From Pseudomonadota bacterium (GTDB taxonomy: Bacteria > Pseudomonadota > Gammaproteobacteria > Steroidobacterales > Steroidobacteraceae), in NCBI GenBank assembly GCA_021838635.1, contig JAKCDC010000013.1, forward strand, positions 1 to 64,000: a stretch of DNA of 64,000 nucleotides, written 5' to 3'. A model generated the notes under the pieces. That model made no database searches, was not told the DNA's origin, and was given only the letters and a program-made list of their open reading frames with translations. How positions within the stretch are numbered: the first letter of the stretch is position 1; each line of letters opens with the position of its first letter. The translations under genes and the position numbers were made by a program. Positions 1 to 64,000 of this stretch are shown in pieces.

Positions 1-74
1 ACGTAGATGATCGGCGCGGAGTCGATCAGGAGGAGCGGGTTCTGCGGCAGTCCCTTGAGGCTTACCGGTTCCAT
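1..74 (-). CDS. PIN-domain toxin, VapC-like (partial, runs off left edge)
   Basis: Only the first 24 codons are in the window. The frame begins M-E-P-V-S and reaches LLLIDSAPIIYV, which fits the first beta strand and first catalytic aspartate of PIN-domain ribonucleases. The ATG lies within the last codons of the upstream antitoxin gene, overlapping it by 13 bases in another frame, which is the usual arrangement of an antitoxin-toxin operon. Family knowledge: such toxins cut RNA unless held by their antitoxin. The remaining acidic active-site residues lie outside the window, so toxin integrity cannot be judged. Confidence 0.7.
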   Translation of the reverse strand, partial: MEPVSLKGLPQNPLLLIDSAPIIY

Positions 75-316
75 TCATCTCTCAGGCGGCGCAGCGTCGC
101 CCGACTATCGCGCCCATAAAGGCCGCGTCCGCTGCCGGCAAGCGGCAGCAGTGAGCGCTGCATGCTGGCTTCGGGGTGTTCCGAGATCGGCGCCAATATC
201 GCCACCGGCCGACCATGTCGGGTGATGATCGTCTGCCGGCCTTGCTGAGCGGCGATCAGCAGCTGCGGCAGCTCATTGCGCGCTTCCTCGGCGCCCTTTC
301 GCAATGGCTTCGTCAT
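62..316 (-). CDS. Phd/YefM-family antitoxin
   Basis: An 84-residue protein starting MTKPLRKGAEEARNELPQLL and containing TIITRHGRPVAILAP, the typical Phd/YefM N-terminal DNA-binding fold (LPxLLxxAxxGxxxxITRxGrPVAvL). The C-terminal part (SLLPLAGSGRGLYG...) would wrap the toxin. The ATG at 316 was chosen over the in-frame start further upstream because GGAG lies just ahead of it and the protein then begins at the family N-terminus. It is followed, with overlap, by the PIN toxin gene. The product should neutralise that toxin and repress its own promoter, which carries a palindrome at 341-353. Confidence 0.85.
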   Translation of the reverse strand: MTKPLRKGAEEARNELPQLLIAAQQGRQTIITRHGRPVAILAPISEHPEASMQRSLLPLAGSGRGLYGRDSRATLRRLRDEWNR

Positions 317-337
317 GACGGTCTCCGCTATGCAGAA

Positions 338-366
338 AGTGTACAGTCTGTACGGTTCCAAGTCAA
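338..366 (-). promoter_or_regulatory. Promoter and palindromic operator of the VapBC-like operon
   Basis: Read on the minus strand there is a -35 TTGACT (361-366), a 17-base spacer and a -10 TACACT (338-343), close to the sigma70 consensus. A perfect palindrome GTACAG-T-CTGTAC (341-353) overlaps the -10 box and spacer, as expected for autorepression by the antitoxin or the complex. Confidence 0.75.
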
Positions 367-646
367 TTGGGAACGACCGGCAGGCGAAGCTTCTCAACTC
401 ACCTTTCAGTACCGCCGTGGCGCTTGTCGGCCACGGCCGGTCACGCAGCCGCTCAAATCAAGGGCGGTAATGCGGCCATTCCGCCTTGACGTCCCGACAC
501 GCTGGCGCGTCTGCATGAGCTGGCCCATGCCGAGAACGAGTCTCCAACCGTCATCCCCAAATGCGCTGCATTTCTCGAGAATTCAAACCGGCCTCGTCAG
601 AGAAAAATTATCCGGATTTCGGGGAAAACAGCAAACACCCGGTGGG
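367..646. other. Gap with no gene seen
   Basis: Between the toxin-antitoxin promoter and the tRNA fragment I see no convincing gene. The open frames here are short and lack recognisable motifs, and there is no integrase gene. If an island boundary lies at 647-691, this stretch is the DNA on its left side. Confidence 0.4.
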
Positions 647-691
647 CTGTTAATCCGTTGGTCGTTGGTTCGAGTCCAACCCAGGGAGCCA
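647..691 (+). repeat. 3' part of a tRNA-Asn gene, candidate attachment site
   Basis: The 45 bases read as the anticodon loop CTGTTAA (anticodon GTT, asparagine), anticodon 3' arm, variable loop, a perfect T arm (GTTGG, TTCGAGT, CCAAC), the 3' acceptor strand CCAGGGA, the discriminator G and CCA. The 5' half is missing: no TCCCTGG strand or D arm lies upstream, and the bases before the loop do not form a proper anticodon stem. A 3' tRNA fragment of this kind is the usual trace of site-specific integration into a tRNA gene (att core). Confidence 0.8.
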
Positions 692-750
692 ATAAAATCA
701 ACTATTTAGATGACTAAGACGGATCGCCCGAAGGCATCATCCGCCCGCCC

Positions 751-801
751 GTTACACCAATGTTACACTAAAGCCGAGCCTCGCCCTCACTGAGGTGTAA
801 C
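751..801. repeat. Three GTTACAC 7-mers beside the tRNA fragment
   Basis: GTTACAC occurs at 751-757 and again at 762-768 in direct orientation, and its reverse complement GTGTAAC at 795-801. Short spaced repeats close to a tRNA att core resemble integrase arm-type binding sites. No integrase gene is in the window, so this is a pattern-based suggestion. Confidence 0.45.
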
Positions 802-886
802 CCGCCGTCGTAGATACCAGCGCCGCGACGGCGGTACGTTCCCACGTGCCAACACCCGTGGACGTACCGAGGACACGAATAGCCCC

Positions 887-1186
887 TTAGTCGCCGAAAC
901 TGACGTCGCGCTGTTCGCTGCAGCTCTCGCGCTTCAAGTTCACCTGCCAGGCGTCTCGCCGCGGGAGCACGTAGATCCGTCGATATCCAAACCGCGGCCG
1001 CGCATGCGCCAGATATCCCATCCGCAACCGAATCGCCTCCTGATCTCCCCGGCACCTGCGACAGCCATACAGGGACCGTGAGATCTACGCCAGCCGGCAC
1101 GCCTGGCTGAGACTCGCTCCGTACGCGCTCTGCATCCGCTCCACGAGCGCACGGCAGCGGGCCGGCTTCAAACTTTTCTTGCACGA
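887..1186 (-). pseudogene. IS3-family (IS407-like) transposase orfB remnant
   Basis: One continuous minus-strand frame gives LKPARCRALVERMQSAYG, SLSQACRLA, then a TAG stop (1085-1087), then ISRSLYGCRR, DQEAIRLRMGYLAHARP, RFGYRRIYVLPRRDAWQVN and LKRE before a TAA at 887-889. This is the N-terminal helix-turn-helix part of IS3-family OrfB proteins (family pattern ...RPRFGYRRI.VLLRREGW.VN.KRV). The DDE catalytic domain is absent and no terminal inverted repeats or orfA were found. With an internal nonsense codon and loss of most of the gene, it is a fossil and cannot transpose. Confidence 0.8.
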
Positions 1187-1332
1187 TCTCGGAGAGGATA
1201 TGGAGGATATGCCTGTCGAACGACAGCCCGCCCCCGCCTCACCCTCCTTCCCCCTCTCTCACCGACACCCGCCCCGCACGCGCCCTCGAACTCACGGGTA
1301 CTCGCTCTTCATCTCCCCAGTCCACACAGCTC

Positions 1333-1382
1333 GCGGTCGCCGGCCAGCCCCGCACACGAATTAAGCGACTGCCGGCGACCGC
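1333..1382. repeat. 12-bp inverted repeat downstream of the HTH gene
   Basis: GCGGTCGCCGGC (1333-1344) and GCCGGCGACCGC (1371-1382) are perfect complements separated by 26 bases. The repeat lies 13 bases beyond the stop of the minus-strand gene ending at 1395. There is no T-run, so it is not a classical intrinsic terminator; an mRNA-end hairpin or a recombination or protein site are possible. Confidence 0.6.
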
Positions 1383-1394
1383 TGAATCCCTCCC

Positions 1395-1601
1395 TCAACC
1401 ACACGTCGACACGTATCGCTCGAGCTCGCTCCGGGTGAAATACGTGCGCGATCCATCCTTCTGCGGTTTCAACGCACCGTCGCTGATGCAGTTGTAGAGC
1501 TGTGCTCGGCTCATACGCAACATCCGCGCCGCCTCGACCACCTCGAACCGCAACGCCGGCGCTGCGGCCTCACGTATCGAATCGCCCGATTTCTCTTTCA
1601 T
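1395..1601 (-). CDS. Small HTH (excisionase/MerR-like) DNA-binding protein
   Basis: A 68-residue protein with one winged-HTH unit: FEVVEAARMLRMSRAQLYNCI, SDGALKPQKDG, SRTYFTRSELERYV. This is the HTH_17/excisionase pattern (xxEvAelLgvSrxtlyrli..G.lp..r.G..rrfrrsdleryl). Proteins of this size are recombination directionality factors or small regulators of mobile elements. GAGGAG precedes the ATG at a good distance. It sits between the IS3 remnant and a HigBA-type pair, in keeping with an integrated element. A perfect inverted repeat lies just upstream (1613-1638). Which role it plays cannot be decided without an integrase neighbour. Confidence 0.75.
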   Translation of the reverse strand: MKEKSGDSIREAAAPALRFEVVEAARMLRMSRAQLYNCISDGALKPQKDGSRTYFTRSELERYVSTCG

Positions 1602-1612
1602 GATCGCACTCC

Positions 1613-1638
1613 TCTACAGGCTTCATTTACCCTGTAGA
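1613..1638 (-). promoter_or_regulatory. Inverted-repeat operator or leader hairpin
   Basis: TCTACAGG (1613-1620), ten bases, then CCTGTAGA (1631-1638): perfect 8-bp arms. One arm abuts the ribosome-binding site GAGGAG of the HTH gene starting at 1601. It could be an autoregulatory operator or, if transcribed, a hairpin limiting access to the ribosome-binding site. Confidence 0.6.
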
Positions 1639-1986
1639 AGATCATCGCCAACAGCAGATCATCTGTCCGCTTCAGTATCCGGGGAGTTTGCCTAGAAATT
1701 AGCTCGTCTGGCGCGCGTTGTATTCATGCGGCTAGGCGCACCAATAACATCGCACCATCAAACATTAGCCAGATATAAACTTCGTTGTCCGTTCGGTTGC
1801 CCCCAACGATCCCGCGGCTTCGCGACAAGACGCGGAAAGACACACCTGGACACGCACGCGAAACGCATTTCGATCACACGCAAGATCCGCCGATCCAGAG
1901 CGGCTTCGCGGCACCCGCAGAAACCACCACGCACGATCACGGCCCGAGAAATCCCCTCACCGCGCGCCGGGAGCACCGCTCAAGTC
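1639..1986. other. Intergenic stretch, no gene seen
   Basis: I see no ORF with recognisable features here. Its right end becomes AT-rich and holds the promoter of the HigBA-like pair. Confidence 0.4.
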
Positions 1987-2014
1987 TTGCTATTTATATA
2001 ATTATTTGTATATT
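1987..2014 (+). promoter_or_regulatory. AT-rich promoter of the HigBA-like pair, probably leaderless
   Basis: TTGCTA (1987-1992), a 16-base spacer and TATATT (2009-2014) would start transcription at about 2021, exactly the ATG of the toxin gene, and there is no Shine-Dalgarno sequence. A perfect TATAAT (1997-2002) lies in the same AT block but lacks a good -35. The block is strikingly AT-rich against the surrounding GC-rich DNA. Confidence 0.6.
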
Positions 2015-2020
2015 ATATTG

Positions 2021-2356
2021 ATGCAGCACAAGCCCATCGAGTTCCGCGGGAGCGCACGCGAGGATCTGCGGGCGTTTCCTCAGGCGGCGCGGCGGGAAGC
2101 CGGGTTTCAGCTCGATCGGGTCCAGTGCGGGCTCGAGCCTGAGAACTGGAAGCCGATGAGCACCATCGGCGCCGGCGTGCGGGAGATCCGCATCACGGAT
2201 GCTGCCGGAGGGTTCCGAGTAATGTACGTTGCGAAATTCTCCTCCGCCCTCTACGTGCTGCACTGCTTCCAGAAGAAGACCCAGCGCACGCGCGAATTGG
2301 ACATCGAGTTGGCGGCCCGGCGATATCGCGAACTGTTAAGAGAGCTACGATCATGA
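2021..2356 (+). CDS. HigB/RelE-type toxin (phage-derived Gp49-like)
   Basis: The 111-residue protein has FRGSAREDLRAFP, AGFQLDRVQCGLEPENWKPM, GVREIRITDAAGGFRVMYV and LHCFQKKTQRTRELDIELAARRY. This is the Gp49/HigB branch of the RelE superfamily, whose usual motifs are GxGvxElRi...yRv.Y and vLhaF.KKtqktp..ei..A..R. Family members are ribosome-dependent mRNA interferases. The ATG at 2021 is preferred to an in-frame TTG at 2006 because it lies at the predicted transcription start and gives the family N-terminus. The antitoxin gene overlaps its end by four bases (ATGA). The basic residues expected at the active site are present. Confidence 0.85.
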   Translation: MQHKPIEFRGSAREDLRAFPQAARREAGFQLDRVQCGLEPENWKPMSTIGAGVREIRITDAAGGFRVMYVAKFSSALYVLHCFQKKTQRTRELDIELAARRYRELLRELRS

Positions 2357-2634
2357 ACCGCAAACGCTATGACAGTGTCTGGGATGCCATCGAGGAGACC
2401 GTCGAGGAGGCGCAGAACATGAAGCTGCGCTCTTCGCTCATGATGGCTCTGCAGGAGCATATCTCCCGCGCCAAGCTCAACCAGGCGCAGGCAGCCAAGC
2501 TTTTCGGCGTGACCCAGCCGCGGATCTCGAACCTGATGCACGGCAAGATCGACCTCTTCGCCATCGACACGCTCGTGAACATGGCGAGCGCCGCCGGCAT
2601 ACGCGTCGAGATGCGCTTGCGCAAGGCCGCGTAA
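2353..2634 (+). CDS. HigA-type XRE-family antitoxin
   Basis: A 93-residue protein with an XRE helix-turn-helix: LQEHISRAKLNQAQAAKLFGVTQPRISNLMHGKIDLFAIDTLVNM. The N-terminus (YDSVWDAIEETVEEAQNMKLRSSLM) is that of the HigA2/NadS-like group that pairs with Gp49-type toxins. The toxin-first order and the four-base overlap are typical of HigBA. It should bind the toxin and repress the AT-rich promoter at 1987-2014. Confidence 0.87.
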   Translation: MNRKRYDSVWDAIEETVEEAQNMKLRSSLMMALQEHISRAKLNQAQAAKLFGVTQPRISNLMHGKIDLFAIDTLVNMASAAGIRVEMRLRKAA

Positions 2635-2691
2635 GTCGAGGCCACCTAGCGAGCGCACAAGACCGCTTGAGCGAGCGCCCGTGCGATCACC

Positions 2692-3156
2692 TTACGCGAC
2701 GGGCGTTTCGCGACGGCCCGATCCCACCGGGACCGGGGGCTGCGCGGCGCAGCGCTCGGCGTGCTCGAGCGTTTCCCGGAGCGACACCAGCGCCCGCGCC
2801 ACATAGATTTTGGCCATCCGATCACTGATCCCCATGGCCCGTCCCACGTCTTTGAATGGCCGGTCCTCGAGAATGCGCAGCGTGAACGCTTCCTGGCATC
2901 TGGAGGACAGTGCCGCATGCGCACGCGCAACGCACTCAACGCGCTCGTGCGTCCCAAGTACCGTCTCAGTCGGGTGCGCGAGATCCGCCGAATCGCTCAT
3001 CGCGCCCCGGAAGTAGTCATCCCTCACCGTACGGTGCCGGCTCCAGTCTGTGGCCAGATTGAGCGCACTGCGCCACACGAAGCGGTCCAATTCCAAGATC
3101 GGCCTCGGTGCTCTCCCGAAAGCACCCTCGCGAAAGCGCACTCCGCCCCGCCGCAC
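2692..3156 (-). pseudogene. 5'-truncated ECF sigma-70 factor
   Basis: The C-terminal half reads as an ECF (FecI-like) sigma factor: LDRFVWRSALNLATDWSRHR resembles the region 2.3-2.4 end, and HAALSSRCQEAFTLRILEDRPFKDVGRAMGISDRMAKIYVARALVSLRE is sigma region 4 with its HTH. The first part of region 2, needed for core polymerase binding and melting, is missing; upstream codons (MRRGGVRFREGAFGRAPRP) do not match it in any frame, and the only available start is a GTG. No FecR partner follows. I treat it as a broken gene; expression as a short region-4 protein cannot be excluded. Confidence 0.6.
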
Positions 3157-3194
3157 CTGACTGCGGTCTCCTCGTGCATTGACTGAGCCGCCTC

Positions 3195-3221
3195 CAGGTC
3201 GCGCTCACTGAGCGCGACCTG
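3195..3221. repeat. Near-perfect 27-bp palindrome
   Basis: Thirteen-base arms, 3195-3207 and 3209-3221, are exact reverse complements around one central base (3208). The core arm is AGGTCGCGCTCA. It lies just upstream of the truncated sigma gene. As RNA it would be a very stable hairpin; as DNA it could be a dimer-binding site. No T-run follows on either strand. Confidence 0.65.
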
Positions 3222-3412
3222 ACTCTGGTGCGCCCGTCCCGCCGATCTGCAACGTCGATTACGCGACAGGCATTCGCGCCTCGCAAAATGCAGGACTCCG
3301 CGCTCTGGGGCCCGTCGACCTCACCGACCGGCCGAGCGCCCGCGCGTCTCGCCCCGGACTGCGCGCAAGTCTCCAGATCCAACTTGACACCACAGCGTCT
3401 TTCCACGACCTT

Positions 3413-3814
3413 TTGGTTGTGGATAAACTCGGCATGACCTTCGCAGCCTTGTCCGACCCAACGCTCCGCGCCATGGTGCAACGGCTCACGCTGGGTCCGG
3501 CCACCATCCACGCCCTGACCCAGCCCTTCAATCTCTCCCAGCAGATGATCTCAAAGCACGTGGCCCGCCTCGTGCGCGCACACATCGTCGTCAAGCACAA
3601 ACGCGGACGCGAGAGCGTCTGCACTCTCAGCCCCGCTGCTCTCAAGTCGGTTGCCGATTGGGCGATCGACTTCCACCGCCTCTGGGAGGAGAGCCTGGAT
3701 AAGTTCGCCGCAGTCTTACACCAGATGAAAGTCGAGGAGACCCGCCATGGCCGAACAAACCACGCCAAGCCCCGGCGCTCAAACCCAATCCACACCCGGC
3801 ATCGCCGCCAATGA
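3413..3814 (+). CDS. ArsR-family transcriptional regulator
   Basis: Winged-HTH repressor: LGMTFAALSDPTLRAMVQRLTLGPATIHALTQPFNLSQQMISKHVARLVRAHIVVKHKRGRE, followed by WAIDFHRLWEESLDKFAAVL. This is the non-metal ArsR group typically found ahead of SRPBCC (AHSA1) genes, usually starting VVDxLxxtFaALaDPTRRAIL. TTG at 3413, GTG at 3419 and ATG at 3434 are all possible starts; the family N-terminus (VVDKL) favours one of the first two. The last 68 bases overlap the SRPBCC gene in another frame, implying co-transcription. No metal-binding CxC motif is visible. Confidence 0.85.
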   Translation: MVVDKLGMTFAALSDPTLRAMVQRLTLGPATIHALTQPFNLSQQMISKHVARLVRAHIVVKHKRGRESVCTLSPAALKSVADWAIDFHRLWEESLDKFAAVLHQMKVEETRHGRTNHAKPRRSNPIHTRHRRQ

Positions 3815-4298
3815 AACCCAAATCATCACGCGAATTTTCGACGCGCCGCGCGCGCTCGTCTGGAAGGCCTGGACCGACCCGGCATACGTCACGAGGTGGT
3901 GGGGCCCAAAGGGCTGCACCTCCCCCCTCTGTCGGATCGACCTGCGCGTCGGTGGTCGCTTCACCTATTGCATGCGCACGCCCGACGGCCGTGACTTCTA
4001 CAACGGGGGAAAATTCCTCGAAATCGTTCCCCTCGAGAAGATCGTCTGGCTTTGGTATTTCGCCGACGCCGACGGCAACCGCGTCAACCCGTCCCACTAC
4101 GGTTTCCCCCCCGAGGATCGCGAAGGCAATATCGACGAGATCCTCTTTGAGAACATTGGCACCCACCGGACTCGGCTTACCTTCAAGCGCAACGACCCCA
4201 CCGCCACCCCGGAAGAGCAGGAAGGCGCCGCCGATGGCATGCGGCAGATCCTCGACAAGTTGGCCCGAGTCATCGCCGAGCTGATGCGAGATTCGTAG
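3747..4298 (+). CDS. SRPBCC (AHSA1/START-like) domain protein
   Basis: A 183-residue protein with TQIITRIFDAPRALVWKAWTDPAYVTRWWGPKGCTSP, the hallmark of the AHSA1/CalC branch, continuing through VGGRFTYCM, GGKFLEIVPLEKIVWLW and DGMRQILDKLARVI. The fold binds hydrophobic ligands; the function of this group is unknown. It overlaps the ArsR gene upstream and is followed by the decayed dihydrofolate-reductase-like gene; the trio ArsR / SRPBCC / RibD-C-type reductase is a recurrent cluster. The gene appears intact. Confidence 0.85.
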   Translation: MAEQTTPSPGAQTQSTPGIAANETQIITRIFDAPRALVWKAWTDPAYVTRWWGPKGCTSPLCRIDLRVGGRFTYCMRTPDGRDFYNGGKFLEIVPLEKIVWLWYFADADGNRVNPSHYGFPPEDREGNIDEILFENIGTHRTRLTFKRNDPTATPEEQEGAADGMRQILDKLARVIAELMRDS

Positions 4299-4385
4299 CT
4301 CCACTCGTCGGAAGTGATTTCCCGTATTGCGAGCGGCGTGCATTCCTGCCGCGCGCGGTGGCGTCTTCGTGTGGAGATTTGCACC

Positions 4386-5024
4386 ATGGCGAAACTTGTC
4401 TACGCACTGATGCAGTCCCTCGATGGCTACGTCGACCACATGAAGCTTGGGCCGCCTCCATCCGCGGCTTCCCGTCACTTCACCGAACAGGTGCGCGGTC
4501 TCACGAGTCTTATCTACGGACGACGCACGTACGAGATCATACGATATTGGGATGAGGACTTTCCCGAACGGGACGCGGGGGACGGCGATTTCGCGGCCGC
4601 ATAGCGGACCCATCCGAAGTGGGTCGTGTAGCGATCCCTCAAGTCCGTTGGCCCCAACGCTACGTTGGCGGCAGCGGATCCCGAGACGACGATACGCAGG
4701 CTGAAAGCTGAGCGGGCCGGCGAAATTCAAGTTGCCGCACCGGTCCAGGCGCAAAGCCTGAGCGAGGCTGGTCTTATCGATCAATATCGGCTCTACCTCC
4801 ACAACACGGTGCTCGGCGGCGGCCAGCCATTCTTCGGCGGCAACCGCCCTCATTTGCACCTCGTCGGCAGCGATTTGATCGCCGATGACGTGATCAGGAT
4901 GTCATACGTTCCTTACACCTGGACCACCAGCTATGACACAGGGGAATACAGTCTGGCGCGCGGCGAACGACATCGACACACACGTTTATTTCAAGACAGG
5001 TCGTGCCCGAAACCCGGTCAGTGA
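4386..5024 (+). pseudogene. Dihydrofolate reductase-like (RibD C-terminal) protein, two nonsense codons
   Basis: One frame encodes MAKLVYALMQSLDGYVD, LTSLIYGRRTYEIIRYW, then a TAG (4602-4604), RTHPKWVV, a second TAG (4629-4631), RSLKSVGPNATL, TTIRRLKAERAGEIQVAAP, QSLSEAGLIDQYRLYLHNTV, GGGQPFFGG and DDVIRMSYVPY. This is the YyaP/YwjB-type DHFR-like family throughout, and apart from the stops it is collinear with no frameshift. The second stop replaces a position that is usually Ser in the family V(V/L)SRTLKSV segment. The family C-terminus is reached near 4920; the frame then runs on to 5024. Unless stops are read through, no full protein is made. Confidence 0.85.
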
Positions 5025-5092
5025 CGCTTTCCATCCAGAGACAACCTGATCCGCCAGGCGTAAATGTACCTGCGGATACATCATCACGCGAA

Positions 5093-5466
5093 AAAAATGG
5101 AAGAGGCAACTTCAGAGCGTCCCTGCTGTTCTCGTCGGGGATTCTCGCGACTTATCCCAGCGTCGGCGTATCGCACGACAATGTCCGAGCGGTGATCGAT
5201 GGCATCACACACCCGCTCATAAAAAATGGATTGGATTCCCGGCATAGCCGTCGGGGTCGTCATTGATGGACGATCGCGGATGTTTGATGACGGTATGGCG
5301 TGGTTGCGTATTCACAGCCCAGTCACGGCGCATACGTCGCTCGAGAGCGACTCTACCCGCAAGACCTTCACCGCAACGCTCGCGTCATACGCCATCGTGA
5401 CGGGGCGCATGGCGCCAGTAAGCAAGGTCGGTCGCTGTAGTCCATCGCTGCGGGGACGGACTTCAG
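5093..5466 (+). pseudogene. Class C beta-lactamase (AmpC-like) remnant
   Basis: In one frame, a decayed signal-like stretch (LLFSSGILATYPSV) is followed by VRAVIDGITHPLIKN; the frame then shifts at a run of six A residues (about 5220-5225) and continues in another frame as IPGIAVGVVIDGRSRMF, PVTAHTSLESDSTRKTFTAT, LASYAIVTGRM and PSLRGRTS. These follow the AmpC N-terminal third in order, including the serine motif SxxK (S-T-R-K). The remaining two thirds, with YxN and KTG, are absent. A frameshift and loss of most of the gene make it non-functional. Confidence 0.75.
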
Positions 5467-5676
5467 TGCAGGACCCGATCGCGATCACGCGCCGTGCCGG
5501 TGATCGCGACAGGATCGTGATTCAAATGCTGCATGCGACGGTCGCGAGAGCATCCGGCGCCAAGGTTCCGGCGGAATCGTGGGCAATCCTCCGTATCTGA
5601 CTACACAGAGACTATCGGTCTCTTGCGCGACGCGATACTCTCCAGACTCAATTGCGTCAGTGCCGTTGGCCCGCAT

Positions 5677-6303
5677 ATGAACCTGCATCTTTATTTTGCC
5701 TATTGCCTCGCAGTTACAATTCTCGTCCTGATACCGGGGCCGGTCGTCACGCTCGTCGTCGCCAATGCGTTGCGCCACGGCAGCCGGACGGGCCTGGTGA
5801 CTGTCGCGGGCGCGGGAATCGGCAATGCCCTGCTGTTGACCGCGACTGCGATCGGACTGGTCGCATTCTTCGCACTGTTGAGCCACATCTTCGAGGTCGT
5901 GCGCTGGGCGGGCGCGCTCTATCTCATTTGGCTCGGAGTCAAAGCGTGGCGGTCCCACGGCGCCCAGGAAGCGGCATTCGCAATGGCCGCGGAACGGTCG
6001 TGGCATAGCGCGTTCCTGCAAGGATTCCTGGTGGCGATCACCAACCCCAAGGCACTCGTTTTTTACATCGCCTTTCTGCCACAGTTCGTCGATCCCAAGT
6101 TGCCGATCGGGCCACAGCTTCTGGTCTTGATCGGCACGATGATCGTCGTTGGCCTGATCTTCGACGGATCTTATGCGCTTCTGGCCGGCCGCGCGCGAAC
6201 CTGGCTCACCGCGCCCGGGCGGCTCCGGCTGCAACGTCGCATCAGTGGGACTCTGCTGATCGGCGTCGGCTGCACTCTGCTTCTTGCCCGAGTGGGGCGG
6301 TAA
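5677..6303 (+). CDS. LysE/RhtB-family amino-acid exporter
   Basis: A 208-residue membrane protein starting MNLHLYFAYCLAVTILVLIPGP, the LysE/RhtB signature (first membrane segment ending PGP), followed by VANALRHGSRTGLVTVAGAGIGNALL, FEVVRWAGALYLIWLGVKAWR and FLQGFLVAITNPKALVFYIAFLPQF, all family hallmarks. Five to six hydrophobic segments are visible. The longer frame upstream has no family homology, so the ATG at 5677 was chosen. Members export amino acids such as threonine, homoserine or lysine; the substrate here cannot be told. It follows the AmpC remnant and marks the return to normal chromosomal coding. Confidence 0.9.
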   Translation: MNLHLYFAYCLAVTILVLIPGPVVTLVVANALRHGSRTGLVTVAGAGIGNALLLTATAIGLVAFFALLSHIFEVVRWAGALYLIWLGVKAWRSHGAQEAAFAMAAERSWHSAFLQGFLVAITNPKALVFYIAFLPQFVDPKLPIGPQLLVLIGTMIVVGLIFDGSYALLAGRARTWLTAPGRLRLQRRISGTLLIGVGCTLLLARVGR

Positions 6304-6544
6304 CGCCCCCAACGCAAATCAGCCCCAGCCTTGGAGCCGGGGAAAAATCGGGCCTGACGAGAATGAGATCGAGTGTCGCTCGCTGGCGGTATGCCGCGCA
6401 GCGCCCTCCCTATCCAACTCGGCATCGCCACTGCCACCCTACCGAATGAAGGCGTTTCGAATCGATGGATCCGTGCGCCAGAGTCGATCGCCCATTGGAC
6501 TCTCTCGAGGCGCAGCGACGCCCTGCCCCCCAGTCTCTCCATGA

Positions 6545-7840
6545 TCACTCGATATCGTGCCCCACCCGCCATGCGCTCACCCATCGATTGGCCTGCGTGA
6601 GCTGCGCTGCCGTCATATGCGTCGCGATCAAATGACGCACCTGCCGCGCATGGGGCGGAGGCTGCGCGGATGCCGCCGAGATCGCCACCCACGCATAGCC
6701 CCGTTCGATATTTTTCGCCAGCACGCGACCAGTCATGTATTGCACCCCGAGCAGGAGTTGGGCGGGTGGGTCACCGGCGATCGCCGCTTTGTGAAACCAG
6801 GCGAGCCCCTCGCGCGAACTCTGCGGCGCACCCTCACCGGTCTGATAGGCCTCGCCCAAATAGTACTCACCATGGGGATTTCCCGCCGCCGCCGCCTGCC
6901 GGTACCACTTGACCGCGCGAGCGTAGTGCCCTTGCTGCTGGTCGAGATCACCCAACAAATCCTGGGCGTTCGTATATCCCCGCATCGATGCCTGCCGCAG
7001 CCAGAAAATGCCGCGCGCGGGGTCTTGCGAAACACCCTGTCCGTCCAGGTACGCCAGGCCGAGCGCGGCCTGCGCCAGTGCATCGCCTCCATGTGCTGCC
7101 CGCCGAAACCATCGGTCCGCCCGCGAGACACTTTGCGCGACGCCTTCGCCGTCTTCGTAGAGCGCACCTATGTTCTCTTCGGCGTACGCGTCCCCTTGAG
7201 CGGCCGCCTTGCGAAACCACAGTAGCGCCGTTTGGTCATCGAGCGGCACGCCCCAGCCTTTGCGATACAAAAAGCCGATGAGCGCCTCTGCGTCCGGATC
7301 CCCCTGAGCCGCGGCGGCTCGAAACCACTTCAGCGCCACGCCGTAATTGCGCGCAACGCCGAGCCCATGGGCATAGAGCAACCCGAGATTGAATTGGGAG
7401 TTGGAAACGCCCGCCGCGGCCGCTTTGCCGTACCATTTCGCGGCGCGGCGATCATCCTGCGCAACACCCCGCCCGGTCTCATATAGATACCCCAGATCGC
7501 ACTGCGCCGCCCCCACACCCTGCAGCGCCGCCTTGCGCAACCAGAATGCCGCCTTCGGGTCATCTTCGCGGACGTTCACACCGCGCAGATAATCTGAGCC
7601 GACCGTGAATTGGGCCGCGGGATCGCCCTGAGCAGCCGCCGCATGCGCTGCGGTGAAATTCGCGGGCGCCTCGACCACCGTAGGCATAACCAATCGAGGC
7701 ACCGGCGTCCAGCGAGATCCCGGCACGACACGCGCCGCTGCGGCGGTCAGCGTCTGCGGGCCCGTCTCGGGCGTGCTGGCACACCCGGCCAGCAGCCCCA
7801 GAAGCACAATGAGGGTCGACCTGCACACATCGAACTTCAT
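6545..7840 (-). CDS. Sel1-repeat lipoprotein (nine repeats)
   Basis: The 431-residue protein begins with a lipoprotein signal (LIVLLGLLAGCAS, lipobox LAGC), followed by about 50 residues of linker and nine Sel1-like repeats of about 36 residues, each of the form AA..GDPxAQxxLGxxYxxGxGVxxDxxxAxxWxRK. Repeat 7 (QDLLGDLDQQQGHYARAVKWYRQ) lacks the GxGV turn and is shorter. Sel1 repeats are alpha-solenoids for protein binding, so a periplasmic or membrane-anchored adaptor role is likely. A strong purine-rich Shine-Dalgarno (GGGAGGGAGGGG) precedes the ATG. The YccF gene lies upstream on the same strand. Confidence 0.88.
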   Translation of the reverse strand: MKFDVCRSTLIVLLGLLAGCASTPETGPQTLTAAAARVVPGSRWTPVPRLVMPTVVEAPANFTAAHAAAAQGDPAAQFTVGSDYLRGVNVREDDPKAAFWLRKAALQGVGAAQCDLGYLYETGRGVAQDDRRAAKWYGKAAAAGVSNSQFNLGLLYAHGLGVARNYGVALKWFRAAAAQGDPDAEALIGFLYRKGWGVPLDDQTALLWFRKAAAQGDAYAEENIGALYEDGEGVAQSVSRADRWFRRAAHGGDALAQAALGLAYLDGQGVSQDPARGIFWLRQASMRGYTNAQDLLGDLDQQQGHYARAVKWYRQAAAAGNPHGEYYLGEAYQTGEGAPQSSREGLAWFHKAAIAGDPPAQLLLGVQYMTGRVLAKNIERGYAWVAISAASAQPPPHARQVRHLIATHMTAAQLTQANRWVSAWRVGHDIE

Positions 7841-7919
7841 TTCCCCTCCCTCCCGCGCGTGTCTCCGCGCTGTTTCTAGTTCTGTCGGTCGCGCACGGAC
7901 TCGATGCGCCCGCCGCGGC

Positions 7920-8306
7920 TCAAGGCCGCACGACGATGCGCTTGCCGTACGGTGTCAGCGACAGCCGTGCCAACTTCAGATGCTGTAGTGCAAAGGGGAT
8001 TCCAATGATGGTCACGGCGAAGAGCAGTGCACAGACGAGATGCCCGAGTGCCAGCCACAAACCACCGAAGATGATCCACACGATGTTGCCGATCAGGGCC
8101 AACAGGCTCGAGGCCTCGCTGCGCGCCGGGTCATCGACGATGTCCCGTCCGAATGGCCAGAAGGTGAATGCGCCGATCCGAAACGCCGCGATGGCGAACG
8201 GGATGCCGACGATGGTGATGGCCGCCAGGAGCCCCGCCACCCACCATCCCAACCCCGTGACGAATCCACCGAAGATGAACCAGAGAATATTCCCGAGTAC
8301 GCGCAT
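7920..8306 (-). CDS. YccF-domain inner-membrane protein
   Basis: A 128-residue protein made of two near-identical halves, each with a YccF unit: LGNILWFIFGGFVTGLGWWVAGLLAAITIVGIPFAIAAFRI and IGNIVWIIFGGLWLALGHLVCALLFAVTIIGIPFALQHLKLA. This duplication with GIPF turns and following pro-Gly motifs (FWPFGR, LTPYGK) defines the family. About four membrane segments are expected. Function is unknown in the family. It reads towards the Sel1 gene 80 bases downstream, possibly as one unit. Confidence 0.9.
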   Translation of the reverse strand: MRVLGNILWFIFGGFVTGLGWWVAGLLAAITIVGIPFAIAAFRIGAFTFWPFGRDIVDDPARSEASSLLALIGNIVWIIFGGLWLALGHLVCALLFAVTIIGIPFALQHLKLARLSLTPYGKRIVVRP

Positions 8307-8441
8307 GAGACTCCCTCGCGCCTAGGATCTGAGGGAGCTTACCGCTTCTGGGGATCGCGAGCATCTCCACCGGGACTCACCGGGGGGCGGTGCCGCGATC
8401 GGAACGCCATGGGTGCGGCCCGCCAGCGCATCCGCGAGCAC

Positions 8442-9335
8442 CTATGCCGCGTTCAGCCGTTGCAATGCCGCAATACGCGCCTCGAGCGGCGGATGGCTCA
8501 TGAAGAGGCGGCGCAGCAGCCCGTGCGTGCGCACGCCGGCAATGCCGAAGGCTTGGAACTGTCCCGGCAATGCGGCCGGCTCGGTGCGCTCGAGGGCGTG
8601 CAGCGCCGCAATCATGCTGTTGCGCCCGGCAAGCTGCGCGCCGCCGGCGTCCGCCCGGTACTCCCGGTGACGCGAGAAGGCCATCACGATCACTGTCGCC
8701 AACACCCCGAACACGACCTGAAGAATGATCACCGTGAGGAAGTAGAACATCCCTCCTCCGACCCGATCATTGCGCTGCCCGCCGATGGCCCCGTCGATCG
8801 CGGTGCCGACGACCCGCGCCAGAAAGATCACGAAGGTGTTGAGCACCCCCTGCACGAGCGCCAGCGTGACCATGTCGCCATTGGCGACATGCGTCATTTC
8901 GTGCCCGAGGACGGCACGCACCTCCTCTGGACCCATGCCCTCGAGCAATCCGCGACTGACGGCCACCAGCGCCGCGTTGCGCCGAGCGCCGGTGGCGAAG
9001 GCGTTCATGGCGGGCGACTCGAAGATGCCCACCTCGGGCATCGCCAGATTGAGCCGCGTGGCGTGCGACCCCACCGTTTCGAGCAGCCAGTGCTCGGTCG
9101 CATTCTGCGGGGCGTCGATCACCCGGACGCCCATCGAGGTCTTGGCGATCCATTTCGAAAGCGCGAGGGAGACGAACGCACCACCGAAGCCAAACAGCGC
9201 GCTCACGATCAGCAGGCCATTCAGACTGACGCCGCGGACCGCCAAATACCGATCCAGGCCCAGAAGCTCGACGACGACGGTAATCACCGCGAGCACGGCG
9301 ATGTTGACCGCGGCGAACAGAACGATGCGCTTCAT
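8442..9335 (-). CDS. htpX: Protease HtpX (M48 zinc metallopeptidase)
   Basis: The 297-residue protein starts MKRIVLFAAVNIAVLAVITVVVELLG with two N-terminal membrane segments and contains GVRVID, PEVGIFESPAMNAFATG, the zinc motif HEMTH (His145, Glu146, His149) in LGHEMTHVANGDMV, two further hydrophobic segments, and REYRADAGGAQLAG, whose glutamate is the third zinc ligand. HtpX degrades damaged inner-membrane proteins alongside FtsH. The ATG at 9335 matches the family start; an upstream in-frame start adds only three residues. It lies between YccF and DAHP synthase genes on the same strand. Confidence 0.95.
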   Translation of the reverse strand: MKRIVLFAAVNIAVLAVITVVVELLGLDRYLAVRGVSLNGLLIVSALFGFGGAFVSLALSKWIAKTSMGVRVIDAPQNATEHWLLETVGSHATRLNLAMPEVGIFESPAMNAFATGARRNAALVAVSRGLLEGMGPEEVRAVLGHEMTHVANGDMVTLALVQGVLNTFVIFLARVVGTAIDGAIGGQRNDRVGGGMFYFLTVIILQVVFGVLATVIVMAFSRHREYRADAGGAQLAGRNSMIAALHALERTEPAALPGQFQAFGIAGVRTHGLLRRLFMSHPPLEARIAALQRLNAA

Positions 9336-9489
9336 GCCGCCCACTCCTTCCGGGCCGTGCGCAGAGGCATTGCCGGGAAGCCTGAGCCATCAGACGGTCA
9401 CGGTCATCCGTGAATGTCCTTATCGGGTCGGCCCGACGCGCACGCCCTCCACGACGCGTCCGCTCCCCCGAGACGCGCCTCCCGGGCGA

Positions 9490-10584
9490 TCAGCACCCGC
9501 TGATCGCCGAGCCACCCCGCCGGCGACCGGCACGGTCGCGCTGGCGGGCGACCGCTGACGCCAGACGCTCGAGCACCTGCACCGAGTCGGCCCAATCCAG
9601 GCATCCATCTGTGACACTCTGACCGTAAACGAGTGCCTTGCCCGAAACGAGCTCCTGGCGGCCCGCGACGAGATTGCTCTCGATCATGACGCCGCCGATC
9701 CGTCGCTCCCCGGACTCGATCTGTGCGGCAATATCCTCGACGACGAGCGGTTGGCGCTCAGGTCGCTTGCCGCTGTTGCCGTGACTGGCATCGATCATCA
9801 AGCGGGTGCTGAGTCCTGCCGCCAACGTTTCGCGGCAGACCGCCTCGACGCTCGCGGCGTCGTAATTCGGGACGTGTCCGCCGCGCAGGATGACGTGGCA
9901 GTCCGGATTGCCGGCCGTCGCCGCGATCGCGCTGCGGCCTTGTTTGGTGACGGCGAGGAAATGGTGCGGCTGCGAGGCCGCACGCACCGCATCGACCGCG
10001 ATGCGCACGTTGCCATCGGTTCCGTTCTTGAAGCCGATCGGGCAGGACAGGCCGGAGGCGAGCTCGCGGTGGATCTGGCTCTCGGTGGTACGAGCCCCGA
10101 TCGCACCCCAGGAGACCAGATCGGCGATGTACTGCGGGGTGATCATGTCGAGAAACTCGCAGCCGGCCGGCAGACCGAGTTCATTGATCTCGACCAGCAG
10201 CCCGCGCGCCAGCCGCAGGCCGTCGTTGATGCGAAAGCTGCCGTCGAGCTCCGGATTGTGGCTCAGGCCCTTCCAGCCCACGGTGGTCCGCGGCTTCTCG
10301 AAATAGACCCGCATGACGATCTCGAGCGAATCGGCAAGCCGCGCCCGCTCACTCGCCAGGCGCGTGGCGTACGCCTGGGCAGCCTGCACATCGTGAATCG
10401 AGCACGGCCCGATCACTACGGCGAGCCGCTCGTCGCGGCCGTGCAGAATGTCCTGCACCGCCCGGCGCGCCTCGCTCACCGTAGCGGCCGCGCGGTCCGA
10501 ACAGGGGCGTTCGCGGACCACCTCTTCGGGCGTCGCGAGCTCGGTCATTCCGCGAATACGCAGATCGTCAGTCTGAGAGTGCAT
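9490..10584 (-). CDS. 3-deoxy-7-phosphoheptulonate (DAHP) synthase, class I
   Basis: A 364-residue enzyme catalysing phosphoenolpyruvate plus erythrose 4-phosphate to DAHP, the first step of aromatic amino-acid synthesis. Signatures include LAVVIGPCSIHD, MRVYFEKPRTTVGWKGLSHNP, LPAGCEFLDMITPQYIADLVSWGAIGARTTESQ, LSCPIGFKNGTDGN, VILRGG and MIDASHGNSGKRPERQ. This is the AroF/G/H type; which inhibitor it senses cannot be read with confidence. Upstream is a leader peptide rich in Tyr, Phe and Trp codons and an intrinsic terminator, pointing to control by attenuation. The C-terminal arginine-rich tail (RQRDRAGRRRGGSAISGC) is unusual. Confidence 0.93.
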   Translation of the reverse strand: MHSQTDDLRIRGMTELATPEEVVRERPCSDRAAATVSEARRAVQDILHGRDERLAVVIGPCSIHDVQAAQAYATRLASERARLADSLEIVMRVYFEKPRTTVGWKGLSHNPELDGSFRINDGLRLARGLLVEINELGLPAGCEFLDMITPQYIADLVSWGAIGARTTESQIHRELASGLSCPIGFKNGTDGNVRIAVDAVRAASQPHHFLAVTKQGRSAIAATAGNPDCHVILRGGHVPNYDAASVEAVCRETLAAGLSTRLMIDASHGNSGKRPERQPLVVEDIAAQIESGERRIGGVMIESNLVAGRQELVSGKALVYGQSVTDGCLDWADSVQVLERLASAVARQRDRAGRRRGGSAISGC

Positions 10585-10614
10585 GCTGGGCTCCGGTGGC
10601 GAGTCCCCGGGGCG

Positions 10615-10642
10615 AAAAAAAACCGCCAGGGGACTGGCGGTT
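10615..10642 (-). terminator. Intrinsic terminator acting as attenuator before DAHP synthase
   Basis: On the minus strand CCGCCAG and CTGGCGG (10634-10640 and 10623-10629) form a 7-bp GC stem with a TCCC loop, flanked by two extra A-T pairs and followed by eight T residues (10615-10622). It lies 28 bases beyond the leader-peptide stop and 30 bases before the DAHP synthase ATG, so it sits inside the transcript. A leader segment GTTGGCGGG (10689-10697) duplicates the terminator 3' arm and can pair with the 5' arm instead, giving an antiterminator. Confidence 0.88.
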
Positions 10643-10670
10643 CTTTGGGGTGTTTCTCGTCTCGACTAGA

Positions 10671-10760
10671 TCATGAATCCGACAACAGCCCGCCAACCGC
10701 CTGCGAATGCGGCCAATAAAATCGATAATACGCAGAGCGGAGGGTGTGAGACTTGGGCAC
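10671..10760 (-). CDS. Aromatic amino-acid leader peptide of the DAHP synthase attenuator
   Basis: A 29-residue ORF starting GTG: M-P-K-S-H-T-L-R-S-A, then Y-Y-R-F-Y-W at residues 11-16 (codons 10713-10730), then P-H-S-Q-A-V-G-G-L-L-S-D-S and TGA. Five aromatic residues in six codons is the hallmark of ribosome-stalling leaders such as those of trp and pheA operons. A TTGCCG-17-TATTTC promoter ends seven bases before the GTG, so the message is probably leaderless. Stalling at these codons would leave GTTGGCGGG free to form the antiterminator; no stalling lets the terminator form. Confidence 0.82.
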   Translation of the reverse strand: MPKSHTLRSAYYRFYWPHSQAVGGLLSDS

Positions 10761-10766
10761 GTGGTA

Positions 10767-10795
10767 GAAATACCATGGCGCGCGCGACTCGGCAA
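10767..10795 (-). promoter_or_regulatory. Promoter of the DAHP synthase leader
   Basis: On the minus strand: -35 TTGCCG (10790-10795), a 17-base spacer, and -10 TATTTC (10767-10772) preceded by TGG, an extended -10. Transcription would begin at or next to the leader GTG at 10760. Confidence 0.6.
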
Positions 10796-10991
10796 GCACG
10801 AACGCGCCGCGCCGGCCGCACCTCCGCGCTGAGAGCCGACCGCACCGTGCGCTTGCCCGCCGGGCCGCGCCGGCACCGCCGTGCTCGAGTCGACGCACCG
10901 GCGTGGCCCGCCGGCCTCGATCGCTGCGCGGTCTGCACGGGCAGCTCGCAGCACGGCGCGCGGCGTGCGCCGATGCGGTGACGGCACGTGC

Positions 10992-11026
10992 TATGATCTT
11001 TAAATACCGCCGTATTTCAGCTGAAA
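10992..11026 (+). promoter_or_regulatory. pncB promoter with two abutting palindromes
   Basis: A -10-like TATGAT (10992-10997) is followed by the inverted repeat AAATAC-CGCC-GTATTT (11002-11017) and the perfect palindrome TTTCAGCTGAAA (11015-11026), which share three bases. The first covers the expected transcription start. A repressor of NAD salvage (such as NrtR, known to control pncB in other proteobacteria) is a natural candidate, but no regulator gene is nearby. The start codon is about 170 bases downstream, so the 5' leader is long; the rest of 10796-11195 shows no gene. Confidence 0.5.
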
Positions 11027-11195
11027 GCCGCCACTCCGGACGATGCACTCCGGCGCGCGACACCGCGCGTTCGCCCCGCAATTGACCACGGTCCGGGACG
11101 CAGAAGGACTCGATGCCGACTGCTCGACGATCGTCCGGCAGCCGCGCGGATACGGCATCACCCGCAGGCGCCCTTTGACGCTCGAAAGCCAGACC

Positions 11196-12530
11196 ATGTC
11201 CGAGACCAGCGCTCTGCTCACCGACCTGTATCAGCTCACCATGCTGCAGGCGTATTTCGACCAGGGCATGAATGACAAGGCCGTGTTCGAATTCTTCGTG
11301 CGCGAACTGCCCGCGACACGCGGCTTTCTGCTCGCCGCCGGCCTCGAGCAGGTGCTCGAGTACCTCGAGACGCTGCGCTTCAATGACGCGGAACTCACCT
11401 GGCTCGCTCGCTGCGGACGCTTTCACCCGCGCTTCGTCGCCTCACTCGCCGAGCTGCGCTTCACCGGCGATGTCGTGGCCCTGCCCGAGGGGTCGGTGTT
11501 CTTTCCCAACGAGCCGATTCTGCGCGTGGTGGCCCCGCTGCGCGAGGCGCAGCTGGTCGAGACCCGGATCATCAACCTGCTGCAGTTTCAGTCCCTGATC
11601 GCCGCGAAGGCCGCGCGCGTGCGCCTTGCCGCACCGCACCACCTGCTGGTGGACTTCGGTTTACGCCGCGCGCACGGCGCCGAGGCGGGGCTGCTGTCTG
11701 CGCGAGCCAGCTACCTGGCCGGATTCGACGGCACCGCCACGGTGCTGGCGGGCATGCGCTGGGACATTCCGCTCTACGGCACCATGGCGCACTCGTTCAT
11801 CCAGGCCGCGGCGGATGAACGCATCGCGTTTGAGCATTTCGCCCGCTCGCATCCGCAGGTCAATACGTTGTTGATCGACACCTACGACACCGAGGCGGCC
11901 GCTCGGGCCATCGTGCCACTCGCCAGGACGCTCGCGGCCGACGGCATCCAGATCCGCGCCGTGCGCCTCGACAGCGGCGATCTCGCCACACTTGCGCGCC
12001 GGGTGCGTCAGATCCTCGATGAGGCCGGACTCGCCTCGATCGAGATCTTCGCCAGCGGCGGCCTCGATGAATACGCGATTGCCGAGCTCGTTGCCTCAGG
12101 GGCCCCGATCAGCGGCTTCGGAATCGGCACCCGGATGAACACGTCGGCCGATCAGCCCTATCTGGAATGCGTCTACAAGCTGCAGGAGTATGCCGGAGCG
12201 CCCCGCCGCAAACGCTCCGAAGGCAAGGCGACCTGGCCGGGCCGCAAGCAGATCTGGCGCCGCTACGATGCCGACGGTCGCATGGCCGGTGACACGCTCA
12301 CGCTGGAGCACGACGTCGCGCCCGGTGAGGCGCTGCTGACACCGGTGATGTCCGCCGGAAAGCGACTGGCCCCCGCACCGCCCCTGGCCGCGGTACGCGC
12401 CTTCGCCGCCGAGGAGCTGCGCCGCCTGCCCGAAGCACTGCGTACGCTCACTCCCGAGACCCCCTACCCGGTGACCATCGCGCCAGCCCTCGCCGAGCTC
12501 GCGCGCACCGTTGACGAACAAACCCGCTGA
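11196..12530 (+). CDS. pncB: Nicotinate phosphoribosyltransferase
   Basis: A 444-residue enzyme forming nicotinate mononucleotide from nicotinate and PRPP in the NAD salvage pathway. It begins SALLTDLYQLTMLQAYFDQGM, the family N-terminus, with VFEFFVRELPATRGFLLAAGLEQ, LVDFGLRRAHGAEAGL, GTMAHSFIQA (the phosphorylatable His region), LLIDTYDT, AVRLDSGDLATLARRVR, IFASGGLDEYAI and GFGIGTRMNTS. The ATG at 11196 matches the family start; the longer frame upstream lacks homology. Two palindromes far upstream (11002-11026) may control it. The gene is intact. Confidence 0.95.
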   Translation: MSETSALLTDLYQLTMLQAYFDQGMNDKAVFEFFVRELPATRGFLLAAGLEQVLEYLETLRFNDAELTWLARCGRFHPRFVASLAELRFTGDVVALPEGSVFFPNEPILRVVAPLREAQLVETRIINLLQFQSLIAAKAARVRLAAPHHLLVDFGLRRAHGAEAGLLSARASYLAGFDGTATVLAGMRWDIPLYGTMAHSFIQAAADERIAFEHFARSHPQVNTLLIDTYDTEAAARAIVPLARTLAADGIQIRAVRLDSGDLATLARRVRQILDEAGLASIEIFASGGLDEYAIAELVASGAPISGFGIGTRMNTSADQPYLECVYKLQEYAGAPRRKRSEGKATWPGRKQIWRRYDADGRMAGDTLTLEHDVAPGEALLTPVMSAGKRLAPAPPLAAVRAFAAEELRRLPEALRTLTPETPYPVTIAPALAELARTVDEQTR

Positions 12531-12549
12531 GCGCGCCGCCCCGATACCG

Positions 12550-12909
12550 TCAGATGACGCGATGACGCGCGAACTGCACCGCCCCACGTACCACGCGGTA
12601 GACGAACCAGATCCACACCGGCACGAACACCACAGAGGCGAACCCGAACGGTGCGCAGAATCCGGCCAGGATCGACCAGATCAAGAACAGGAACGAGGTG
12701 CGCAGGCGCCATTGGCGGTGGCTCTGCAGCACCGCATCGCGCCAGGCGGCCGCATCGGCACGGGTATCGCGATAGACCTCGTACCAGATCGTAAAGACGA
12801 ACAGCACCGTGCCGAGGGCGAGCGCGGCATAGGCGCCCCAGGAGTCGCGCAGTTCGTGCGCGGACTGCGGCGCCGTGAGCGCCCCGTCGGCCCCGAGCGC
12901 CGTGATCAC
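12550..12909 (-). CDS. Small membrane protein coupled to the bc1 operon
   Basis: A 119-residue protein I do not recognise. It starts at a GTG that overlaps the cytochrome c1 stop codon (GTGA at 12906-12909), so it is probably translationally coupled. Two or three hydrophobic stretches are visible: WGAYAALALGTVLFVFTIWYEV near residues 20-40, and FLFLIWSILAGFCAPF and VVFVPVWIWFVYRVV towards the C-terminus, with a charged loop between. Its position as last gene of the cytochrome bc1 operon suggests a role in assembly or stability, but nothing in the sequence proves it. An alternative start further upstream inside cytochrome c1 is less likely. Confidence 0.7.
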   Translation of the reverse strand: MITALGADGALTAPQSAHELRDSWGAYAALALGTVLFVFTIWYEVYRDTRADAAAWRDAVLQSHRQWRLRTSFLFLIWSILAGFCAPFGFASVVFVPVWIWFVYRVVRGAVQFARHRVI

Positions 12910-13712
12910 CGCCCGATCCTCCACCAGCGCTCCTTGCTGGTGATGACGCGACTCCAATAAAGCTTGTAGAGCAGGTAGGTCAGTATGGAGAGCGCCAGGA
13001 ACAGCCCGAGAATCCACGGTCCGAGGCGCTCGCGTTCCTGCTGATGCGGGTGAGCCACCGCGTAGAGGAAGGACACGATGTCGCGCGCCGTCTGGTCGAA
13101 CTGCGCCTTGGTCATAGTGCCTTGCGTCAGCGGTTGGACGCCGACGGCGACCTTCGCCGGGCTCCCGAAGCGCAGCCCTTCGACCACGACCGGCTTCTGC
13201 AGCCCCTGCATCGAGGCGAACACGTCCGGCATGGCAACGTTGTATCGCACCGTATTGTTAACGCCAGTGGGCCGCGACGGATCGACATAGAAGGACGTCA
13301 GATACGTATACAGCCACGCGGGCGAACGTCGCTCGGCGATCACGGTCAGATCCGGCGGCGCGATCTTCACGTACGCCTCCATCAGCGCCGCCGGCATGTT
13401 GCTCGTGATGGTGTCGTGATAATGCTGGCCGTTCGTGCCGATCGTGGCCAGGAACTGCGCGCGGCTCAAACCGAGCACCTTCGCCAGCGAGCTGTAGCGC
13501 ACGCCCTGCAGCGAGTGGCACGCGACGCACATGTGCACCGCGTACAGCGCTCCGTTGCGCAGCGCCGCCTTGTCCTGCAGGTTGACCGTAATCGGCCGCA
13601 GCGGCGGTACCGTACTCGCCACCGAGCCCCACGCCGCACCGCATGTGGCCAGCAGCACCGCGGCCAACGCCAGGACGGGACGATGCCGGCGCGGAGAGTA
13701 TTTCTGTGTCAT
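12906..13712 (-). CDS. petC: Cytochrome c1 of the bc1 complex
   Basis: A 268-residue precursor with a signal peptide (PVLALAAVLLATCGAAWGS), the covalent haem motif CVACH (Cys62-His66), MPDVFASMQG with a likely haem methionine, and one C-terminal membrane anchor (LGPWILGLFLALSILTYLLYKLYW). It passes electrons from the Rieske centre to a soluble cytochrome c. The ATG at 13712 was chosen because it gives a normal signal peptide. It follows cytochrome b by 85 bases and overlaps the small membrane-protein gene. Confidence 0.92.
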   Translation of the reverse strand: MTQKYSPRRHRPVLALAAVLLATCGAAWGSVASTVPPLRPITVNLQDKAALRNGALYAVHMCVACHSLQGVRYSSLAKVLGLSRAQFLATIGTNGQHYHDTITSNMPAALMEAYVKIAPPDLTVIAERRSPAWLYTYLTSFYVDPSRPTGVNNTVRYNVAMPDVFASMQGLQKPVVVEGLRFGSPAKVAVGVQPLTQGTMTKAQFDQTARDIVSFLYAVAHPHQQERERLGPWILGLFLALSILTYLLYKLYWSRVITSKERWWRIGR

Positions 13713-13797
13713 TGCATGAACCTGCCGAAATGAGTTCGTCTGTGTTTCGTCCATGGCCGGCGCTGCCCAGCCCCGAGAAGCGCCGGCCGACCTGTGC

Positions 13798-15231
13798 TCA
13801 GTGGAAGATCCCGCCGGCAGTGAGCCGCTCGGGCAGCTTCGCCGCATCGCGCGTCAACGCCGGGAAAGCAAGCGCCCCGCCAAAGACCACCAACAGGTAC
13901 AGCGCCGGAATCCAGTCCGTGAGCAGCATCAGGTCCCAGCCATGCGCATGGATCGAGTACATCCACACATCGATCAGCCATACCGCCGCCTCGGCGAGCA
14001 CCAACCAGATGATCTTGGCGCGCACCGTGCGCTGCCGGTTGAAAAACGGCAACACGAGGAAGGTTGAGTAAAACACTTCGGTGACGTGCAGGCCGTACAC
14101 CATGTTGTGTTCCGTGGCGAACCCATGCGCGATCCAGCCGAGCCAGAGGAAGGACGCCGCCATCATCAGCACATTGAACTTGTAGAGCACCGAGCGGTAG
14201 CGGATCGAGCGGATCGGATTTCGGTCAAGCAGCGGCAGGAATGCGAGCAGCACGAACGAACCGCCGAACGCCATGATCCCGTAGAGCTTGTCCGGCACGC
14301 CGCGCAACATCGCGTAGAACGGCAGGAAGAACCACAGCGGATGGATGTCCGCCGGCGTGTGCAGAATATTGGCCGGAGTGTAGTTCAGCTTATCGAGCAG
14401 CAGACCCCAGCCGGCCGGGTTGTAGAACACGAACCAGAAGAAAATCACGAAGAACACACTGACGCCGAACAGATCCTTCACCGTGTAGTACGGATGGAAG
14501 GGAATTCCGTCGCGCGGCCAGCCGGACTCGTTCACGTTGTCGTGAATTTCGATGCCATCGGGGTTGTTCGAGCCGACCTGATGCAGCGCGATCAGGTGCA
14601 CGAGCACGAGCGCAAGCAGCAGCATCGGCATCAGAAACACATGGAAGACGAAGAATCTGTTCAGCGTCGGCAGATCGACCACGAACGAGCCGCGCATCCA
14701 GGTCGCAATCGGTTTGCCGATCACCGGCAGCGCGGTCACGAAGTTCGTCACCACCGCCGAGCCCCAGTACGACATCTGCCCCCAGGGCAGCAGATAGCCG
14801 AGGAAGGCTTCGGCGGCGAGCGCCAGGTAGATGAAGATCCCGACCAGCCAGAGCAGTTCGCGCGGCTTCTTGTACGAACCGTACATCACGGCTCGGTACA
14901 TGTGCAGGTAGACCAGGAGGAAGAAGGCCGACGCCCCGACGATGTGCATGTAGCGGATCAGCCAGCCCCAGCGCGAGTCGCGCTGGATGCCGCGCAGCAC
15001 CGACCAGTACGCCAGGTGCGGATTCGGCTGATAGTGAATCGCGAGGAACAATCCGGTCGCCAGCTGCATCACCAGCACCAGCATGGCGAGCGAACCGAAG
15101 AAGTACCAGACATTGAAATTCTTCGGCGCCGGATAACGCGACACCTGGCTGCGCCAGGTGGCCGAGATGGGCAGACGCTGATCGATCCAGCCGAACACAC
15201 CACTCGTTTTTGATGGCTTGCTGTTGTTCAT
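13798..15231 (-). CDS. petB: Cytochrome b of the bc1 complex, variant Qo motif
   Basis: A 477-residue protein with the haem-ligand helices (LFLAIHYQPN, IRYMHIVGASAFFLLVYLHMYRAVMYGSYK, FFVFHVFLMPMLLLALVLVHLIALHQVG), LPWGQMSYWGSAVVTN and FHPYYTVKDLFG. The place of the Qo-site PEWY motif reads PLWF (residues 298-301 in ADIHPLWFFLPFYAMLRG), so the usual acidic residue is lost. The protein is longer than typical cytochrome b: the C-terminus carries extra hydrophobic segments (AKIIWLVLAEAAVWLIDVWM, LLTDWIPALYLLVVFGGALA). The start at 15231 (MNNSKPSK) fits the family. Confidence 0.93.
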   Translation of the reverse strand: MNNSKPSKTSGVFGWIDQRLPISATWRSQVSRYPAPKNFNVWYFFGSLAMLVLVMQLATGLFLAIHYQPNPHLAYWSVLRGIQRDSRWGWLIRYMHIVGASAFFLLVYLHMYRAVMYGSYKKPRELLWLVGIFIYLALAAEAFLGYLLPWGQMSYWGSAVVTNFVTALPVIGKPIATWMRGSFVVDLPTLNRFFVFHVFLMPMLLLALVLVHLIALHQVGSNNPDGIEIHDNVNESGWPRDGIPFHPYYTVKDLFGVSVFFVIFFWFVFYNPAGWGLLLDKLNYTPANILHTPADIHPLWFFLPFYAMLRGVPDKLYGIMAFGGSFVLLAFLPLLDRNPIRSIRYRSVLYKFNVLMMAASFLWLGWIAHGFATEHNMVYGLHVTEVFYSTFLVLPFFNRQRTVRAKIIWLVLAEAAVWLIDVWMYSIHAHGWDLMLLTDWIPALYLLVVFGGALAFPALTRDAAKLPERLTAGGIFH

Positions 15232-15317
15232 GGATTTGAAGACCTTGCAGTTCGTACGTTGCCGCCGCATCGAGAGGCTGTCGCGCCCTCGTTCGGCGCC
15301 GCTCGGCAGGAGCGCCT

Positions 15318-16064
15318 TCAGTGCGCCTTTGGCGTACTCGGCGCACCGTGCAGCTGCGCGTAAGCGGTGAAATTCTTCGGTCCCGTGCCAAGCACCTGGT
15401 CGGGCTTCAATGCCGCCAGATAGGCAATGACCGCGTTCTCCTCATCCGGCGTCAGCGCCCGTGAGATGGTGTACATCACTTGCCCGGGACTATTGGTGCG
15501 CCGGCCGCTCGCGAAGCGCTGCAGTTCCCCGAGCATGTAGGGGGCATGCTGGCCGGCGAGCGCCGGTATCGCCATCGGACCGTTGCCCTCGCCGTTCAGC
15601 GCGTGGCAGGCCGCGCAGGCCGGCAGGCCCTCGGCCGCATTGCCGCGCTGGTAGATGATTTTTCCGAGCTTCAACTGCGCGGCGGTCGCCGGCGCCTGAC
15701 CCACGGCGGTATAGGTCCACATCGGCTTCAGCTGCGAGAAGTACGCCGCGATGGCCTTCAGGTTCGCGTGCTTCGGTGCGGGCGGAATGGTCATGGCCAT
15801 TCCATCCATGATGCTCGACTTGCGTGCCCCGCTGCGGAAGTTCTCCAACTCCTTGAGGATGTAGTTGTACCTCTGGCCGGCGAGATTCGGGTGCGACGGA
15901 CTCATGCCGATCCCGTTCATGCCGTGGCAGGCGGCACACACTGTGAGCAGAGCCGCGCCCTGGGTTGCGGCGCCCGCCGGCGGCAGGCCGTGGTAATCGT
16001 CCTTGCCGTACACCGGGGGGAGAATGGCAATGGCGATCAGGAGTGCGGCCAACGCAGATTTCAT
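15318..16064 (-). CDS. Dihaem cytochrome c4-like protein within the bc1 operon
   Basis: A 248-residue periplasmic protein with a signal peptide (ALLIAIAILPPVYG) and two haem c domains: TVCAACHGMNGIGMSPSHPNLAGQ (Cys43-His47) with methionines in the following loop, and LPACAACHALNGEGNGPMAIPALAGQHAPYMLGEL. The tandem layout is that of cytochrome c4, which carries electrons to terminal oxidases. It lies between the Rieske and cytochrome b genes with gaps of 52 and 86 bases and its own GAAGGA ribosome-binding site. Placement of a c4 gene with bc1 genes recalls the petI operon of Acidithiobacillus; inside the operon it could be the dedicated acceptor or donor. Confidence 0.88.
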   Translation of the reverse strand: MKSALAALLIAIAILPPVYGKDDYHGLPPAGAATQGAALLTVCAACHGMNGIGMSPSHPNLAGQRYNYILKELENFRSGARKSSIMDGMAMTIPPAPKHANLKAIAAYFSQLKPMWTYTAVGQAPATAAQLKLGKIIYQRGNAAEGLPACAACHALNGEGNGPMAIPALAGQHAPYMLGELQRFASGRRTNSPGQVMYTISRALTPDEENAVIAYLAALKPDQVLGTGPKNFTAYAQLHGAPSTPKAH

Positions 16065-16116
16065 TGCGGTCGTTTCCTTCGTTGATGGATTGCTGATGTG
16101 CGGCGCGGCGACGCAC

Positions 16117-16797
16117 TCACCAGATATCGGGCGACCAGTTCTTCTTCGCCCCGGACGCGTCCACCTCGCCGATGCGGGCCACGGTCGCGGACTTCCAGAA
16201 GTAAGGCGGGATCGGGATATTCAACGGCGCCGGTGACCCCTCGATCACGCGCGCGGAGAAGTCATACATTGAACCGTGACAGGCGCAGTGAAAGCCGCCC
16301 GGCCACCACGGCGTCACGGTGTGCGGCGCGGGCCGGTAACCGGGAATGCACTGCATGTGGGTGCACAGCGCGACGGCGATGAAGTATTCCGGCCGCAGCG
16401 CCCGGTAGTTCCCGTTCACGAACTGGGTGGTTGGCTGTTGATTCTGCGTGCTGTGCGGATCCTTCAGTCGCTGCAGCAGCGAGGCTTCCTCGAGCGTCTT
16501 GAGCATCCACGGCTCGCGCCTGAGGATCCAGATTGGCTTCTTCTTCCACTCAGCAAGAATCAGCTGTCCGGGTTCGATGCGGCTGACGTCCACTTCGATC
16601 GGTGCGCCGAGCGCCTCGACGGCCTTGCCCGGGTTCATGTTGTCGATTAGCGCATCGGCCAGGAGCCCGACCGCACCGGCGCCGAGCACCCCGGCGGTGC
16701 CGATCAGGAAGTTCCGCCGCGCCTTGTCGGTCTGCGGCGCGGGTCGGATGGAATCCATGACCACGTCTTGTTCTGCCTGCTTCGCATCATCTCTCAT
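16117..16797 (-). CDS. petA: Rieske iron-sulfur subunit of the bc1 complex
   Basis: A 226-residue protein with a twin-arginine-type N-terminus (KARRNFLIGTAGVLGAGAVGLLADALI) that also serves as membrane anchor, and the two cluster-binding motifs CTHMQC and CACHGSMYD, each with Cys and His ligands of the 2Fe-2S centre. A Gly-Ser in the second box is present, as in high-potential clusters. It is the first gene of the operon running Rieske, c4-like cytochrome, cytochrome b, cytochrome c1, small membrane protein. A TATACA box lies about 50 bases upstream. Confidence 0.93.
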   Translation of the reverse strand: MRDDAKQAEQDVVMDSIRPAPQTDKARRNFLIGTAGVLGAGAVGLLADALIDNMNPGKAVEALGAPIEVDVSRIEPGQLILAEWKKKPIWILRREPWMLKTLEEASLLQRLKDPHSTQNQQPTTQFVNGNYRALRPEYFIAVALCTHMQCIPGYRPAPHTVTPWWPGGFHCACHGSMYDFSARVIEGSPAPLNIPIPPYFWKSATVARIGEVDASGAKKNWSPDIW

Positions 16798-17252
16798 GGC
16801 TTGCGCCTTTCTGCCGTCGGTTCTGCTGTGCGGTGAACTGTATACGAGCCGGATGGAGAGCGCCTTGCCCGCGCGGTCGGCTCAGTCGGATACGTGCGCA
16901 GCGGCGCGCCGCACCGGGTCGGCAACGCCGTTCGTCGCGGCGGCCGGCCGTGCATCGCGCCAGCGGTGGGAAAATCGGTTGTTTCGACAAGAATCAGCAC
17001 CCTCGGCGCACGTCCCGGCCGCCGGTACCGCCCGCCGCAGCGCTGCTGCGTTCGGGCGTAACCAAGGGCGCGTTCGACTCCATCTGCGCGCAGATGGTAT
17101 CGGTCGCGACGCGTTACGCTCATACGTATTCACCGCAATGGTCACGGGAAAGATCTGATATTCATCAACGAGGCGCGCGTCCGAGCGCCGCTGCGCAGAG
17201 CATATGGCTTTGCCGTATAGTGCGCGCACTTTTCCACACGACACAGAGTGCG
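16798..17252. other. Divergent intergenic region between bc1 operon and SDR gene
   Basis: No gene is recognisable in these 455 bases. It must hold the promoters of both the minus-strand bc1 operon and the plus-strand SDR gene. Candidate -10 boxes are TATACA near 16851 (minus) and TATAGT at 17216-17221 (plus), each without a clear -35. Confidence 0.45.
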
Positions 17253-18035
17253 ATGGACTCGAGTGACTGGGGTGCGGCCGACTACGGCCGCCTGTTGAGT
17301 TACGATGCGGGCGCGGATCTGCTCGCCGGCCGGATCATTCTGTTGAGCGGAGCGTCGCAGGGCATCGGTCGCGCCGTCGCGCTGCGCTATGCGCGGCACG
17401 GCGCGCAGCTCGTGCTGCTCGACTGGGATCGCGCGGGACTGGAGTCCCTCAACGAGGAGATGGCGAGCCTCGGCACTGTCGAACCGCTGCTCTGTCCGGC
17501 GGATCTGTCCGGCATCACGATCGCCGGCCTGCGCGAGATCACCGGGCGCATCGATGAGCGCTTCGGACGACTCGACGGACTCCTCAACAATGCCGCCTGG
17601 ATCGGCGCGCTGACGCCCTTCGAGCACTATCCGCCGGCGACCTGGACCAAGGTCATGAACATCAACCTGGCGGCACCCTTTTTCCTCACCCAGTGGTGCA
17701 TGCCGCTGCTGCACAAGTCGCCCGATCCGGTCGTCGGCTTCTCGCTGCATGCGGCGGACCGGGCGTTCTGGGGCGGCTTTGCCATGGCCAAGGCCGCGCA
17801 GGAAGCGCTGATCGGCGTGTTGGCCGACGAGTATCACGCCAGCAGTGCGCATCCGGTGCGCGTATTTGGGATCGACACCGGGGCCATCATGACCCCCGGA
17901 AGGCGGCTGCACTACCCGGGGGAGGCCGCTGGCACCCATCCGTCCCCGGACGAGGTCACCGGACCCTACCTGTACGCCATGGGACCTCAAGCCCGCGAAC
18001 GCAGTCCTCTGCTGCTGCGCGCGGCGGCTCGCTAG
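17253..18035 (+). CDS. Short-chain dehydrogenase/reductase-like protein lacking the catalytic Tyr
   Basis: A 260-residue Rossmann protein close to the YciK group: nucleotide motif SGASQGIG (Gly33-Gly39), DWD after the second strand (NAD/NADP selectivity), NNAA (112-115), and a VNNINLAAPFFLTQ-like segment (MNINLAAPFFLTQWCMPLL). The active-site region reads VGFSLHAADRAFWGGFAMAK: the tyrosine of YxxxK is Phe176 with Lys180 kept, and the canonical serine position is Phe163. Redox catalysis by the standard mechanism is therefore doubtful. An SDR gene (sdrA) accompanies cytochrome c4 and bc1 genes in Acidithiobacillus petI; here it is adjacent but divergent. The ATG at 17253 fits the family length. 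Confidence 0.85.
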   Translation: MDSSDWGAADYGRLLSYDAGADLLAGRIILLSGASQGIGRAVALRYARHGAQLVLLDWDRAGLESLNEEMASLGTVEPLLCPADLSGITIAGLREITGRIDERFGRLDGLLNNAAWIGALTPFEHYPPATWTKVMNINLAAPFFLTQWCMPLLHKSPDPVVGFSLHAADRAFWGGFAMAKAAQEALIGVLADEYHASSAHPVRVFGIDTGAIMTPGRRLHYPGEAAGTHPSPDEVTGPYLYAMGPQARERSPLLLRAAAR

Positions 18036-18206
18036 CCGCTCGAACGCCCCGGCCGGGCGCCGGGTGCCGGGCGAGGCTGTGCCGGTGAGCACCGGCGGCC
18101 ACGATCCTCATCGCCCCAAGGACGGCCGTTCCCAGCGGAATCCCTCCGCCCTTCGTGGTAGTTTCGCGACCATCAGCCCACCGCAATCTCGGATTCCGGA
18201 CGCGCC

Positions 18207-20876
18207 ATGCCCGACTCTCGCCCCTCCGCTGCCGCTGCCGCACCCGCGCCGCGCCAGACCCGGCTCGCCGATTACCAGCCGCCCGCCTACCTCATCGATA
18301 CGGTCCGACTGGAATTCCTCCTCGACCCGCAGGCGACCCGGGTGCGCTCGGCGCTCGCGTTGCGCCGCAATCGCGCGCTCGAGCGCCCGGCGATGCTGCG
18401 GCTCGATGGAGCCGGGCAGCCGGTGCTCGCCATTGCCATCGACGGCGTCGCGCTCAGCGCCGAGCGGTGGCGACTCCAGGGCGCAACGCTGCTGATCGAT
18501 GCGGTTCCGGACACCTGCCTGCTCGAGATCGACACGCGGATCAACCCGACCGCCAATACCGAGCTCTCGGGTCTGTACGTCTCGAACGGTGCCTTTTTCA
18601 CCCAGTGCGAAGCGGAAGGCTTCCGCCGCATCACCTATTTCCCGGATCGCCCCGACGTGATGGCGCGCTACACGGTGAGCATCACCGCCGATCCGGCCAC
18701 CTGCCCGGTGATGCTCTCGAACGGCAACCCCGGGGCGCTGGAGATGCTGCCCGACGGGCGCCACCGCATCACCTGGATCGACCCGCATCCGAAGCCCTGC
18801 TACCTGTTCGCACTGGTCGCCGGTCCGCTGGTCGCGGTGCGCGACCGCTTCACCACCCGCTCGGGCCGCGAGGTGGCGCTGGCGATCTGGGTGCGCCCCG
18901 GGGATGAGGGCCGCTGCGCGCACGCCATGCGCTCACTGCAGGCGGCGATGCGGTGGGACGAGGAGCGCTTCGGCCTGCAGTACGATCTCGACGTGTTCAA
19001 CATCGCCGCCGTGTCGGACTTCAACATGGGCGCGATGGAGAACAAGGGCCTGAACATCTTCAACACCAAGTGCGTGCTGGCGGACCCCGAGACGGCCACC
19101 GACGCCGACTACCAGAGCATCGAGTCGGTCGTCGCCCACGAGTACTTCCACAACTGGACCGGCAATCGCGTCACCTGCCGCGACTGGTTCCAGCTGTCGT
19201 TGAAGGAGGGACTGACGGTCTACCGCGACCAGGAATTCAGCATGGATCAGGGCTCGCGCGCGGTGAAGCGCATCGGCGATGTGCGCGTGCTGCGCGAGGC
19301 GCAGTTCCGTGAGGACGCCGGTCCGCTTGCCCATCCGGTGCAGCCCGACCGCTATGAAGCGATCGACAACTTCTACACCGCGACCGTATACAACAAGGGT
19401 GCTGAAGTCATCCGCATGATGGCCACCATCATCGGTCGCGATGCATTTCGCCGCGGCATGGACCTGTACTTCGCCCGCCACGATAACCAGGCCGTCACCA
19501 TCGATGAGTTCGTTGCGGCGATGGCGGACGCCTCGGGCGTCGATCTGAGCCGATTCAAGGGCTGGTATCACCAAGCCGGCACGCCCGAGCTCACCGTCGC
19601 CGACGAATACGATGGCGCCAGCGGCCGCTACGTGCTCACCGTCACCCAGCGCACACCGCCGACCCCCGGCCAGGCGCACAAGACTGCGCTGGTGGTGCCG
19701 CTCGCCATGGGCCTGCTCGATCAGACCGGGGCCCCGCTGCCGGTGCGGCTTGCCGGGGAATCGGCCGCACCCGCCGGCTCGCGCGTGCTGCTGGCCGATG
19801 CCGAGCAGTCCCGCTTCGTGTTCGACGGGCTGCCCCGCCGGCCGGTCCCCTCGCTGTTGCGCGGGTTTTCCGCCCCGGTGCGCCTCAACGGCTTGAGCGC
19901 ACCGCAGCTGCGGCTGCTCGCCACCCATGACAGCGATCCGTTCGTACGCTGGGACGCCGGCCAGCGCTATGCCACCGATGCACTGCTCGCGATGGCGCAG
20001 GCCTGGCGCGGCGGCCAGGCGCCGCTGCTCGAACCGGCGGTGATCGATGCCGCGGCCGCGACGCTCGCGGCGGCCGATGCCGATCCGGCCTTTGCGGCCG
20101 AGGCGCTCGCGTTGCCGGGCGAGGCCTACCTCGCCGATCAGCTCGAGCGGGTCGACCCGGAGGCGATCCACGCGGCGCGGGAGGCGGCAAAGCGCGCCGT
20201 TGGGCACGCGCTGCGCAAGGAGCTGCATGCCGCCTACGAGCGACTCACCGACGCAGGACCCTACCGCATCGACGGCGGGTCGATCGGTCGGCGCACCCTG
20301 CGCAACACCTGCCTCGCCTACCTGCTCGCCGCCGGCGAGGCCGACAGCCTGAGGCTCGCCAAGTCGCAGTTCGACCACGGCGGGAACATGACCGACGTGC
20401 TGGCGGCACTCGCGGGGCTGTCGCATGTCGAGTGCCCGGAGCGCATCGAGGCGCTGCAGGCATTTCATGCGCGCTGGCGCACCGATGCGCTCGTGCTCGA
20501 CAAGTGGTTCGCCATCCAGGCGTGCTCCTCTCTGCCCCAGACTCCCGCGGCCGTCCGCGCACTTGCGGCGCATGCGGATTTCGATCTGCGCAACCCGAAC
20601 CGCGTGCGTGCGCTGGTCGGCATCTTCGCGAGCCGCAACCCGGTGCACTTTCACAGCGCCTCCGGTGCCGGCTACGCCTTCCTCGCCGACACCATCCTCG
20701 CGCTCGATCCGATCAATCCGCAGGTCGCCGCCCGGCTGGTCGCCCCGCTGTGTCCGTGGCGGCGCATGGACCCGACGCGCCAGGACCAGATGCGCGCCGA
20801 GCTGCAGCGCATCCTCTCGGCCACACGTTTGAGCCGCAATACCCACGAGATGGCCGCGCGCGGACTGGCCGCCTGA
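18207..20876 (+). CDS. pepN: Aminopeptidase N (M1 family)
   Basis: An 889-residue M1 metallopeptidase of the bacterial PepN type, removing N-terminal residues from peptides in the cytoplasm. It has GLYVSNGAFFTQCEAEGFRRITYFPDRPDVM, the GAMENKGLNIFN exopeptidase motif, and the zinc motif HEYFHNW (His311, Glu312, His315) with the third ligand in LKEGLTVYRDQEF. The downstream MAGGxY-type and C-terminal solenoid domains are full length. It starts after an intergenic gap of 171 bases behind the SDR gene on the same strand. The gene is intact and typical. Confidence 0.96.
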   Translation: MPDSRPSAAAAAPAPRQTRLADYQPPAYLIDTVRLEFLLDPQATRVRSALALRRNRALERPAMLRLDGAGQPVLAIAIDGVALSAERWRLQGATLLIDAVPDTCLLEIDTRINPTANTELSGLYVSNGAFFTQCEAEGFRRITYFPDRPDVMARYTVSITADPATCPVMLSNGNPGALEMLPDGRHRITWIDPHPKPCYLFALVAGPLVAVRDRFTTRSGREVALAIWVRPGDEGRCAHAMRSLQAAMRWDEERFGLQYDLDVFNIAAVSDFNMGAMENKGLNIFNTKCVLADPETATDADYQSIESVVAHEYFHNWTGNRVTCRDWFQLSLKEGLTVYRDQEFSMDQGSRAVKRIGDVRVLREAQFREDAGPLAHPVQPDRYEAIDNFYTATVYNKGAEVIRMMATIIGRDAFRRGMDLYFARHDNQAVTIDEFVAAMADASGVDLSRFKGWYHQAGTPELTVADEYDGASGRYVLTVTQRTPPTPGQAHKTALVVPLAMGLLDQTGAPLPVRLAGESAAPAGSRVLLADAEQSRFVFDGLPRRPVPSLLRGFSAPVRLNGLSAPQLRLLATHDSDPFVRWDAGQRYATDALLAMAQAWRGGQAPLLEPAVIDAAAATLAAADADPAFAAEALALPGEAYLADQLERVDPEAIHAAREAAKRAVGHALRKELHAAYERLTDAGPYRIDGGSIGRRTLRNTCLAYLLAAGEADSLRLAKSQFDHGGNMTDVLAALAGLSHVECPERIEALQAFHARWRTDALVLDKWFAIQACSSLPQTPAAVRALAAHADFDLRNPNRVRALVGIFASRNPVHFHSASGAGYAFLADTILALDPINPQVAARLVAPLCPWRRMDPTRQDQMRAELQRILSATRLSRNTHEMAARGLAA

Positions 20877-21505
20877 GTGTCGGGGCGCGCAGTGGGATGC
20901 TCGGCCGGCGGCCGGTGTGTGCGGCGGATGGGCGGCCCCACGAGCGGCCCTGAGCCGATGCGCCCCATTCCATCGATGGGCTGTGTGCTCCGCCCCAGCA
21001 CGGCGCACGCCGCTACGGCACAATAGCGCAGGACGCTGCGACACACCGCCCACGACTCGCGGTGCAACGCCCGAGGTTCCCTGCCGTCAGATGTGGGGCA
21101 CACGAGCGCCCCTGCGGGTCGTCCTCGCCCTGGAATCCCCTCGGACCGACGCCCCGGCGCGATGCAGCGCTCGACGGACCCTACGGCCGCGAAATCCGTA
21201 TGGCCAAGGTCAACTCTGCGGTTGACACAGGGGGGGCAGACCGGGCAAGTTCTCCGACTGTCGCTGATTAGCGACGTTGTCGCCGGGATCCGCTCGCCCG
21301 ACGGCTGGCGGAAGGGGTGGGCGGCGGCAGCGATGCCGATGCTGGAACCCCCGCGAGTACGGGCTCGCACCACGAGACGGATCACGGACTGTGCCGCTGG
21401 ACGGCGCGGCCGGAACGATACATCTAGTTTTTCGAGCGGCTGCGGCCGCGACGGCGTGCCGGGCCGCAAGGCCCGCCGCTGCAGCAGCGCCGGTGGAGAA
21501 TGTGC
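20877..21505. other. Long intergenic region, no gene seen
   Basis: About 630 bases between pepN and the adaptor gene contain no convincing ORF on either strand. The only structure noticed is a hairpin GTCGCT-GATT-AGCGAC (21260-21275) without a T-run. The stretch is long for this dense chromosome and may hold a promoter, an untranslated RNA or a degraded gene. Confidence 0.4.
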
Positions 21506-22798
21506 ATGAGTGTTGAGCCAGAATCGCTTCGGGTCCCCCCATGGGAGGGCCACAAGCCGCTGCCGCAGCATCCCTGGTGGCGGCGGCACAGCGGCTGGAT
21601 CGTCGCCGGGCTGATCGCACTACTCGCCGGCGCCGGCTGGGCCTGGCAGGTTCGCACCCGCAACGTGGCCCAGGTCGCCCTGAGCAGCCTGTCGATCGGC
21701 ACGGTGGAGCACGGCACGTTCCCGGTACGGGTGAAGGCCACGGGTAAACTCTTCCCGGCCCAATCGCGCTGGATCGCCGCGCCGACCACCGGCGTGGTCG
21801 AGCAGGTCTGGGTCGAGCCCGGTGAGCGAGTTCGGCGCGGCGCGCCGCTCGTGACGCTCTCGAACCCGCAGCTGGCCAACTCCGCGCAAAGCGCGGTGGC
21901 CGCCCTGGCCGCCGCGAAAGCCGAGCTGATCGCACAGCAGCAGAGCGAACAGAGCGCCGTGCTCAATGAACGCTCGACGATCGCGAGCATGAAAGTGCAC
22001 CTGGAGAGTTCCGCGATGCATGTCGCGGCCGACCGCAAACTCGCCGCCGAGGGCATCGTCGGCCACTTCCAGTATGCCGATGAGAAGCTGCGCTACGGGT
22101 TGCAGCAGAAACAGCTGCACCTGGAGGAGCAGCGCCTGACCCGTCTGAAGTCGGGCAATCGCGCACTGCTGCGCGCCGAACGGGAGCGTGTCGAGCAGCA
22201 GGCGGTGTTGACGGCGCTGCGTGAATCGGAGCTTGCCAAACTCACCGTACGGGCGCCGGTGGGCGGCCAGATCGAGGAAATCAACGCCCAGATGGGCCAA
22301 CAGGTGTCCCTCGGCGCCGACCTCGCGCGCATCAGCTCACCCGATGCGCTCATGGCGCAATTGCACGTGAGTCAGTACTCCGCGGCGAGCGTCAAACCCG
22401 GACTGCGAGTCAGCATCGACACGCATGATGGCATCGTCGCGGGACGGGTACTGCGCATCGATCCGACCGTCAAGGGCGGTGTGGTCACGGTTTACGTGCG
22501 TCTCACCGGTACGCCGCCCGCCGGCTCGCGCGCAAACGAAAGCGTGGATGCGACGCTGCGGGTCGCGACGCTACACCACGTCGATTTCGTCGCCCGACCG
22601 GAGGGTGTTGCTAGTGGTAAGAAGGTGCGAGTCTTCGTAGTGACGGCCAAAGGCACCCGGGCCGTGCGGCGGAAGGTCCGCTTTGGCGTCGGCTCGATCC
22701 ATCGCATCGAAGTGCTCTCCGGGCTGCATGCCGGTGAGCGCATCGTACTCTCGGTGCCCTCGGCCTATCGGGATGAGCAGGTGCTCGAGCTGCATTGA
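21506..22798 (+). CDS. HlyD/MFP-type periplasmic adaptor protein
   Basis: A 430-residue adaptor: short cytoplasmic N-terminus, one membrane segment (WIVAGLIALLAGAGWAW), a first biotinyl-lipoyl half (VKATGKLFPAQSRWIAAPTTGVVEQVWVEPGERVRRGAPLVTL), a long coiled-coil hairpin (about residues 140-250, rich in Gln, Glu and Ala), the second lipoyl half (LTVRAPVGGQIEEINAQMGQQVSLGADLARI) and a beta-barrel. Such proteins link inner-membrane ABC or RND pumps to an outer-membrane channel. No pump gene is next to it. ATG 21506 was preferred to ATG 21500 because GGAG lies eight bases ahead. Confidence 0.88.
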   Translation: MSVEPESLRVPPWEGHKPLPQHPWWRRHSGWIVAGLIALLAGAGWAWQVRTRNVAQVALSSLSIGTVEHGTFPVRVKATGKLFPAQSRWIAAPTTGVVEQVWVEPGERVRRGAPLVTLSNPQLANSAQSAVAALAAAKAELIAQQQSEQSAVLNERSTIASMKVHLESSAMHVAADRKLAAEGIVGHFQYADEKLRYGLQQKQLHLEEQRLTRLKSGNRALLRAERERVEQQAVLTALRESELAKLTVRAPVGGQIEEINAQMGQQVSLGADLARISSPDALMAQLHVSQYSAASVKPGLRVSIDTHDGIVAGRVLRIDPTVKGGVVTVYVRLTGTPPAGSRANESVDATLRVATLHHVDFVARPEGVASGKKVRVFVVTAKGTRAVRRKVRFGVGSIHRIEVLSGLHAGERIVLSVPSAYRDEQVLELH

Positions 22799-22829
22799 CC
22801 GGTGCGGCCCGACCGCCCGCGCATCGCCC

Positions 22830-23969
22830 TCAGTGTGCGGCGGCGGCCAGGTCGATGGCGGTCCACGCCATCGCGAGCGCCCCCTCGGCGAGCGCCTGAT
22901 CGGCGTCGGGGCTGACGCAATGAGCGGCAAACTCCGGCTGGTGATTGACCGCCGGCAGAGAATTGATGCCGATCATCGGATGAATGGATGGGACGGCGAG
23001 CGAGACATTACCCATATCGGTCGATGCCGTCGGCCGGTGCTCCCACACCTCGGGGTTCGGGAACGAACGCCCGATCTGCTCCGCGTTGCGCCGATACAGC
23101 TCGGCCATGCGCGCGTCGTGGCGCATCTGCGCATACGGCTTGGTGCCGCCGACGAACTGCACACTGGCGCCGGTGGCGAGCGCACCGGCCTCGAAACAGC
23201 GGTGCACCCGTTCGCGCAGCTCGGCCAGCTGCTCGAGCGTTTCGGCGCGGATGATGTAGCGAGCCGAGGTGCGCGCCGGCACGACGTTCGGCGCATCGCC
23301 GCCGTGCGTGACGATGCCGTGAATACGATCGGTGTCGCGGATGTGTTGGCGCAACAGCCCGATGGCGGTCTGCGCCACGGTCAGCGCGTCGGCGGCATTG
23401 ATGCCGAGCTCGGGGAATGCCGAGGCATGGGACGCCTTGCCGGTGCAGTGGACGTCGAACATCGAGGCGGCGATGATCTTCGCGCGGCACATGTCGATCG
23501 GCGCCGGGTGCACCATCATCGCCGCGTCGATTCCGGCAAACGCGCCACGCTCGAGCAGGAGGATCTTGCCGCCGGCATCGCCGACCTCCTCGGCGGGCGT
23601 GCCGATCACACTCACCGTGAGGCCAATCTCATCTGCAACCTGCGCCGCGGCGATGGCGGCCCCGAGTGCAGCGGCGGCGATGATGTTGTGCCCGCAGGCG
23701 TGTCCGATGGCCGGCAGACTGTCGTACTCGGCACAGAACGCCACGTGCAACGGACCGGCGCCGGCGCGCGCCCGAAAGGCGGTGGGCAAATCGCAAATGC
23801 CCTTCTCGACCGCGAAGCCGGCCTCACTCAGGCGCTCGCACAGCCAGGTGCTCGCCTTCTCTTCCTCGAAGCCGAGTTCCGGATGCGCATGGATGCGGTG
23901 ACTGAGTGCGATCAAATCGCTGCGCACGGATGCGAGACGCTCGCGCGCCCCGGTTTTGGCATTGATCAT
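22830..23969 (-). CDS. M20-family amidohydrolase
   Basis: A 379-residue metallohydrolase: RIHAHPELGFEEEKASTWLCERL, VAFCAEYDSLPAIGHACGHNIIAAAALGAA (metal-binding His and Asp), GTPAEEVGDAGGKILLLERGAF (catalytic Glu-Glu pair), HCTGKASHASAFPELGINAADAL (dimerisation domain) and STDMGNVSLAVPSIHPM. This is the group of N-acyl-amino-acid and aminobenzoyl-glutamate hydrolases. It probably cleaves an amide of an acylated or aminoacylated compound; the exact substrate is not evident. It is convergent with the adaptor gene and not obviously in an operon. Confidence 0.9.
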   Translation of the reverse strand: MINAKTGARERLASVRSDLIALSHRIHAHPELGFEEEKASTWLCERLSEAGFAVEKGICDLPTAFRARAGAGPLHVAFCAEYDSLPAIGHACGHNIIAAAALGAAIAAAQVADEIGLTVSVIGTPAEEVGDAGGKILLLERGAFAGIDAAMMVHPAPIDMCRAKIIAASMFDVHCTGKASHASAFPELGINAADALTVAQTAIGLLRQHIRDTDRIHGIVTHGGDAPNVVPARTSARYIIRAETLEQLAELRERVHRCFEAGALATGASVQFVGGTKPYAQMRHDARMAELYRRNAEQIGRSFPNPEVWEHRPTASTDMGNVSLAVPSIHPMIGINSLPAVNHQPEFAAHCVSPDADQALAEGALAMAWTAIDLAAAAH

Positions 23970-24034
23970 CGCGGTCCCCCGTCGATGCTGGCGCGCAGCA
24001 GCATAGCACCGCGCGCAGCGGCACAGTGAACCCC

Positions 24035-24472
24035 TCAGTGCTCGTGCCGCGCCTGACAGCCGAGCAGGCGCGCAAGCGCCGCGAGCTGCTCGGCTACAGC
24101 CGGTAGCAGATCATCGAGCGTGACGATGCCGAGCAGCACACCGGCCGGATCGACCACCGGCGCGCGCCGTACGCCGCGCCGACGCATCAGCTCGATCGCG
24201 TCGGTGAGTTCGCTCGACTCGCGCAGCGTCAGCAGATCGACGCTCATGACCTCCCCAACGGTCAACGTAAACACGTCTGCCCGCTGCGTGATCTCGGCGC
24301 GCATGACGTCCCGGTCGGTGACGATGCCGAGCGGCCGAGCCGAGGCTCCAGGCCGGTCGACCACAATCACCGCACCCACATGATGGCGATGCATTTCGCG
24401 CACCGCATCGAGCACCGGTTCCTCGGCCGTAACCGGGTGGACATCGCGACTGCACAGATCACCGATCCGCAT
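24035..24472 (-). CDS. CBS-pair protein
   Basis: A 145-residue protein consisting of two CBS domains: IGDLCSRDVHPVTAEEPVLDAVREMHRHHVGAVIVVD...GIVTDRDVM and VGEVMSVDLLTLRESSELTDAIELMRRRGVRRAPVVDPAGVLLGIVTLDDLL. CBS pairs bind adenine nucleotides and act as energy sensors. No catalytic domain is attached, so it probably regulates another protein. The gene is divergent from a second CBS-pair gene 118 bases away; the two share the same architecture and are likely paralogues under a common control region. Confidence 0.9.
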   Translation of the reverse strand: MRIGDLCSRDVHPVTAEEPVLDAVREMHRHHVGAVIVVDRPGASARPLGIVTDRDVMRAEITQRADVFTLTVGEVMSVDLLTLRESSELTDAIELMRRRGVRRAPVVDPAGVLLGIVTLDDLLPAVAEQLAALARLLGCQARHEH

Positions 24473-24590
24473 GGGCGCACCTCCCGCACGGCCGACTCTG
24501 GCACCGCCGTGCCCCCCGGACCATCAGCACTCATACGCATGGCACCGCGCCCGGCGCCATGCGTCAATCACCCCAAGGAGGTGCTCCGCC

Positions 24591-25031
24591 GTGAACACCG
24601 GACAGATCGCGAGCATACCGGCCGTGACGGTGCCTGTTGGAGCCTCGCTCGAACAGGCCGGCGAACTCATGCTGCGCTGGCACACCGGCGCGGTGGTGGT
24701 CACGGAGAATCTCGGCGGACACCTCCGTGTCGCCGGCATGCTCACCGACCGCGATGTCGTGCGTGCGCGCCTGAAGCACTCCGGCGCACTCTCAACGCTG
24801 AGTGTCGCGGACGTGATGACGGTGCAACCGCTGGTGCTGGAGGCGAACGTCGGCATCGACAATGCGCTGCGCAACCTGCAGGCCCGCGAGGTGCGCCGCG
24901 CACCGGTGGTCGATCGTGACGGCGCGCTGCTCGGGGTGGTCTCGACGGACGATGTGCTGCGGGTCATTGCCGCGCAGCTCGGCGGGCTGGCGCAGCTGGC
25001 CAGTCGGCACAGTTACCCCGCAACGTCCTGA
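24591..25031 (+). CDS. CBS-pair protein, divergent paralogue
   Basis: A 146-residue protein with two CBS domains: IPAVTVPVGASLEQAGELMLRWHTGAVVVTE...AGMLTDRDVVRARL and VADVMTVQPLVLEANVGIDNALRNLQAREVRRAPVVDRDGALLGVVSTDDVLRVIAAQLGGL. The GTG at 24591 was chosen because a full-length Shine-Dalgarno AAGGAGGTG (24575-24583) sits seven bases before it; the upstream extension has no homology. Role as for the paralogue: probable nucleotide-sensing regulator. High expression is suggested by the perfect ribosome-binding site. Confidence 0.9.
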   Translation: MNTGQIASIPAVTVPVGASLEQAGELMLRWHTGAVVVTENLGGHLRVAGMLTDRDVVRARLKHSGALSTLSVADVMTVQPLVLEANVGIDNALRNLQAREVRRAPVVDRDGALLGVVSTDDVLRVIAAQLGGLAQLASRHSYPATS

Positions 25032-25070
25032 GCGCCGGAGACGCCGCCGGGTTCATCTTTCGTTCAAATA

Positions 25071-25080
25071 CAAACGTTTG
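25071..25080. promoter_or_regulatory. CAAACGTTTG palindrome (LacI/PurR-like core)
   Basis: A perfect 10-bp palindrome with the AAACGTTT centre typical of LacI/PurR-family operators, 40 bases after the CBS gene and 200 bases before the LOV-GGDEF-EAL gene. No such regulator is in the window, so its use is uncertain. Nothing else is seen in 25032-25280. Confidence 0.3.
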
Positions 25081-25280
25081 CACCCAAGCGAGAGAGTGGC
25101 TCGTCAAGAACTCCCCACGGCGCGCATACGTTGCTCCCGGCATCCCTGCCGGTCCGCGCTCGGTATCGTACCGTTATCAGATGCCGTGGCACCCGCTGCG
25201 CGCAGCGGACAACAACCGGAGGGTTTCATGCGGCGAGCAGGCGCGCGGAAAATGGTCCCGCCGGTACACACGGCCCGTAC

Positions 25281-28200
25281 ATGAGCACCGAGCGCGGGAC
25301 ACAGCCGGCGAGCGAACTGAGCGGCGAAGCGGTGCTGGCGACGCTCGATGCGACCCCGGCGCAGCCGTGGCTGCACGGGCTGCTCGCGGCGCTGCCGATG
25401 GCCGCCGCCATCACCGATGAGGCGCTGTGTCTGCTCGCAGTCAATCCGGCGTTCTGCGCCGTGCTCGAGCGCAGCGCCCACGCGCTGCTGGGCGTGCGCG
25501 CCGGAGCACTGCTCAGTCTGGAGGCCTGGGAGCGCGATTTCGAGCTGCGTCATCTGCCGCTCGAACCCGGCCGCAGCCGCTCGGCACCCGCGCACGCACG
25601 CCGCCTGGATGGCACGACCGCCGAGCTGACCGTGACGCTCGCGGGACTGGACGCGCCGAGCGAGCGTCCACTGCACTTGATGACGCTGCAGTTGCAGGGC
25701 ACGCCACCGTCGGCGCCCGAGGAGATGCCCGCTTCGATCGAGAGCGAAGTCCCGATCCTCTGCCGACCCTTGCTCGATGCCAGCGGACGGCCGGTGCCGA
25801 TCCTGGCGCTGCAGTCCGGACTGTTGCGCGGCGCCGATGTGCGCCGGCAAATCGAGCGGGTGGCGACCGTGATGCGCCGCGAACAGCGAACGGGAGTGAA
25901 CCGCACCTACATCGTGCCGGTACCGTTCAGCGTTTTCGCCGAACGTGAGCACTCGATGGCGTTTCTGGCCGCGTGCCGCGCGCTGCCCGACACGCTGCGC
26001 CAGAGCCTGATGCTCATGCTCGATGCGCTGCCGCCGAACCTGGCGCACGCCCCCCTCGCCGCGGCACTCGAGGCCCTGCGTCCCTTCGCCGGCCAGCTCG
26101 CGCTCGCCCTGGATACGCCCGATGCGCTGCCGGAGTCGCTCGCGGACCTCGGCATCGCGATGCTCGCTCTGCCCGCTGAGCGCCTCGCCGACGGCTATCG
26201 CTCCGACCCGCAGCGTCTCGCGGCACTGGCGCCGCGGCTGCGCGCGCACGGCATTGCGCTGCTGAGCGCCCACTGCACAACGCAGGCCGATGCGCAGTTC
26301 GCCCTGCGCCTGCAGGTCGATTACCTGTGCTGCACCGCAGAGCTGCGCGAGTTACCGCGCTCACGCCTGTTTGCCCTCTCGGGCGTCGACGGACCCGCCG
26401 GGCGCTTCCCGCTGCTGCCGCACACCGCGATCATCGAGGCCACCGACAGCGGCATTGTATATATCGACGCGACGCATCCCGAGCAGCCCATCGTGCGCGT
26501 CAACCCGGCCTTCCTCACCATGACCGGTTACGCCGAACACGAGGTGCTGGGGCGCAACTGCCGTTTCCTGCAAGGTCCGGACACCTCCCGCGAGGCCGTA
26601 GCGCAGATCAGCGCAGCGATCCGGCGCGGCGAACCGGTCCGTTGCGAGCTGCTGAACTACCGCAAGGACGGCTCGAAGTTCTGGAACCAGCTGCTGATCT
26701 CCCCGGTACGCGACCACGCCGGACGCGTCATCGCCTTCGCCGGGATGTTGACCGACGTCACCGCCCGACACGAAGCGCTGGCCGCCCAGGATCACTTCGC
26801 ACAGATGCTCGAGGGCATCAGCGATACGCTGCCGGGTTTCCTCTACCAGATCAGCCAGCCCGCCGAAGGCGAGTCGCACTTCACCTATCTGGGCCATTCC
26901 GCCGCGACGCTGCTCGGGTTGAACGCCGAGGAGGCGCTCACGCCGCGGGAGTTCTTCGCCCTGACGCTGCCGGAGGATCGAGCCCGTCTCGGGCAGCGCT
27001 GGCGTGAGGCCACCGCGACACTGAGCAGTTTGGATCTGGAGTTCGCGATCGAACGTCCCGACGGCCAGCGCCGCTGGCTGCGCTCGCGTGTGCGCCCGAT
27101 CCGCCGCGCCGACGGACAGATCCTCTGGAACGGGGTGACCTTGGATGTGACGCCGGAGAAACTCGCCAAGGATGAGCTGACGTACCTGCGCGATCACGAC
27201 CCGCTGACGCGCCTGCCCAACGCGAAGAAATTTCACGGCGAACTCGCCGCGTACCTCGCCGCGGCGCGCGCCGGCGCTCAGCGCGCCACGCTCTACATGG
27301 TCGATTTCGTGCGCTTTCACGAGATCAACGACACCTACGGGATGTCCACCGGGGACCAGATCCTCACTCTGATCGCCGGACGGCTGCAGGAGGCCTTCCC
27401 CGCCGCGAGCCGCTTCTACCGCCTGCAGGCCGACCAGTTCGCCGTCCTCGGCAGCGCGGCGCACTCCGAGGAGTGCGCCCGGCAGATCGCAGCGGCGGCC
27501 GCGCCGATCCTCTCCGCCCCGTTCAGTCTGCCCGGCGGTGCGATCAACCTGCCGGCGCGCATCGGCCTGTACATCGACGCCGGCGATGCCGCCCAGGAGG
27601 ACAGCGTCGAGAGTGCGTTGGAGTTCGCGCAGCGCGCGGACATCGCGCTGCACGCCGCCAAGCGCACCGCCCGGCCCGGCATCAGCCTGTACAGCACCGA
27701 CATCGACGACCGGTTGCGCACCAACGTGATCGTCAAGCAATCGCTGCGCAGTGCGATCGAGCACCAGGAATTCGAGCTGCATTACCAGCCGATCGTGCAA
27801 ATCAAGACCGGCCGGATCCTCGGCGCCGAGGCGCTGGTGCGCTGGAACCATCCGCTGCTCGGCATGCAAAGACCCGACAGCTTCATCCCGATCGCCGAGG
27901 AGTCCGGTCTCATCGGACCGCTAGGCGCGTGGATCCTGCGCGATGCGCTGCGCGCCGCGGCCCGATGCCGCTTGTCACAGCAGCCCCCGCCGCGGATCGC
28001 GGTCAACGTCTCAGGCGTACAGATCTCCGATCCGGAATTTCTCGCCACCGTCGAGTCGGCGCTCGCCGAGACGGGTGTCGACCCACGCATGCTTGAGCTC
28101 GAGCTGACTGAGACCTTCCTCATCGAGCACAGCACGGAGACCTCGCACACGCTCGCCGCGCTGCGCAGGCTCGGAATCCGTATCGCGATCGATGACTTCG

Positions 28201-28523
28201 GCGCCGGCTACTCCTCGTTCCATTACCTGCGGCATCTGCCGGTCGACAAACTCAAAGTCGACCGCAGCTTCATCCGCCACCTGCAACCGGCCGCCGACGG
28301 CGACGTTTCGATTCTCAAGGCGATGGTGGCGATGGCCCGCAGCCTCGACGTCGAGCTGGTGATCGAAGGGGTCGAGACGCCCTATCAGCGCGACGTGCTC
28401 GCCGGCATCGGCTTCGAAATCGCCCAAGGCTATTACTTCGGCCGCCCGGTACCTCTGCCGGAGTTGATGCGCCAGCTCGCCCGACCGAACGCGCTCGACG
28501 GCACGAGCGCAGCGGAGCGCTGA
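25281..28523 (+). CDS. LOV-PAS-GGDEF-EAL signalling protein
   Basis: A 1080-residue soluble protein. In order: a PAS-like segment (20-115); a region at about 150-345 resembling a degenerate EAL fold; a LOV/PAS domain (375-495) with GRNCRFLQGPD, whose Cys427 is the flavin-adduct cysteine, and NYRKDGSKFWN; a second PAS (505-630); a GGDEF domain with LQADQF instead of GGDEF, hence probably not a cyclase; and an EAL domain with EALVRW, NVSG, ELTETF, IDDFGAGYSSF, KVDRSFI, IEGVET and QGYYFGRP, all expected for an active c-di-GMP phosphodiesterase. At residue 490 the LOV glutamine is Leu. A blue-light-controlled phosphodiesterase is likely. The ATG at 25281 has only a weak ribosome-binding site. Confidence 0.88.
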   Translation: MSTERGTQPASELSGEAVLATLDATPAQPWLHGLLAALPMAAAITDEALCLLAVNPAFCAVLERSAHALLGVRAGALLSLEAWERDFELRHLPLEPGRSRSAPAHARRLDGTTAELTVTLAGLDAPSERPLHLMTLQLQGTPPSAPEEMPASIESEVPILCRPLLDASGRPVPILALQSGLLRGADVRRQIERVATVMRREQRTGVNRTYIVPVPFSVFAEREHSMAFLAACRALPDTLRQSLMLMLDALPPNLAHAPLAAALEALRPFAGQLALALDTPDALPESLADLGIAMLALPAERLADGYRSDPQRLAALAPRLRAHGIALLSAHCTTQADAQFALRLQVDYLCCTAELRELPRSRLFALSGVDGPAGRFPLLPHTAIIEATDSGIVYIDATHPEQPIVRVNPAFLTMTGYAEHEVLGRNCRFLQGPDTSREAVAQISAAIRRGEPVRCELLNYRKDGSKFWNQLLISPVRDHAGRVIAFAGMLTDVTARHEALAAQDHFAQMLEGISDTLPGFLYQISQPAEGESHFTYLGHSAATLLGLNAEEALTPREFFALTLPEDRARLGQRWREATATLSSLDLEFAIERPDGQRRWLRSRVRPIRRADGQILWNGVTLDVTPEKLAKDELTYLRDHDPLTRLPNAKKFHGELAAYLAAARAGAQRATLYMVDFVRFHEINDTYGMSTGDQILTLIAGRLQEAFPAASRFYRLQADQFAVLGSAAHSEECARQIAAAAAPILSAPFSLPGGAINLPARIGLYIDAGDAAQEDSVESALEFAQRADIALHAAKRTARPGISLYSTDIDDRLRTNVIVKQSLRSAIEHQEFELHYQPIVQIKTGRILGAEALVRWNHPLLGMQRPDSFIPIAEESGLIGPLGAWILRDALRAAARCRLSQQPPPRIAVNVSGVQISDPEFLATVESALAETGVDPRMLELELTETFLIEHSTETSHTLAALRRLGIRIAIDDFGAGYSSFHYLRHLPVDKLKVDRSFIRHLQPAADGDVSILKAMVAMARSLDVELVIEGVETPYQRDVLAGIGFEIAQGYYFGRPVPLPELMRQLARPNALDGTSAAER

Positions 28524-28609
28524 AGGCCGTCGAAGGTGTTGCGTTGACCGCCGTCGACGCGCGCGCTAAAGTGGGTTGAACATAATGACAAACGGCGTCG
28601 CACAGGCCC

Positions 28610-30682
28610 TTGGACCGCGCCAAACCTACACGACTCGAACGCGGCGCGGCCCGGCGGACGGCCCCTAAGCGCGCGCCACGAACCGGCGCGCAGAACACCA
28701 CCTGGGTACTCACGGCCATCAACCATGCGCATCGAGCCGTGATGCGCGCCTCCTGCGAGGAGGACCTGTATCAATCGGTCTGCGAGGCCCTGACCGACCA
28801 GACACGCTTCGCGCTCGCGACCATCGGTGTCGCGCAGAACGATGCGGAGCGCACGATTCGAGTCGTGGCCGCCGCCGGTACGGCGCGCGGGTATCTCGAC
28901 GGGTTAACGATGCGCTGGGACGACACCCCGCTCGGGCAGGGGCCGGCCGGCTGCGCGCTGCGTACCGGGGAGGTTCAGTTCAACGACGATCTGAACGCCG
29001 ACACACGCTTCACTCCCTGGCGCGAACGGGCCCTCGCCTTCGGACTGCGCTCCTCGTTCGTTCTGCCCGTGCGACTGCCCGGTGGGGCCGTGGCGGTATT
29101 GCTCAGTGTCTACTCCGAGCAAAAGTCGGCAGTGAATGCCGAGCAGCTCGAGCAGTTCCGCCTGCTCGGGGATGATCTGGGCGTGTGTCTGGAGGTGCTG
29201 CGCAGCCGCGCGGCGCTGCAGGCCGCCTGGGAGCACCGTGAGCGGCAGGACCAAGAGCTCGCCGTCCTGCATCGGGCCTTCGAGAACAGCGTCGCCGCAG
29301 TCGTCGTGACCGATAGCCAGAACCGCATCGCCGCAATCAATCCGGCGTTCGAAACGCTGTTCGGCTACCGCGGCGAGCACCTGCTGGGACGCGACCCGTC
29401 GCTGCTCGCCTCCGGCCGACACGGCGCGGAGTATTTCCGCGCGATGTGGAGCGAACTCGGCGCCCTCGGGCGCTGGTCCGGCGAGATCGTCAACCGCGGC
29501 TGCGACGGCTGCGAAATCGTCTGCTGGCTCAACATCACCGCCGTGCTCGACGCCCAGCAGCGCGTGACGCACTACATCGGCAGCTTCCGCGACGTCACCG
29601 AGCAGATCCACTCCATGGAGGCGCTGATCCGCGAGCAGCGCTTCGCCAACGCCATCATGGAGAGCATGCCCGGCATCGTTTACTTCTACAACCGCGCCGG
29701 ACAGTTTCGCCGCTGGAACCGCAACTTTCTGGAGGTCAGCGGCTACAGCGCGCAGGAGATCGAGCGCATGCATCCGCTTGATTTCTTCGACGCCGGGCAC
29801 CAGCCGCTGCTGAAGGAGCGGATCGAGACCGTATTCGAGCGCGGCGAGGAATCGGTCGAGGCGCCGTTTCGGACCAAGTCGGGGCGGACCCTACCGTACC
29901 TGTTCACCGGCCGCCGCCTGCACTATTCGGGAGAAGACTTCCTGATCGGCGTCGGCATCGACATCAGCCAGCGCAAGGCCGCAGAGGAGGCGCTCGATGC
30001 ACAGCTCGCGCGTCTGCAGAGCCTCTCGCGCCAGGTGCTCGAGATCCAGGAAGCCGAGCGTACCGCCCTCGGCCGGGAGCTGCACGACTCGGTCGCGCAG
30101 GACATCGGCGCTGTCAGCCTGAACCTCACCATCGTGCGCAGCCTGCTCGGGGTGCCGCTCGAAGCATCGGTGGCGCAGCGCTTGGACGACTCGGAGATGC
30201 TGCTCGGGGATGCCGCGCAGCGGCTGCGCGATGTGATGGTGGAGCTGCGCCCGCCGGGCCTCGATGAGTTCGGTCTGCTCGCCGCCCTCGGCGAGCACGC
30301 GCAACGGGTGGGTCGCCGCGCCGGCTTCACGGTGACGATGCACGGCGCGGAGCCACGACCGCCCCTCAGCCCCACCGTTGCGATCGCGCTGTTTCGGATC
30401 GCGCAGGAGGCGCTCAACAATACTGTCAAACACGCCAGGGCAAGGCACGTCGAGATCCAGTTGCGGACCGCAGAGGACACCGTACGTCTGACGGTCCGCG
30501 ACGATGGGATCGGCTTCGATTGCGCGGCGCGCGCGGCGCGTGGCGATGGCGGCATGGGCATGCTCACCATGGCCGAGCGGGCCGAGTCGATCGGCGCACA
30601 CTGCGGGGTCGAATCCGCCCCCGGGGCCGGCACGCACGTGTCGATCACGCTGCCCTGGCCCCCCCCGGCCGGCGCGAGGTGA
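28610..30682 (+). CDS. Histidine kinase, GAF-PAS-PAS-HisKA_3-HATPase (NarX-like output)
   Basis: About 690 residues: GAF domain (about 32-190: AINHAHRAVMRASCEEDLYQSVC ... TPLGQGPAGCALRTGEVQFNDD), PAS (about 220-340: AFENSVAAVVVTDSQNRIAAINPAFETLFGY), PAS (about 350-460), then HisKA_3 with the phosphoacceptor His492 in LGRELHDSVAQDIGAVSLNL, and an HATPase with ALNNTVKHARARHVEI and DDGIGFD. No membrane segments, so it senses a cytoplasmic signal. It is followed four bases later by a NarL-type regulator. The only in-frame start before the GAF domain is TTG at 28610, without a strong Shine-Dalgarno; the true start is uncertain. Confidence 0.88.
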   Translation: MDRAKPTRLERGAARRTAPKRAPRTGAQNTTWVLTAINHAHRAVMRASCEEDLYQSVCEALTDQTRFALATIGVAQNDAERTIRVVAAAGTARGYLDGLTMRWDDTPLGQGPAGCALRTGEVQFNDDLNADTRFTPWRERALAFGLRSSFVLPVRLPGGAVAVLLSVYSEQKSAVNAEQLEQFRLLGDDLGVCLEVLRSRAALQAAWEHRERQDQELAVLHRAFENSVAAVVVTDSQNRIAAINPAFETLFGYRGEHLLGRDPSLLASGRHGAEYFRAMWSELGALGRWSGEIVNRGCDGCEIVCWLNITAVLDAQQRVTHYIGSFRDVTEQIHSMEALIREQRFANAIMESMPGIVYFYNRAGQFRRWNRNFLEVSGYSAQEIERMHPLDFFDAGHQPLLKERIETVFERGEESVEAPFRTKSGRTLPYLFTGRRLHYSGEDFLIGVGIDISQRKAAEEALDAQLARLQSLSRQVLEIQEAERTALGRELHDSVAQDIGAVSLNLTIVRSLLGVPLEASVAQRLDDSEMLLGDAAQRLRDVMVELRPPGLDEFGLLAALGEHAQRVGRRAGFTVTMHGAEPRPPLSPTVAIALFRIAQEALNNTVKHARARHVEIQLRTAEDTVRLTVRDDGIGFDCAARAARGDGGMGMLTMAERAESIGAHCGVESAPGAGTHVSITLPWPPPAGAR

Positions 30683-30686
30683 ACCG

Positions 30687-31337
30687 ATGGTATCGAGCCG
30701 CATCCGGGTGTTCATCGCCGACGATCACGCGCTGGTGCGCGACGGGATCGTGGCCATTCTCCAGGCCGCCGCAGACATCGAAGTCGTGGGCACCGCCGCC
30801 AATGGCCGTCTCGCGCTCGAGCAGATCGTCGCGCTCACCCCCGATGTGGCCATTCTCGATCTGTCGATGCCGGAACTCGACGGCATCAGCCTGACGCGGC
30901 AGATCCTCGCCGCACGCCCCAAGACCGCGATCGTGATCCTCTCGATGCACTCCTCGGCGCAGCATGTGTTCCAGGCCCTGGAGGCCGGTGCGCGCAGCTA
31001 CCTGCTGAAGGAGAGCGCCGGGCGGGAGATCGCCGAGACGGTGCGCGCGGTGCACCTCGGTCGGCGCCACCTCGGCGGGCGGATCGCGGAGATCGTCGCC
31101 GAGGGCATCAGCAACCGCCGCAGCACGAGCCCCATCGAGAGCCTGAGCAACCGCGAGCGTGAGATCCTGAAACTCGTCGCCGATGGCCTCTCGAGCGCCG
31201 AGATCGGCCGCCGGCTGAGCCTCTCCCCGAAGACCGTCGACACCTACCGTAGCCGCCTGATGCAGAAGCTGCAGATCACCGATCTGGCCGGACTCATCAA
31301 ATTCGCCATCCTGCACGGGCTGACGCCCCTGCAATAG
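30687..31337 (+). CDS. NarL/FixJ-family response regulator
   Basis: A 216-residue regulator with a receiver domain (IRVFIADDHALVRDGIVAIL; phospho-acceptor Asp58 in VAILDLSMPELDG; Lys in YLLKESAG) and a C-terminal LuxR HTH (SLSNREREILKLVADGLSSAEIGRRLSLSPKTVDTYRSRLMQKLQI). GAGG lies seven bases before the ATG, overlapping the kinase stop region, so the pair is one transcription unit and almost certainly cognate. Its target genes are not evident from the window. Confidence 0.93.
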   Translation: MVSSRIRVFIADDHALVRDGIVAILQAAADIEVVGTAANGRLALEQIVALTPDVAILDLSMPELDGISLTRQILAARPKTAIVILSMHSSAQHVFQALEAGARSYLLKESAGREIAETVRAVHLGRRHLGGRIAEIVAEGISNRRSTSPIESLSNREREILKLVADGLSSAEIGRRLSLSPKTVDTYRSRLMQKLQITDLAGLIKFAILHGLTPLQ

Positions 31338-31378
31338 ACCCCGGATCGAGAATTCCCTACAGACCCGCCCCAGGCGGC

Positions 31379-31864
31379 ATGTTGGAGTGCGTGCTGATGA
31401 AGCGATCGAGCCCTTTGTCCATGACAATGTCCCCCACGGAGGGTCCAGATACGGACGGTTCCCCGGCGATCCGGATCCTGATCGTGGAAGATCACGTCCC
31501 CACCGGCAAGGCCATCGCGGCGCTACTGCACGGGACGCTCGGCCGCAGCACGCCGGCCGGGCGCAGCATGACGGTCGCCACGGTGCGCGACGCGGAGAGT
31601 GCATTGGAATCGGTGCGCGACGCTCCGCCGGACGTGGTCGTGATGGACATCTCCCTGCCCGGCATGAACGGCATCGAGGCGACGCGCCGACTACGCGACA
31701 TCGCCCCGGCAGTACCGGTCATCATCCACTCGCGCAACGACACGAATGTCTACCGGGCCATGGCCGCCGAAGCGGGCGTCCGTGCGTTCGTCAGCAAGCA
31801 GGACACCGCCAGCGAGTTGCCCGTCTGGATTCGCAGCGTCCTCGAGGAGGCCGCCGCCGGTTAA
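31379..31864 (+). CDS. Stand-alone receiver-domain protein
   Basis: A receiver domain without output domain: IRILIVEDHVPTGKAIAALLHG, a slightly long insert (TLGRSTPAGRSMTVATVRDAESAL), PDVVVMDISLPGMNGIEATRRL with the phospho-acceptor Asp, VIIHSRNDTNVYRAMAAEAGVRAFVSKQD with the conserved Lys. ATGs at 31379, 31397, 31421 and 31427 are all in frame and none has a strong ribosome-binding site. It follows the kinase and regulator by 41 bases on the same strand and may be a phosphate sink, a second target of the kinase or a c-di-GMP pathway connector. Confidence 0.8.
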   Translation: MLECVLMKRSSPLSMTMSPTEGPDTDGSPAIRILIVEDHVPTGKAIAALLHGTLGRSTPAGRSMTVATVRDAESALESVRDAPPDVVVMDISLPGMNGIEATRRLRDIAPAVPVIIHSRNDTNVYRAMAAEAGVRAFVSKQDTASELPVWIRSVLEEAAAG

Positions 31865-32120
31865 GGAACCCGGGCGCGTCCGCGAGGCTTGCGCTCATCG
31901 CCGGGACCGATCTCGACCGGGCGCACGCCGCACCCCGAATCCCGTAGCCGCCCGAGGCAAGGTCTGAATACGGCCGCGCACCCCTGCGGGCACAGCAGCG
32001 CCGCGGCGAGCGCCTCGTGGTTCGCTTGCCTGCCGCCACCGGCCGCTGCGCATCGACCCGACGTCCCGAGCGCTCGCAGGCCCCGTGACCGGCCACGGGC
32101 CGATCCGCTACAGTGCGCAC
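31865..32120. other. Intergenic, promoter of the SRAP gene at its end
   Basis: No gene is seen. TACAGT (32109-32114) lies six bases before the ATG at 32121, giving a possible leaderless start for the SRAP gene. Confidence 0.4.
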
Positions 32121-32804
32121 ATGTGCGGACGTTACATCCTGGCCCAGCAGGCGAAGTTCGAGCGTGCCGTGCGCCTCGGCCGCGTACACTGGGAATTCAC
32201 CGCACGCTACAACGTCGCACCGTCGCAGCCCGTGCCGGTCGTGCGGGCCAACGCCGGCGTGCTCGAGGGCGTCATGATGCGCTGGGGGCTGATTCCCTCC
32301 TTCGCGCACGGCGTGCCGCCGAAGTACTCGACCATCAACGCGACGGTGGAAAAATTGACCACCTCGCCGGTATGGCGCGGGCCCTGGACGCACGGGCAGC
32401 GCTGCATTCAGCTTGCCGCCGGCTTCTACGAGTGGCATCTGGAGGACGACGGGCGTAAGCAGCCGTACTTCATTCGCCTCACCGACGCCCCGGTGTTCGG
32501 GTTCGCCGGCCTCTGGGACGCCAGCATCGCGCCCGCCGGCGGACCCATCGAGAGCTGCGCTCTGATCACGCTGCCCGCCAACACGCTGATGCGCCACATC
32601 CACAACAGTGCCCGCCATCCCGGGCGCATGCCGGCGATCCTCGCGCCCGAGCAGTTCGACGCCTGGCTCGCAGGCGCACCGCAGGCGGCACTGACGATGC
32701 TGCACGCGTACTCGCCCGAGCGCATGGCGGCGTATGCGGTGAGTCTGAAAGTCAACAGCCCGCGCAACGACGGGCCGGAACTGATCGAGCCGCTGCGCGC
32801 CTGA
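32121..32804 (+). CDS. SRAP-family (YedK/HMCES-like) DNA-protein crosslink protein
   Basis: A 227-residue protein beginning MCGRYILAQQ, with the invariant Cys2 that forms a covalent thiazolidine link to abasic sites in single-stranded DNA. Other signatures are RYNVAPSQPVPVVR, MRWGLIPSF, INATVEKLTTSPVW (usually INARxET), RCIQLAAGFYEWHLEDDGRKQPYFI with the catalytic Glu, FAGLWD, ALITLPAN and RHPGRMPAIL (usually HxRMP with the His). The ATG at 32121 is fixed by Cys2. The INATVEK variation from INARAET is notable. Role: shields abasic sites from error-prone processing. Confidence 0.92.
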   Translation: MCGRYILAQQAKFERAVRLGRVHWEFTARYNVAPSQPVPVVRANAGVLEGVMMRWGLIPSFAHGVPPKYSTINATVEKLTTSPVWRGPWTHGQRCIQLAAGFYEWHLEDDGRKQPYFIRLTDAPVFGFAGLWDASIAPAGGPIESCALITLPANTLMRHIHNSARHPGRMPAILAPEQFDAWLAGAPQAALTMLHAYSPERMAAYAVSLKVNSPRNDGPELIEPLRA

Positions 32805-32869
32805 TCGGGCCGTCGGACTCCGTGGCGCTCCTCGGGCACGCACCGCGCGACGCTGCGGACTCCTTAGGA

Positions 32870-34264
32870 TCAGGCCGCGGCCACGGCGGGCGACCCATCC
32901 CGGCGGACGGCGTCCGCACCGTCTTGCACCGCCGAGCGGCTCGCAGCGCCCCTTCCGATCGCGAAGTAACGCCAGCCAAGGGTGTGCATCTGGGCCGGAT
33001 CGTAAAGATTACGGCCGTCAAAGATCACCGGCTCATTCAGCCGCTGGCGCATCTGGGCAAAATCCGGACTGCGAAACTCCGGCCACTCCGTCACGATGGC
33101 AAGCGCATCGGCGCCCTCGAGCGCCTGCAGCGCCGAGGCGCACAATTCAAGGCCGCGGCGCGCCCCGAACAGCCGCCGTGCCTCGGGCATGGCCACCGGG
33201 TCGTAGGCGCGCACCCGCGCGCCGGCCGCCCACAGACTCCCGAGCAGCACCCGGCTCGGCGCCTCGCGCATATCATCCGTGTTGGGTTTGAAGGCGAGTC
33301 CCCACAGCGCGATCGTCCTGCCGTTCAGATCGGGAAAATGCGCGCTGAGCTTCTCAAACAGTCGGTGCTTCTGTCGCTCGTTGACCGCCTCGACTGCCTG
33401 CAGCAGCGCCGCTTCGCACCCGACGCCGGTCGCTGAGCGCACCAGCGCTTTGACGTCCTTCGGGAAACACGAGCCGCCGTAGCCGACGCCCGGGTATAGA
33501 AATGCATGACCGATCCGCGGATCCGCACCCATCCCCTGACGCACGCTCTCGATGTCCGCGCCGGCCCGCTCGGCGAATCCGGCCAGTTCGTTCATGAAGC
33601 TGATGCGGGTGGCGAGCATCGCATTGGCCGCGTACTTGGTCAGTTCCGCAGAGCGCACATCCATTGCGATCAAGCGGCTGCGGTTGCGCGTAAAGGGCTC
33701 GTACAGCTCGCGCATCAGCCCGATGGCCCGCTCGCTCTCAGCCCCAATGACGATCCGGTCGGGCTTGATGAAATCGGCGATGGCAGCGCCTTCCTTGAGA
33801 AACTCCGGGTTCGAGACCGTGTCGTAGGGCACCGTCGCGCCGCGCCGCTTGAGTGCGCCAGCCAGCGCGGCGCGCACTTTCTGCCCCGTGCCCACCGGCA
33901 CCGTCGACTTGGTGATCACGACTTTGTATTCGCTCATGCGGGCCCCGATCGTCTCGGCGACCGCCAGTACGTGACGCAGATCGGCCGAGCCGTCCTCCTG
34001 CGGCGGCGTGCCCACTGCGATCATCTGAAACACTCCATGCGCGACCCCAGCATCCGGATCATCGGTGAAGACCAGCCGGCCGGCCGCACCGTTGCGCTGC
34101 AGCAGCGTCTGAAGACCGGGCTCATGGATGGGTACCTGGCCGCCGCGCAGCAGATCGATCTTGTGCCGATCGACATCCACGCACATGACCTGATTACCCG
34201 CATCGGCCAAACAGGCCCCGGTGACGAGCCCGACGTACCCTGATCCGAAAATCGTGATGTTCAT
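32870..34264 (-). CDS. ugd: UDP-glucose 6-dehydrogenase
   Basis: A 464-residue enzyme oxidising UDP-glucose to UDP-glucuronate with NAD. Signatures: [99 protein letters not shown] with the catalytic Cys, and [15 protein letters not shown]. The C-terminal tail ([27 protein letters not shown]) extends beyond the usual end. It is the last gene of the minus-strand glycosyltransferase operon, 15 bases after the histidine-phosphatase stop, and would provide UDP-glucuronate for the surface polymer. Confidence 0.95.
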
Positions 34265-34279
34265 GATCGATCCTATGTT

Positions 34280-34873
34280 TCACTCGGGCCCGAGCCGGCG
34301 CAGCGCGCCGTCCGCAGACCACTCGAATGCCCACAGCACCCCGGAGGGCACCGCGAGCTGACGGAACTGCGCGAGCGGACGCCGCTCGGCAATCAACGCA
34401 GCGAGCCGGATCATCCCGGCATGCGAGACGGCCAGCACCGCACCGGCGCGTCCGACCGGCCAGGGCGGGCGGCAGAGAAAATCGCTCAGCCGCTCATGCG
34501 CATCGGCCAGCGACTCCCCGCCCGGGAAGCGGAATGCCTGCGGCGCCTGCTTCCACCGACGCAACATCCGCGGCCACCGCAGCTTCACCTGCGCCTGGGT
34601 AAGACCCTGCCAGGCGCCGAAATCAATCTCACCGAGACGCGCATCGGACAGCACGGCGGCCCCACCGCACGCGGTTGCAATCAGCGCCGCGGTCGCCGCG
34701 GCGCGCTGCAGCGGACTGGACACGAGCAGCAGGTGCGCATCGGCGTTCAGCCGCTCGCCAATCCCCCGGGCGGTGGCGGCGCCCGCGGCGCACAGCGGCG
34801 GATCGGCCCGGCCCTGATAGCGCCCCTGGAGGTTCCACTCGGTCTCCCCGTGGCGCACGAAACACAACCGCAT
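34280..34873 (-). CDS. Histidine phosphatase-family protein
   Basis: A 197-residue protein with the phosphohistidine motif MRLCFVRHGETEWNLQGRYQGRADPPL, SSPLQRAAATAALIA, LGEIDFGAWQGLT, FPGGESLADAHERL and AVLAVSHAGMIRLAALI: complete active site (two His, two Arg, Glu). It belongs to the phosphoglycerate mutase/alpha-ribazole phosphatase group. Inside an exopolysaccharide operon a sugar-phosphate or lipid-phosphate substrate seems likelier than ribazole, but this is inference. The ATG at 34873 is preferred to a TTG six codons upstream. Confidence 0.85.
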   Translation of the reverse strand: MRLCFVRHGETEWNLQGRYQGRADPPLCAAGAATARGIGERLNADAHLLLVSSPLQRAAATAALIATACGGAAVLSDARLGEIDFGAWQGLTQAQVKLRWPRMLRRWKQAPQAFRFPGGESLADAHERLSDFLCRPPWPVGRAGAVLAVSHAGMIRLAALIAERRPLAQFRQLAVPSGVLWAFEWSADGALRRLGPE

Positions 34874-34887
34874 GGTCGGATCGGCCC

Positions 34888-35724
34888 TCAATATGCGTAC
34901 GTCACACCGAGCGTCACGCGCTGCCCCGCATGAATCCCCTCACCGGCCACATCCTGTTCGTACTCGATGAACGGCTTCAGATGTGCGCTGACCCGATACT
35001 TCAGCCGAATACCCGGACGCAGCAGGTCATATCGCTCGGACCGATCCTGCACCGGCAACGGCGAGCGCAGCGTCAGGGTGCGCACATAGAAGACCTCCAC
35101 CCCGAGCTCGATCCGGCCGGTCACGCGCGTTTCTGCGTCGACCTCGGCGCGCAGCTGCGCCACACCGCCATCGAGAAAGATCCGTGGGCCGCTCTTCAGC
35201 GCCACCCGCCACCGCCGCCCGGCCATGCCGATCTGAAAATCAGGTTCCAGTGCGGTATGACCGACACCCAGGGCCGGATTCGAGCGTATCGAGCCGCTCG
35301 CGGCCACCACGTTGAGCGCGATCGAGTCGGCGAAGCGCGCGCGCTGCACGAGCGCAAGATTCACTCCGATCTCTTGATCTTCAACGCCCGTGGCGCTCGC
35401 CACGGAGCGCACGTGATGATGCACGCGGATCTTCTGCACGCGCGCGGCGCGCAGGTCATATTCGAGCGAGAGCCGCGCGCCGAGTCCCTGCACGCCGGTG
35501 ATGCGCAGCATCGTGTAGCGCAGCTCGCTGCCCGGCAGCGTCGCGGTGCCGTACTGACCGGGCAGGAACACCCGCGTGGCGTCGTACTGTCGCAGTGCGA
35601 AGTCGACCGCACCGTTGCCGGCCGCCGGCACCCACGGGTCGGCATGGGCCACCCCCATCCGCGCGCAGAGTGCGAGTCCCGCCAAGCGCCCGAGGCGCCG
35701 TAGGCTGCGCTGCGCACCGCTCAT
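34888..35724 (-). CDS. Secreted barrel-like outer-membrane protein of the polysaccharide operon
   Basis: A 278-residue protein starting at an ATG that overlaps the ABC-transporter stop (ATGA). After a basic start (SGAQRSLRRLGRLAGLALCARMGVAHA) the signal peptide ends at AHA-D. The rest alternates polar and hydrophobic residues in strand-like stretches (AVDFALRQYDATRVFL, SLEYDLRAARVQKIRVH, IGVNLALVQRARFADSI, RIELGVEVFYVRTLTL, RIKYR-like LKYRVSAHLKPFIEYEQ) and ends in GVTYAY with a terminal aromatic, as in outer-membrane barrels. I do not recognise the family. It could be the export pore or an anchoring protein. Confidence 0.7.
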   Translation of the reverse strand: MSGAQRSLRRLGRLAGLALCARMGVAHADPWVPAAGNGAVDFALRQYDATRVFLPGQYGTATLPGSELRYTMLRITGVQGLGARLSLEYDLRAARVQKIRVHHHVRSVASATGVEDQEIGVNLALVQRARFADSIALNVVAASGSIRSNPALGVGHTALEPDFQIGMAGRRWRVALKSGPRIFLDGGVAQLRAEVDAETRVTGRIELGVEVFYVRTLTLRSPLPVQDRSERYDLLRPGIRLKYRVSAHLKPFIEYEQDVAGEGIHAGQRVTLGVTYAY

Positions 35725-37529
35725 GCCGGGACGGCCAGCCGCAGGTGCGCATTCGCCGCCTCGCGATGGGCCTGCCACAGACTCGCATAGGCGCCCCCGG
35801 AGTGGAGCAACTGCGCATGGGTGCCCCGTTGCACGATCACCCCCGCCTCCAGCACCAGGATCGTCTCGGCGGCCATGACGGACGCCAGACGATGGGCAAT
35901 GAGTAACACCGCGCGGGTCCTCGCCAGCGACTTCAAAGCACGCATCAACCGCTGCTCGGTCAGCGGATCGACGCTGCTGCTCGGCTCATCGAGAATGAGC
36001 ACGGACGCCCCGCTCAGCATCGCGCGCGCCACGGCGACGCACTGACGCTGACCACCCGAGAGCGTCGCGCCGCGCTCGCCAACGACGGTATCGAATCCGT
36101 CCGGCAGCGCCGCGAGAACCTCATCGATGCCGGCTGCGCGTGCCGCGGCGATCGCATCATCGCGCCGCGAATCCTCCCGCCCGTAGGCAATGTTGGCCCA
36201 GACCGACGCATGAAACAGCTGCGGCTCCTGTCCGATCAGTGCGACGCGCGAGCGCACGTACCCCAGACTGAGTGCGCGCAGATCACACCCGTCGAGTGTG
36301 ACTGCCCCGGCCTGCGGATCGTGAAAGCGTGCCGCGAGCGCTGCGAGGGTCGATTTGCCCGCCCCGGTCGGCCCCACCAGCGCAACCGTTCGCCCCGGCT
36401 CGAGACCGAAGGAGACCTCGCGCACGGTGGCGCGCTCTGCACAGTAGCCGAAGGTCACCTGATGAAATTCGAGGACACCGACGCAGCGCTGCGGATCGCG
36501 CGCCGCACCCGGTTGCCCCAGCGCGCCCGTCTCGCCCCAGTACTCCTCGATCCGCTCCAGGGCGACCGCGGCGCGTGCGAATACCCGCCCGGCTTTGGCC
36601 AGCTGCCGAGCCGGGGCGACGATGGCGCGCAGATAGGCGAGAAACACCAACAGATCCCCGGCGCTCAGCGTTCCGTTCAACACGAGCACCGCGCCGTACC
36701 AGGCGATTGCGCCGGTGGCCAACGCGATGGCCAGATTCATCGCCGGGGCAAAGCCCGCTTGCATCCGGTTGCCCCGCAGCGCAGCCTCCATCACCAGTCG
36801 GGCACGTGTCGTGAAGCGATGCTCCTCGAACGACTCGCGCGCACAGGCCTGCACCAGCTGGATGTTGCCGAGAGTCTCCTGGACGGCACCGCTCTGCTGC
36901 CCTTCCTGCCGGCGTGTCTGGCGCGCCGCGGTGCGAATCGCCGCGGCGAAATGCCGCGCGATGCCGATCAGCACCGGTGCGACCGCCAGAGTGAGAAGGC
37001 CGTAGCGCCAGTTCATCACCAGCATCACGATGAGTATCCCGCCGATCGTCAGCAGCTGCGGCAGCAGATCGAGCCCCACGGCCGCAACAAACTGCTGTAG
37101 CGCATTGACGTCTCCGCCGATGCGTGTGGCGAGCTCCCCGCTCAAGTGCGCGCGGTGAAAGGACTGCGGCAGACGCAGCAGATGGGCAAAGAAATCCCGC
37201 CGGAGGGCAAAGCCGATCCGCTGCGCCCCATCGAGCAGCAGGCGATTGCCGAGATAGGCGAGCGCAGCATCGAGGATGCCGAGCACCACGATTGCAGCGC
37301 CCAGCACGTGCAGCAGTTGCAGGCGGTGCAGTTGCGGATCCGGCAGCAGCGCGGCCCACGCGCCGAGCGGCTTACGCAAGATGACGCTGTCGACGATGAA
37401 CTTCAGCGGCCAGGGCAACAGCAGCGCCACCGCCGCACGCAGCGCCATTGCGGCCGCGCCGCCGCCGAGCCGCGCGCGCTCGCGCAGCAAATACGCGGTG
37501 AGCCGCCAGCGAGGTGGCAGCGGCGTCAT
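35721..37529 (-). CDS. ABC exporter (fused membrane and ATPase domains)
   Basis: A 602-residue half-transporter of the MsbA/type IV exporter class: six hydrophobic segments in residues 20-310 (ABC_membrane), then the ATPase with Walker A VGPTGAGKSTLA, Q-loop LIGQEPQLF, signature LSGGQRQ, Walker B VLILDEPSSSVD and switch His IAHRLASV. The ATG overlaps the preceding glycosyltransferase stop, and its own stop overlaps the barrel-protein ATG, so coupling is tight. It probably exports or flips a lipid-linked glycan or other product of the three glycosyltransferases. Confidence 0.92.
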   Translation of the reverse strand: MTPLPPRWRLTAYLLRERARLGGGAAAMALRAAVALLLPWPLKFIVDSVILRKPLGAWAALLPDPQLHRLQLLHVLGAAIVVLGILDAALAYLGNRLLLDGAQRIGFALRRDFFAHLLRLPQSFHRAHLSGELATRIGGDVNALQQFVAAVGLDLLPQLLTIGGILIVMLVMNWRYGLLTLAVAPVLIGIARHFAAAIRTAARQTRRQEGQQSGAVQETLGNIQLVQACARESFEEHRFTTRARLVMEAALRGNRMQAGFAPAMNLAIALATGAIAWYGAVLVLNGTLSAGDLLVFLAYLRAIVAPARQLAKAGRVFARAAVALERIEEYWGETGALGQPGAARDPQRCVGVLEFHQVTFGYCAERATVREVSFGLEPGRTVALVGPTGAGKSTLAALAARFHDPQAGAVTLDGCDLRALSLGYVRSRVALIGQEPQLFHASVWANIAYGREDSRRDDAIAAARAAGIDEVLAALPDGFDTVVGERGATLSGGQRQCVAVARAMLSGASVLILDEPSSSVDPLTEQRLMRALKSLARTRAVLLIAHRLASVMAAETILVLEAGVIVQRGTHAQLLHSGGAYASLWQAHREAANAHLRLAVPA

Positions 37530-38779
37530 GCCGCCGCTCCAACGCGTGCGGCATCGGCGAGCCTCGCCACGCATGTGACGATCCGCTCCCAGCCGCGCCC
37601 CGCCATGCGCTGCTGCGCGGTGCGTCCCATCAGCGCGCGCCGCTGCGGATCATCGAGCAGCGTGATGATCGCCCGGGCACAGTCGAGCGCATCGTCGGGG
37701 TGATACAACAGCCCGCTCTCGCCGTCGTCGATCAGCTCGGTGAGCTGGCCGATGCGCGGGGCGACCACGGGGCGGCCGCCGGCGAGCGCCTCGATCACCT
37801 TCAGGGGCGAGAAATAGAAATCCGCGGCCGCCTGATACGGCGCCACCACCACGTCGCACGCTGCGGTCCACCCGGGGATCTCCACGTGCGGGACCCGGCC
37901 GAGCGCACTGACGCTGTTGCGCCACGGCGCAGATGCCACCGTATTGCAGAATGTCTCCCACCGCGGTCCGTCGCCGACCGCCAAAAGGTGCACATCGTGC
38001 GTGTCGCAGACGGACCGATACGCCTCGAGCAACAGCTCCGTGCCGTGCCAGGCCTTGAAGCTGCCGACGAAACCGATGACACCGGTCTGCGCACCCACGC
38101 CCAGGCGCGCCCGCAGCGGCGCGCGATCCTGCTCACCGGCGGCAAACCGCCTCAGGTCGACCCCGTTGGGCAATACGTGGATGGCGCTGGCACGCTCCGG
38201 CACACGCGCCGCGATGTACTGCTTGACAGCGCTCGATACCGCCACGATGGCCGAGGCGCTGGCAAATGCGGCGCACTCCATGCGCCGGGCGATCGACTCC
38301 AGGCGCAGGCCGCGGAAGCGTTTGTGCTCCTCGACGAGCGGTGCGTTGACTTCCAGAATGCGCGGGCAGCCGAGGGCCGCGGCGATCCGGGCCCCCGCGC
38401 TGCCAAAGAGCGCGTGCCGCTCGTAGATGAAGTCCGGTACGAACTGGCGCGCCTGGAGCAGGCGCTCGAGGCGCGCCGGGAGCGCGCGGTCGTAGGCGAT
38501 TTTGGCGTGTTCTGCGTCGATGAGCGCCGCGTAGCCGGCATCGGTCTTCGCGCCCGGTTGCCGCGCCTGCCCCCCCTCGGGCTCGTCAGTCCGCTGCGGC
38601 GGTAACGGTGCGATCGACACCGGCGGGGCCTCGTTGCCGCTGCCGAGCCGCGCACACACCAGCAGCACTTCGTGACCCAGAGCCGCGGCGGCCCGCACGA
38701 ACTCCCGCACGTGCACCGAGGCCCCCTTGTCGCCGAGTACCGGAATGCCCTGATCAAAGTTCAGATACAGAATCTTCAC
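37526..38779 (-). CDS. Glycosyltransferase family 4
   Basis: A 417-residue GT-B enzyme: VKILYLNFDQGIPVLGDKGASVHVREFVRAAAALGHEV at the N-terminal Rossmann half, FIYERHALFG, PRILEVNAPLVEEH, IHVLPNGVDLRRF, VIGFVGSFKAWHGTELLLEA and the nucleotide-sugar site APYQAAADFYFSPLKVIEALAGGRPVVAPRIGQLTELI. The GTG at 38779 was chosen because it overlaps the upstream stop (GTGA) and begins exactly at the Rossmann strand; the long upstream extension has no homology. Sugar and acceptor are unknown. Confidence 0.9.
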   Translation of the reverse strand: MKILYLNFDQGIPVLGDKGASVHVREFVRAAAALGHEVLLVCARLGSGNEAPPVSIAPLPPQRTDEPEGGQARQPGAKTDAGYAALIDAEHAKIAYDRALPARLERLLQARQFVPDFIYERHALFGSAGARIAAALGCPRILEVNAPLVEEHKRFRGLRLESIARRMECAAFASASAIVAVSSAVKQYIAARVPERASAIHVLPNGVDLRRFAAGEQDRAPLRARLGVGAQTGVIGFVGSFKAWHGTELLLEAYRSVCDTHDVHLLAVGDGPRWETFCNTVASAPWRNSVSALGRVPHVEIPGWTAACDVVVAPYQAAADFYFSPLKVIEALAGGRPVVAPRIGQLTELIDDGESGLLYHPDDALDCARAIITLLDDPQRRALMGRTAQQRMAGRGWERIVTCVARLADAARVGAAA

Positions 38780-40110
38780 CGCGCCCCCTCCCCGAGCACC
38801 GGGGCGGCCCCGGGGAGATCCCCGGCCACCGGCTCGTCGCTCAACGCTCCATCCGCGCAGCACTGCGCGCCGTCGATCAGCGCATGCAGGCCGCGCGTCG
38901 TCTGCCACAGATCGAACTCCCGGGCGAGTACCGAGCGGGCGGTCCTGGCGAGCGTCGCCGCGAGGGGCGCATCGGCGAGCATCCGGCACATTGCCGCGGC
39001 GAGCGCCACCGGGTCGCGCGACGGCGCGAGCAGCCCGGTCTGTCCGTGGCGAACCAATTCCGGGATGCCCGACACGTCACTCGCCACCACCGGTACGCCG
39101 ACCGCCATCGCCTCGGCGATGACGTTCGGAATTCCGTCGCGATCACCGTCCTCGGCGATCCGCGGTGCGAGCACAAACAGGTCGGCCTGGCGGTAGCGGC
39201 CGAGCAGATCCCGGTGCGTCATCGACCCGCTGAAGCGGACCCGCTCGGTGAGACCGAGCCGCAGCGCTTCGGCGGCCAGCGCGCTGCGCAGCGGGCCGTC
39301 CCCGACGATCTCGCATTCGAAATCCACCCCCTGCTCGCGCAGCCGCGCACAGGCGGCGAGCAGGTCCTCGTGTCCCTTCTTCGGGACCAGCCGGCCGACG
39401 CAGAGAATCCGTGCGCGCCGCCCGCCAGCGCGCACCGGGGGGGCCTCGAGGGCCGCGAAGTGCTGCAGGTCGATGCCGTGATACACCAGATGAACGCGCC
39501 GCGGATCGAGTCCCGGGGCGATCTGCCGCAGATAGTCGGCGTTGTATGCCGTGCAGGTCGCGACGAACGCGGCCGCATGCAGATGCCGGCGCAGAATCCT
39601 CGGGCGCGCCAGATAGATGTCCTTGGCGTGCGCGGTGAAACTGAACGGAATGCCGCTCATGCGATGGGCAAAGTGCGCGACCGAAGTCGGTGCATTGGCG
39701 AAATGCGCATGGATGTGCCGCACCCCGGCACGGCGGCAGAGCGCCGCCAGCACCCCGGCACGGGCGAACTGGCGCCACAGCGACATCGGATGGCGCGAGG
39801 TGAGCGTGCGGCGCAGCGCAAGACCGACAGTCCTGAGATACCGCAGCGGGGCCGCGCCGAGCATGCGCGCGTGTGCACCGAGCACCCGGCGCACCTGAGC
39901 GTCGAGCCGCGCGGGGGGCGAGTGGACCGGGGCACACACCTCGGCCACCATGGGATGGTGCGGCGCTGCCTCCGGGGGCAGCAGGGAAAAAATGATCAGC
40001 CGCTCACCGAGCCGCTCCATGGCGCGGATCTCATTGAGGATGAACGTTTCGGTCAGCCGCGGGTAGCGCTTGAGCACGTAGATGACCGGTCCGAGGCGCG
40101 CGGCGCTCAT
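38776..40110 (-). CDS. Glycosyltransferase family 4
   Basis: A 444-residue GT-B enzyme: GPVIYVLKRYPRLTETFILNEIRAMERLG (the KxxPxxSETFIxxE-type start of colanic-acid-like GT4 enzymes), HIHAHFANAPTSVAHFA, FSFTAHAKDIYLA, VHLVYHGIDLQHF, ILCVGRLVPKKGHEDLLAAC and IAEDGDRDGIPNVIAEAMAVGVPVVASDVSGIPELV. The start at 40110 overlaps the preceding gene by four bases and the stop overlaps the next GTG, so the genes are coupled. It is related to WcaL-like transferases; product unknown. Confidence 0.9.
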   Translation of the reverse strand: MSAARLGPVIYVLKRYPRLTETFILNEIRAMERLGERLIIFSLLPPEAAPHHPMVAEVCAPVHSPPARLDAQVRRVLGAHARMLGAAPLRYLRTVGLALRRTLTSRHPMSLWRQFARAGVLAALCRRAGVRHIHAHFANAPTSVAHFAHRMSGIPFSFTAHAKDIYLARPRILRRHLHAAAFVATCTAYNADYLRQIAPGLDPRRVHLVYHGIDLQHFAALEAPPVRAGGRRARILCVGRLVPKKGHEDLLAACARLREQGVDFECEIVGDGPLRSALAAEALRLGLTERVRFSGSMTHRDLLGRYRQADLFVLAPRIAEDGDRDGIPNVIAEAMAVGVPVVASDVSGIPELVRHGQTGLLAPSRDPVALAAAMCRMLADAPLAATLARTARSVLAREFDLWQTTRGLHALIDGAQCCADGALSDEPVAGDLPGAAPVLGEGAR

Positions 40111-41330
40111 GCCGCCCCCTGCACGCGCGGCGCGGCGCGCCGCGCGCGGCCGGCCAGTTCCACCGCAATGCGCTCGGCCCCGCGCAGATCCACATCCCCC
40201 CACAACCGCTCGTGCGGGACCGGCGCGGCGAGCGCAGCGGGCACCCGCTCGGCCAACGAGGCCGCGAGCCGCTCATCGGCCGGCACGCACTCGCACAAAC
40301 CCAGCCCCGCCAGCAGCCCGGCGCGCAATTTCTGCTCCTCGCGCGGCACGCTGCGCGGCACTAGAATTGCCTTCTTGCGCGCCGCCAGCAGCTCCACGCT
40401 GGTGTTGTATCCGGCCATCGACACGACCAGTTCCGCAGCGCCGATACTCGGCACGAGCTCGGTGGTGTACCCGAGGATCTGTACGTCACGCCGACCGGCG
40501 ACCGCGGCCTGCAGCGCAGCGCTCTGTTCAGGGGGCATGAGCGGTCCGGTGACGATCACCGAGAAAAATGCGTTCTCCTGCCCGGCACACAGGCCGCGCA
40601 CATACGAGTGCATGAGAAAGTGGCCGTCGCCACCGCCGCCGGCCGTGACCAGCACCACCGGCCGGCCGGCCGCGCGCTCAGCATCCCAGCACACCCCCAT
40701 CGCCGCCGCCGCGCTCAACTGCTCGGCGCGGGACCGGCCGAGGACATACCCGCAGTACTTCACGCGCTGCGCCGCCGCACCCGACAGTCCATAGGCCGAC
40801 ACGACATCAAAGAGTCGTTCGCTGCCGTACACAAACACATCGTCGTAGGCGTGCTCGATCAGCGCATGCACGTCTTGCTCGGCCCACGAGCGCCGCACGG
40901 CGGCCGGACCGTCGAGGATGTCGCGCAGACCGAGCACCGTGCGCGTCTCGGGCAGTTCGTTGCGGATCAGCGCGAGCGTCGAGAGCAGCTCACCGTTCAT
41001 GCCGCAGGGCGCATGATCGACCAGCAACACATCCGGCCGCTGCTCCTCGATGAGTTTCATGATCAGCGCCTCGCGATACCCCTTGGTCAACCCGAACAGC
41101 TGTCCCGGGGCGCGCGCGGCATATTGTTCCGCACCGGTCTTGACCACCGGCGGCAACGGCTGCACGTGCAGTCCAGGCGGTAGCGTCCACTGACGAATGA
41201 CCGGCGAGCCGGTGAGCAGCCACACCTCGAAGCGCGGCTCGCTGCGCAGCAGCTGATCGGCGATGGCCAGATTGCGGCGCAGATGCCCGAGTCCGAACGT
41301 GTCGTGCGAGTAGATGCACACCTTCGGCAT
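40107..41330 (-). CDS. MurG-like glycosyltransferase (COG4671 type)
   Basis: A 407-residue protein starting PKVCIYSHDTFGLGHLRRNLAIAD, the GT28-like glycine-rich loop (G-L-G-H-x-R-R), with VLLVDHAPCGMNGEL, VFVYGSERLFDV, VVLVTAGGGGDGHFLMHSYV, and the donor-site region ELVVSMAGYNTSVELLAARKKAILVPRSVPREEQKLRAGLLAGLGL. This belongs to the predicted glycosyltransferase group seen beside GT4 pairs. It is the first gene of the operon, with the upstream gap of 293 bases (41331-41623) holding no gene and presumably the promoter. Confidence 0.87.
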   Translation of the reverse strand: MPKVCIYSHDTFGLGHLRRNLAIADQLLRSEPRFEVWLLTGSPVIRQWTLPPGLHVQPLPPVVKTGAEQYAARAPGQLFGLTKGYREALIMKLIEEQRPDVLLVDHAPCGMNGELLSTLALIRNELPETRTVLGLRDILDGPAAVRRSWAEQDVHALIEHAYDDVFVYGSERLFDVVSAYGLSGAAAQRVKYCGYVLGRSRAEQLSAAAAMGVCWDAERAAGRPVVLVTAGGGGDGHFLMHSYVRGLCAGQENAFFSVIVTGPLMPPEQSAALQAAVAGRRDVQILGYTTELVPSIGAAELVVSMAGYNTSVELLAARKKAILVPRSVPREEQKLRAGLLAGLGLCECVPADERLAASLAERVPAALAAPVPHERLWGDVDLRGAERIAVELAGRARRAAPRVQGAA

Positions 41331-41623
41331 CACCGCGGCGGCGCACACGCCGCCGAGAATCCGCTGCGCATTGAAGCGCCGTTCCAGATGAGTCCTGGCT
41401 GACACGCATTGATCCACGGTTCACCTATTCTGTCCAAGTGCAAAGCCGGCCGAGGTTTGCCCGACCGAGACGGCTAGTCCGAACGTGAGACGGGGGCAGC
41501 GAGCCGGATCAATCGGCGCAGTGCGCATCTGTCGCCGTGTGGGGACACATCGGGGCCGACACGCCCATCGGGCACGGTTGGAGCGCCCCCGGGGTGATCC
41601 GGGCGCGGCGAGTGCCCTCAAGC

Positions 41624-43918
41624 TCAGAAGTGCCAGCGCACGCCCAAGATCGGCGTGAACAGCAGCCACGGCGCGCGTGTCTGAGTCAGCATGTACTGGC
41701 CTGATTCGGCGCGGTGCACCGTGTAGTTGTAACAGCAGGTGCTCGCCGCGTCGGTCGCATCGTAGATATCGAGGAACGTCTGCAGCGTGCCGCGGCCGAG
41801 GCGGCGTTGCCAACTCAGGCGCAGATCGAGCGTGAAGAACGACTGCAGGCGCGCGCTGTCGAAGCGGCCGAACGCGAGCTGCACGGCCGCCGGATTACTC
41901 CAGCTCGTCGCCGAAACCTGCAGAGGCGTATAGGGCCAGCCACTGTGCCACGTGAGCGAAGCGGCGACGCTGAACGGTGTGTGGCGCCACAACGCGTTGA
42001 GCTTGACCGCATTCGGCTCATCCCAGGCGCGCGGGATCCACACCCCCGCGATCCGATCCTCGGCACGCGACCAGGCGTAGGACATCGTCGCGCTCAACGC
42101 CCGACTCGGATCGGTCGCGAAACTCAGCTCCACCCCATACATCCGTGAACGCTGCGCGCTGATGTGCAGCTGGTCGACGGCCAACTCGGGCAACAGCGGA
42201 AACGGTGAGAACAGGTAAGCGGTGTAACTGGAGGCGGATCCTTCGTCCTTGTAGTACAGCTCGGCGCGGGCCGCGCTGCGCCCGAGAAAGCGATGATCGA
42301 GACTGAAGTCCGTCTGCGTCACCCGCCGCACGTCCGGAGGATCGAACCGGCCGTTCTCGAGGTGCGGATCGAGCACGTTCGCCTGGGTCTGCTGACCCCA
42401 CCCGAGCCGCGCGGTGGTCCGTGTCGTCAACCGGTAGCGCAGATTGGCTCGCACATTCCACTGCGCATCGGACGGTCCGCCGATGTAATGACGGGCGTTG
42501 CGGCGCACGCCCAGATCGACGGTGGCGCGCGGTGTCGCCTGCCAGCGGACCGATCCGTACAGCGCATACGTGATGGCATGTGCGGCGAGCGTCTCGTTGG
42601 CGAGAGCCAGGCGCGAGGGTTGGAGATCCGGATAGAACGGTGCGAAGAACTGCGCCGAGCCGAACGAGATATCGACCAGCTGCACCCAACTCATCTGCGC
42701 CCCGAGGTGCCAGTACCAGTGCGCCGCCGGCGCAGCGCGCAGCTCCTGGCGCACGGTGTAGACCGCGTGCCAGCTGTGCTCGAACAACGAGCCGGTCACG
42801 ATGTTCGGATCCGCCACCGTGCCGCTGACGTTCTCGTGGGACTGCTCCGCCGAGACCACCGTGGCGCTGCCCAGAGTGGCGCTGAAGCGATGATCGAGCC
42901 GCAGCCAGACATAGTACTCCCCGCCCGAGACGCCTTTGCTCTGCGCACTCTCGCTGCCGAAGTACTTGCGGTGATCATCGATGGCGAGCGCGCCAGCGGC
43001 GATCTGGGTGCGGGCGTTGGCACGCCAAGTCACATGCACAATCAGATCATTGAGCGTCGGGGTACCGACCCCGGAGTTGATCCAACCGACCGGGGCAAAC
43101 TGGTTCTGCAGCCGCAAGTCGGCGAATACCGTGCCGCGCCCGTCGGCAAAGGGCGTGCCGGCCATCGCGCTCGCGCCCTGCTCGGAGAGCTGCAGATCGA
43201 CCGTGCGGCGCGTGATCTGCCGCGGCCGCATGCTCACCACCCCGCCGATCGCATTGCCGTATTTGATGGGCGCAAGTCCGGTCCAGGCGGTGACCGAGTC
43301 GACGGCCATCGGATCGACCGGACTGAACAGACTCTGCAGTTCCTTCAGGTGATACGGCTCGTGCAGCGTCACACCGTCGTAGCGGTACAGGACTTCATCG
43401 TCGCGACTGCCGCGCACGTGCGTGCGCGCCGTGTACCCGGCGGCCGTCGTACCTGGAATGACCTGCAGCGCGCGCACCGCATCGTTGTGCGTCTCGGGTG
43501 AGTTCTCCAGCGCCACGCGCCGCACCGAGCGACTGGAGGAGATACGCGTCTGATATCGGCTGGTCTGCACCACCACCTGATTGAGCGGCGGTTGCGGCAA
43601 ACGGCCCGGCCGAGGGGCCGCCGGACGCTCGGGGGCCGGCACGATGACATAGGTGTCACCGGCCACGCGGCGGGCCGCGAGTCCGAGCGGACCGAGGAGG
43701 GAGCGCAGTTGCTCGAGCGCGGTCGCACCGTGCACCGCGTGGCGGGCCCGCAGCTCCGGCGCAACCACCTGCGAGCTGTAGATGAGACGTATTCCCGTTC
43801 TGGCGATGCGCTGCAGGACCTGAGTGACCAGGGGATGATCCGCTCGTGCGCCCGCCGCCAGGGCGCAGGGGCCGGCTGCGATCAGCAGCGCAACCCACAC
43901 AGGGCTAGAACATCGCAA
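41624..43918 (-). CDS. TonB-dependent receptor with N-terminal STN domain
   Basis: A 764-residue outer-membrane receptor: signal peptide (VWVALLIAAGPCALAAGARA), STN domain (about 28-95: VLQRIARTGIRLIYSSQVV ... ALEQLRSLLGPLGLAARRVAGDTYVIV), plug (VALENSPETHNDAVRALQVIPGT, THVRGSRDDEVLYRYDGVTLHEPYH, VDSVTAWTGLAPIKYGNAIGGVVSM), and a 22-strand barrel ending in a terminal Phe (ILGVRWHF). The STN domain marks it as a signal-transducing receptor working through the FecR and sigma genes just upstream. The ligand is unknown. Confidence 0.92.
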   Translation of the reverse strand: MRCSSPVWVALLIAAGPCALAAGARADHPLVTQVLQRIARTGIRLIYSSQVVAPELRARHAVHGATALEQLRSLLGPLGLAARRVAGDTYVIVPAPERPAAPRPGRLPQPPLNQVVVQTSRYQTRISSSRSVRRVALENSPETHNDAVRALQVIPGTTAAGYTARTHVRGSRDDEVLYRYDGVTLHEPYHLKELQSLFSPVDPMAVDSVTAWTGLAPIKYGNAIGGVVSMRPRQITRRTVDLQLSEQGASAMAGTPFADGRGTVFADLRLQNQFAPVGWINSGVGTPTLNDLIVHVTWRANARTQIAAGALAIDDHRKYFGSESAQSKGVSGGEYYVWLRLDHRFSATLGSATVVSAEQSHENVSGTVADPNIVTGSLFEHSWHAVYTVRQELRAAPAAHWYWHLGAQMSWVQLVDISFGSAQFFAPFYPDLQPSRLALANETLAAHAITYALYGSVRWQATPRATVDLGVRRNARHYIGGPSDAQWNVRANLRYRLTTRTTARLGWGQQTQANVLDPHLENGRFDPPDVRRVTQTDFSLDHRFLGRSAARAELYYKDEGSASSYTAYLFSPFPLLPELAVDQLHISAQRSRMYGVELSFATDPSRALSATMSYAWSRAEDRIAGVWIPRAWDEPNAVKLNALWRHTPFSVAASLTWHSGWPYTPLQVSATSWSNPAAVQLAFGRFDSARLQSFFTLDLRLSWQRRLGRGTLQTFLDIYDATDAASTCCYNYTVHRAESGQYMLTQTRAPWLLFTPILGVRWHF

Positions 43919-43937
43919 TCAGTACCGCCGTCTTGCT

Positions 43938-44957
43938 TCAGCTGCCTCGGCTCGTGGGACTCGGCATGCGGATCCGCAATTCGCCGGGAACCTTCGTATC
44001 ATATTCGAAGCGTGTCGTTGCCATGATGGCCACCAACGCCTGACTCGGCGTCAACCCCGCGATGCTCCCCGACAACCGAGTGTGGCGCACCGCGTTGGCC
44101 GTGCCGCGACCGACCAGCACCAGCCGCAATCCCATCTCGTGGGCATACCAATCGAGAAATGCCGACAGCGGTCGACCGTCGATCGGCAGATCCGGCACCA
44201 GCGCATCCACCCACGCCCACTGCGGACCGTAGGGACTCACCGCCCGGCGCTGCACCTGCCCCCCGCGGAGCACATCGACTTCCTGACCCGCGATCAGATG
44301 CTGCACTTTTCCGGAGACATCCCTCACCCGCACCTGGCCGCTGCGCACGCTGACCGCCATCGCCGCGGAATCCACCCGGACCTGGAACTGCGTGCCCAGG
44401 TGCGAGATCCAGCCGAACGGCGTGTTGACGATCAACGGCGGCGCGTCGCGGGCCGACTCGCTCGTTTCCACGTACATCCGTCCGGCCGCGAGCCGGACCT
44501 CGCCGCCCGGACCGATCCGCAGGCGGCTGTTCGGTCCGAGGCGCATCGAGTCGGCCGCCACGGTCATCAGCACGAATCCGTTGCTCGCGGTCTGCACGGT
44601 CGTCCCGCTCGGCAGATGGGTGCCGGCGGCGATCAGCCGCTGCTCGGGCCGCGCCTGCACTGTCACGTCACCGCGCACCGCGACCAGTGTGGCATCGGCC
44701 GGCGCCCGCACCGCGCGCCGGTTCAGGCCGATCCAGAACAGCCCGGCGGTCAGTACCACCAGGGCGGCCGCCGCGGCGAACGCGCGCACGCCCCGGCGCA
44801 GACGGCGCTGCGCGGTGGCCTGCTGCCAGGCCTGCTCGACCGCGGCGCGCACCTGCTGCTCGAGCGGCGCCGCCGGCGCCGGCCGCGGACCGGCCTCGGC
44901 GATCATGCGCGCAATCTGGTCCTGCCCGTGCGTTCGCGGGTCTCGCTCACTCGTCAT
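43938..44957 (-). CDS. FecR-family anti-sigma regulator
   Basis: A 339-residue inner-membrane protein: cytoplasmic N-terminus with sigma-binding region, one membrane helix (AFAAAAALVVLTAGLFWIGL), then the periplasmic FecR domain (GDVTVQARPEQRLIAAGTHLPSGTTVQTA, PNSRLRIGPGGEVRLAAGRMYVET, PLIVNTPFGWISHLGTQFQVRV, VRSGQVRVRD, LIAGQEVDV) and a C-terminal STN-like segment (FLDWYAHEMGLRLVLV ... LTPSQALVAIMATTRFEYD). It senses the receptor state and controls the sigma factor encoded upstream, with which it overlaps by four bases. Confidence 0.9.
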   Translation of the reverse strand: MTSERDPRTHGQDQIARMIAEAGPRPAPAAPLEQQVRAAVEQAWQQATAQRRLRRGVRAFAAAAALVVLTAGLFWIGLNRRAVRAPADATLVAVRGDVTVQARPEQRLIAAGTHLPSGTTVQTASNGFVLMTVAADSMRLGPNSRLRIGPGGEVRLAAGRMYVETSESARDAPPLIVNTPFGWISHLGTQFQVRVDSAAMAVSVRSGQVRVRDVSGKVQHLIAGQEVDVLRGGQVQRRAVSPYGPQWAWVDALVPDLPIDGRPLSAFLDWYAHEMGLRLVLVGRGTANAVRHTRLSGSIAGLTPSQALVAIMATTRFEYDTKVPGELRIRMPSPTSRGS

Positions 44958-45559
44958 GGTGCTCCCCCGGGACTCGGTAACAGCGTGCTGCCCACGTCCC
45001 GGAACGCCTGCCGAGCGCGGGCGAGCAGGGACTGAACGGCGATGACGCTGACGCCCAGTCGCGTCGCGATCGCTTCCATCGACAGATCTTCGAGGTATTT
45101 CAGCTCAAGCACCTGGGCGTAATGGCTGGGCAGGTAATCGAGCGCCGCATGCACGCGCGCAGCCAGATCGTCCCGATGTGCCACGGCGTCCGGCTCGCCG
45201 GCCGCATCGGCCGGAATCGACTCGAGGATGCCGCGGCTGTGCGGATCGTCCTCCAGTTCGACCAGCCGATGGACGTAGGTCTGTTCGCGCCGCAGCCGGC
45301 TCAGATGATCGGACAGCTCACGGCGGGTAATCTGGCACAGCCAGGTGAACAGGCTCGCCTCGCCGCGGTAGGTCTCCAAGCGCCGCACGCCGCGCGTGAG
45401 CGCCGCCTGCACGATGTCGCGTGCCGCTTCCTGATCGTCATTGACGCGCCGCAGCGTGAAGCGGAACAGACGGGGAAAATAATCGGCGAAAAACTCGTTG
45501 AATGCCGCGCCGTCCCGCGACATCAATCGCTCTGCGAGTTTTCGATCCTCTTCGTGCAT
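44954..45559 (-). CDS. ECF-family RNA polymerase sigma factor
   Basis: A 201-residue ECF sigma: region 2 (FNEFFADYFPRLFRFTLRRVNDDQEAARDIVQAALTRGVRRLETYRGEASLFTWLCQITRRELSDHLSR, with the typical F-TWL-I-R motif) and region 4 (LDYLPSHYAQVLELKYLEDLSMEAIATRLGVSVIAVQSLLARARQAFRD). It is complete, unlike the truncated sigma at 2692. The stop overlaps the FecR ATG. The three genes form a cell-surface signalling unit. Confidence 0.92.
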   Translation of the reverse strand: MHEEDRKLAERLMSRDGAAFNEFFADYFPRLFRFTLRRVNDDQEAARDIVQAALTRGVRRLETYRGEASLFTWLCQITRRELSDHLSRLRREQTYVHRLVELEDDPHSRGILESIPADAAGEPDAVAHRDDLAARVHAALDYLPSHYAQVLELKYLEDLSMEAIATRLGVSVIAVQSLLARARQAFRDVGSTLLPSPGGAP

Positions 45560-45636
45560 CAGCCGGCGCCCGCGACGGGTTGCGATGATGCTATTAGAGG
45601 GGGGCGCGGCGGTAAATCAATCGCCCGGCGGGCGCT

Positions 45637-45798
45637 TCAGCCGAGCCAGTGGTCGAAGAGTTTGCGTCCCCAGTACATCCCGAAGCCGCTGCCGACGCAG
45701 CTGAGCACAATGGCCGTTCCCATGCCCACGTAGGCGCCCAGGGCCCAGCCCACGGAGCCGAGCACGGTGGTGCCGATGAACGAAAACGTTCCGCGCAT
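45637..45798 (-). CDS. 53-residue glycine-rich membrane protein
   Basis: The ORF MRGTFSFIGTTVLGSVGWALG-AYVGMGTAIVLSCVGSGFGMYW-GRKLFDHWLG has two short hydrophobic segments with a glycine-zipper pattern (GxxxG spacing), a basic cap before the last helix end, and a short C-terminal tail. AGAGCGATC and similar sequence precede the ATG without a strong Shine-Dalgarno. Similar tiny proteins with two glycine-zipper helices are widespread in proteobacteria; function unknown. It lies between the sigma factor and the MocR gene on the same strand, 72 bases after the MocR stop. Confidence 0.75.
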   Translation of the reverse strand: MRGTFSFIGTTVLGSVGWALGAYVGMGTAIVLSCVGSGFGMYWGRKLFDHWLG

Positions 45799-45870
45799 GA
45801 TCGCTCTTTAATACTCCGGGGCCGCGGGGCGCGCCAGGAACTGTGCCACGAAATGCCGGCCTGCCCGGCC

Positions 45871-47307
45871 TCACAGCGCGGCGCGCAACTGCCCGATGGC
45901 CTCGGCAAACTCCTGCTCCTCGTAGGACGCGAACGCCAGGCGTAAGTTCGGCCGTACCGCCTCGTCATAGGCATAGTGTCGGCCGGTGAGCACCTGCCAG
46001 CCCCGCCCCTGCAGGCGCTGCGCCCAGGCCTCCACGTCGATGCCCGCGGCCGCCTGCGCCCAGAGTGTCATGCCGCCCGAGGGAGGGGTGAAGCAGAGCG
46101 ATCCCTTAAGCTCACGTTCCAGCACACTCACGCCCTGGTCGCGCCGCGCCCGATAGGCGCGCCGGGCGCGCTGCACGTGCCGCTGCAGCTCGCCGCGCTC
46201 GAGCAAATCCGCCACCGCGCACTCCACGGCGTGATCGCCCTGGCGGTCGATGCCGGTGCGCAGCGCGGTGAGGAGCCGCGGCAGCGGCGGGGGCGCCAGC
46301 AGGTAGCCCAGGCGCACCCCCGGGGCAAGCACCTTCGCCAGCGTCCCGACGTACAGCACCACCCCGGCGCGATCGGCGCTTGCCATGGGCAGGACCGGCC
46401 GGCCGTCGTAGTGAAACTCGTGATCGTAATCATCCTCGATGATTGCGAACCGCTTGCGCCGGGCGAGCTCGAGCAGGGCCATGCGCCGCGGAGCACTGAG
46501 AGTCACGGTGGTCGGATACTGATGATGCGGGGTGACGTAGACGGCGCGCAGCGCCGTGCGTTCGGCGAGGGCCTCGAGGGCGGCGACGTCCAGGCCCCCA
46601 GCATCGAGCGGCACCGCCGCGAGCGCCGCCCCGTGTTGGCGGAACACGCGCCACGCGGGCCGGTAGCCGAGCGCCTCCACCGCCACGGTATCGCCGGGCC
46701 GCAGCAGCGCGCGGGCCGCCAGCTCGAGCGCCATCTGGCTGCCGGAGGTCACCACGAGGTGCGCGGCATCGGCCGCAATGGCGCGTCGCGAGCGCAGCAG
46801 CTCGACGAGCGCGGCGCGCAACCGCGGATGGCCTTGCGGATGACCGTAGGCGAGCAGATCCGCTGCGCTGTGGCGCAGCACCCGCCGATACGCGCGCGTG
46901 AGCTCGCCCACCGGTGCGAGTCGCACGTCCGGCGCGCCCTCGCTCAAGGGCCGCAGCCGCCCCCGCGGCGTCTCGGCGTTTCGCCCGTCCGCTGCGCGCA
47001 CCTCGAACCCGGCCGACCCCGCGCTGCTGACCGGGTTCGGGCCGGTGCGCCGCAGTCGCTGCGGCGTTCGCGGCACCGAGTGCGCAATGAACGTCCCGCG
47101 GGCCCGTTGCGGCTCAGTCCAGCCCTCTGCGGCCAGCTGCTCGTAGGCTGCAATCACGGTGTTGCGATGAACGTGCAGCTGGCGCGCCAGCGTGCGGCTG
47201 CCGGGCAACCTCGCCCCCGGCCGCAACCGACCGCGACGCACCTCCGCGGCGATGGCGCGGGCGATACGGCGCGCCAGCGGCTCGGTGTCCGCCTCGTCCA
47301 AGCTCAA
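45871..47307 (-). CDS. MocR-type GntR/aminotransferase transcriptional regulator
   Basis: A 478-residue protein: GntR winged-HTH (IARAIAAEVRRGRLRPGARLPGSRTLARQLHVHRNTVIAAYEQLAAEGW) joined to a PLP-binding aminotransferase-like domain with SEGAPDVRLAPV, VVTSGSQMALELAARALLRPGD, YVTPHHQYPTTVTLS, IIEDDYDHEFHY and the PLP-lysine region YVGTLAKVLAPGVRLGYLL. It is the PdxR group. It is divergent from a split-barrel flavoprotein gene and a direct repeat AACTGGYC lies between them, so that gene is the probable target, with pyridoxal phosphate as likely cofactor. Confidence 0.92.
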   Translation of the reverse strand: MSLDEADTEPLARRIARAIAAEVRRGRLRPGARLPGSRTLARQLHVHRNTVIAAYEQLAAEGWTEPQRARGTFIAHSVPRTPQRLRRTGPNPVSSAGSAGFEVRAADGRNAETPRGRLRPLSEGAPDVRLAPVGELTRAYRRVLRHSAADLLAYGHPQGHPRLRAALVELLRSRRAIAADAAHLVVTSGSQMALELAARALLRPGDTVAVEALGYRPAWRVFRQHGAALAAVPLDAGGLDVAALEALAERTALRAVYVTPHHQYPTTVTLSAPRRMALLELARRKRFAIIEDDYDHEFHYDGRPVLPMASADRAGVVLYVGTLAKVLAPGVRLGYLLAPPPLPRLLTALRTGIDRQGDHAVECAVADLLERGELQRHVQRARRAYRARRDQGVSVLERELKGSLCFTPPSGGMTLWAQAAAGIDVEAWAQRLQGRGWQVLTGRHYAYDEAVRPNLRLAFASYEEQEFAEAIGQLRAAL

Positions 47308-47325
47308 GACGATCTCCCACCGTGC

Positions 47326-47356
47326 AACTGGTCTATTTATTTTCAGATAACTGGCC
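47326..47356. promoter_or_regulatory. Direct-repeat operator for the MocR regulator
   Basis: AACTGGTC (47326-47333) and AACTGGCC (47349-47356) are direct repeats spaced 23 bases start to start, about two helical turns, in the divergent gap between the MocR and split-barrel genes. MocR regulators are known to bind such tandem repeats. Confidence 0.65.
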
Positions 47357-47415
47357 CTTTGCGACAGACCATTCTACGGCCACCCTGTCCGTCCCGACAG
47401 CCCGCAGGAGCGCCG

Positions 47416-48072
47416 ATGAGTACGCTGACCGTCACCCCCCGAACCCGCCTGGTACGCCGGCCCGATCGAGGGTCCTTCGACCGAGCGACCGTCCACGCCA
47501 TCCTCGATGAGGCCCTGATCTGCCACGTCGGCTTCGAGGTCGACGGTCAGCCCTACGTGCTGCCGACGGTCTACGTGCGCATCGAGGAGCATCTCTACGT
47601 GCACGGGTCGGTCGGCAGCCGCATGCTGCGCTCGCTGCGCGAGGGGGCACAGGTGTGCGTCACGGTGACTCTGCTCGATGGCCTGGTTCTCGCCCGCTCG
47701 GCGTTTCACCACTCCATGAACTACCGCTCCGTGGTGCTCCTCGGCCGCGCGCAGGAAGTGACTGAACTGCCGGAGAAGCGTCGGGCGTTCGATGCACTCC
47801 TCGAGCACATCGCCCCCGGCCGCAGCCGCGAGGTGCGCCCCGCAGATGACCTGGAGACCCGGGCCACCACCGTGTTGCGCCTGCCGATCGAGGAGGCCTC
47901 GGCCAAGATCCGCACCGGTCCACCGATAGACGATGAGCGCGACTATGCGCTCGGCTGTTGGGCCGGAGTCGTACCGCTGGCGCTCACGGCCGCTCAGCCG
48001 ATTGCCGATCCGGCGCTGCCCGCGGCGATCCCACTGCCGCCCTCGCTGCAACCCTACCGACGGCTGCGCTGA
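47416..48072 (+). CDS. Pyridoxamine 5'-phosphate oxidase-family (FMN split-barrel) protein
   Basis: A 218-residue protein: PDRGSFDRATVHAILDEALICHVGFEVDGQPYVLPTVYVRIEEHLYVHGSVGSRMLRSL, VCVTVTLLDGLVLARSAFHHSMNYRSVVLLGRAQEV, and IRTGPPIDDERDYALGCWAGVVPL, hallmarks of the PPOX/flavin split-barrel superfamily. GGAG lies upstream of the ATG at a good distance. Its divergent arrangement with a MocR regulator is a recurrent pairing. It probably binds FMN or F420; a catalytic role in PLP metabolism or nitro-reduction is possible but not shown. Confidence 0.88.
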   Translation: MSTLTVTPRTRLVRRPDRGSFDRATVHAILDEALICHVGFEVDGQPYVLPTVYVRIEEHLYVHGSVGSRMLRSLREGAQVCVTVTLLDGLVLARSAFHHSMNYRSVVLLGRAQEVTELPEKRRAFDALLEHIAPGRSREVRPADDLETRATTVLRLPIEEASAKIRTGPPIDDERDYALGCWAGVVPLALTAAQPIADPALPAAIPLPPSLQPYRRLR

Positions 48073-48081
48073 CAGGTCCGT

Positions 48082-48537
48082 TCACGGCGCGCTGCCGAGC
48101 TCAGTCACCAGCGTGCTCAGCAGCGGCGCGATGCGGCGCAGTTCGTCCCGGTGCGCAGCCGACAGCCCGGCCAGGGTGCGCTCGGCATTGGCCGTCAGCA
48201 CGAGAATCGCACGCCGGCGGTCACCCGGGTCGGTGCGCCGGCGCAGATAGCCGCTGCTCACCATGCGGTCGACCAGCTCGACTGCACTGTGGTGGCGGAT
48301 CACGAGCCGGTCAGCCAAGTCGCCGACGGTCATCGGCACCCCGCCCGGAGCGCCCTTGATGGCGAGCAGTGCCTGGTGCTGGCGCGGTGCCAGACCGGCC
48401 GCCGTCGCCGCCGTGGCGCTGAATGCCAGGAATCGCGCCAGCACGTGGCGGAACTGCGCCAGCAGCTGGTAATCCGCGAGCGACAGCTCGCGCGCGCCCG
48501 AGCGCTCTGCCGCCGATCCGCTTGCGCTAGGGGACAT
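48082..48537 (-). CDS. MarR-family transcriptional regulator
   Basis: A 151-residue winged-HTH regulator: LSLADYQLLAQFRHVLARFL, LAPRQHQALLAIKGAPGGVPMTVGDLADRLVIRHHSAVELVDRMVSSGYLRRRTDPGDRRRAILVLT, with the RRRxxPxDRR wing. It is convergent with the split-barrel gene, nine bases from its stop. Its ligand and targets are unknown; the GNAT gene upstream is 78 bases away and on the same strand. Confidence 0.9.
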   Translation of the reverse strand: MSPSASGSAAERSGARELSLADYQLLAQFRHVLARFLAFSATAATAAGLAPRQHQALLAIKGAPGGVPMTVGDLADRLVIRHHSAVELVDRMVSSGYLRRRTDPGDRRRAILVLTANAERTLAGLSAAHRDELRRIAPLLSTLVTELGSAP

Positions 48538-48615
48538 GGGACACTCCGCTCTGGTGAACTCGCACAGGACCGCATCGAGCGCACCGCCTACGCCTACCGG
48601 GCGGTGCGTGCCTCA

Positions 48616-49134
48616 TTATTCCTTCCCGGCCGGTGTCCCACGTAGGTAGATGTCCGGATCAAGCCGCTCCATGTGCCGCTCGGGATGGGCCACCGGCCGA
48701 AAGCCGAACTGCGCGTAAAGACTCTGAGCATCGTGCGTCACCAACGACCAGCGCCGCAGTCCCTGCAGCCGCGGGTGCTCAAGCGCCGCGCGCATCATCG
48801 CCTTGGACAAACCGCGGCCGCGATGCGCCTCGAGCACGTAAACGTCCGAGACGTAGCAGAAGATCGTGTAATCGCTGACCAACCGGCACAGCCCCACCTG
48901 GGCGCCATCCGGGGCGTACAGTCCGATGCACAACGAGGCCTGCAGGGCGCGCCGGACGATCTCCACGGGGATGTTCTTCGCCCAGTACGAACGGCACAGA
49001 TACGCATGCACCGCATCGACATCGAGACGGGCCGGATCGTCCGAGAGGACATAGCCGTCCACGCATGCCAGTACCCCCGCCTGCGGTTGCGCCTGCGCTG
49101 CGATCATCGGCTGCGCCTCAGACCCAGAGGTCAT
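48616..49134 (-). CDS. GNAT-family acetyltransferase
   Basis: About 172 residues with the GNAT core: LCIGLYAPDGAQVGLCRLVSDYTIFCYVSDVYVLEAHRGRGLSKAMMRAALEHPRLQGLRRWSLVTHDAQSLYAQFGF. The RGRGLS acetyl-CoA loop and the YAQFGF end are typical of the YhhY-like group. ATG 49134 overlaps the cupin stop by 17 bases; ATG 49107 is another possibility. Substrate unknown; it appears to be co-transcribed with the cupin gene. Confidence 0.87.
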   Translation of the reverse strand: MTSGSEAQPMIAAQAQPQAGVLACVDGYVLSDDPARLDVDAVHAYLCRSYWAKNIPVEIVRRALQASLCIGLYAPDGAQVGLCRLVSDYTIFCYVSDVYVLEAHRGRGLSKAMMRAALEHPRLQGLRRWSLVTHDAQSLYAQFGFRPVAHPERHMERLDPDIYLRGTPAGKE

Positions 49135-49483
49135 TCTGCGCCGTCCGCGGGCCGCCCTCACACCCGGTATTGAGCACTCCGCGCGGCTCGATCAGCAGCA
49201 CCTGGGTTTCCTCCAGCGCCGAGGGTTTGTGCCGGCGCCCCTTCGGCACGACGTACAGGTCGCCCGCACCGAGCTCGACACTCTCCCCCTCCAGATCGAT
49301 CCGCAGCCGCCCGTGGAGCACCAGAAACGCCTCATCGGTGTCCGGATGATCGTGCCAGATGAACTCCCCCTGCAGACGCACCAGCTTGAACTGGTAGTCG
49401 TTGAGCTGCGCGACGACCCGCGGCGACCACAGTTGCGTGATCTGCTCGAACTTACTGCGAAGATTGATGGCCTGAGCGCCCAT
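49118..49483 (-). CDS. Small cupin-domain protein
   Basis: A 121-residue cupin: YQFKLVRLQGEFIWHDHPDTDEAFLVLHGRLRIDLEGESVELGAGDLYVVPKGRRHKPSALEETQVLLIEP. The first motif HxH(x)nE is present (HDHPDTDE), as is the later histidine (RRHKP), so metal binding is likely. Proteins of this group include mannose-6-phosphate-isomerase-like cupins of unknown function. The ATG at 49483 gives the family N-terminus. The neighbouring GNAT gene overlaps its end. Confidence 0.87.
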   Translation of the reverse strand: MGAQAINLRSKFEQITQLWSPRVVAQLNDYQFKLVRLQGEFIWHDHPDTDEAFLVLHGRLRIDLEGESVELGAGDLYVVPKGRRHKPSALEETQVLLIEPRGVLNTGCEGGPRTAQNDLWV

Positions 49484-49745
49484 GCTATCCCACCCTGCGG
49501 CCGTGCGGGCCGGCAAAGGTCCTACCGTAGCAAGAGCTCCGTGCCGGAAACAACCCCCCGCCCCCGCAGCACAGGCGCGACGCGGGACGGACGCGCCGCT
49601 GGGGCGCAACCCGAGGGCACCCGGACCCGCTCACAACACCACGGCATACACCACGACAAACTTGTTGGATGTTGCAATAAAACGGTAACGCGCACGCATT
49701 ACACTTCATCTCAACGGTAATACAGCCGCCGCAGCGTGTGACAAC

Positions 49746-50831
49746 ATGCTCTCCAGCAGCGATCGAGTCGATACTGAATTGACGGCGACCGAGGCGCACG
49801 CGCGCAGCAGGACTCTCACGGGACGGGGCGCGCATCGCTCCGACCACTTCGATGGACGTTGTTTCTTCAACCCGCACGCGCACACCGGCACGCGCTGGCG
49901 CGATCTGCTGCGCTGGGCGCTGACCGCGCGGCCGCGCCCCTGGCCGCGGCACATCGCAAACCGCTCGCGCCCGGCGCCCCCCGCGCGCCTCGCGCCGCGG
50001 CAGCTCGCGCTCACCTTCGTCAACCACATCACCTTCCTCATCCAGTTCCCGGGTCTGAACATCCTCACCGATCCGGTGTATTCCGAGCGGGTCAGTCCGG
50101 TGCGACTGCTCGGCCCGCGGCGGGTGCGCGCGCCCGGCCTGCCGTTCGAGGCGCTGCCGCCGCTCGATCTGGTGCTGATCTCGCACGATCATTACGATCA
50201 TCTCGACGTCAAGACGCTACGGCGCATCGAGGCAGTGCACCGCCCCCGCTACATCACGGGCCTTGGCACCGGCGCTCTGCTGCGGCGCATCGGATTGACG
50301 CGCGTGCACGAACTCGACTGGTGGCAGTGCCTGCATCTGCCTGGGGCCGGCGCCGACATCACCTTCACCCCCGCGCAGCACTGGTCGGGGCGTGGCTTAT
50401 TTGCGCGCAACCGCACGCTCTGGGGCGGCTTTCATCTCGGCTGCGCCGACGGGGACGTCTACTTCGCCGGCGACACCGGCTACGGGGCGCATTTTCATGA
50501 GATCCGCCGCCGGCTCGGCGCACCCGACCTCGCGCTGCTGCCGATCGGTGCCTATGCACCGCGCTGGTATGAAGCGGCCAATCACATGAATCCACACGAA
50601 TCGGTCCAGGCGCACCTGGATCTCGATGCGGGCGTGTCGGTCGCGACGCACTTCGGCTGCTTCCGCTTAAGCGATGAGGGCTTCGAGGAGCCGCTGCACG
50701 ATCTGGCCATCGCGCGTGCACAGCACGGTGTGCCGGAGCGCGCATTCATGGCGCTGGAGACCGGCGAGACACGCCAATTCTCGCTCGCGCAGCTCGACCG
50801 CGAGACCCGCGCGCAGGACGCGGCCGCCTGA
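49746..50831 (+). CDS. MBL-fold metallohydrolase (UlaG/NAPE-PLD-like)
   Basis: A 361-residue hydrolase: LTFVNHITFLIQFPGLNILTDPVYSERVSPVRLLGPRRV, the metal motif SHDHYDHLD, PAQHWSGRGLFARNRTLWGGFHL, YFAGDTGYGAHF, LLPIGAYAPRWYEAANHMNPHESVQAHLDL and VATHFGCFRLSDEGFEEP. This is the RomA/NAPE-PLD-like group with two metal ions, acting on phosphodiesters or lipids. The N-terminal RPRPWPRHIANRSRP precedes the first strand as in that group. The ATG at 49746 gives an N-terminus rich in Arg and Thr without homology, so a later start is possible. Confidence 0.88.
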   Translation: MLSSSDRVDTELTATEAHARSRTLTGRGAHRSDHFDGRCFFNPHAHTGTRWRDLLRWALTARPRPWPRHIANRSRPAPPARLAPRQLALTFVNHITFLIQFPGLNILTDPVYSERVSPVRLLGPRRVRAPGLPFEALPPLDLVLISHDHYDHLDVKTLRRIEAVHRPRYITGLGTGALLRRIGLTRVHELDWWQCLHLPGAGADITFTPAQHWSGRGLFARNRTLWGGFHLGCADGDVYFAGDTGYGAHFHEIRRRLGAPDLALLPIGAYAPRWYEAANHMNPHESVQAHLDLDAGVSVATHFGCFRLSDEGFEEPLHDLAIARAQHGVPERAFMALETGETRQFSLAQLDRETRAQDAAA

Positions 50832-50963
50832 GAGGACGCCGGCAGTGCCCGGCGGCGGGACCCTTGGAAGGGTCCGGGGCATCCCGTACAGTGTCCGGAT
50901 GCGACTCACCGGCACCCCGCGACGAGGGCGAACGCGACTGTGTGCGGGCGGTCCCGCGCCGAC

Positions 50964-52193
50964 ATGAGCGCTGAGACGCGCGGCATCAACGCCCCGCTCT
51001 GGGCACTGGCCGCGCTGGGATTCGCCGGCGGTCTCGGCGGTGGCGTGGTCTTCCCGATCCTGCCGATCGTCGGTCAGGCGCTCGGCATCGCCCCGGCGAT
51101 GATCGGCCTGATTCTCTCCCTGAACCGCATCACCCGCCTCGGCGTCAATCCCTTCACCGGCCATCTGGTCGATCGCTTCGGCGCACGCTGGCCGCTGACG
51201 TGCGGATTGCTGATCGAGGGCCTGGCCACCTTGTGTTACACGAGCGGGTTAGCGAGCCGGGACCCGACCGCCTGGTTCCTGCTCGGTCGGGCGATCTGGG
51301 GCGTCGGATCCTCGCTGTTGATGGTCGGGGCACTCACCGGGGCGCTGATGGTGAGCACGGCGGCGGCCCGCGGCCGTGCCACCGCGCTGGTGCGCATGGC
51401 GCTCAGTTTCGGCGTGCCGGCCGGGCTATTGCTCGGCGGTCTGGTGGCCAACCTCGTCTCGGTCCGCGCCGCCTTCCTCGCCGCGACGTTCATCACCTTC
51501 GGCGGCATGGTGGTCGCGTTCTTCATCGCACCGCACGCCCGCGGTGAGCTCACCCCACAGCGCGAGCGAGCGCCTTCACCGGCCCGGGCGGTGCTGCGCG
51601 AGCTGCTGCGTCCGGGCCCGCTGTGGATCGTGTGGCTGTTCAACTTCATCATCTTCTTCTCCGCGCAGGGGGTGATCCTCGCCTCCCTCGTACTCATCGT
51701 GCACGAACGACACCTGATGCTACCGGGTCTGAACGCCGAGGGTTCCGCCGGGACGTTGATGGCGGTCATGCTGGGGACCTCTGCCATCGTCTCGTGGATC
51801 ACCGGGCGCTCGATCGATCGGCGCGGCAACAAGAGCGCCGTCCTGCTGCCGGCGGCGATCTGTCTGGCGTGTGGGTTCGCCGTGCTCGCCTTCGCCCCCA
51901 CGCTGCTGCCGGCGGCAGCGGCACTCGGCATCATCGGCATCGGCCTCGGCGGCATCAGCGTGCCGCTCATCGTGATCATGGGTGAGCTGATCCGGCCCGA
52001 GTGCTACGGGCGCGCGGTCGGCATCTACCAGGTTGCCGGGGACATCGGCGGCAGCCTCGGGCCGATCACGGGACTCGAGGCCATCGCACGCTTCGGGCCG
52101 CGCGCGCCGCTCGTGATGCTCGCCGCGCTGTTGCTCGGCACCGTGCCGCTCGCCCTCGTCCTCCGTCGCCTCGAGCGCCGCCTGCACCGCTGA
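50964..52193 (+). CDS. MFS transporter
   Basis: A 409-residue protein with about twelve hydrophobic segments, beginning NAPLWALAALGFAGGLGGGVVFPILP, with the MFS signature between helices 2 and 3 (GHLVDRFGARWPL) and a second one in the C-terminal half (GRSIDRRGNKSAVLL). A Gly-rich helix near ARGRATALVRMALSFGVPAGLLLGG follows. It is likely a drug or metabolite efflux protein; substrate unknown. ATG 50964 was chosen over the in-frame start at 50940 by the family N-terminus. TACAGT near 50886 is a possible -10. Confidence 0.88.
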   Translation: MSAETRGINAPLWALAALGFAGGLGGGVVFPILPIVGQALGIAPAMIGLILSLNRITRLGVNPFTGHLVDRFGARWPLTCGLLIEGLATLCYTSGLASRDPTAWFLLGRAIWGVGSSLLMVGALTGALMVSTAAARGRATALVRMALSFGVPAGLLLGGLVANLVSVRAAFLAATFITFGGMVVAFFIAPHARGELTPQRERAPSPARAVLRELLRPGPLWIVWLFNFIIFFSAQGVILASLVLIVHERHLMLPGLNAEGSAGTLMAVMLGTSAIVSWITGRSIDRRGNKSAVLLPAAICLACGFAVLAFAPTLLPAAAALGIIGIGLGGISVPLIVIMGELIRPECYGRAVGIYQVAGDIGGSLGPITGLEAIARFGPRAPLVMLAALLLGTVPLALVLRRLERRLHR

Positions 52194-52215
52194 GACGGCG
52201 AGCCGCCCGCTCGGC

Positions 52216-53694
52216 TCAATGCACGCCGTGCATGAGCTTGCGGATCGGCTTGGCCCCGAGCAGATACACCAGACTCAAGGCCGTGCCATACACGAACAGT
52301 CGCACATAGACATGTCCGTAGTCCTCGATGGCCGGGCGGGCCGCACTGCCGGCGCCCGCGGTGAGCGTGGCGATCCAGCCGGCCAGCTGATACGCGATCG
52401 CGTAGCCGAAGAACCACCCGCCCATCGCGAAGGAGGCATCCTCGGGCGCGGCAAGCAGCCCCACCAGGCCGTACCCGATCGGCGAGAGCGCGAGCTCCCC
52501 GATCGTCTGCGCCAGATAACACCCGGCGAGCAGCCCCCAACCGGTCTTGCCGTCGGCGGCGAGGCCGTAACGGATCCCGAGCGCCATGATGCCGTAGCTG
52601 AGCGCGACCAGCAGCAGTCCGATGCCGAACTTGGTCGGTGTCGAGGGGTCCTGACCCCGTTTGCCGAGCCACGGCCACAGCAGCGCCAGCAGCGGGGCAA
52701 AGATCAGGATGTAGAGCGGATTGGCCGACTGGAACAGCGTGTAGTTGAACGGCGCGTTCACGTAGTCGCGCGCGAAGAAGTTCAGCGACGTCACGCCCTG
52801 GAAACTGAGCGTCCAGAATCCGACCAGCGCGACGAACAGCACCAGCAGCGCGAGGTAACGCTGGGTCTGCACCCGATCGCCGCGGCGGATGCACGACACC
52901 ACGAAATACAGCACGAGCGCGCCCATGAACACGTACATCATCGCGCGCAGGATCTGCGGGTGCGCAAGCAGCATCGCCGTCGGAACAATCAGCGCCGCGA
53001 GTGCGACCAGGACTCCGAGCAGCGCGCCACGGCGCGCACCGGTGGCCTCGGCCGGCACGTTGGGCTTCAGTTTATGCATACGCAGCTGAAACAGCACTGC
53101 GGCGAGCAGCTCACCGACCGCCGCGGCGATGAACCCCCAGCGCAGGCCGAAGCGATGACCGACGAAATCGGCGCAGATGAACGGCGCGATGAACGAGCCG
53201 AGATTGATCGCCAGGTAGTAGAGCGTATACCCGCCCTCGCGGCGCGGATCGTTAGTGGCGTAGTTGCGCCCGATGAGCACCGTGAGCGGAATGGTCAGGC
53301 CCACGGCGAGCGCATAGAGCGCCAGCCCGATCTCCATCCCGAACAGCGTCGGCAGCGCCATCAGGACCAGCCCCGCCACCAGCAGCCACATCCCGAGCGC
53401 CACGGAGCGCAGCTCGCCCAGCACTTTGTCGGCAACGTAACCGCCGGCAATCGGCGTGGCATACATCAATGCCAGAAATCCGCTCGCCAGCAGATCCGCG
53501 TGGCGCTGGGCCGCCGCGGGGCTGAGCGTGCCGAAGAACTGCTCGGCGATGTACGGCGTCAGGTAGGCGCGAAATCCGTAGAAGCAGAAGTTGAAGCCGA
53601 CCGTGACCGCCAGCAGCATCCACAACTGCCGCGGATGGCCCCAAAGCGATGGCGCGGCGCTGCTGCTGCCGGTCTGCGTATTCTCATCCTGCAT
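52216..53694 (-). CDS. POT/PTR-family proton-dependent oligopeptide transporter
   Basis: A 492-residue membrane protein with features of the PTR2 family: FNFCFYGFRAYLTPYIAEQFFG at the first helix (ExxERFxYYG counterpart is altered to FCFYGFRA), ATPIAGGYVADKVLGELRSVALGM, TLYYLAINLGSFIAPFICADFVGHRFGLRWGF (the YxxINxGS motif) and LAQTIGELALSPIGYGLVGLLAP. The usual E-x-x-E-R proton-coupling box on helix 1 is absent, which would affect proton coupling. The transporter is convergent with the MFS gene. Confidence 0.86.
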   Translation of the reverse strand: MQDENTQTGSSSAAPSLWGHPRQLWMLLAVTVGFNFCFYGFRAYLTPYIAEQFFGTLSPAAAQRHADLLASGFLALMYATPIAGGYVADKVLGELRSVALGMWLLVAGLVLMALPTLFGMEIGLALYALAVGLTIPLTVLIGRNYATNDPRREGGYTLYYLAINLGSFIAPFICADFVGHRFGLRWGFIAAAVGELLAAVLFQLRMHKLKPNVPAEATGARRGALLGVLVALAALIVPTAMLLAHPQILRAMMYVFMGALVLYFVVSCIRRGDRVQTQRYLALLVLFVALVGFWTLSFQGVTSLNFFARDYVNAPFNYTLFQSANPLYILIFAPLLALLWPWLGKRGQDPSTPTKFGIGLLLVALSYGIMALGIRYGLAADGKTGWGLLAGCYLAQTIGELALSPIGYGLVGLLAAPEDASFAMGGWFFGYAIAYQLAGWIATLTAGAGSAARPAIEDYGHVYVRLFVYGTALSLVYLLGAKPIRKLMHGVH

Positions 53695-53860
53695 TCGAAT
53701 TCTCCGCCTGCGGCGTCGATCTTCTCACTGTGCAGCGCCCCGCCGACCCCCTCCGAGGGCGCTGCGCCCGACCGGGACCCGGCCGGCCAAAGCGGCGATC
53801 CTACCAGCTCGCCGGTGCAGGGCGTGATTGCCCGGCCCGGCTGCCCACAGGCGTCCCCGC

Positions 53861-53866
53861 TATACT
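53861..53866 (+). promoter_or_regulatory. -10 box TATACT ahead of the MutS-like gene
   Basis: TATACT ends six bases before the GTG start at 53873 and there is no Shine-Dalgarno, consistent with a leaderless mRNA. No clear -35 is seen. Confidence 0.45.
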
Positions 53867-53872
53867 GCGCGC

Positions 53873-55657
53873 GTGACGCCGGGTGAACTCTACGCCGCAC
53901 GACTCGCGAGCCGGGACGCACGCATCGCCGCACTGCAGCGCAGCGATGCGCGCTTCGGTGCGGCCCGTCTCGCCGTGGCCGCGATCGGATTGCTCGCCGG
54001 TTGGATGGTCGGCTACGCGCATTGGTTCCCGGGCGTCTGGCTGACGGTACCGATTGCGGCATTCGCCGCGCTCGTCGCAGCCCAGTCCCGCCAACGACGC
54101 GAGCTGACGCGCACGGTGCGCGCGGCCGAGTTCTATCGACGCGCCATCGCACGCCTGGAGGACCGTTGGGCCGGCACCGGGATCCAGGATCACCCCCGCG
54201 ACGATGCGCATCATCCCTATGCGGCCGACCTCGATGTGTTCGGCCGAGGGAGTCTGTTCGAGCTGCTGTGCACGGCGCGCACGGCGATGGGGCGCAAGAC
54301 CCTCGCCGACTGGCTCCTCGGCGCGGCGGACAGCGCGCAGTTGCACCACCGCCACGAGTGCATCGATGATCTGCGCGCGCGGCTCGATCTGCACGAAGCC
54401 CTGGCAGTGCTCGGCGAGGCGGACGAGGCGCCGGTGAGCGCGCAGCGCCTGCTCGCCTGGTCGCGCGCGCCGAATATGCTCACCGCCCGTTGGATCGGTG
54501 CCCTCGCGGTGGGCTTGCCGACGGTGCTGCTCGCCGCGCTGCTCTGGGGCTTTCTGCGCGATCAGTGGCTGGCGGCGCTCGCGGTGCTGGTGATCGAGGC
54601 GGCCGTGCTGTATGCGCTGCGCCGCGTGCTGGTGCCGAATCTGAGCGCCGTTGCGGGCGTGTACGACGCCGATGGCCTGCGCACCTGTGCCCGGTTGGTC
54701 GAGCGCATCGAGCGTGAGCCGTTCGAGGCCCCCGCACTGCGCGCGCTCGTCGCACCTTTCGGCCGCGGCGAGCGGCGCTGTTCCGCCTCCCTCGCCCGAC
54801 TCGCCTGGATCGGCGCGTTTGCCGAGGCGCGCGAGGCGCTCTCCGTGCGTTGGTTGCTCACCGTGCCGCTGCTGTATCCGCTGCAGGTCGCACGCGCCGC
54901 TGAGCGCTGGCGCGGCGCGCATGCGGCGGATGTGCCCGGCTGGATCGAGGCGATCGGCCCGTTCGAGGCCCTCGCCTCACTCGCCCAGTTTGCCTTCGAG
55001 CACCCTGACTTTCCGTATCCGCAGCTGTGCACCGACGCCGGAGTGTTTACGGCGCAGGCGCTCGGGCACCCACTGCTGCCCGCCAGCCGCTGCGTCCACA
55101 ACGATGTGAGCCTCTCCAGTGCCGCGCCGGTGCTGCTGGTGAGCGGCTCGAACATGTCCGGCAAGAGCACGCTGCTGCGCGCGGTGGGGCTGAACGTCGT
55201 GCTCGCCATGGCCGGCGCCCCCGTGAATGCCCGCTCGCTGCGACTGGCGCCGCTTTCGATCGGGGCGAGCATCCGCGTCAATGATTCGCTGCAGGAAGGT
55301 CAGTCGCGATTCTCCGCCGAGCTCACCCGACTGCGCCAGATCGTGGCGATCGCCGAACGCGGCGGTGCGCTGCTGTTTCTGATCGATGAGCTGCTGCAGG
55401 GCACCAACTCCAAGGACCGTCGCATCGGCGCCGAAGGACTGCTGCGCACGCTGATCGATCTGAAGGCGATCGGCATCGCCACGACGCACGATCTGGCGCT
55501 GACGGAACTGCCCGGCATCGCCCTCTCGGTGCGCAACGTCCATCTGCGCGAGACGATGCGCGATGGAGTGATGCACTTTGACTACACGCTGCGCCCGGGG
55601 GTCGTCACGACCAGCAATGGCGTCGAGCTCATGCGCGCGATGGGTTTGCGGGTCTGA
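53873..55657 (+). CDS. Membrane-anchored MutS-like ATPase
   Basis: A 594-residue protein with two pairs of membrane segments near residues 30-70 (AARLAVAAIGLLAGWMVGYAHWFPGVWLTVPIAAF) and 210-250 (IGALAVGLPTVLLAALLWGFLRDQWLAALAVLVIEAAVLY), a MutS lever-like middle (GRGSLFELLCTARTAMGRKTLADWLLG, the MutS domain III hallmark) and a MutS ATPase: SGSNMSGKSTLLRAVGLNV (Walker A), VNDSLQEGQSRFSAEL, LFLIDELLQGTNSKDRR (Walker B), ATTHDLAL. The mismatch-recognition N-terminal domains of MutS are missing. Function of these membrane MutS-like proteins is unknown. The start is a GTG. Confidence 0.86.
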   Translation: MTPGELYAARLASRDARIAALQRSDARFGAARLAVAAIGLLAGWMVGYAHWFPGVWLTVPIAAFAALVAAQSRQRRELTRTVRAAEFYRRAIARLEDRWAGTGIQDHPRDDAHHPYAADLDVFGRGSLFELLCTARTAMGRKTLADWLLGAADSAQLHHRHECIDDLRARLDLHEALAVLGEADEAPVSAQRLLAWSRAPNMLTARWIGALAVGLPTVLLAALLWGFLRDQWLAALAVLVIEAAVLYALRRVLVPNLSAVAGVYDADGLRTCARLVERIEREPFEAPALRALVAPFGRGERRCSASLARLAWIGAFAEAREALSVRWLLTVPLLYPLQVARAAERWRGAHAADVPGWIEAIGPFEALASLAQFAFEHPDFPYPQLCTDAGVFTAQALGHPLLPASRCVHNDVSLSSAAPVLLVSGSNMSGKSTLLRAVGLNVVLAMAGAPVNARSLRLAPLSIGASIRVNDSLQEGQSRFSAELTRLRQIVAIAERGGALLFLIDELLQGTNSKDRRIGAEGLLRTLIDLKAIGIATTHDLALTELPGIALSVRNVHLRETMRDGVMHFDYTLRPGVVTTSNGVELMRAMGLRV

Positions 55658-55860
55658 CGGAGCGCAGGACCGGCGTCACGGGCGCATCCTCCGCCCCTGA
55701 CCTTCGAGTGCCCTGCCGTCGCGGGAAATCGGGGGGCCGCTTGCAATTGGTCTCTTGACGCTTCAAAATACCACTCAGCCTCGGCGAAGGCACCACTCGC
55801 GGCCGCAGACCGGCCCGCGCGCCTCGCCGTCCCTCACGGTACGACGAACCCAGAGCCGCC

Positions 55861-57234
55861 ATGACCTACGCCTCCGTCAATCCCGCCACGGGTGAAACCT
55901 TCGCCGAGTTCGAGCTGCACGACGCCGAGTTCGTGGATGCGGCATTGACCGCCGCCGTCTCGGCGCAGCGCGCGTGGGCACGCACACCGCTCGAGGAGCG
56001 TTGCGCTCGGCTGCGGCGAGTGGCCGCCGAATTGCGCCAGCGCAAGTCACGGCTCGCCCGCCTGGTGACCCTCGAGATGGGCAAGCCGATCCTCGAGTCC
56101 GAGGCCGAGGTGGACAAGTGCGCCTGGAACTGCGAATTCTACGCGGACCACGCCGCGCAGTTCCTCGGCGATGAGATCGTCGCGAGCGCCGCCGCGGACA
56201 GCCGCGTGCTCTATGAGCCTCTCGGCGTGGTGCTCGCGATCATGCCGTGGAATTATCCGCTCTGGCAGGTGATGCGCTTTGCCGCACCGGCGCTCGCGGC
56301 CGGCAACGGCTTCATCCTCAAACACGCCAACAACGTGCCGCAGTGCGCCGAGCAGCTCGAGCAGCTGATGCGCGCGGCGGGCATACCGCACGGGCTGTGC
56401 ACCGTGCTGCGGGTCGACAGTACACAGGTCCAATCCCTCATCGAGGATCGGCGCATCGCCGCGGTGACGCTCACCGGTTCGACCGCCGTCGGCCGGCAGG
56501 TGGCGGCCGAGGCCGGCGCGGCCCTGAAGAAGCAGGTCCTGGAACTCGGCGGGTCCGACCCCTTCATCGTGCTCGAGGACGCACCGCTCGAACTCGCCGC
56601 GCAAACGGCGGTCAAGGCCCGCTTCACCAACGGGGGCCAGAGCTGCATCAACGCCAAGCGCTTCATCGTCGTCGAGTCGATCGCCGACCGCTTCGTCGAG
56701 CGGTTCCTCGAACACGTTCGTGCGCTGAAGGTCGGCGATCCGCTGCAGCGCGAGGTCACCATCGGTCCGATGGCCCGGGACGATCTGCGCTCGGCACTGC
56801 ACCGCCAGGTGCAGCAGACGGTCGCACAGGGGGCGCAGCTGCTCGGCGGCGGAGCACCCGGCACCGGACCGGGCTTCTTCTATCCCCCCACGGTGCTCGA
56901 CCACGTCGCCCCGGCCATGACGGCCGCCTGCGAGGAGACCTTCGGACCGGCCGCCGCCATTCTGCGCGTGCGCGGTGCCGAGGAGGCCGTGCAGCTGGCC
57001 AACAGTCTCGACTACGGACTCGGTGCTGCCCTCTGGAGCGCCGATGTGGCGCGCGCCACGGCGCTCGCGCGCCGGATCGAGGCCGGGGCAGTATTCATCA
57101 ACGCCCTGGTGGCCTCCGATCCGCGCCTGCCGTTTGGCGGCATCAAACAATCCGGCTACGGCCGCGAGCTCGGCGCGTGCGGCGCGCGCGAATTCACCAA
57201 CGTCAAAACCCTTTGGATCGGACCTACCCGCTGA
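55861..57234 (+). CDS. NAD(P)-dependent aldehyde dehydrogenase (succinate-semialdehyde type)
   Basis: A 457-residue enzyme: VNPATGETFAEFELHD, RKSRLARLVTLEMGKPI, YEPLGVVLAIMPWNYPLWQVMRFAAPALAAGN, VTLTGSTAVGRQVAAEAG, VLELGGSDPFIVLEDA (catalytic Glu), RFTNGGQSCINAKRFIVVE (catalytic Cys) and EETFGPAAAILRV, LPFGGIKQSGYGRELG. Closest in kind to succinate-semialdehyde dehydrogenases. It is first of a five-gene catabolic cluster ending with a GntR regulator; the substrate aldehyde is not identifiable. Confidence 0.92.
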   Translation: MTYASVNPATGETFAEFELHDAEFVDAALTAAVSAQRAWARTPLEERCARLRRVAAELRQRKSRLARLVTLEMGKPILESEAEVDKCAWNCEFYADHAAQFLGDEIVASAAADSRVLYEPLGVVLAIMPWNYPLWQVMRFAAPALAAGNGFILKHANNVPQCAEQLEQLMRAAGIPHGLCTVLRVDSTQVQSLIEDRRIAAVTLTGSTAVGRQVAAEAGAALKKQVLELGGSDPFIVLEDAPLELAAQTAVKARFTNGGQSCINAKRFIVVESIADRFVERFLEHVRALKVGDPLQREVTIGPMARDDLRSALHRQVQQTVAQGAQLLGGGAPGTGPGFFYPPTVLDHVAPAMTAACEETFGPAAAILRVRGAEEAVQLANSLDYGLGAALWSADVARATALARRIEAGAVFINALVASDPRLPFGGIKQSGYGRELGACGAREFTNVKTLWIGPTR

Positions 57235-57256
57235 TCCGCACGCCGCGAGGACACCC

Positions 57257-57679
57257 ATGACTGTGCACACCCCGTCGAACGCCGTGCTGCTGAAGCCCGA
57301 GACGCTGCCCCGCTACGAGCGAGGCGGCGGCGCCACTACGACGCCGCTGGTGACCCCGGCGGTCGGTGACGCCGGATTCATCACCGGCTACACCGTCTTC
57401 ACCGCCGGTGCGGAGATTCCGTTCCACAGTCACAACTGCGCCGAGAGCGTGATCCTGATCGAAGGCCGCGCCGCACTCGACATCGACGGTACGGCGTACG
57501 AGCTGAAGCCGCTCGATGCCACCTACATTCCCCCCGGCGTGTCGCATCGATTCCGCAATCTCTCGGCGCACGAGCCGATGAAGATCCTGTGGATCTACGC
57601 CCACGCGAACGCCACCCGCACGCTCACCGCCACGGGCGTGACCCATCCGGTCAGCGCCGAGCACGGCCGGCACCCCTGA
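57257..57679 (+). CDS. Cupin-domain protein of the catabolic cluster
   Basis: A 140-residue cupin: RYERGGGATTTPLVTPAVGDAGFITGYTVFTAGAEIPFHSHNCAESVILIEGRAALDIDGTAYELKPLDATYIPPGVSHRFRNLSAHEPMKILWIYA. The metal motif HSHNCAESV and a second His (SHRF) are present. It starts 22 bases after the aldehyde dehydrogenase stop, and the next gene follows after 17 bases. Such proteins may be isomerases, dioxygenases or ligand-binding adaptors; the role here is unknown. Confidence 0.88.
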   Translation: MTVHTPSNAVLLKPETLPRYERGGGATTTPLVTPAVGDAGFITGYTVFTAGAEIPFHSHNCAESVILIEGRAALDIDGTAYELKPLDATYIPPGVSHRFRNLSAHEPMKILWIYAHANATRTLTATGVTHPVSAEHGRHP

Positions 57680-57696
57680 ACCCCGAGGCAACGCTC

Positions 57697-58767
57697 ATGA
57701 ACCTGCTCGTGCTGCCCGGCGATGGTATCGGCCCCGAGATTACGGCTGCAGCGATCGAGGTGCTGCACGCCGCCGATCGACGCTTCGGTCTCGAGCTTCA
57801 CCTCGAATACGACGAGGTCGGCTTCGTGAGCCTGGAGAAGTACGGCACCACGCTGCGCCCCGAGGTGCTCGAGCGGGCGCGCGCCTACGAGGGCATCATT
57901 CTCGGCACGCAATCGCACGCCGAGTATCCGGCACCTGAAAAAGGCGGCCGCAACATCTCGGCGGCGTTTCGCGTCCAGCTGGATCTTTATGCCAACGTGC
58001 GCCCGGCACGCACCCGCAGCTACCTGCCCTCGAACCTCAAGCCCGGCAAGCACATGGACCTCGTGATCATGCGCGAGGCGACCGAGGGGTTCTATCCCGA
58101 TCGGAACATGAGTCGCGGCTGGGGCGAGATGATGCCGAGCCCCGACATGGCCTTGTCGGTGCGCAAGATCACCCGTCACTGCAGCGAGCGGATCGCGCGC
58201 CGCGCATTCGAGCTGGCGATGTCCCGGCGCCGCAAGGTGACGGCCGTGCACAAAGTGAACAGCTTTCACATGAGCGACGGGTTGTTTCTGGAATGCGTCC
58301 GGCAGGTGGCACGGGAGTTCCCCGAGGTCGCCCTCGATGACCTGCTCATCGATGCGTGCACCGCGCATCTGGTGCGCACCCCCGAGCGCTTCGATGTGCT
58401 GGTGGCGGAGAATTTCTACGGCGACATTCTCTCCGACCTCGCCAGCGAGCTCTCCGGCAGCCTCGGACTCGCCGGCTCGATCATGGCCGGCGATCGGCTC
58501 TGCTGCGCGCAGGCGCAGCACGGCTCCGCCCCCGACATCGCCGGGGCGGACAAGGCCAATCCGACCTCGATGATCCTCTCGGTGGCGATGCTCCTTGAGT
58601 GGCTCGGCAACCATCACCGCCGGGAGGCGTACCGCGATGCCGGTGCCGCCCTGCACAGGGCCGTCGAGGCGGTTCTGGCCGACCCTGCGACCCGTACCGC
58701 GGATATCGCCGGGCACATCGGCACGCGCGCCTTCGGTACGGCGGTCGCCGCGGCACTGCAGGGGTGA
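57697..58767 (+). CDS. Isocitrate/isopropylmalate dehydrogenase-family enzyme
   Basis: A 356-residue NAD(P)-dependent beta-decarboxylating dehydrogenase: NLLVLPGDGIGPEITAAAIEVLHAA, LRPEVLERARAYEGIILGTQSH, DLYANVRPARTRSYLP, LVIMREATEGFYPDRNM, RRKVTAVHKVNSFHMSDGLFLECVRQVA, LIDACTAHLVRTPERFDVLVAENFYGDILSDLASELSGSLGLAGS and HGSAPDIAGADKANPTSMILSVAMLLEWLG. The conserved Asp residues and Arg triplet are in place. The substrate loop (ATEGFYPDRNMSRGWG) is unlike leuB or icd, so a different 2-hydroxyacid, as in tartrate or malate-type relatives, is likely. Confidence 0.9.
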   Translation: MNLLVLPGDGIGPEITAAAIEVLHAADRRFGLELHLEYDEVGFVSLEKYGTTLRPEVLERARAYEGIILGTQSHAEYPAPEKGGRNISAAFRVQLDLYANVRPARTRSYLPSNLKPGKHMDLVIMREATEGFYPDRNMSRGWGEMMPSPDMALSVRKITRHCSERIARRAFELAMSRRRKVTAVHKVNSFHMSDGLFLECVRQVAREFPEVALDDLLIDACTAHLVRTPERFDVLVAENFYGDILSDLASELSGSLGLAGSIMAGDRLCCAQAQHGSAPDIAGADKANPTSMILSVAMLLEWLGNHHRREAYRDAGAALHRAVEAVLADPATRTADIAGHIGTRAFGTAVAAALQG

Positions 58768-58837
58768 GCGCGCTCCCCTCGAGTCGGACCGACCCCGGTA
58801 TGCGATCATGCCGCGACCCTGTCCGCCGAGGATCGCC

Positions 58838-59137
58838 ATGATCATCGAGATCGCTGACTTCAAGATATTGCCCGACTCACGCGAACAATTCGCCACGGCG
58901 ATCACACACGCCGCCGCGCACGTGCTGGCCAAAGCCGACGGTTATCGCGGCCACCGGATCCTCGCCTGCCGCGAGTCGCCCGGGCGATTCGTGCTCACCG
59001 TCGAGTGGGACTCGCTGCAGGCCCATACGGTCGGCTTCCGGCAATCGCCGGCCTTCGCCGAATGGCGTGCGCTCATCGGACCGTATTTCGCCGAGCCGCC
59101 GCATGTCGAGCACTTTGACCTGCTCGCCGATGGGTGA
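58838..59137 (+). CDS. Antibiotic biosynthesis monooxygenase (ABM) domain protein
   Basis: A 99-residue ferredoxin-like protein: IIEIADFKILPDSREQFATAITHAAAHVLAKADGYRGHRILACRESPGRFVLTVEWDSLQAHTVGFRQSPAFAEWRALIGPYFAEPPHVEHFDLL. This is the ABM fold (VDxHxGFRxSxxYxxWRxL-type motif). Small ABM proteins are cofactor-free monooxygenases or isomerase-like dimers. It precedes the regulator gene by six bases, so it belongs to the same operon. Confidence 0.9.
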   Translation: MIIEIADFKILPDSREQFATAITHAAAHVLAKADGYRGHRILACRESPGRFVLTVEWDSLQAHTVGFRQSPAFAEWRALIGPYFAEPPHVEHFDLLADG

Positions 59138-59143
59138 GGCCGC

Positions 59144-60058
59144 GTGAGCCCCGCGAGCGAGCACCCGCCACGCGCACTCAGCGAGCAGCTCGCCGTTCGG
59201 ATCGAGCAACTGATCCTCGACACGCCGCTCGAGCCCGGCAGTGCGCTGGTGGAACGTACTCTGGCCTCGCGTCTGAGGGTGTCACGCTCGCCGGTGCGCG
59301 CGGCACTGAAGATCCTCGCTGAGCGCGGCACCGTCGGACCCCGCGCGCAGGGCGGCTACGTCGTGCAGCGGCGGCCGAAGAGTCTGCCCTTCGGCGCATC
59401 CTTCGAACACGGTCCACCGGGAGAGGCGACGTACTTGAAGATCGGCGAGGACCGTCTCGCCGGCCGCCTGCCGGAGCGCGTCTCCGAAAATGATCTCATG
59501 CGCCGCTACGGGCTGACCAAGGCGACGCTTGCGAGCCTGCTGCGGCGCATCGCCAATGAAGGGTGGATCGAAAGACTGCCCGGACACGGCTGGCAGTTCC
59601 TGCCCGTGCTCACCTCCGGTGACACGTACGACCAGGCCTATCGCTTTCGCATCCTGCTCGAGCCGGCGGCCCTGAGCGAACCGGGCTTCACGGTCGATGA
59701 GGCCGCGCTGCGCCGCTGCCTTGCCGAACAGCAGGCCCTGATCGACGGTGCGGTCCGCTGGGTCTCCCCGGCGCAGCTGTTCGACGCCAATACGCGTCTG
59801 CACGAGACCATCGCCGCATGCTCCGGCAATGTCTTCTTCCTCGACTCGCTGAAGCGGATCAACCGGCTGCGTCGCCTGATGGAATACCGCACCACGGTCG
59901 ACCGCGACGCGGCCGCCCGCCGCTGCAGCGAGCACAAGACACTCATCGAGCTGCTGCTCGCCGGTCAGCGCCAGGCGGCGGCGGATTTCATCCGGCTGCA
60001 TCTGCGCGATGCGGCGAGGGAAAAAGCGATGGGCCGGCCGCCGACACTCGATGACTGA
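59144..60058 (+). CDS. GntR-family regulator with two HTH domains and FCD domain
   Basis: A 304-residue regulator beginning at GTG. It has a GntR winged-HTH (residues about 12-75: LAVRIEQLILDTPLEPGSALVERTLASRLRVSRSPVRAALKILAERGTV), a second winged-HTH (about 95-155: ENDLMRRYGLTKATLASLLRRIANEGWIERLPGHGWQF), and a C-terminal FCD ligand domain with FDANTRLHETIAACSGN, RRCSEHKTLIELL and FIRLHL, supplying the metal-binding Asp/His residues. Tandem HTH before one FCD is unusual. It probably controls the preceding four genes and responds to an acidic metabolite. Confidence 0.88.
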   Translation: MSPASEHPPRALSEQLAVRIEQLILDTPLEPGSALVERTLASRLRVSRSPVRAALKILAERGTVGPRAQGGYVVQRRPKSLPFGASFEHGPPGEATYLKIGEDRLAGRLPERVSENDLMRRYGLTKATLASLLRRIANEGWIERLPGHGWQFLPVLTSGDTYDQAYRFRILLEPAALSEPGFTVDEAALRRCLAEQQALIDGAVRWVSPAQLFDANTRLHETIAACSGNVFFLDSLKRINRLRRLMEYRTTVDRDAAARRCSEHKTLIELLLAGQRQAAADFIRLHLRDAAREKAMGRPPTLDD

Positions 60059-60074
60059 GCGCGGTCCGCGCGAT

Positions 60075-60542
60075 TCAGCTCGCCACCTGTGCCGCGCAGT
60101 GCACCGGAAAATTGACGGATCGGGCGATGAAGCACAGCCCGTGCGCCTGCTCGTGCAGCGCCAGCGCCCGCGCGCGATCCCCGCCGGCGCCGATGCGCAC
60201 CCGAGGCCGCAGGGTCACACCGATGAACGCGCCGCCGCCGTCCCCGGTCTCCTGCATGACGCCATGCGCCTCATCCTGGTAATCGAGCACGTTGATTCCG
60301 TTGACGGCACACAGGTGCAAGTACCAGAGCATGTGACAGCTCGCAAGACTCGCCAGCAGCAACTCCTCCGGGTTGTGCCGGTGGGCATCGCCGCGAAACG
60401 CAGGATCGCTCGAGGCGGCGATCTCGGGCTTGCCCTCGACCAAAATCACGTGGTCGCGCGAGTAGCTGGAATAACTGCGCGTACCTGTGCCGCTCGGATC
60501 GCGCCACAAGATCCGGACGTCGTATTCGTGCTGCTTAGTCAT
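60075..60542 (-). CDS. OsmC-family protein
   Basis: A 155-residue protein: YDVRILWRDPSGTGTRSYSSYSRDHVILVEGKPEIAASSDPAFRGDAHRHNPEELLLASLASCHMLWYLHLCAVNGINVLDYQDEAHGVM. It is the OsmC/Ohr fold with one visible cysteine in LASCHMLW and a second in LCAVN. The two peroxidatic cysteines are placed as in OsmC-like proteins (LLLASLASCHM ... ). The start at 60542 overlaps the ACT-domain gene stop by eight bases. It is likely a thiol-dependent organic hydroperoxide reductase. Confidence 0.88.
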   Translation of the reverse strand: MTKQHEYDVRILWRDPSGTGTRSYSSYSRDHVILVEGKPEIAASSDPAFRGDAHRHNPEELLLASLASCHMLWYLHLCAVNGINVLDYQDEAHGVMQETGDGGGAFIGVTLRPRVRIGAGGDRARALALHEQAHGLCFIARSVNFPVHCAAQVAS

Positions 60543-60930
60543 CTGGGCGCGCCCCCCATGCCTGCACGACGATCGCCGCCGCATCGGGACGGTTCACGAC
60601 GAGGATGAGCCGATGGTCATGGTCACTATAGAGGACATCGATGTTGACGCCCGCCTCGGCCATGCGACGCGTCAGGCGCCCGAGCTGACCCGGCTCCTCC
60701 TGATTCAGACGCACGGCGAGGACCTCGCGATCCGCCAGGACCCTGATCCCGGCGTTGGCGAGCGCGCACCGCGCGCGCTCCACGTCCGCGACGAGGAAAT
60801 GGGCAAGGCCGTCGCCGGCACAGACGAACGCGCCGCCGCCTTCGACACTCACCCCGGCGGCGCCGAGCGCCTCGCCCATCTCGGCGAGCGAACCCGGCCG
60901 GTCCGCCAGTTGAATCGCCAGATCTCTCAT
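60535..60930 (-). CDS. Tandem ACT-domain regulatory protein
   Basis: A 131-residue protein with two ACT-like segments: DLAIQLADRPGSLAEMGEALGAAGVSVEGGGAFV (residues 3-40) and DREVLAVRLNQEEPGQLGRLTRRMAEAGVNIDVLYSDHDHRLILVVN (70-120). Each has the GxL ligand-binding loop. AGGGAG lies ten bases before the ATG at 60930. ACT pairs bind amino acids and regulate enzymes or transcription. It is co-directional with the OsmC gene downstream (overlap) and with the ArsR gene upstream (57 bases away). Confidence 0.87.
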   Translation of the reverse strand: MRDLAIQLADRPGSLAEMGEALGAAGVSVEGGGAFVCAGDGLAHFLVADVERARCALANAGIRVLADREVLAVRLNQEEPGQLGRLTRRMAEAGVNIDVLYSDHDHRLILVVNRPDAAAIVVQAWGARPDD

Positions 60931-60987
60931 CACTGAACTCCCTGAGGCGTCGTCGACTGGACTCGCCCCCGACCCCACCGATACCGC

Positions 60988-61692
60988 TCAGCGCGCATCG
61001 CACCGTTCAATCGCCGACCATTCGAGCGAAAAGCGACGTTTCAGCAGCCTTCGCCCGACCGGCGTCACGACCAATACGCGCGACCCCTCCCTGCGCCGCA
61101 CCGCGCGCTCGTCTTCGAGCTGACGGCACAGTGCCGCTCCCAGCCATCCGGCCAGGTGCGACCGGCGCTCGGTCCAGTCCAGGCAGAGCCGCACCAGCGG
61201 CCGGCGCAGACCCGACGGTGCGTGCAACTCGAGCGACTCGAGCCAGACACCCCCGGCCCGGGTCAGGATTGCGCCGGTGCCATCGGCAACGACATACCGG
61301 CGTTTGAGCGCATAGTCGCAGAGCGCAACGCCGAGCCGACCGGCCACGTGATCGTAGCAGCGCCGTGCACAGCGGATGTCGTGTGCGAAATTCGTCTCCG
61401 GCATCGCATCCATGGCCGTTCGCGACAACACTTCAATCGCCTCGGCGACCTGCTCGCTCCCGATGCGATACCAGCGCTGGCGTCCCTCGGCTCGCACGGC
61501 CAACAGTCCGCCGGCAACCAGGTTCGAAAGATGCGCACTCACCGCCTGCGGCGTCGCACCGACCTCATTCGCCAGCGCACTCGCCGGCCGCTCGCTCCCG
61601 TCCATCAGCAAGCCGATTATGCGCGCACGCACCGGATTGCCAATCAGGGCTCCGATACGGGCGATGTTCGGCATCTCATTCCGGTGGGACAT
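60988..61692 (-). CDS. ArsR-family regulator with C-terminal extension
   Basis: A 234-residue protein: winged-HTH NIARIGALIGNPVRARIIGLLMDGSERPASALANEVGATPQAVSAHLSNLVAGGLLAVRAEGRQRWYRIGSE, then a 150-residue extension with several Cys and His (HDIRCARRCYDHVAGRLGVALCDYAL) that may bind a ligand or metal, and a final wing-like segment. This is the ArsR type with an extended effector domain found in many proteobacteria. It is divergent from the flavin-reductase-like gene; the palindrome 61729-61740 lies between them. Confidence 0.88.
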   Translation of the reverse strand: MSHRNEMPNIARIGALIGNPVRARIIGLLMDGSERPASALANEVGATPQAVSAHLSNLVAGGLLAVRAEGRQRWYRIGSEQVAEAIEVLSRTAMDAMPETNFAHDIRCARRCYDHVAGRLGVALCDYALKRRYVVADGTGAILTRAGGVWLESLELHAPSGLRRPLVRLCLDWTERRSHLAGWLGAALCRQLEDERAVRRREGSRVLVVTPVGRRLLKRRFSLEWSAIERCDAR

Positions 61693-61728
61693 GCCGGAAT
61701 TGTCCGCGAAGAATGCCCGTCGATGCTA

Positions 61729-61740
61729 CAGATTAATCTG
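61729..61740. promoter_or_regulatory. CAGATTAATCTG palindrome, probable ArsR operator
   Basis: A perfect 12-bp palindrome midway in the 83-base gap between the divergent ArsR and flavin-reductase-like genes, 36 bases from both starts. It is the most likely binding site of the ArsR dimer, controlling both genes. Confidence 0.7.
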
Positions 61741-61775
61741 AAACGATTCGGCCGCGGTGCTGGCACTCTTCGCGG

Positions 61776-62399
61776 ATGACCTCTGAGGCGGATTTCGTCG
61801 CCATCTCCCCGGACATTCTCTATTTCGGGACTCCGGTGGCCGTGCTGAGCAGCCTCGATCCCGATGGCACCACCCACCTCGCCGCCCTCTCGAGCTTCTG
61901 GGCCCTCGGTGAGCGGATCGTGCTCGCTCTGACGGTCTTCGGGCAGAGTGCCGCCAATCTGCGCCGCCACGCAGAGTGTGTCCTGAACCTGCACTCACCT
62001 CTTCAATGGCGCGAAGTCGAGCGGCTCGGCCACACCACCGCTCGTGCACCCCTGACCGACTATCATCGGACCGCCGGCATTGTCTACGCCAAGGACAAAT
62101 TCGCCGCCTCCGGTTTCACCCCGCTGTCCTCGCAGTGCGTCACGCCCGCGCGCGCCGCGCAATGCCCGGTTCAAATCGAAACCTCAGTGACCGCGGTGCA
62201 CCCTGCCGATCAAGATGCTCCCTTCGTCCACATAGAGACCCGCAAGCTCCTGGTGCACGCCGAGCGCGCAGTACTCGATCCGACCGGCACACGCGTCGAT
62301 GTCGGCACATGGTCACCGCTCCTTTACGTGTTCCGTCACTATTTCGGCAAAGGCCCCCATCTGGGCGCGAGATTCCGCGCGGCGCGCGACACGGACTAA
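61776..62399 (+). CDS. Flavin-reductase-like (FMN-binding) protein
   Basis: A 207-residue protein of the flavin reductase/DIM6-NTAB superfamily: FVAISPDILYFGTPVAVLSSLDPDGTTHLAALSSFWALGERIVLALTVFGQSAANLRRHAECVLNLHSPLQWREVERLGHTT, HIETRKLLVHAERAVLD, LLYVFRHYFGKGPHLGARFR. Conserved signature SSxWALG and the N-L-H patch suggest FMN binding. It may supply reduced flavin to a monooxygenase. The gene is divergent from ArsR, so it may respond to the same signal. The start at 61776 (ATG) lies 36 bases after the palindrome. Confidence 0.84.
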   Translation: MTSEADFVAISPDILYFGTPVAVLSSLDPDGTTHLAALSSFWALGERIVLALTVFGQSAANLRRHAECVLNLHSPLQWREVERLGHTTARAPLTDYHRTAGIVYAKDKFAASGFTPLSSQCVTPARAAQCPVQIETSVTAVHPADQDAPFVHIETRKLLVHAERAVLDPTGTRVDVGTWSPLLYVFRHYFGKGPHLGARFRAARDTD

Positions 62400-62734
62400 G
62401 ATCCCCCCCGATCCAGAACGTCTGCGCAGATCCACCCATCACGGGGCCGCCGAGTGCAGGACCATGCGCCACGGGTCCGCGCCCGCAGCGGCCGGGCGTA
62501 CGCGCCTCCGTATCCGGACCACCACCGGTGCGCCTTTTTGCGAGCTCGGATATGTCACGTACGCCACACGCACCAATCCCCTGTCACCGCGGCACGGATA
62601 CATCCCTTGGTGTTCGGCGTCCCGCGCAGTATGCTCGGTCCGCACTTCTTCGGCCGCAGATCCGTTGCGCACTGCGGGCCGCCTGGCCCCAGCGCAGAGC
62701 GAGCGGCCCGCGTCCATCGCATCAGGAGTCACCG
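62400..62734. other. Intergenic, no gene seen
   Basis: About 330 bases between the flavin-reductase-like gene and the second OsmC gene. No ORF with recognisable features is seen; it probably holds the promoter of the OsmC gene, whose GTG has AGGAG (62724-62728) at the right distance. Confidence 0.4.
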
Positions 62735-63166
62735 GTGAACAGTCCCTCTGCCAGCGCGTCCGCTCACGCCCCGATCGACGTGGAATGGGTCGATGGCCTG
62801 ACGTTCGAAGCCGGCCGCCCACACGGCCCCAAGGTTCGCATCGATGGCGATGCACAGAACGCACCCAGTCCGTTTGACCTGCTGCTCGCAGCGATTGCCT
62901 CCTGCGCCTCGGTGGATGTGGTCACCATCCTCAGTAAGCAGCGCACGCCGGTGCACTCGCTGTCGGTGCGCGTCGAGGCGCGACGTGTCGACTCCGTGCC
63001 GCGGCATCTGGCGGGCGCGACCCTGCATTTTCGCATCAACGCGCCCGGCACGACCCCCGAGAAGGCCCAGCGGGCCGTGGAACTGTCGGTCACCAAATAC
63101 TGCAGCGTCCGCTCCTCGCTCGACACGGAAGCGCCAATCACCTGGACGATTGACCTGAGCAGCTGA
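62735..63166 (+). CDS. OsmC-family protein, second paralogue
   Basis: A 143-residue protein beginning GTG with AGGAG about six bases ahead: IDVEWVDGLTFEAGRPHGPKVRIDGDAQNAPSPFDLLLAAIASCASVDVVTILSKQRTPVHSLSVRVEARRVDSVPRHLAGATLHFRINAPGTTPEKAQRAVELSVTKYCSVRSSL. The two cysteines (ASCASVD and KYCSVRSSL) are spaced as in OsmC/YhfA redox proteins. It is not adjacent to the other OsmC gene and differs in sequence, belonging to the YhfA-like branch. Confidence 0.88.
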   Translation: MNSPSASASAHAPIDVEWVDGLTFEAGRPHGPKVRIDGDAQNAPSPFDLLLAAIASCASVDVVTILSKQRTPVHSLSVRVEARRVDSVPRHLAGATLHFRINAPGTTPEKAQRAVELSVTKYCSVRSSLDTEAPITWTIDLSS

Positions 63167-63347
63167 GCAAGCCCCACCACCGCACGCCGCCGACGGCAGC
63201 GCTGGCGGAACAGCGGGCGAAACTCACCGACGAAACCCAGACTGAGGCCATCGCCCAGACGCTGAACGAGCGCACTGGGCGAGTGCACCGCAGCCGAAGC
63301 AGACGCACCCGATGAGCTCACGCCTGATCGGCCGTCAGTTACACCCG

Positions 63348-63995
63348 TCACCGCAGCACGAGCGGCGGCAACGGCGCATGCACTTTTGCCAACGCCTTAG
63401 CAACCGCTTGTAGGTGCCGCTTCAGCCAGCGCCTATCCGGCGCCAGCGCCTGGGTGACCTTCGTGCTGCCAGACCAATGCCCCTGACGCACACGCTGGAA
63501 AATGACCCCGTCAATCCACTTCCCAGCCGCCTGAGTACGCACCCGCGCAATGATGAGCGCTGTTTTTTGAGCAGACGGCATAAGCAGCAGCGCGGTGACG
63601 ACATAAATGTAATGCCCGGGGAACTGCCGATCCGGAATCGCGAATGGAAAAACCAGCGGCGCATGCAGCGAGCGAAAGGTACTCGCCATCCGGGCAGCGA
63701 TCTGCCGCGCGGTGACCGGCGAATGATGGGCGCCGTGACGGAGCGTGTAGTTGATCATGAGCATGTCACTCGCGCCACCCTGACGCGATCCGGACGGCAA
63801 ATACACAGTGCTGACGCCAATTCCATGATGGACACTGCGACTTAAGACGTAGCGTCTGCCCATGAACGCTATCGATGTCGCCGTCGGGCCCGGATTGGCC
63901 GCCACCGTCGCCATCCTATGTGCCGCAGCCGCAGCGGCTGCCGCTGCGCCACATAATGCCACTCCAACCAACATCATCCGTATGAGATGTTTCAT
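63348..63995 (-). CDS. Secreted protein of unknown function
   Basis: A 215-residue protein with a signal peptide (MKHLIRMMLVGVALCGAAAAAAAAAHR, Ala-rich, probable cleavage near AAA-H). The mature part has several strand-rich stretches (RRYVLSRSVHHGIGVSTVYLPSG, GHYIYVVTALLLMPSAQKTALIIARV, DGVIFQRVRQGHWSGS) and basic helices at the C-terminus (WLKRHLQAVAKALAKVHAPLPP). I do not recognise the family. The gene begins five bases from the window edge, so its upstream control region is not visible. Confidence 0.7.
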   Translation of the reverse strand: MKHLIRMMLVGVALCGAAAAAAAAAHRMATVAANPGPTATSIAFMGRRYVLSRSVHHGIGVSTVYLPSGSRQGGASDMLMINYTLRHGAHHSPVTARQIAARMASTFRSLHAPLVFPFAIPDRQFPGHYIYVVTALLLMPSAQKTALIIARVRTQAAGKWIDGVIFQRVRQGHWSGSTKVTQALAPDRRWLKRHLQAVAKALAKVHAPLPPLVLR

Positions 63996-64000
63996 CGTTC

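Follow-up and report, generated by a model that had tools for sequence, protein, structure and literature searches.

The DNA analysed here is a 64-kb stretch (the window) that forms part of contig C18 in a host genome of 3.47 Mb. Its minus strand encodes a type I-alpha DAHP synthase that matches TIGR00034 with 518.6 bits (cut-off 173.2) as well as PF00793, and all of the solved chains matched by the product are DAHP synthases. A letter-by-letter check of the DNA before this gene finds, in order, the pair TTGCCG-17-TATTTC, a GTG ORF, a hairpin with eight T, a GGAG and the ATG of the DAHP synthase (Table 1). The upstream neighbour, a plus-strand gene for nicotinate phosphoribosyltransferase, is transcribed away from the DAHP synthase gene, so the hairpin at 10642-10621 is ruled out as a terminator of that gene.

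An earlier note on this DNA had described a promoter-like pair, a 29-codon GTG ORF with the run Y-Y-R-F-Y-W and a 7-bp hairpin followed by eight T. The letters bear out the pair, in which the -10 box can be extended (TGGTATTTC), and the ORF, for which the coordinates are correct. The hairpin and the eight T are also present, but the stem has 9 bp and a 4-nt loop rather than 7 bp.

Table 1. Features before and including the DAHP synthase gene of the window; segments 1 to 4 are the pairing segments of the leader RNA.
Feature	Position	Strand	Remark
-35-like box TTGCCG	10790..10795	-	TTG 16-18 nt upstream of the -10 box in 32/37 gamma loci
Extended -10 box TGGTATTTC	10767..10775	-	TGnTAnnnn 6-10 nt before a leader start codon in 37/37 gamma loci
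TATTTC core of the -10 box	10772-10767	-	17 nt from TTGCCG; 6 nt from GTG
Leader ORF VPKSHTLRSAYYRFYWPHSQAVGGLLSDS, 29 codons, GTG 10760-10758 to TGA 10673-10671	10671..10760	-	no Shine-Dalgarno core
Segment 1 CCGCTCTGCG	10731..10740	-	adjoins the sensor codons on the 5' side; may pair with segment 2
Sensor codons TAT TAT CGA TTT TAT TGG (Y Y R F Y W)	10713..10730	-	aromatic run and terminator in 83/110 loci
Segment 2 CGCAGGCGGTT	10695..10705	-	contains GGCGGTT (10701-10695), able to capture the terminator 5' arm
GTTGGCGGG	10689..10697	-	second possible partner of the terminator 5' arm
Intrinsic terminator hairpin AACCGCCAG-TCCC-CTGGCGGTT (segments 3 and 4)	10621..10642	-	9 bp, 4-nt loop; from sequence and fold
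Eight-T run after the hairpin	10615..10622	-	first two T also paired
GGAG before DAHP synthase	10594-10591	-	upstream of ATG 10584
Type I-alpha (AroG/AroF/AroH) DAHP synthase, 364 aa	9490..10584	-	TIGR00034, PF00793, solved chains

Aromatic runs of this density are rare in the window: at least five F/Y/W in six codons occur in 3 of 116,047 stop-free six-codon windows (six frames, 64 kb), at two places. The second place is in the frame of a membrane protein, which we take from its resemblance to be a cytochrome b. Three relatives (L005-L007) have an ATG at the place aligned with the GTG of the leader. The -10 region (10775-10761) reads W-Y-F-Y-H in the leader frame, and a start further upstream that takes in this W-Y-F-Y was considered. 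It is rejected because an in-frame stop lies between the -10 box and the start codon in 10 of the 37 gamma loci, the close relative L004 among them.

The same arrangement was sought in the 500 nt upstream of DAHP synthase genes with a two-part detector. It asks for a short ORF (45 codons or fewer, with four or more F/Y/W in eight codons) and, 10-90 nt after the end of this ORF, for a hairpin followed by five or more T. Of 200 family genomes 77 match, and the best 30 of these were taken; with the best 80 of at least 590 stretches from named genomes they make up the 110 loci. L001 was left out as a duplicate of L002, and the other 47 family genomes (weaker matches, at most 69% identity, two partial ones apart) lie outside this upstream comparison. 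The detector is positive at 83 of the 110 loci, in 0 of 1100 dinucleotide shuffles and on 0 of the 110 reverse strands. This comparison is the strong test of the set, and it supports the attenuator reading of the earlier note, as do all 30 family loci read (L002-L031), each with aromatic codons and a terminator. Relatives without these codons and terminator, which that note had held to speak against its reading, are absent among the close relatives (0/30) and occur further out, among the 27 negative loci.

Positive loci come from Xanthomonas, Dyella, Rhodanobacter, Massilia, Rugamonas, Burkholderia, Caballeronia, Cupriavidus, Bradyrhizobium, Devosia, Mesorhizobium, Methylosinus and Leisingera, among others. 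The negatives include Pantoea, Erwinia, Serratia, Pectobacterium, Entomohabitans, Thauera, Azoarcus, Dechloromonas, Rhodocyclus, Ferrovum, Undibacterium, Polynucleobacter and Chitinilyticum. One negative (L098) has only 49 nt of upstream DNA, and three (L066, L088 and L094) have an aromatic ORF with no qualifying terminator. From these comparisons, the device recurs in front of the DAHP synthase gene in many of the related bacteria examined, but not in all.

A wider sample covers 397 genomes of the phylum, 219 of which have an I-alpha gene at E ≤ 1e-80. Forty upstream regions of about 620 nt were hand-picked to spread over the families listed, which are those with the stronger matches (G409 is represented by its weaker gene). 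The detector is positive for 14 of the 40 regions and in 11 of 30 families, with mixed results within three of the 11. A leader precedes the gene in 13 of 24 genomes with a single I-alpha match and in 1 of 16 with two or three (Fisher p 0.002). The genomes are related and hand-picked, and the apparent preference for genomes with a single I-alpha gene is a trend only.

Within the genus, the type II DAHP synthase serves as a control. It is found in 28 of the 31 genomes of at least 90% completeness and is thus nearly constant, and the attenuated I-alpha enzyme is patchy; two genomes (G160 and G169) have neither enzyme at the thresholds used. In the 600 nt before the matched domain of the type II genes (L114, L157-L183), leader and terminator were found in 0 of 28. 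We also trained a covariance model of the element on 15 relatives and ran it against 41 genus genomes, with stricter filters that may lose weak matches. It matches 12 of them, once each, and 12 of the 12 matches lie directly before an I-alpha DAHP synthase gene; G190, G596 and G604 are matched though outside the training set. The gene search in the family had found the I-alpha gene in ten of the 41 genomes, all of which are matched, and had found no such gene (E ≤ 1e-60) in twelve, none of which is matched. Since the matches track the presence and absence of the gene, the element goes with the I-alpha gene.

The leader fold that the earlier note had proposed recovers the hairpin, and the whole leader has a z-score of -2.0, with 4 of 200 shuffles as good. 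The leader without its terminator (10730-10650) is not more stable than shuffles (z +1.22). That note had also pointed to a leader segment, GTTGGCGGG, as able to capture the 5' arm of the terminator and so to give mutually exclusive structures. This segment can do so, as can GGCGGTT, and the minimum-energy fold of 10713-10628 uses GTTGGCGGG (z -0.60). Segment 2, which contains GGCGGTT in the window and reads CTGGCGG in many other loci, is complementary to the 5' arm. The resulting 2:3 duplex reaches p ≤ 0.05 against shuffles of the region in 59 of the 83 loci (27/37 gamma, 27/31 beta and other, 5/15 alpha).

The relatives support the mutually exclusive 2:3 and 3:4 pairings. In an alignment of 15 relatives, 95.2% of the cells of the 2:3 helix are paired (16-59% in slid controls), and one pair is changed on both sides, from U-A to C-G, in three relatives. 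For the terminator (3:4) the value is 99.3%; for the 1:2 helix it is 79.3%, with three pairs changed on both sides (slid controls for 1:2 with 3:4, 35-55%). The covariation score is matched by 5 of 500 shuffles for 2:3 and by 12 of 500 for 1:2 with 3:4. Counted by pairs with changes on both sides, 299 of 500 shuffles equal the 2:3 helix and 55 of 500 equal 1:2 with 3:4. Most alignment columns do not vary, the helix cores hardly at all, and we therefore read the covariation as support rather than proof. The 1:2 duplex is fair in the clade of the window and weak over all loci, with p ≤ 0.05 in just 14 of the 83, so it is not established as a general feature. Ten leaders (L056, L059, L062, L064, L065, L068, L070, L073, L076 and L078) start with MSAKFYFYFF, and L077 has one codon changed. 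Their MSAK codons (ATG TCC GCC AAG) contain TCCGCCA, which is complementary to TGGCGGA of segment 2, and the codons for the start of the peptide may double as segment 1.

We simulated a waiting ribosome by placing its A site on each codon of the run, folding the free downstream RNA to the end of the 5' arm and recording the pairing of that arm with anything upstream; RNA behind the ribosome is assumed to be unable to reach the arm. Median capture of the 5' arm over the 83 loci is 0.68 at aromatic codons, 0.06 at the stop codon and 0.48 without a ribosome. Capture is higher at aromatic codons than at the stop in 82 of the 83 loci, and higher than without a ribosome in 75 (for the clade of the window, 12 of 15); in the other 8 of 83 it is not above the free value. 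In the window, capture is 0.68, 0.68, 0.69, 0.70, 0.70 and 0.69 at the six codons, 0.01 at the stop and 0.58 without a ribosome. The closest relative, L003, has a free capture of 0.67, above the 0.64 at its first two codons. Since the 5' arm of the window is captured even without a ribosome, the anti-antiterminator is weak, and termination may need a ribosome over segment 2. In this model, the switch seems to depend on the position of the ribosome more than on the 1:2 helix, and each codon of the run would do.

At the gathering score, no Rfam family was matched in the whole window, Phe_leader (RF01859), T-box and riboswitch families included. A search of 12 loci at E ≤ 1 gives two matches, both below the gathering score. 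One is to Phe_leader at L045:1823-1955 (39.9 bits, gathering score 55), in the DAHP synthase leader of a proteobacterial MAG; the other, to mir-8521, is taken as chance.

The placement of the promoter bears on how the leader would be translated. The gamma set comprises 37 loci with the element (L002-L032, L042, L047, L049, L053, L058 and L060); named loci were grouped by their organism names, and the 30 family loci are counted as gamma by inferred kinship. The TGnTAnnnn pattern, picked after viewing the sequences like its alpha counterpart below, ends at the distance given in Table 1 from a leader start in every gamma locus (217 of 7400 shuffles), and in 18 of the 37, the window included, the distance is exactly 6 nt. 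A Shine-Dalgarno core precedes the leader start in 0 of the 37 and the DAHP synthase genes in 73 of the 83 loci. In the alpha loci, a -35-like box [T/C]GAC[A/T] begins 34-36 nt before a leader ATG in 15 of 15 (82 of 3000 shuffles), and their leaders also have no Shine-Dalgarno core. Among the beta and other leaders, such a start-abutting -35 box is found in 1 of 31, and it is rejected as a feature of this group; a Shine-Dalgarno core is likewise found in 1 of 31. Because these leaders have neither core nor start-abutting promoter, a missing Shine-Dalgarno core alone is no proof of a leaderless start. Promoter placement taken together with the absent core suggests that the leader is likely translated without a 5' leader in the gamma and alpha lineages, in support of the earlier note, which had thought a leaderless start probable. 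For the window, the predicted transcription start is the first base of the GTG. Three other loci (L036, L040 and L050) have a TATAGT-like box about 25 nt before the leader ATG, which suggests a short 5' UTR in front of these leaders.

By sequence, the host has two DAHP synthases, the attenuated I-alpha enzyme and a type II enzyme. No aromatic leader was found upstream of the type II gene, of pheA or of a second PF00793 gene (L113), which we take from its resemblance to be kdsA. The trpE region (L115, on contig C100) has a Trp-only leader of its own, MLQLHPTNLRWWWRTLHPEWAAGC, and a strong terminator-like hairpin with a T run (-22.8 kcal/mol). TGATAGGCT lies 7 nt before the ATG of this leader, which may be leaderless too. 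The genome also encodes, in an open frame of 379 codons (L196, contig C1), a match above cut-off to the Trp repressor family (PF01371, 80.5 bits); the TyrR domain is found only in part, at 21.4 bits against a cut-off of 30. As the host thus has a type II DAHP synthase free of such a leader peptide and a TrpR-family match, the attenuator may not be the only control and may have others beside it.

We conclude with high confidence that transcription of the I-alpha DAHP synthase gene is attenuated in a ribosome-mediated way, through a leader peptide that is probably leaderless. The anatomy, the conservation, the competing pairings and the placement of the promoter come directly from computation, and they include the marks of this class: a short ORF rich in end-product codons, an intrinsic terminator before the structural gene and an antiterminator pairing that excludes it (weaker in alpha, 5/15). 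From these we infer where transcription starts, that the leader is translated, that the terminator works in vivo and how each amino acid acts, as follows. Transcription would start at the leader start codon or a few bases from it, and a ribosome would load onto the 5' end of the RNA while it is being made and trail the polymerase. When one of the tRNAs for Tyr, Phe and Trp is poorly charged, the ribosome would wait at YYRFYW; segment 2, downstream of a ribosome waiting at any codon of the run, would pair with the 5' arm of the terminator, and with the terminator blocked the DAHP synthase gene would be transcribed. When all three are plentiful, the ribosome would cross segment 2 and reach the stop codon; the terminator would then form and end the transcript after about 145 nt. 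One switch would thereby sense all three products, a reading suggested by the 63 of 83 leaders that hold F, W and Y in the run.

The same attenuator may instead answer just one or two amino acids (Tyr or Phe, for example), with the other aromatic codons as passengers. We consider this a genuine possibility, though the less probable one. Trp is missing from the run in 18 of the 83 leaders (the runs hold F+W+Y in 63, F+Y in 18, W+Y in 1 and F+W in 1), and the separate Trp-only leader before trpE could be counted on the same side. So could Corynebacterium glutamicum, in which, according to a review, the leader AroR (Phe-Tyr-Phe) acts on Phe limitation and Tyr availability has no effect (PMC11802643). 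Against passenger codons stand the joint occurrence of F, W and Y in most leaders and the computed geometry, which lets every codon of the run work.

Two further explanations dispense with the leader peptide. The hairpin could be a constitutive terminator or pause site and the ORF a chance occurrence, with control at the promoter, perhaps by a TrpR-family repressor. A simple consensus scan found no promoter and no terminator on the minus strand, which agrees with this explanation, as does the PF01371 match. We nevertheless regard it as very improbable, since codons, terminator and competing segment occur together before the I-alpha gene and not before the type II gene, and the gene upstream runs the other way. 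A repressor could still act alongside the attenuator. Direct binding of an amino acid or tRNA by a riboswitch or T-box would also involve a structured 5' leader with a terminator. It is scarcely credible here, given that no Rfam family reached its gathering score in the window and that the conserved part is an ORF with aromatic codons; neither device requires one.

Leaders that sense several amino acids exist, as with ilvL of E. coli, and to our knowledge none of E. coli trpL, pheL and ilvL reads all three aromatic amino acids. The ribosome-mediated attenuator is like E. coli trpL and pheL in its use of leader peptide codons and of an antiterminator set against a terminator, and the target genes of those two differ (PMC11802643). 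Its closest precedent is aroR-aroF of C. glutamicum, in which a leader with aromatic codons (Phe-Tyr-Phe) precedes a DAHP synthase gene and stalling raises transcription (PMC11802643, PMC4046766); unlike the system described here, it is actinobacterial, has a run without Trp and is reported to respond to Phe and not to Tyr. The trpLE(G) system of Sinorhizobium meliloti is also a ribosome-mediated attenuator, and its trpL transcript is reported to start at the ATG (PMC7298713, PMC10117765). That leader is hence leaderless, as ours is predicted to be. It is a Trp leader and controls trpE(G).

RNA-level control of gammaproteobacterial DAHP synthases has been predicted before, as attenuators at the Vibrio DAHP synthase-tyrA operon (PMC1173090, Table 7) and as RNA motifs at Shewanella aroF/aroH (PMC2659441). 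These cases belong to other lineages, and a mixed F/Y/W leader is not seen in the available parts of either paper. A survey of regulons across the Proteobacteria reports attenuation for trp and pheA and control by TyrR and TrpR for DAHP synthases (PMC5343134); in E. coli, the first aromatic enzyme is under TyrR and TrpR and has three isozymes (PMC5343134). Apart from the cases cited, the literature searched shows no mixed aromatic leader before a proteobacterial DAHP synthase, and earlier comparative work may already predict one. No such leader appears in the parts available to us of PMC2965389 (where neither 'aromatic' nor 'deoxy' occurs in the main text), PMC4833913 and PMC1262725.

An aromatic leader before a DAHP synthase, a leaderless leader and a single leader for several amino acids are thus each known somewhere, and the combination and its spread look new. 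We tentatively propose, at somewhat less than even confidence, that the I-alpha DAHP synthase of many alpha-, beta- and gammaproteobacteria is preceded by an undescribed and anciently kept attenuator that acts as an OR gate, answering a shortage of Phe, Tyr or Trp, is leaderless in alpha and gamma, and is mostly absent where there are several I-alpha isozymes. If true, an RNA switch in cis would let the three end products together control a DAHP synthase, and this control would reach Xanthomonas, Dyella, Massilia, Caballeronia, Bradyrhizobium and Devosia. The start-abutting promoter would suit the study of leaderless translation that drives attenuation. Many genomes would also gain an annotated small ORF, and the switch may help in the design of strains for aromatic compounds.
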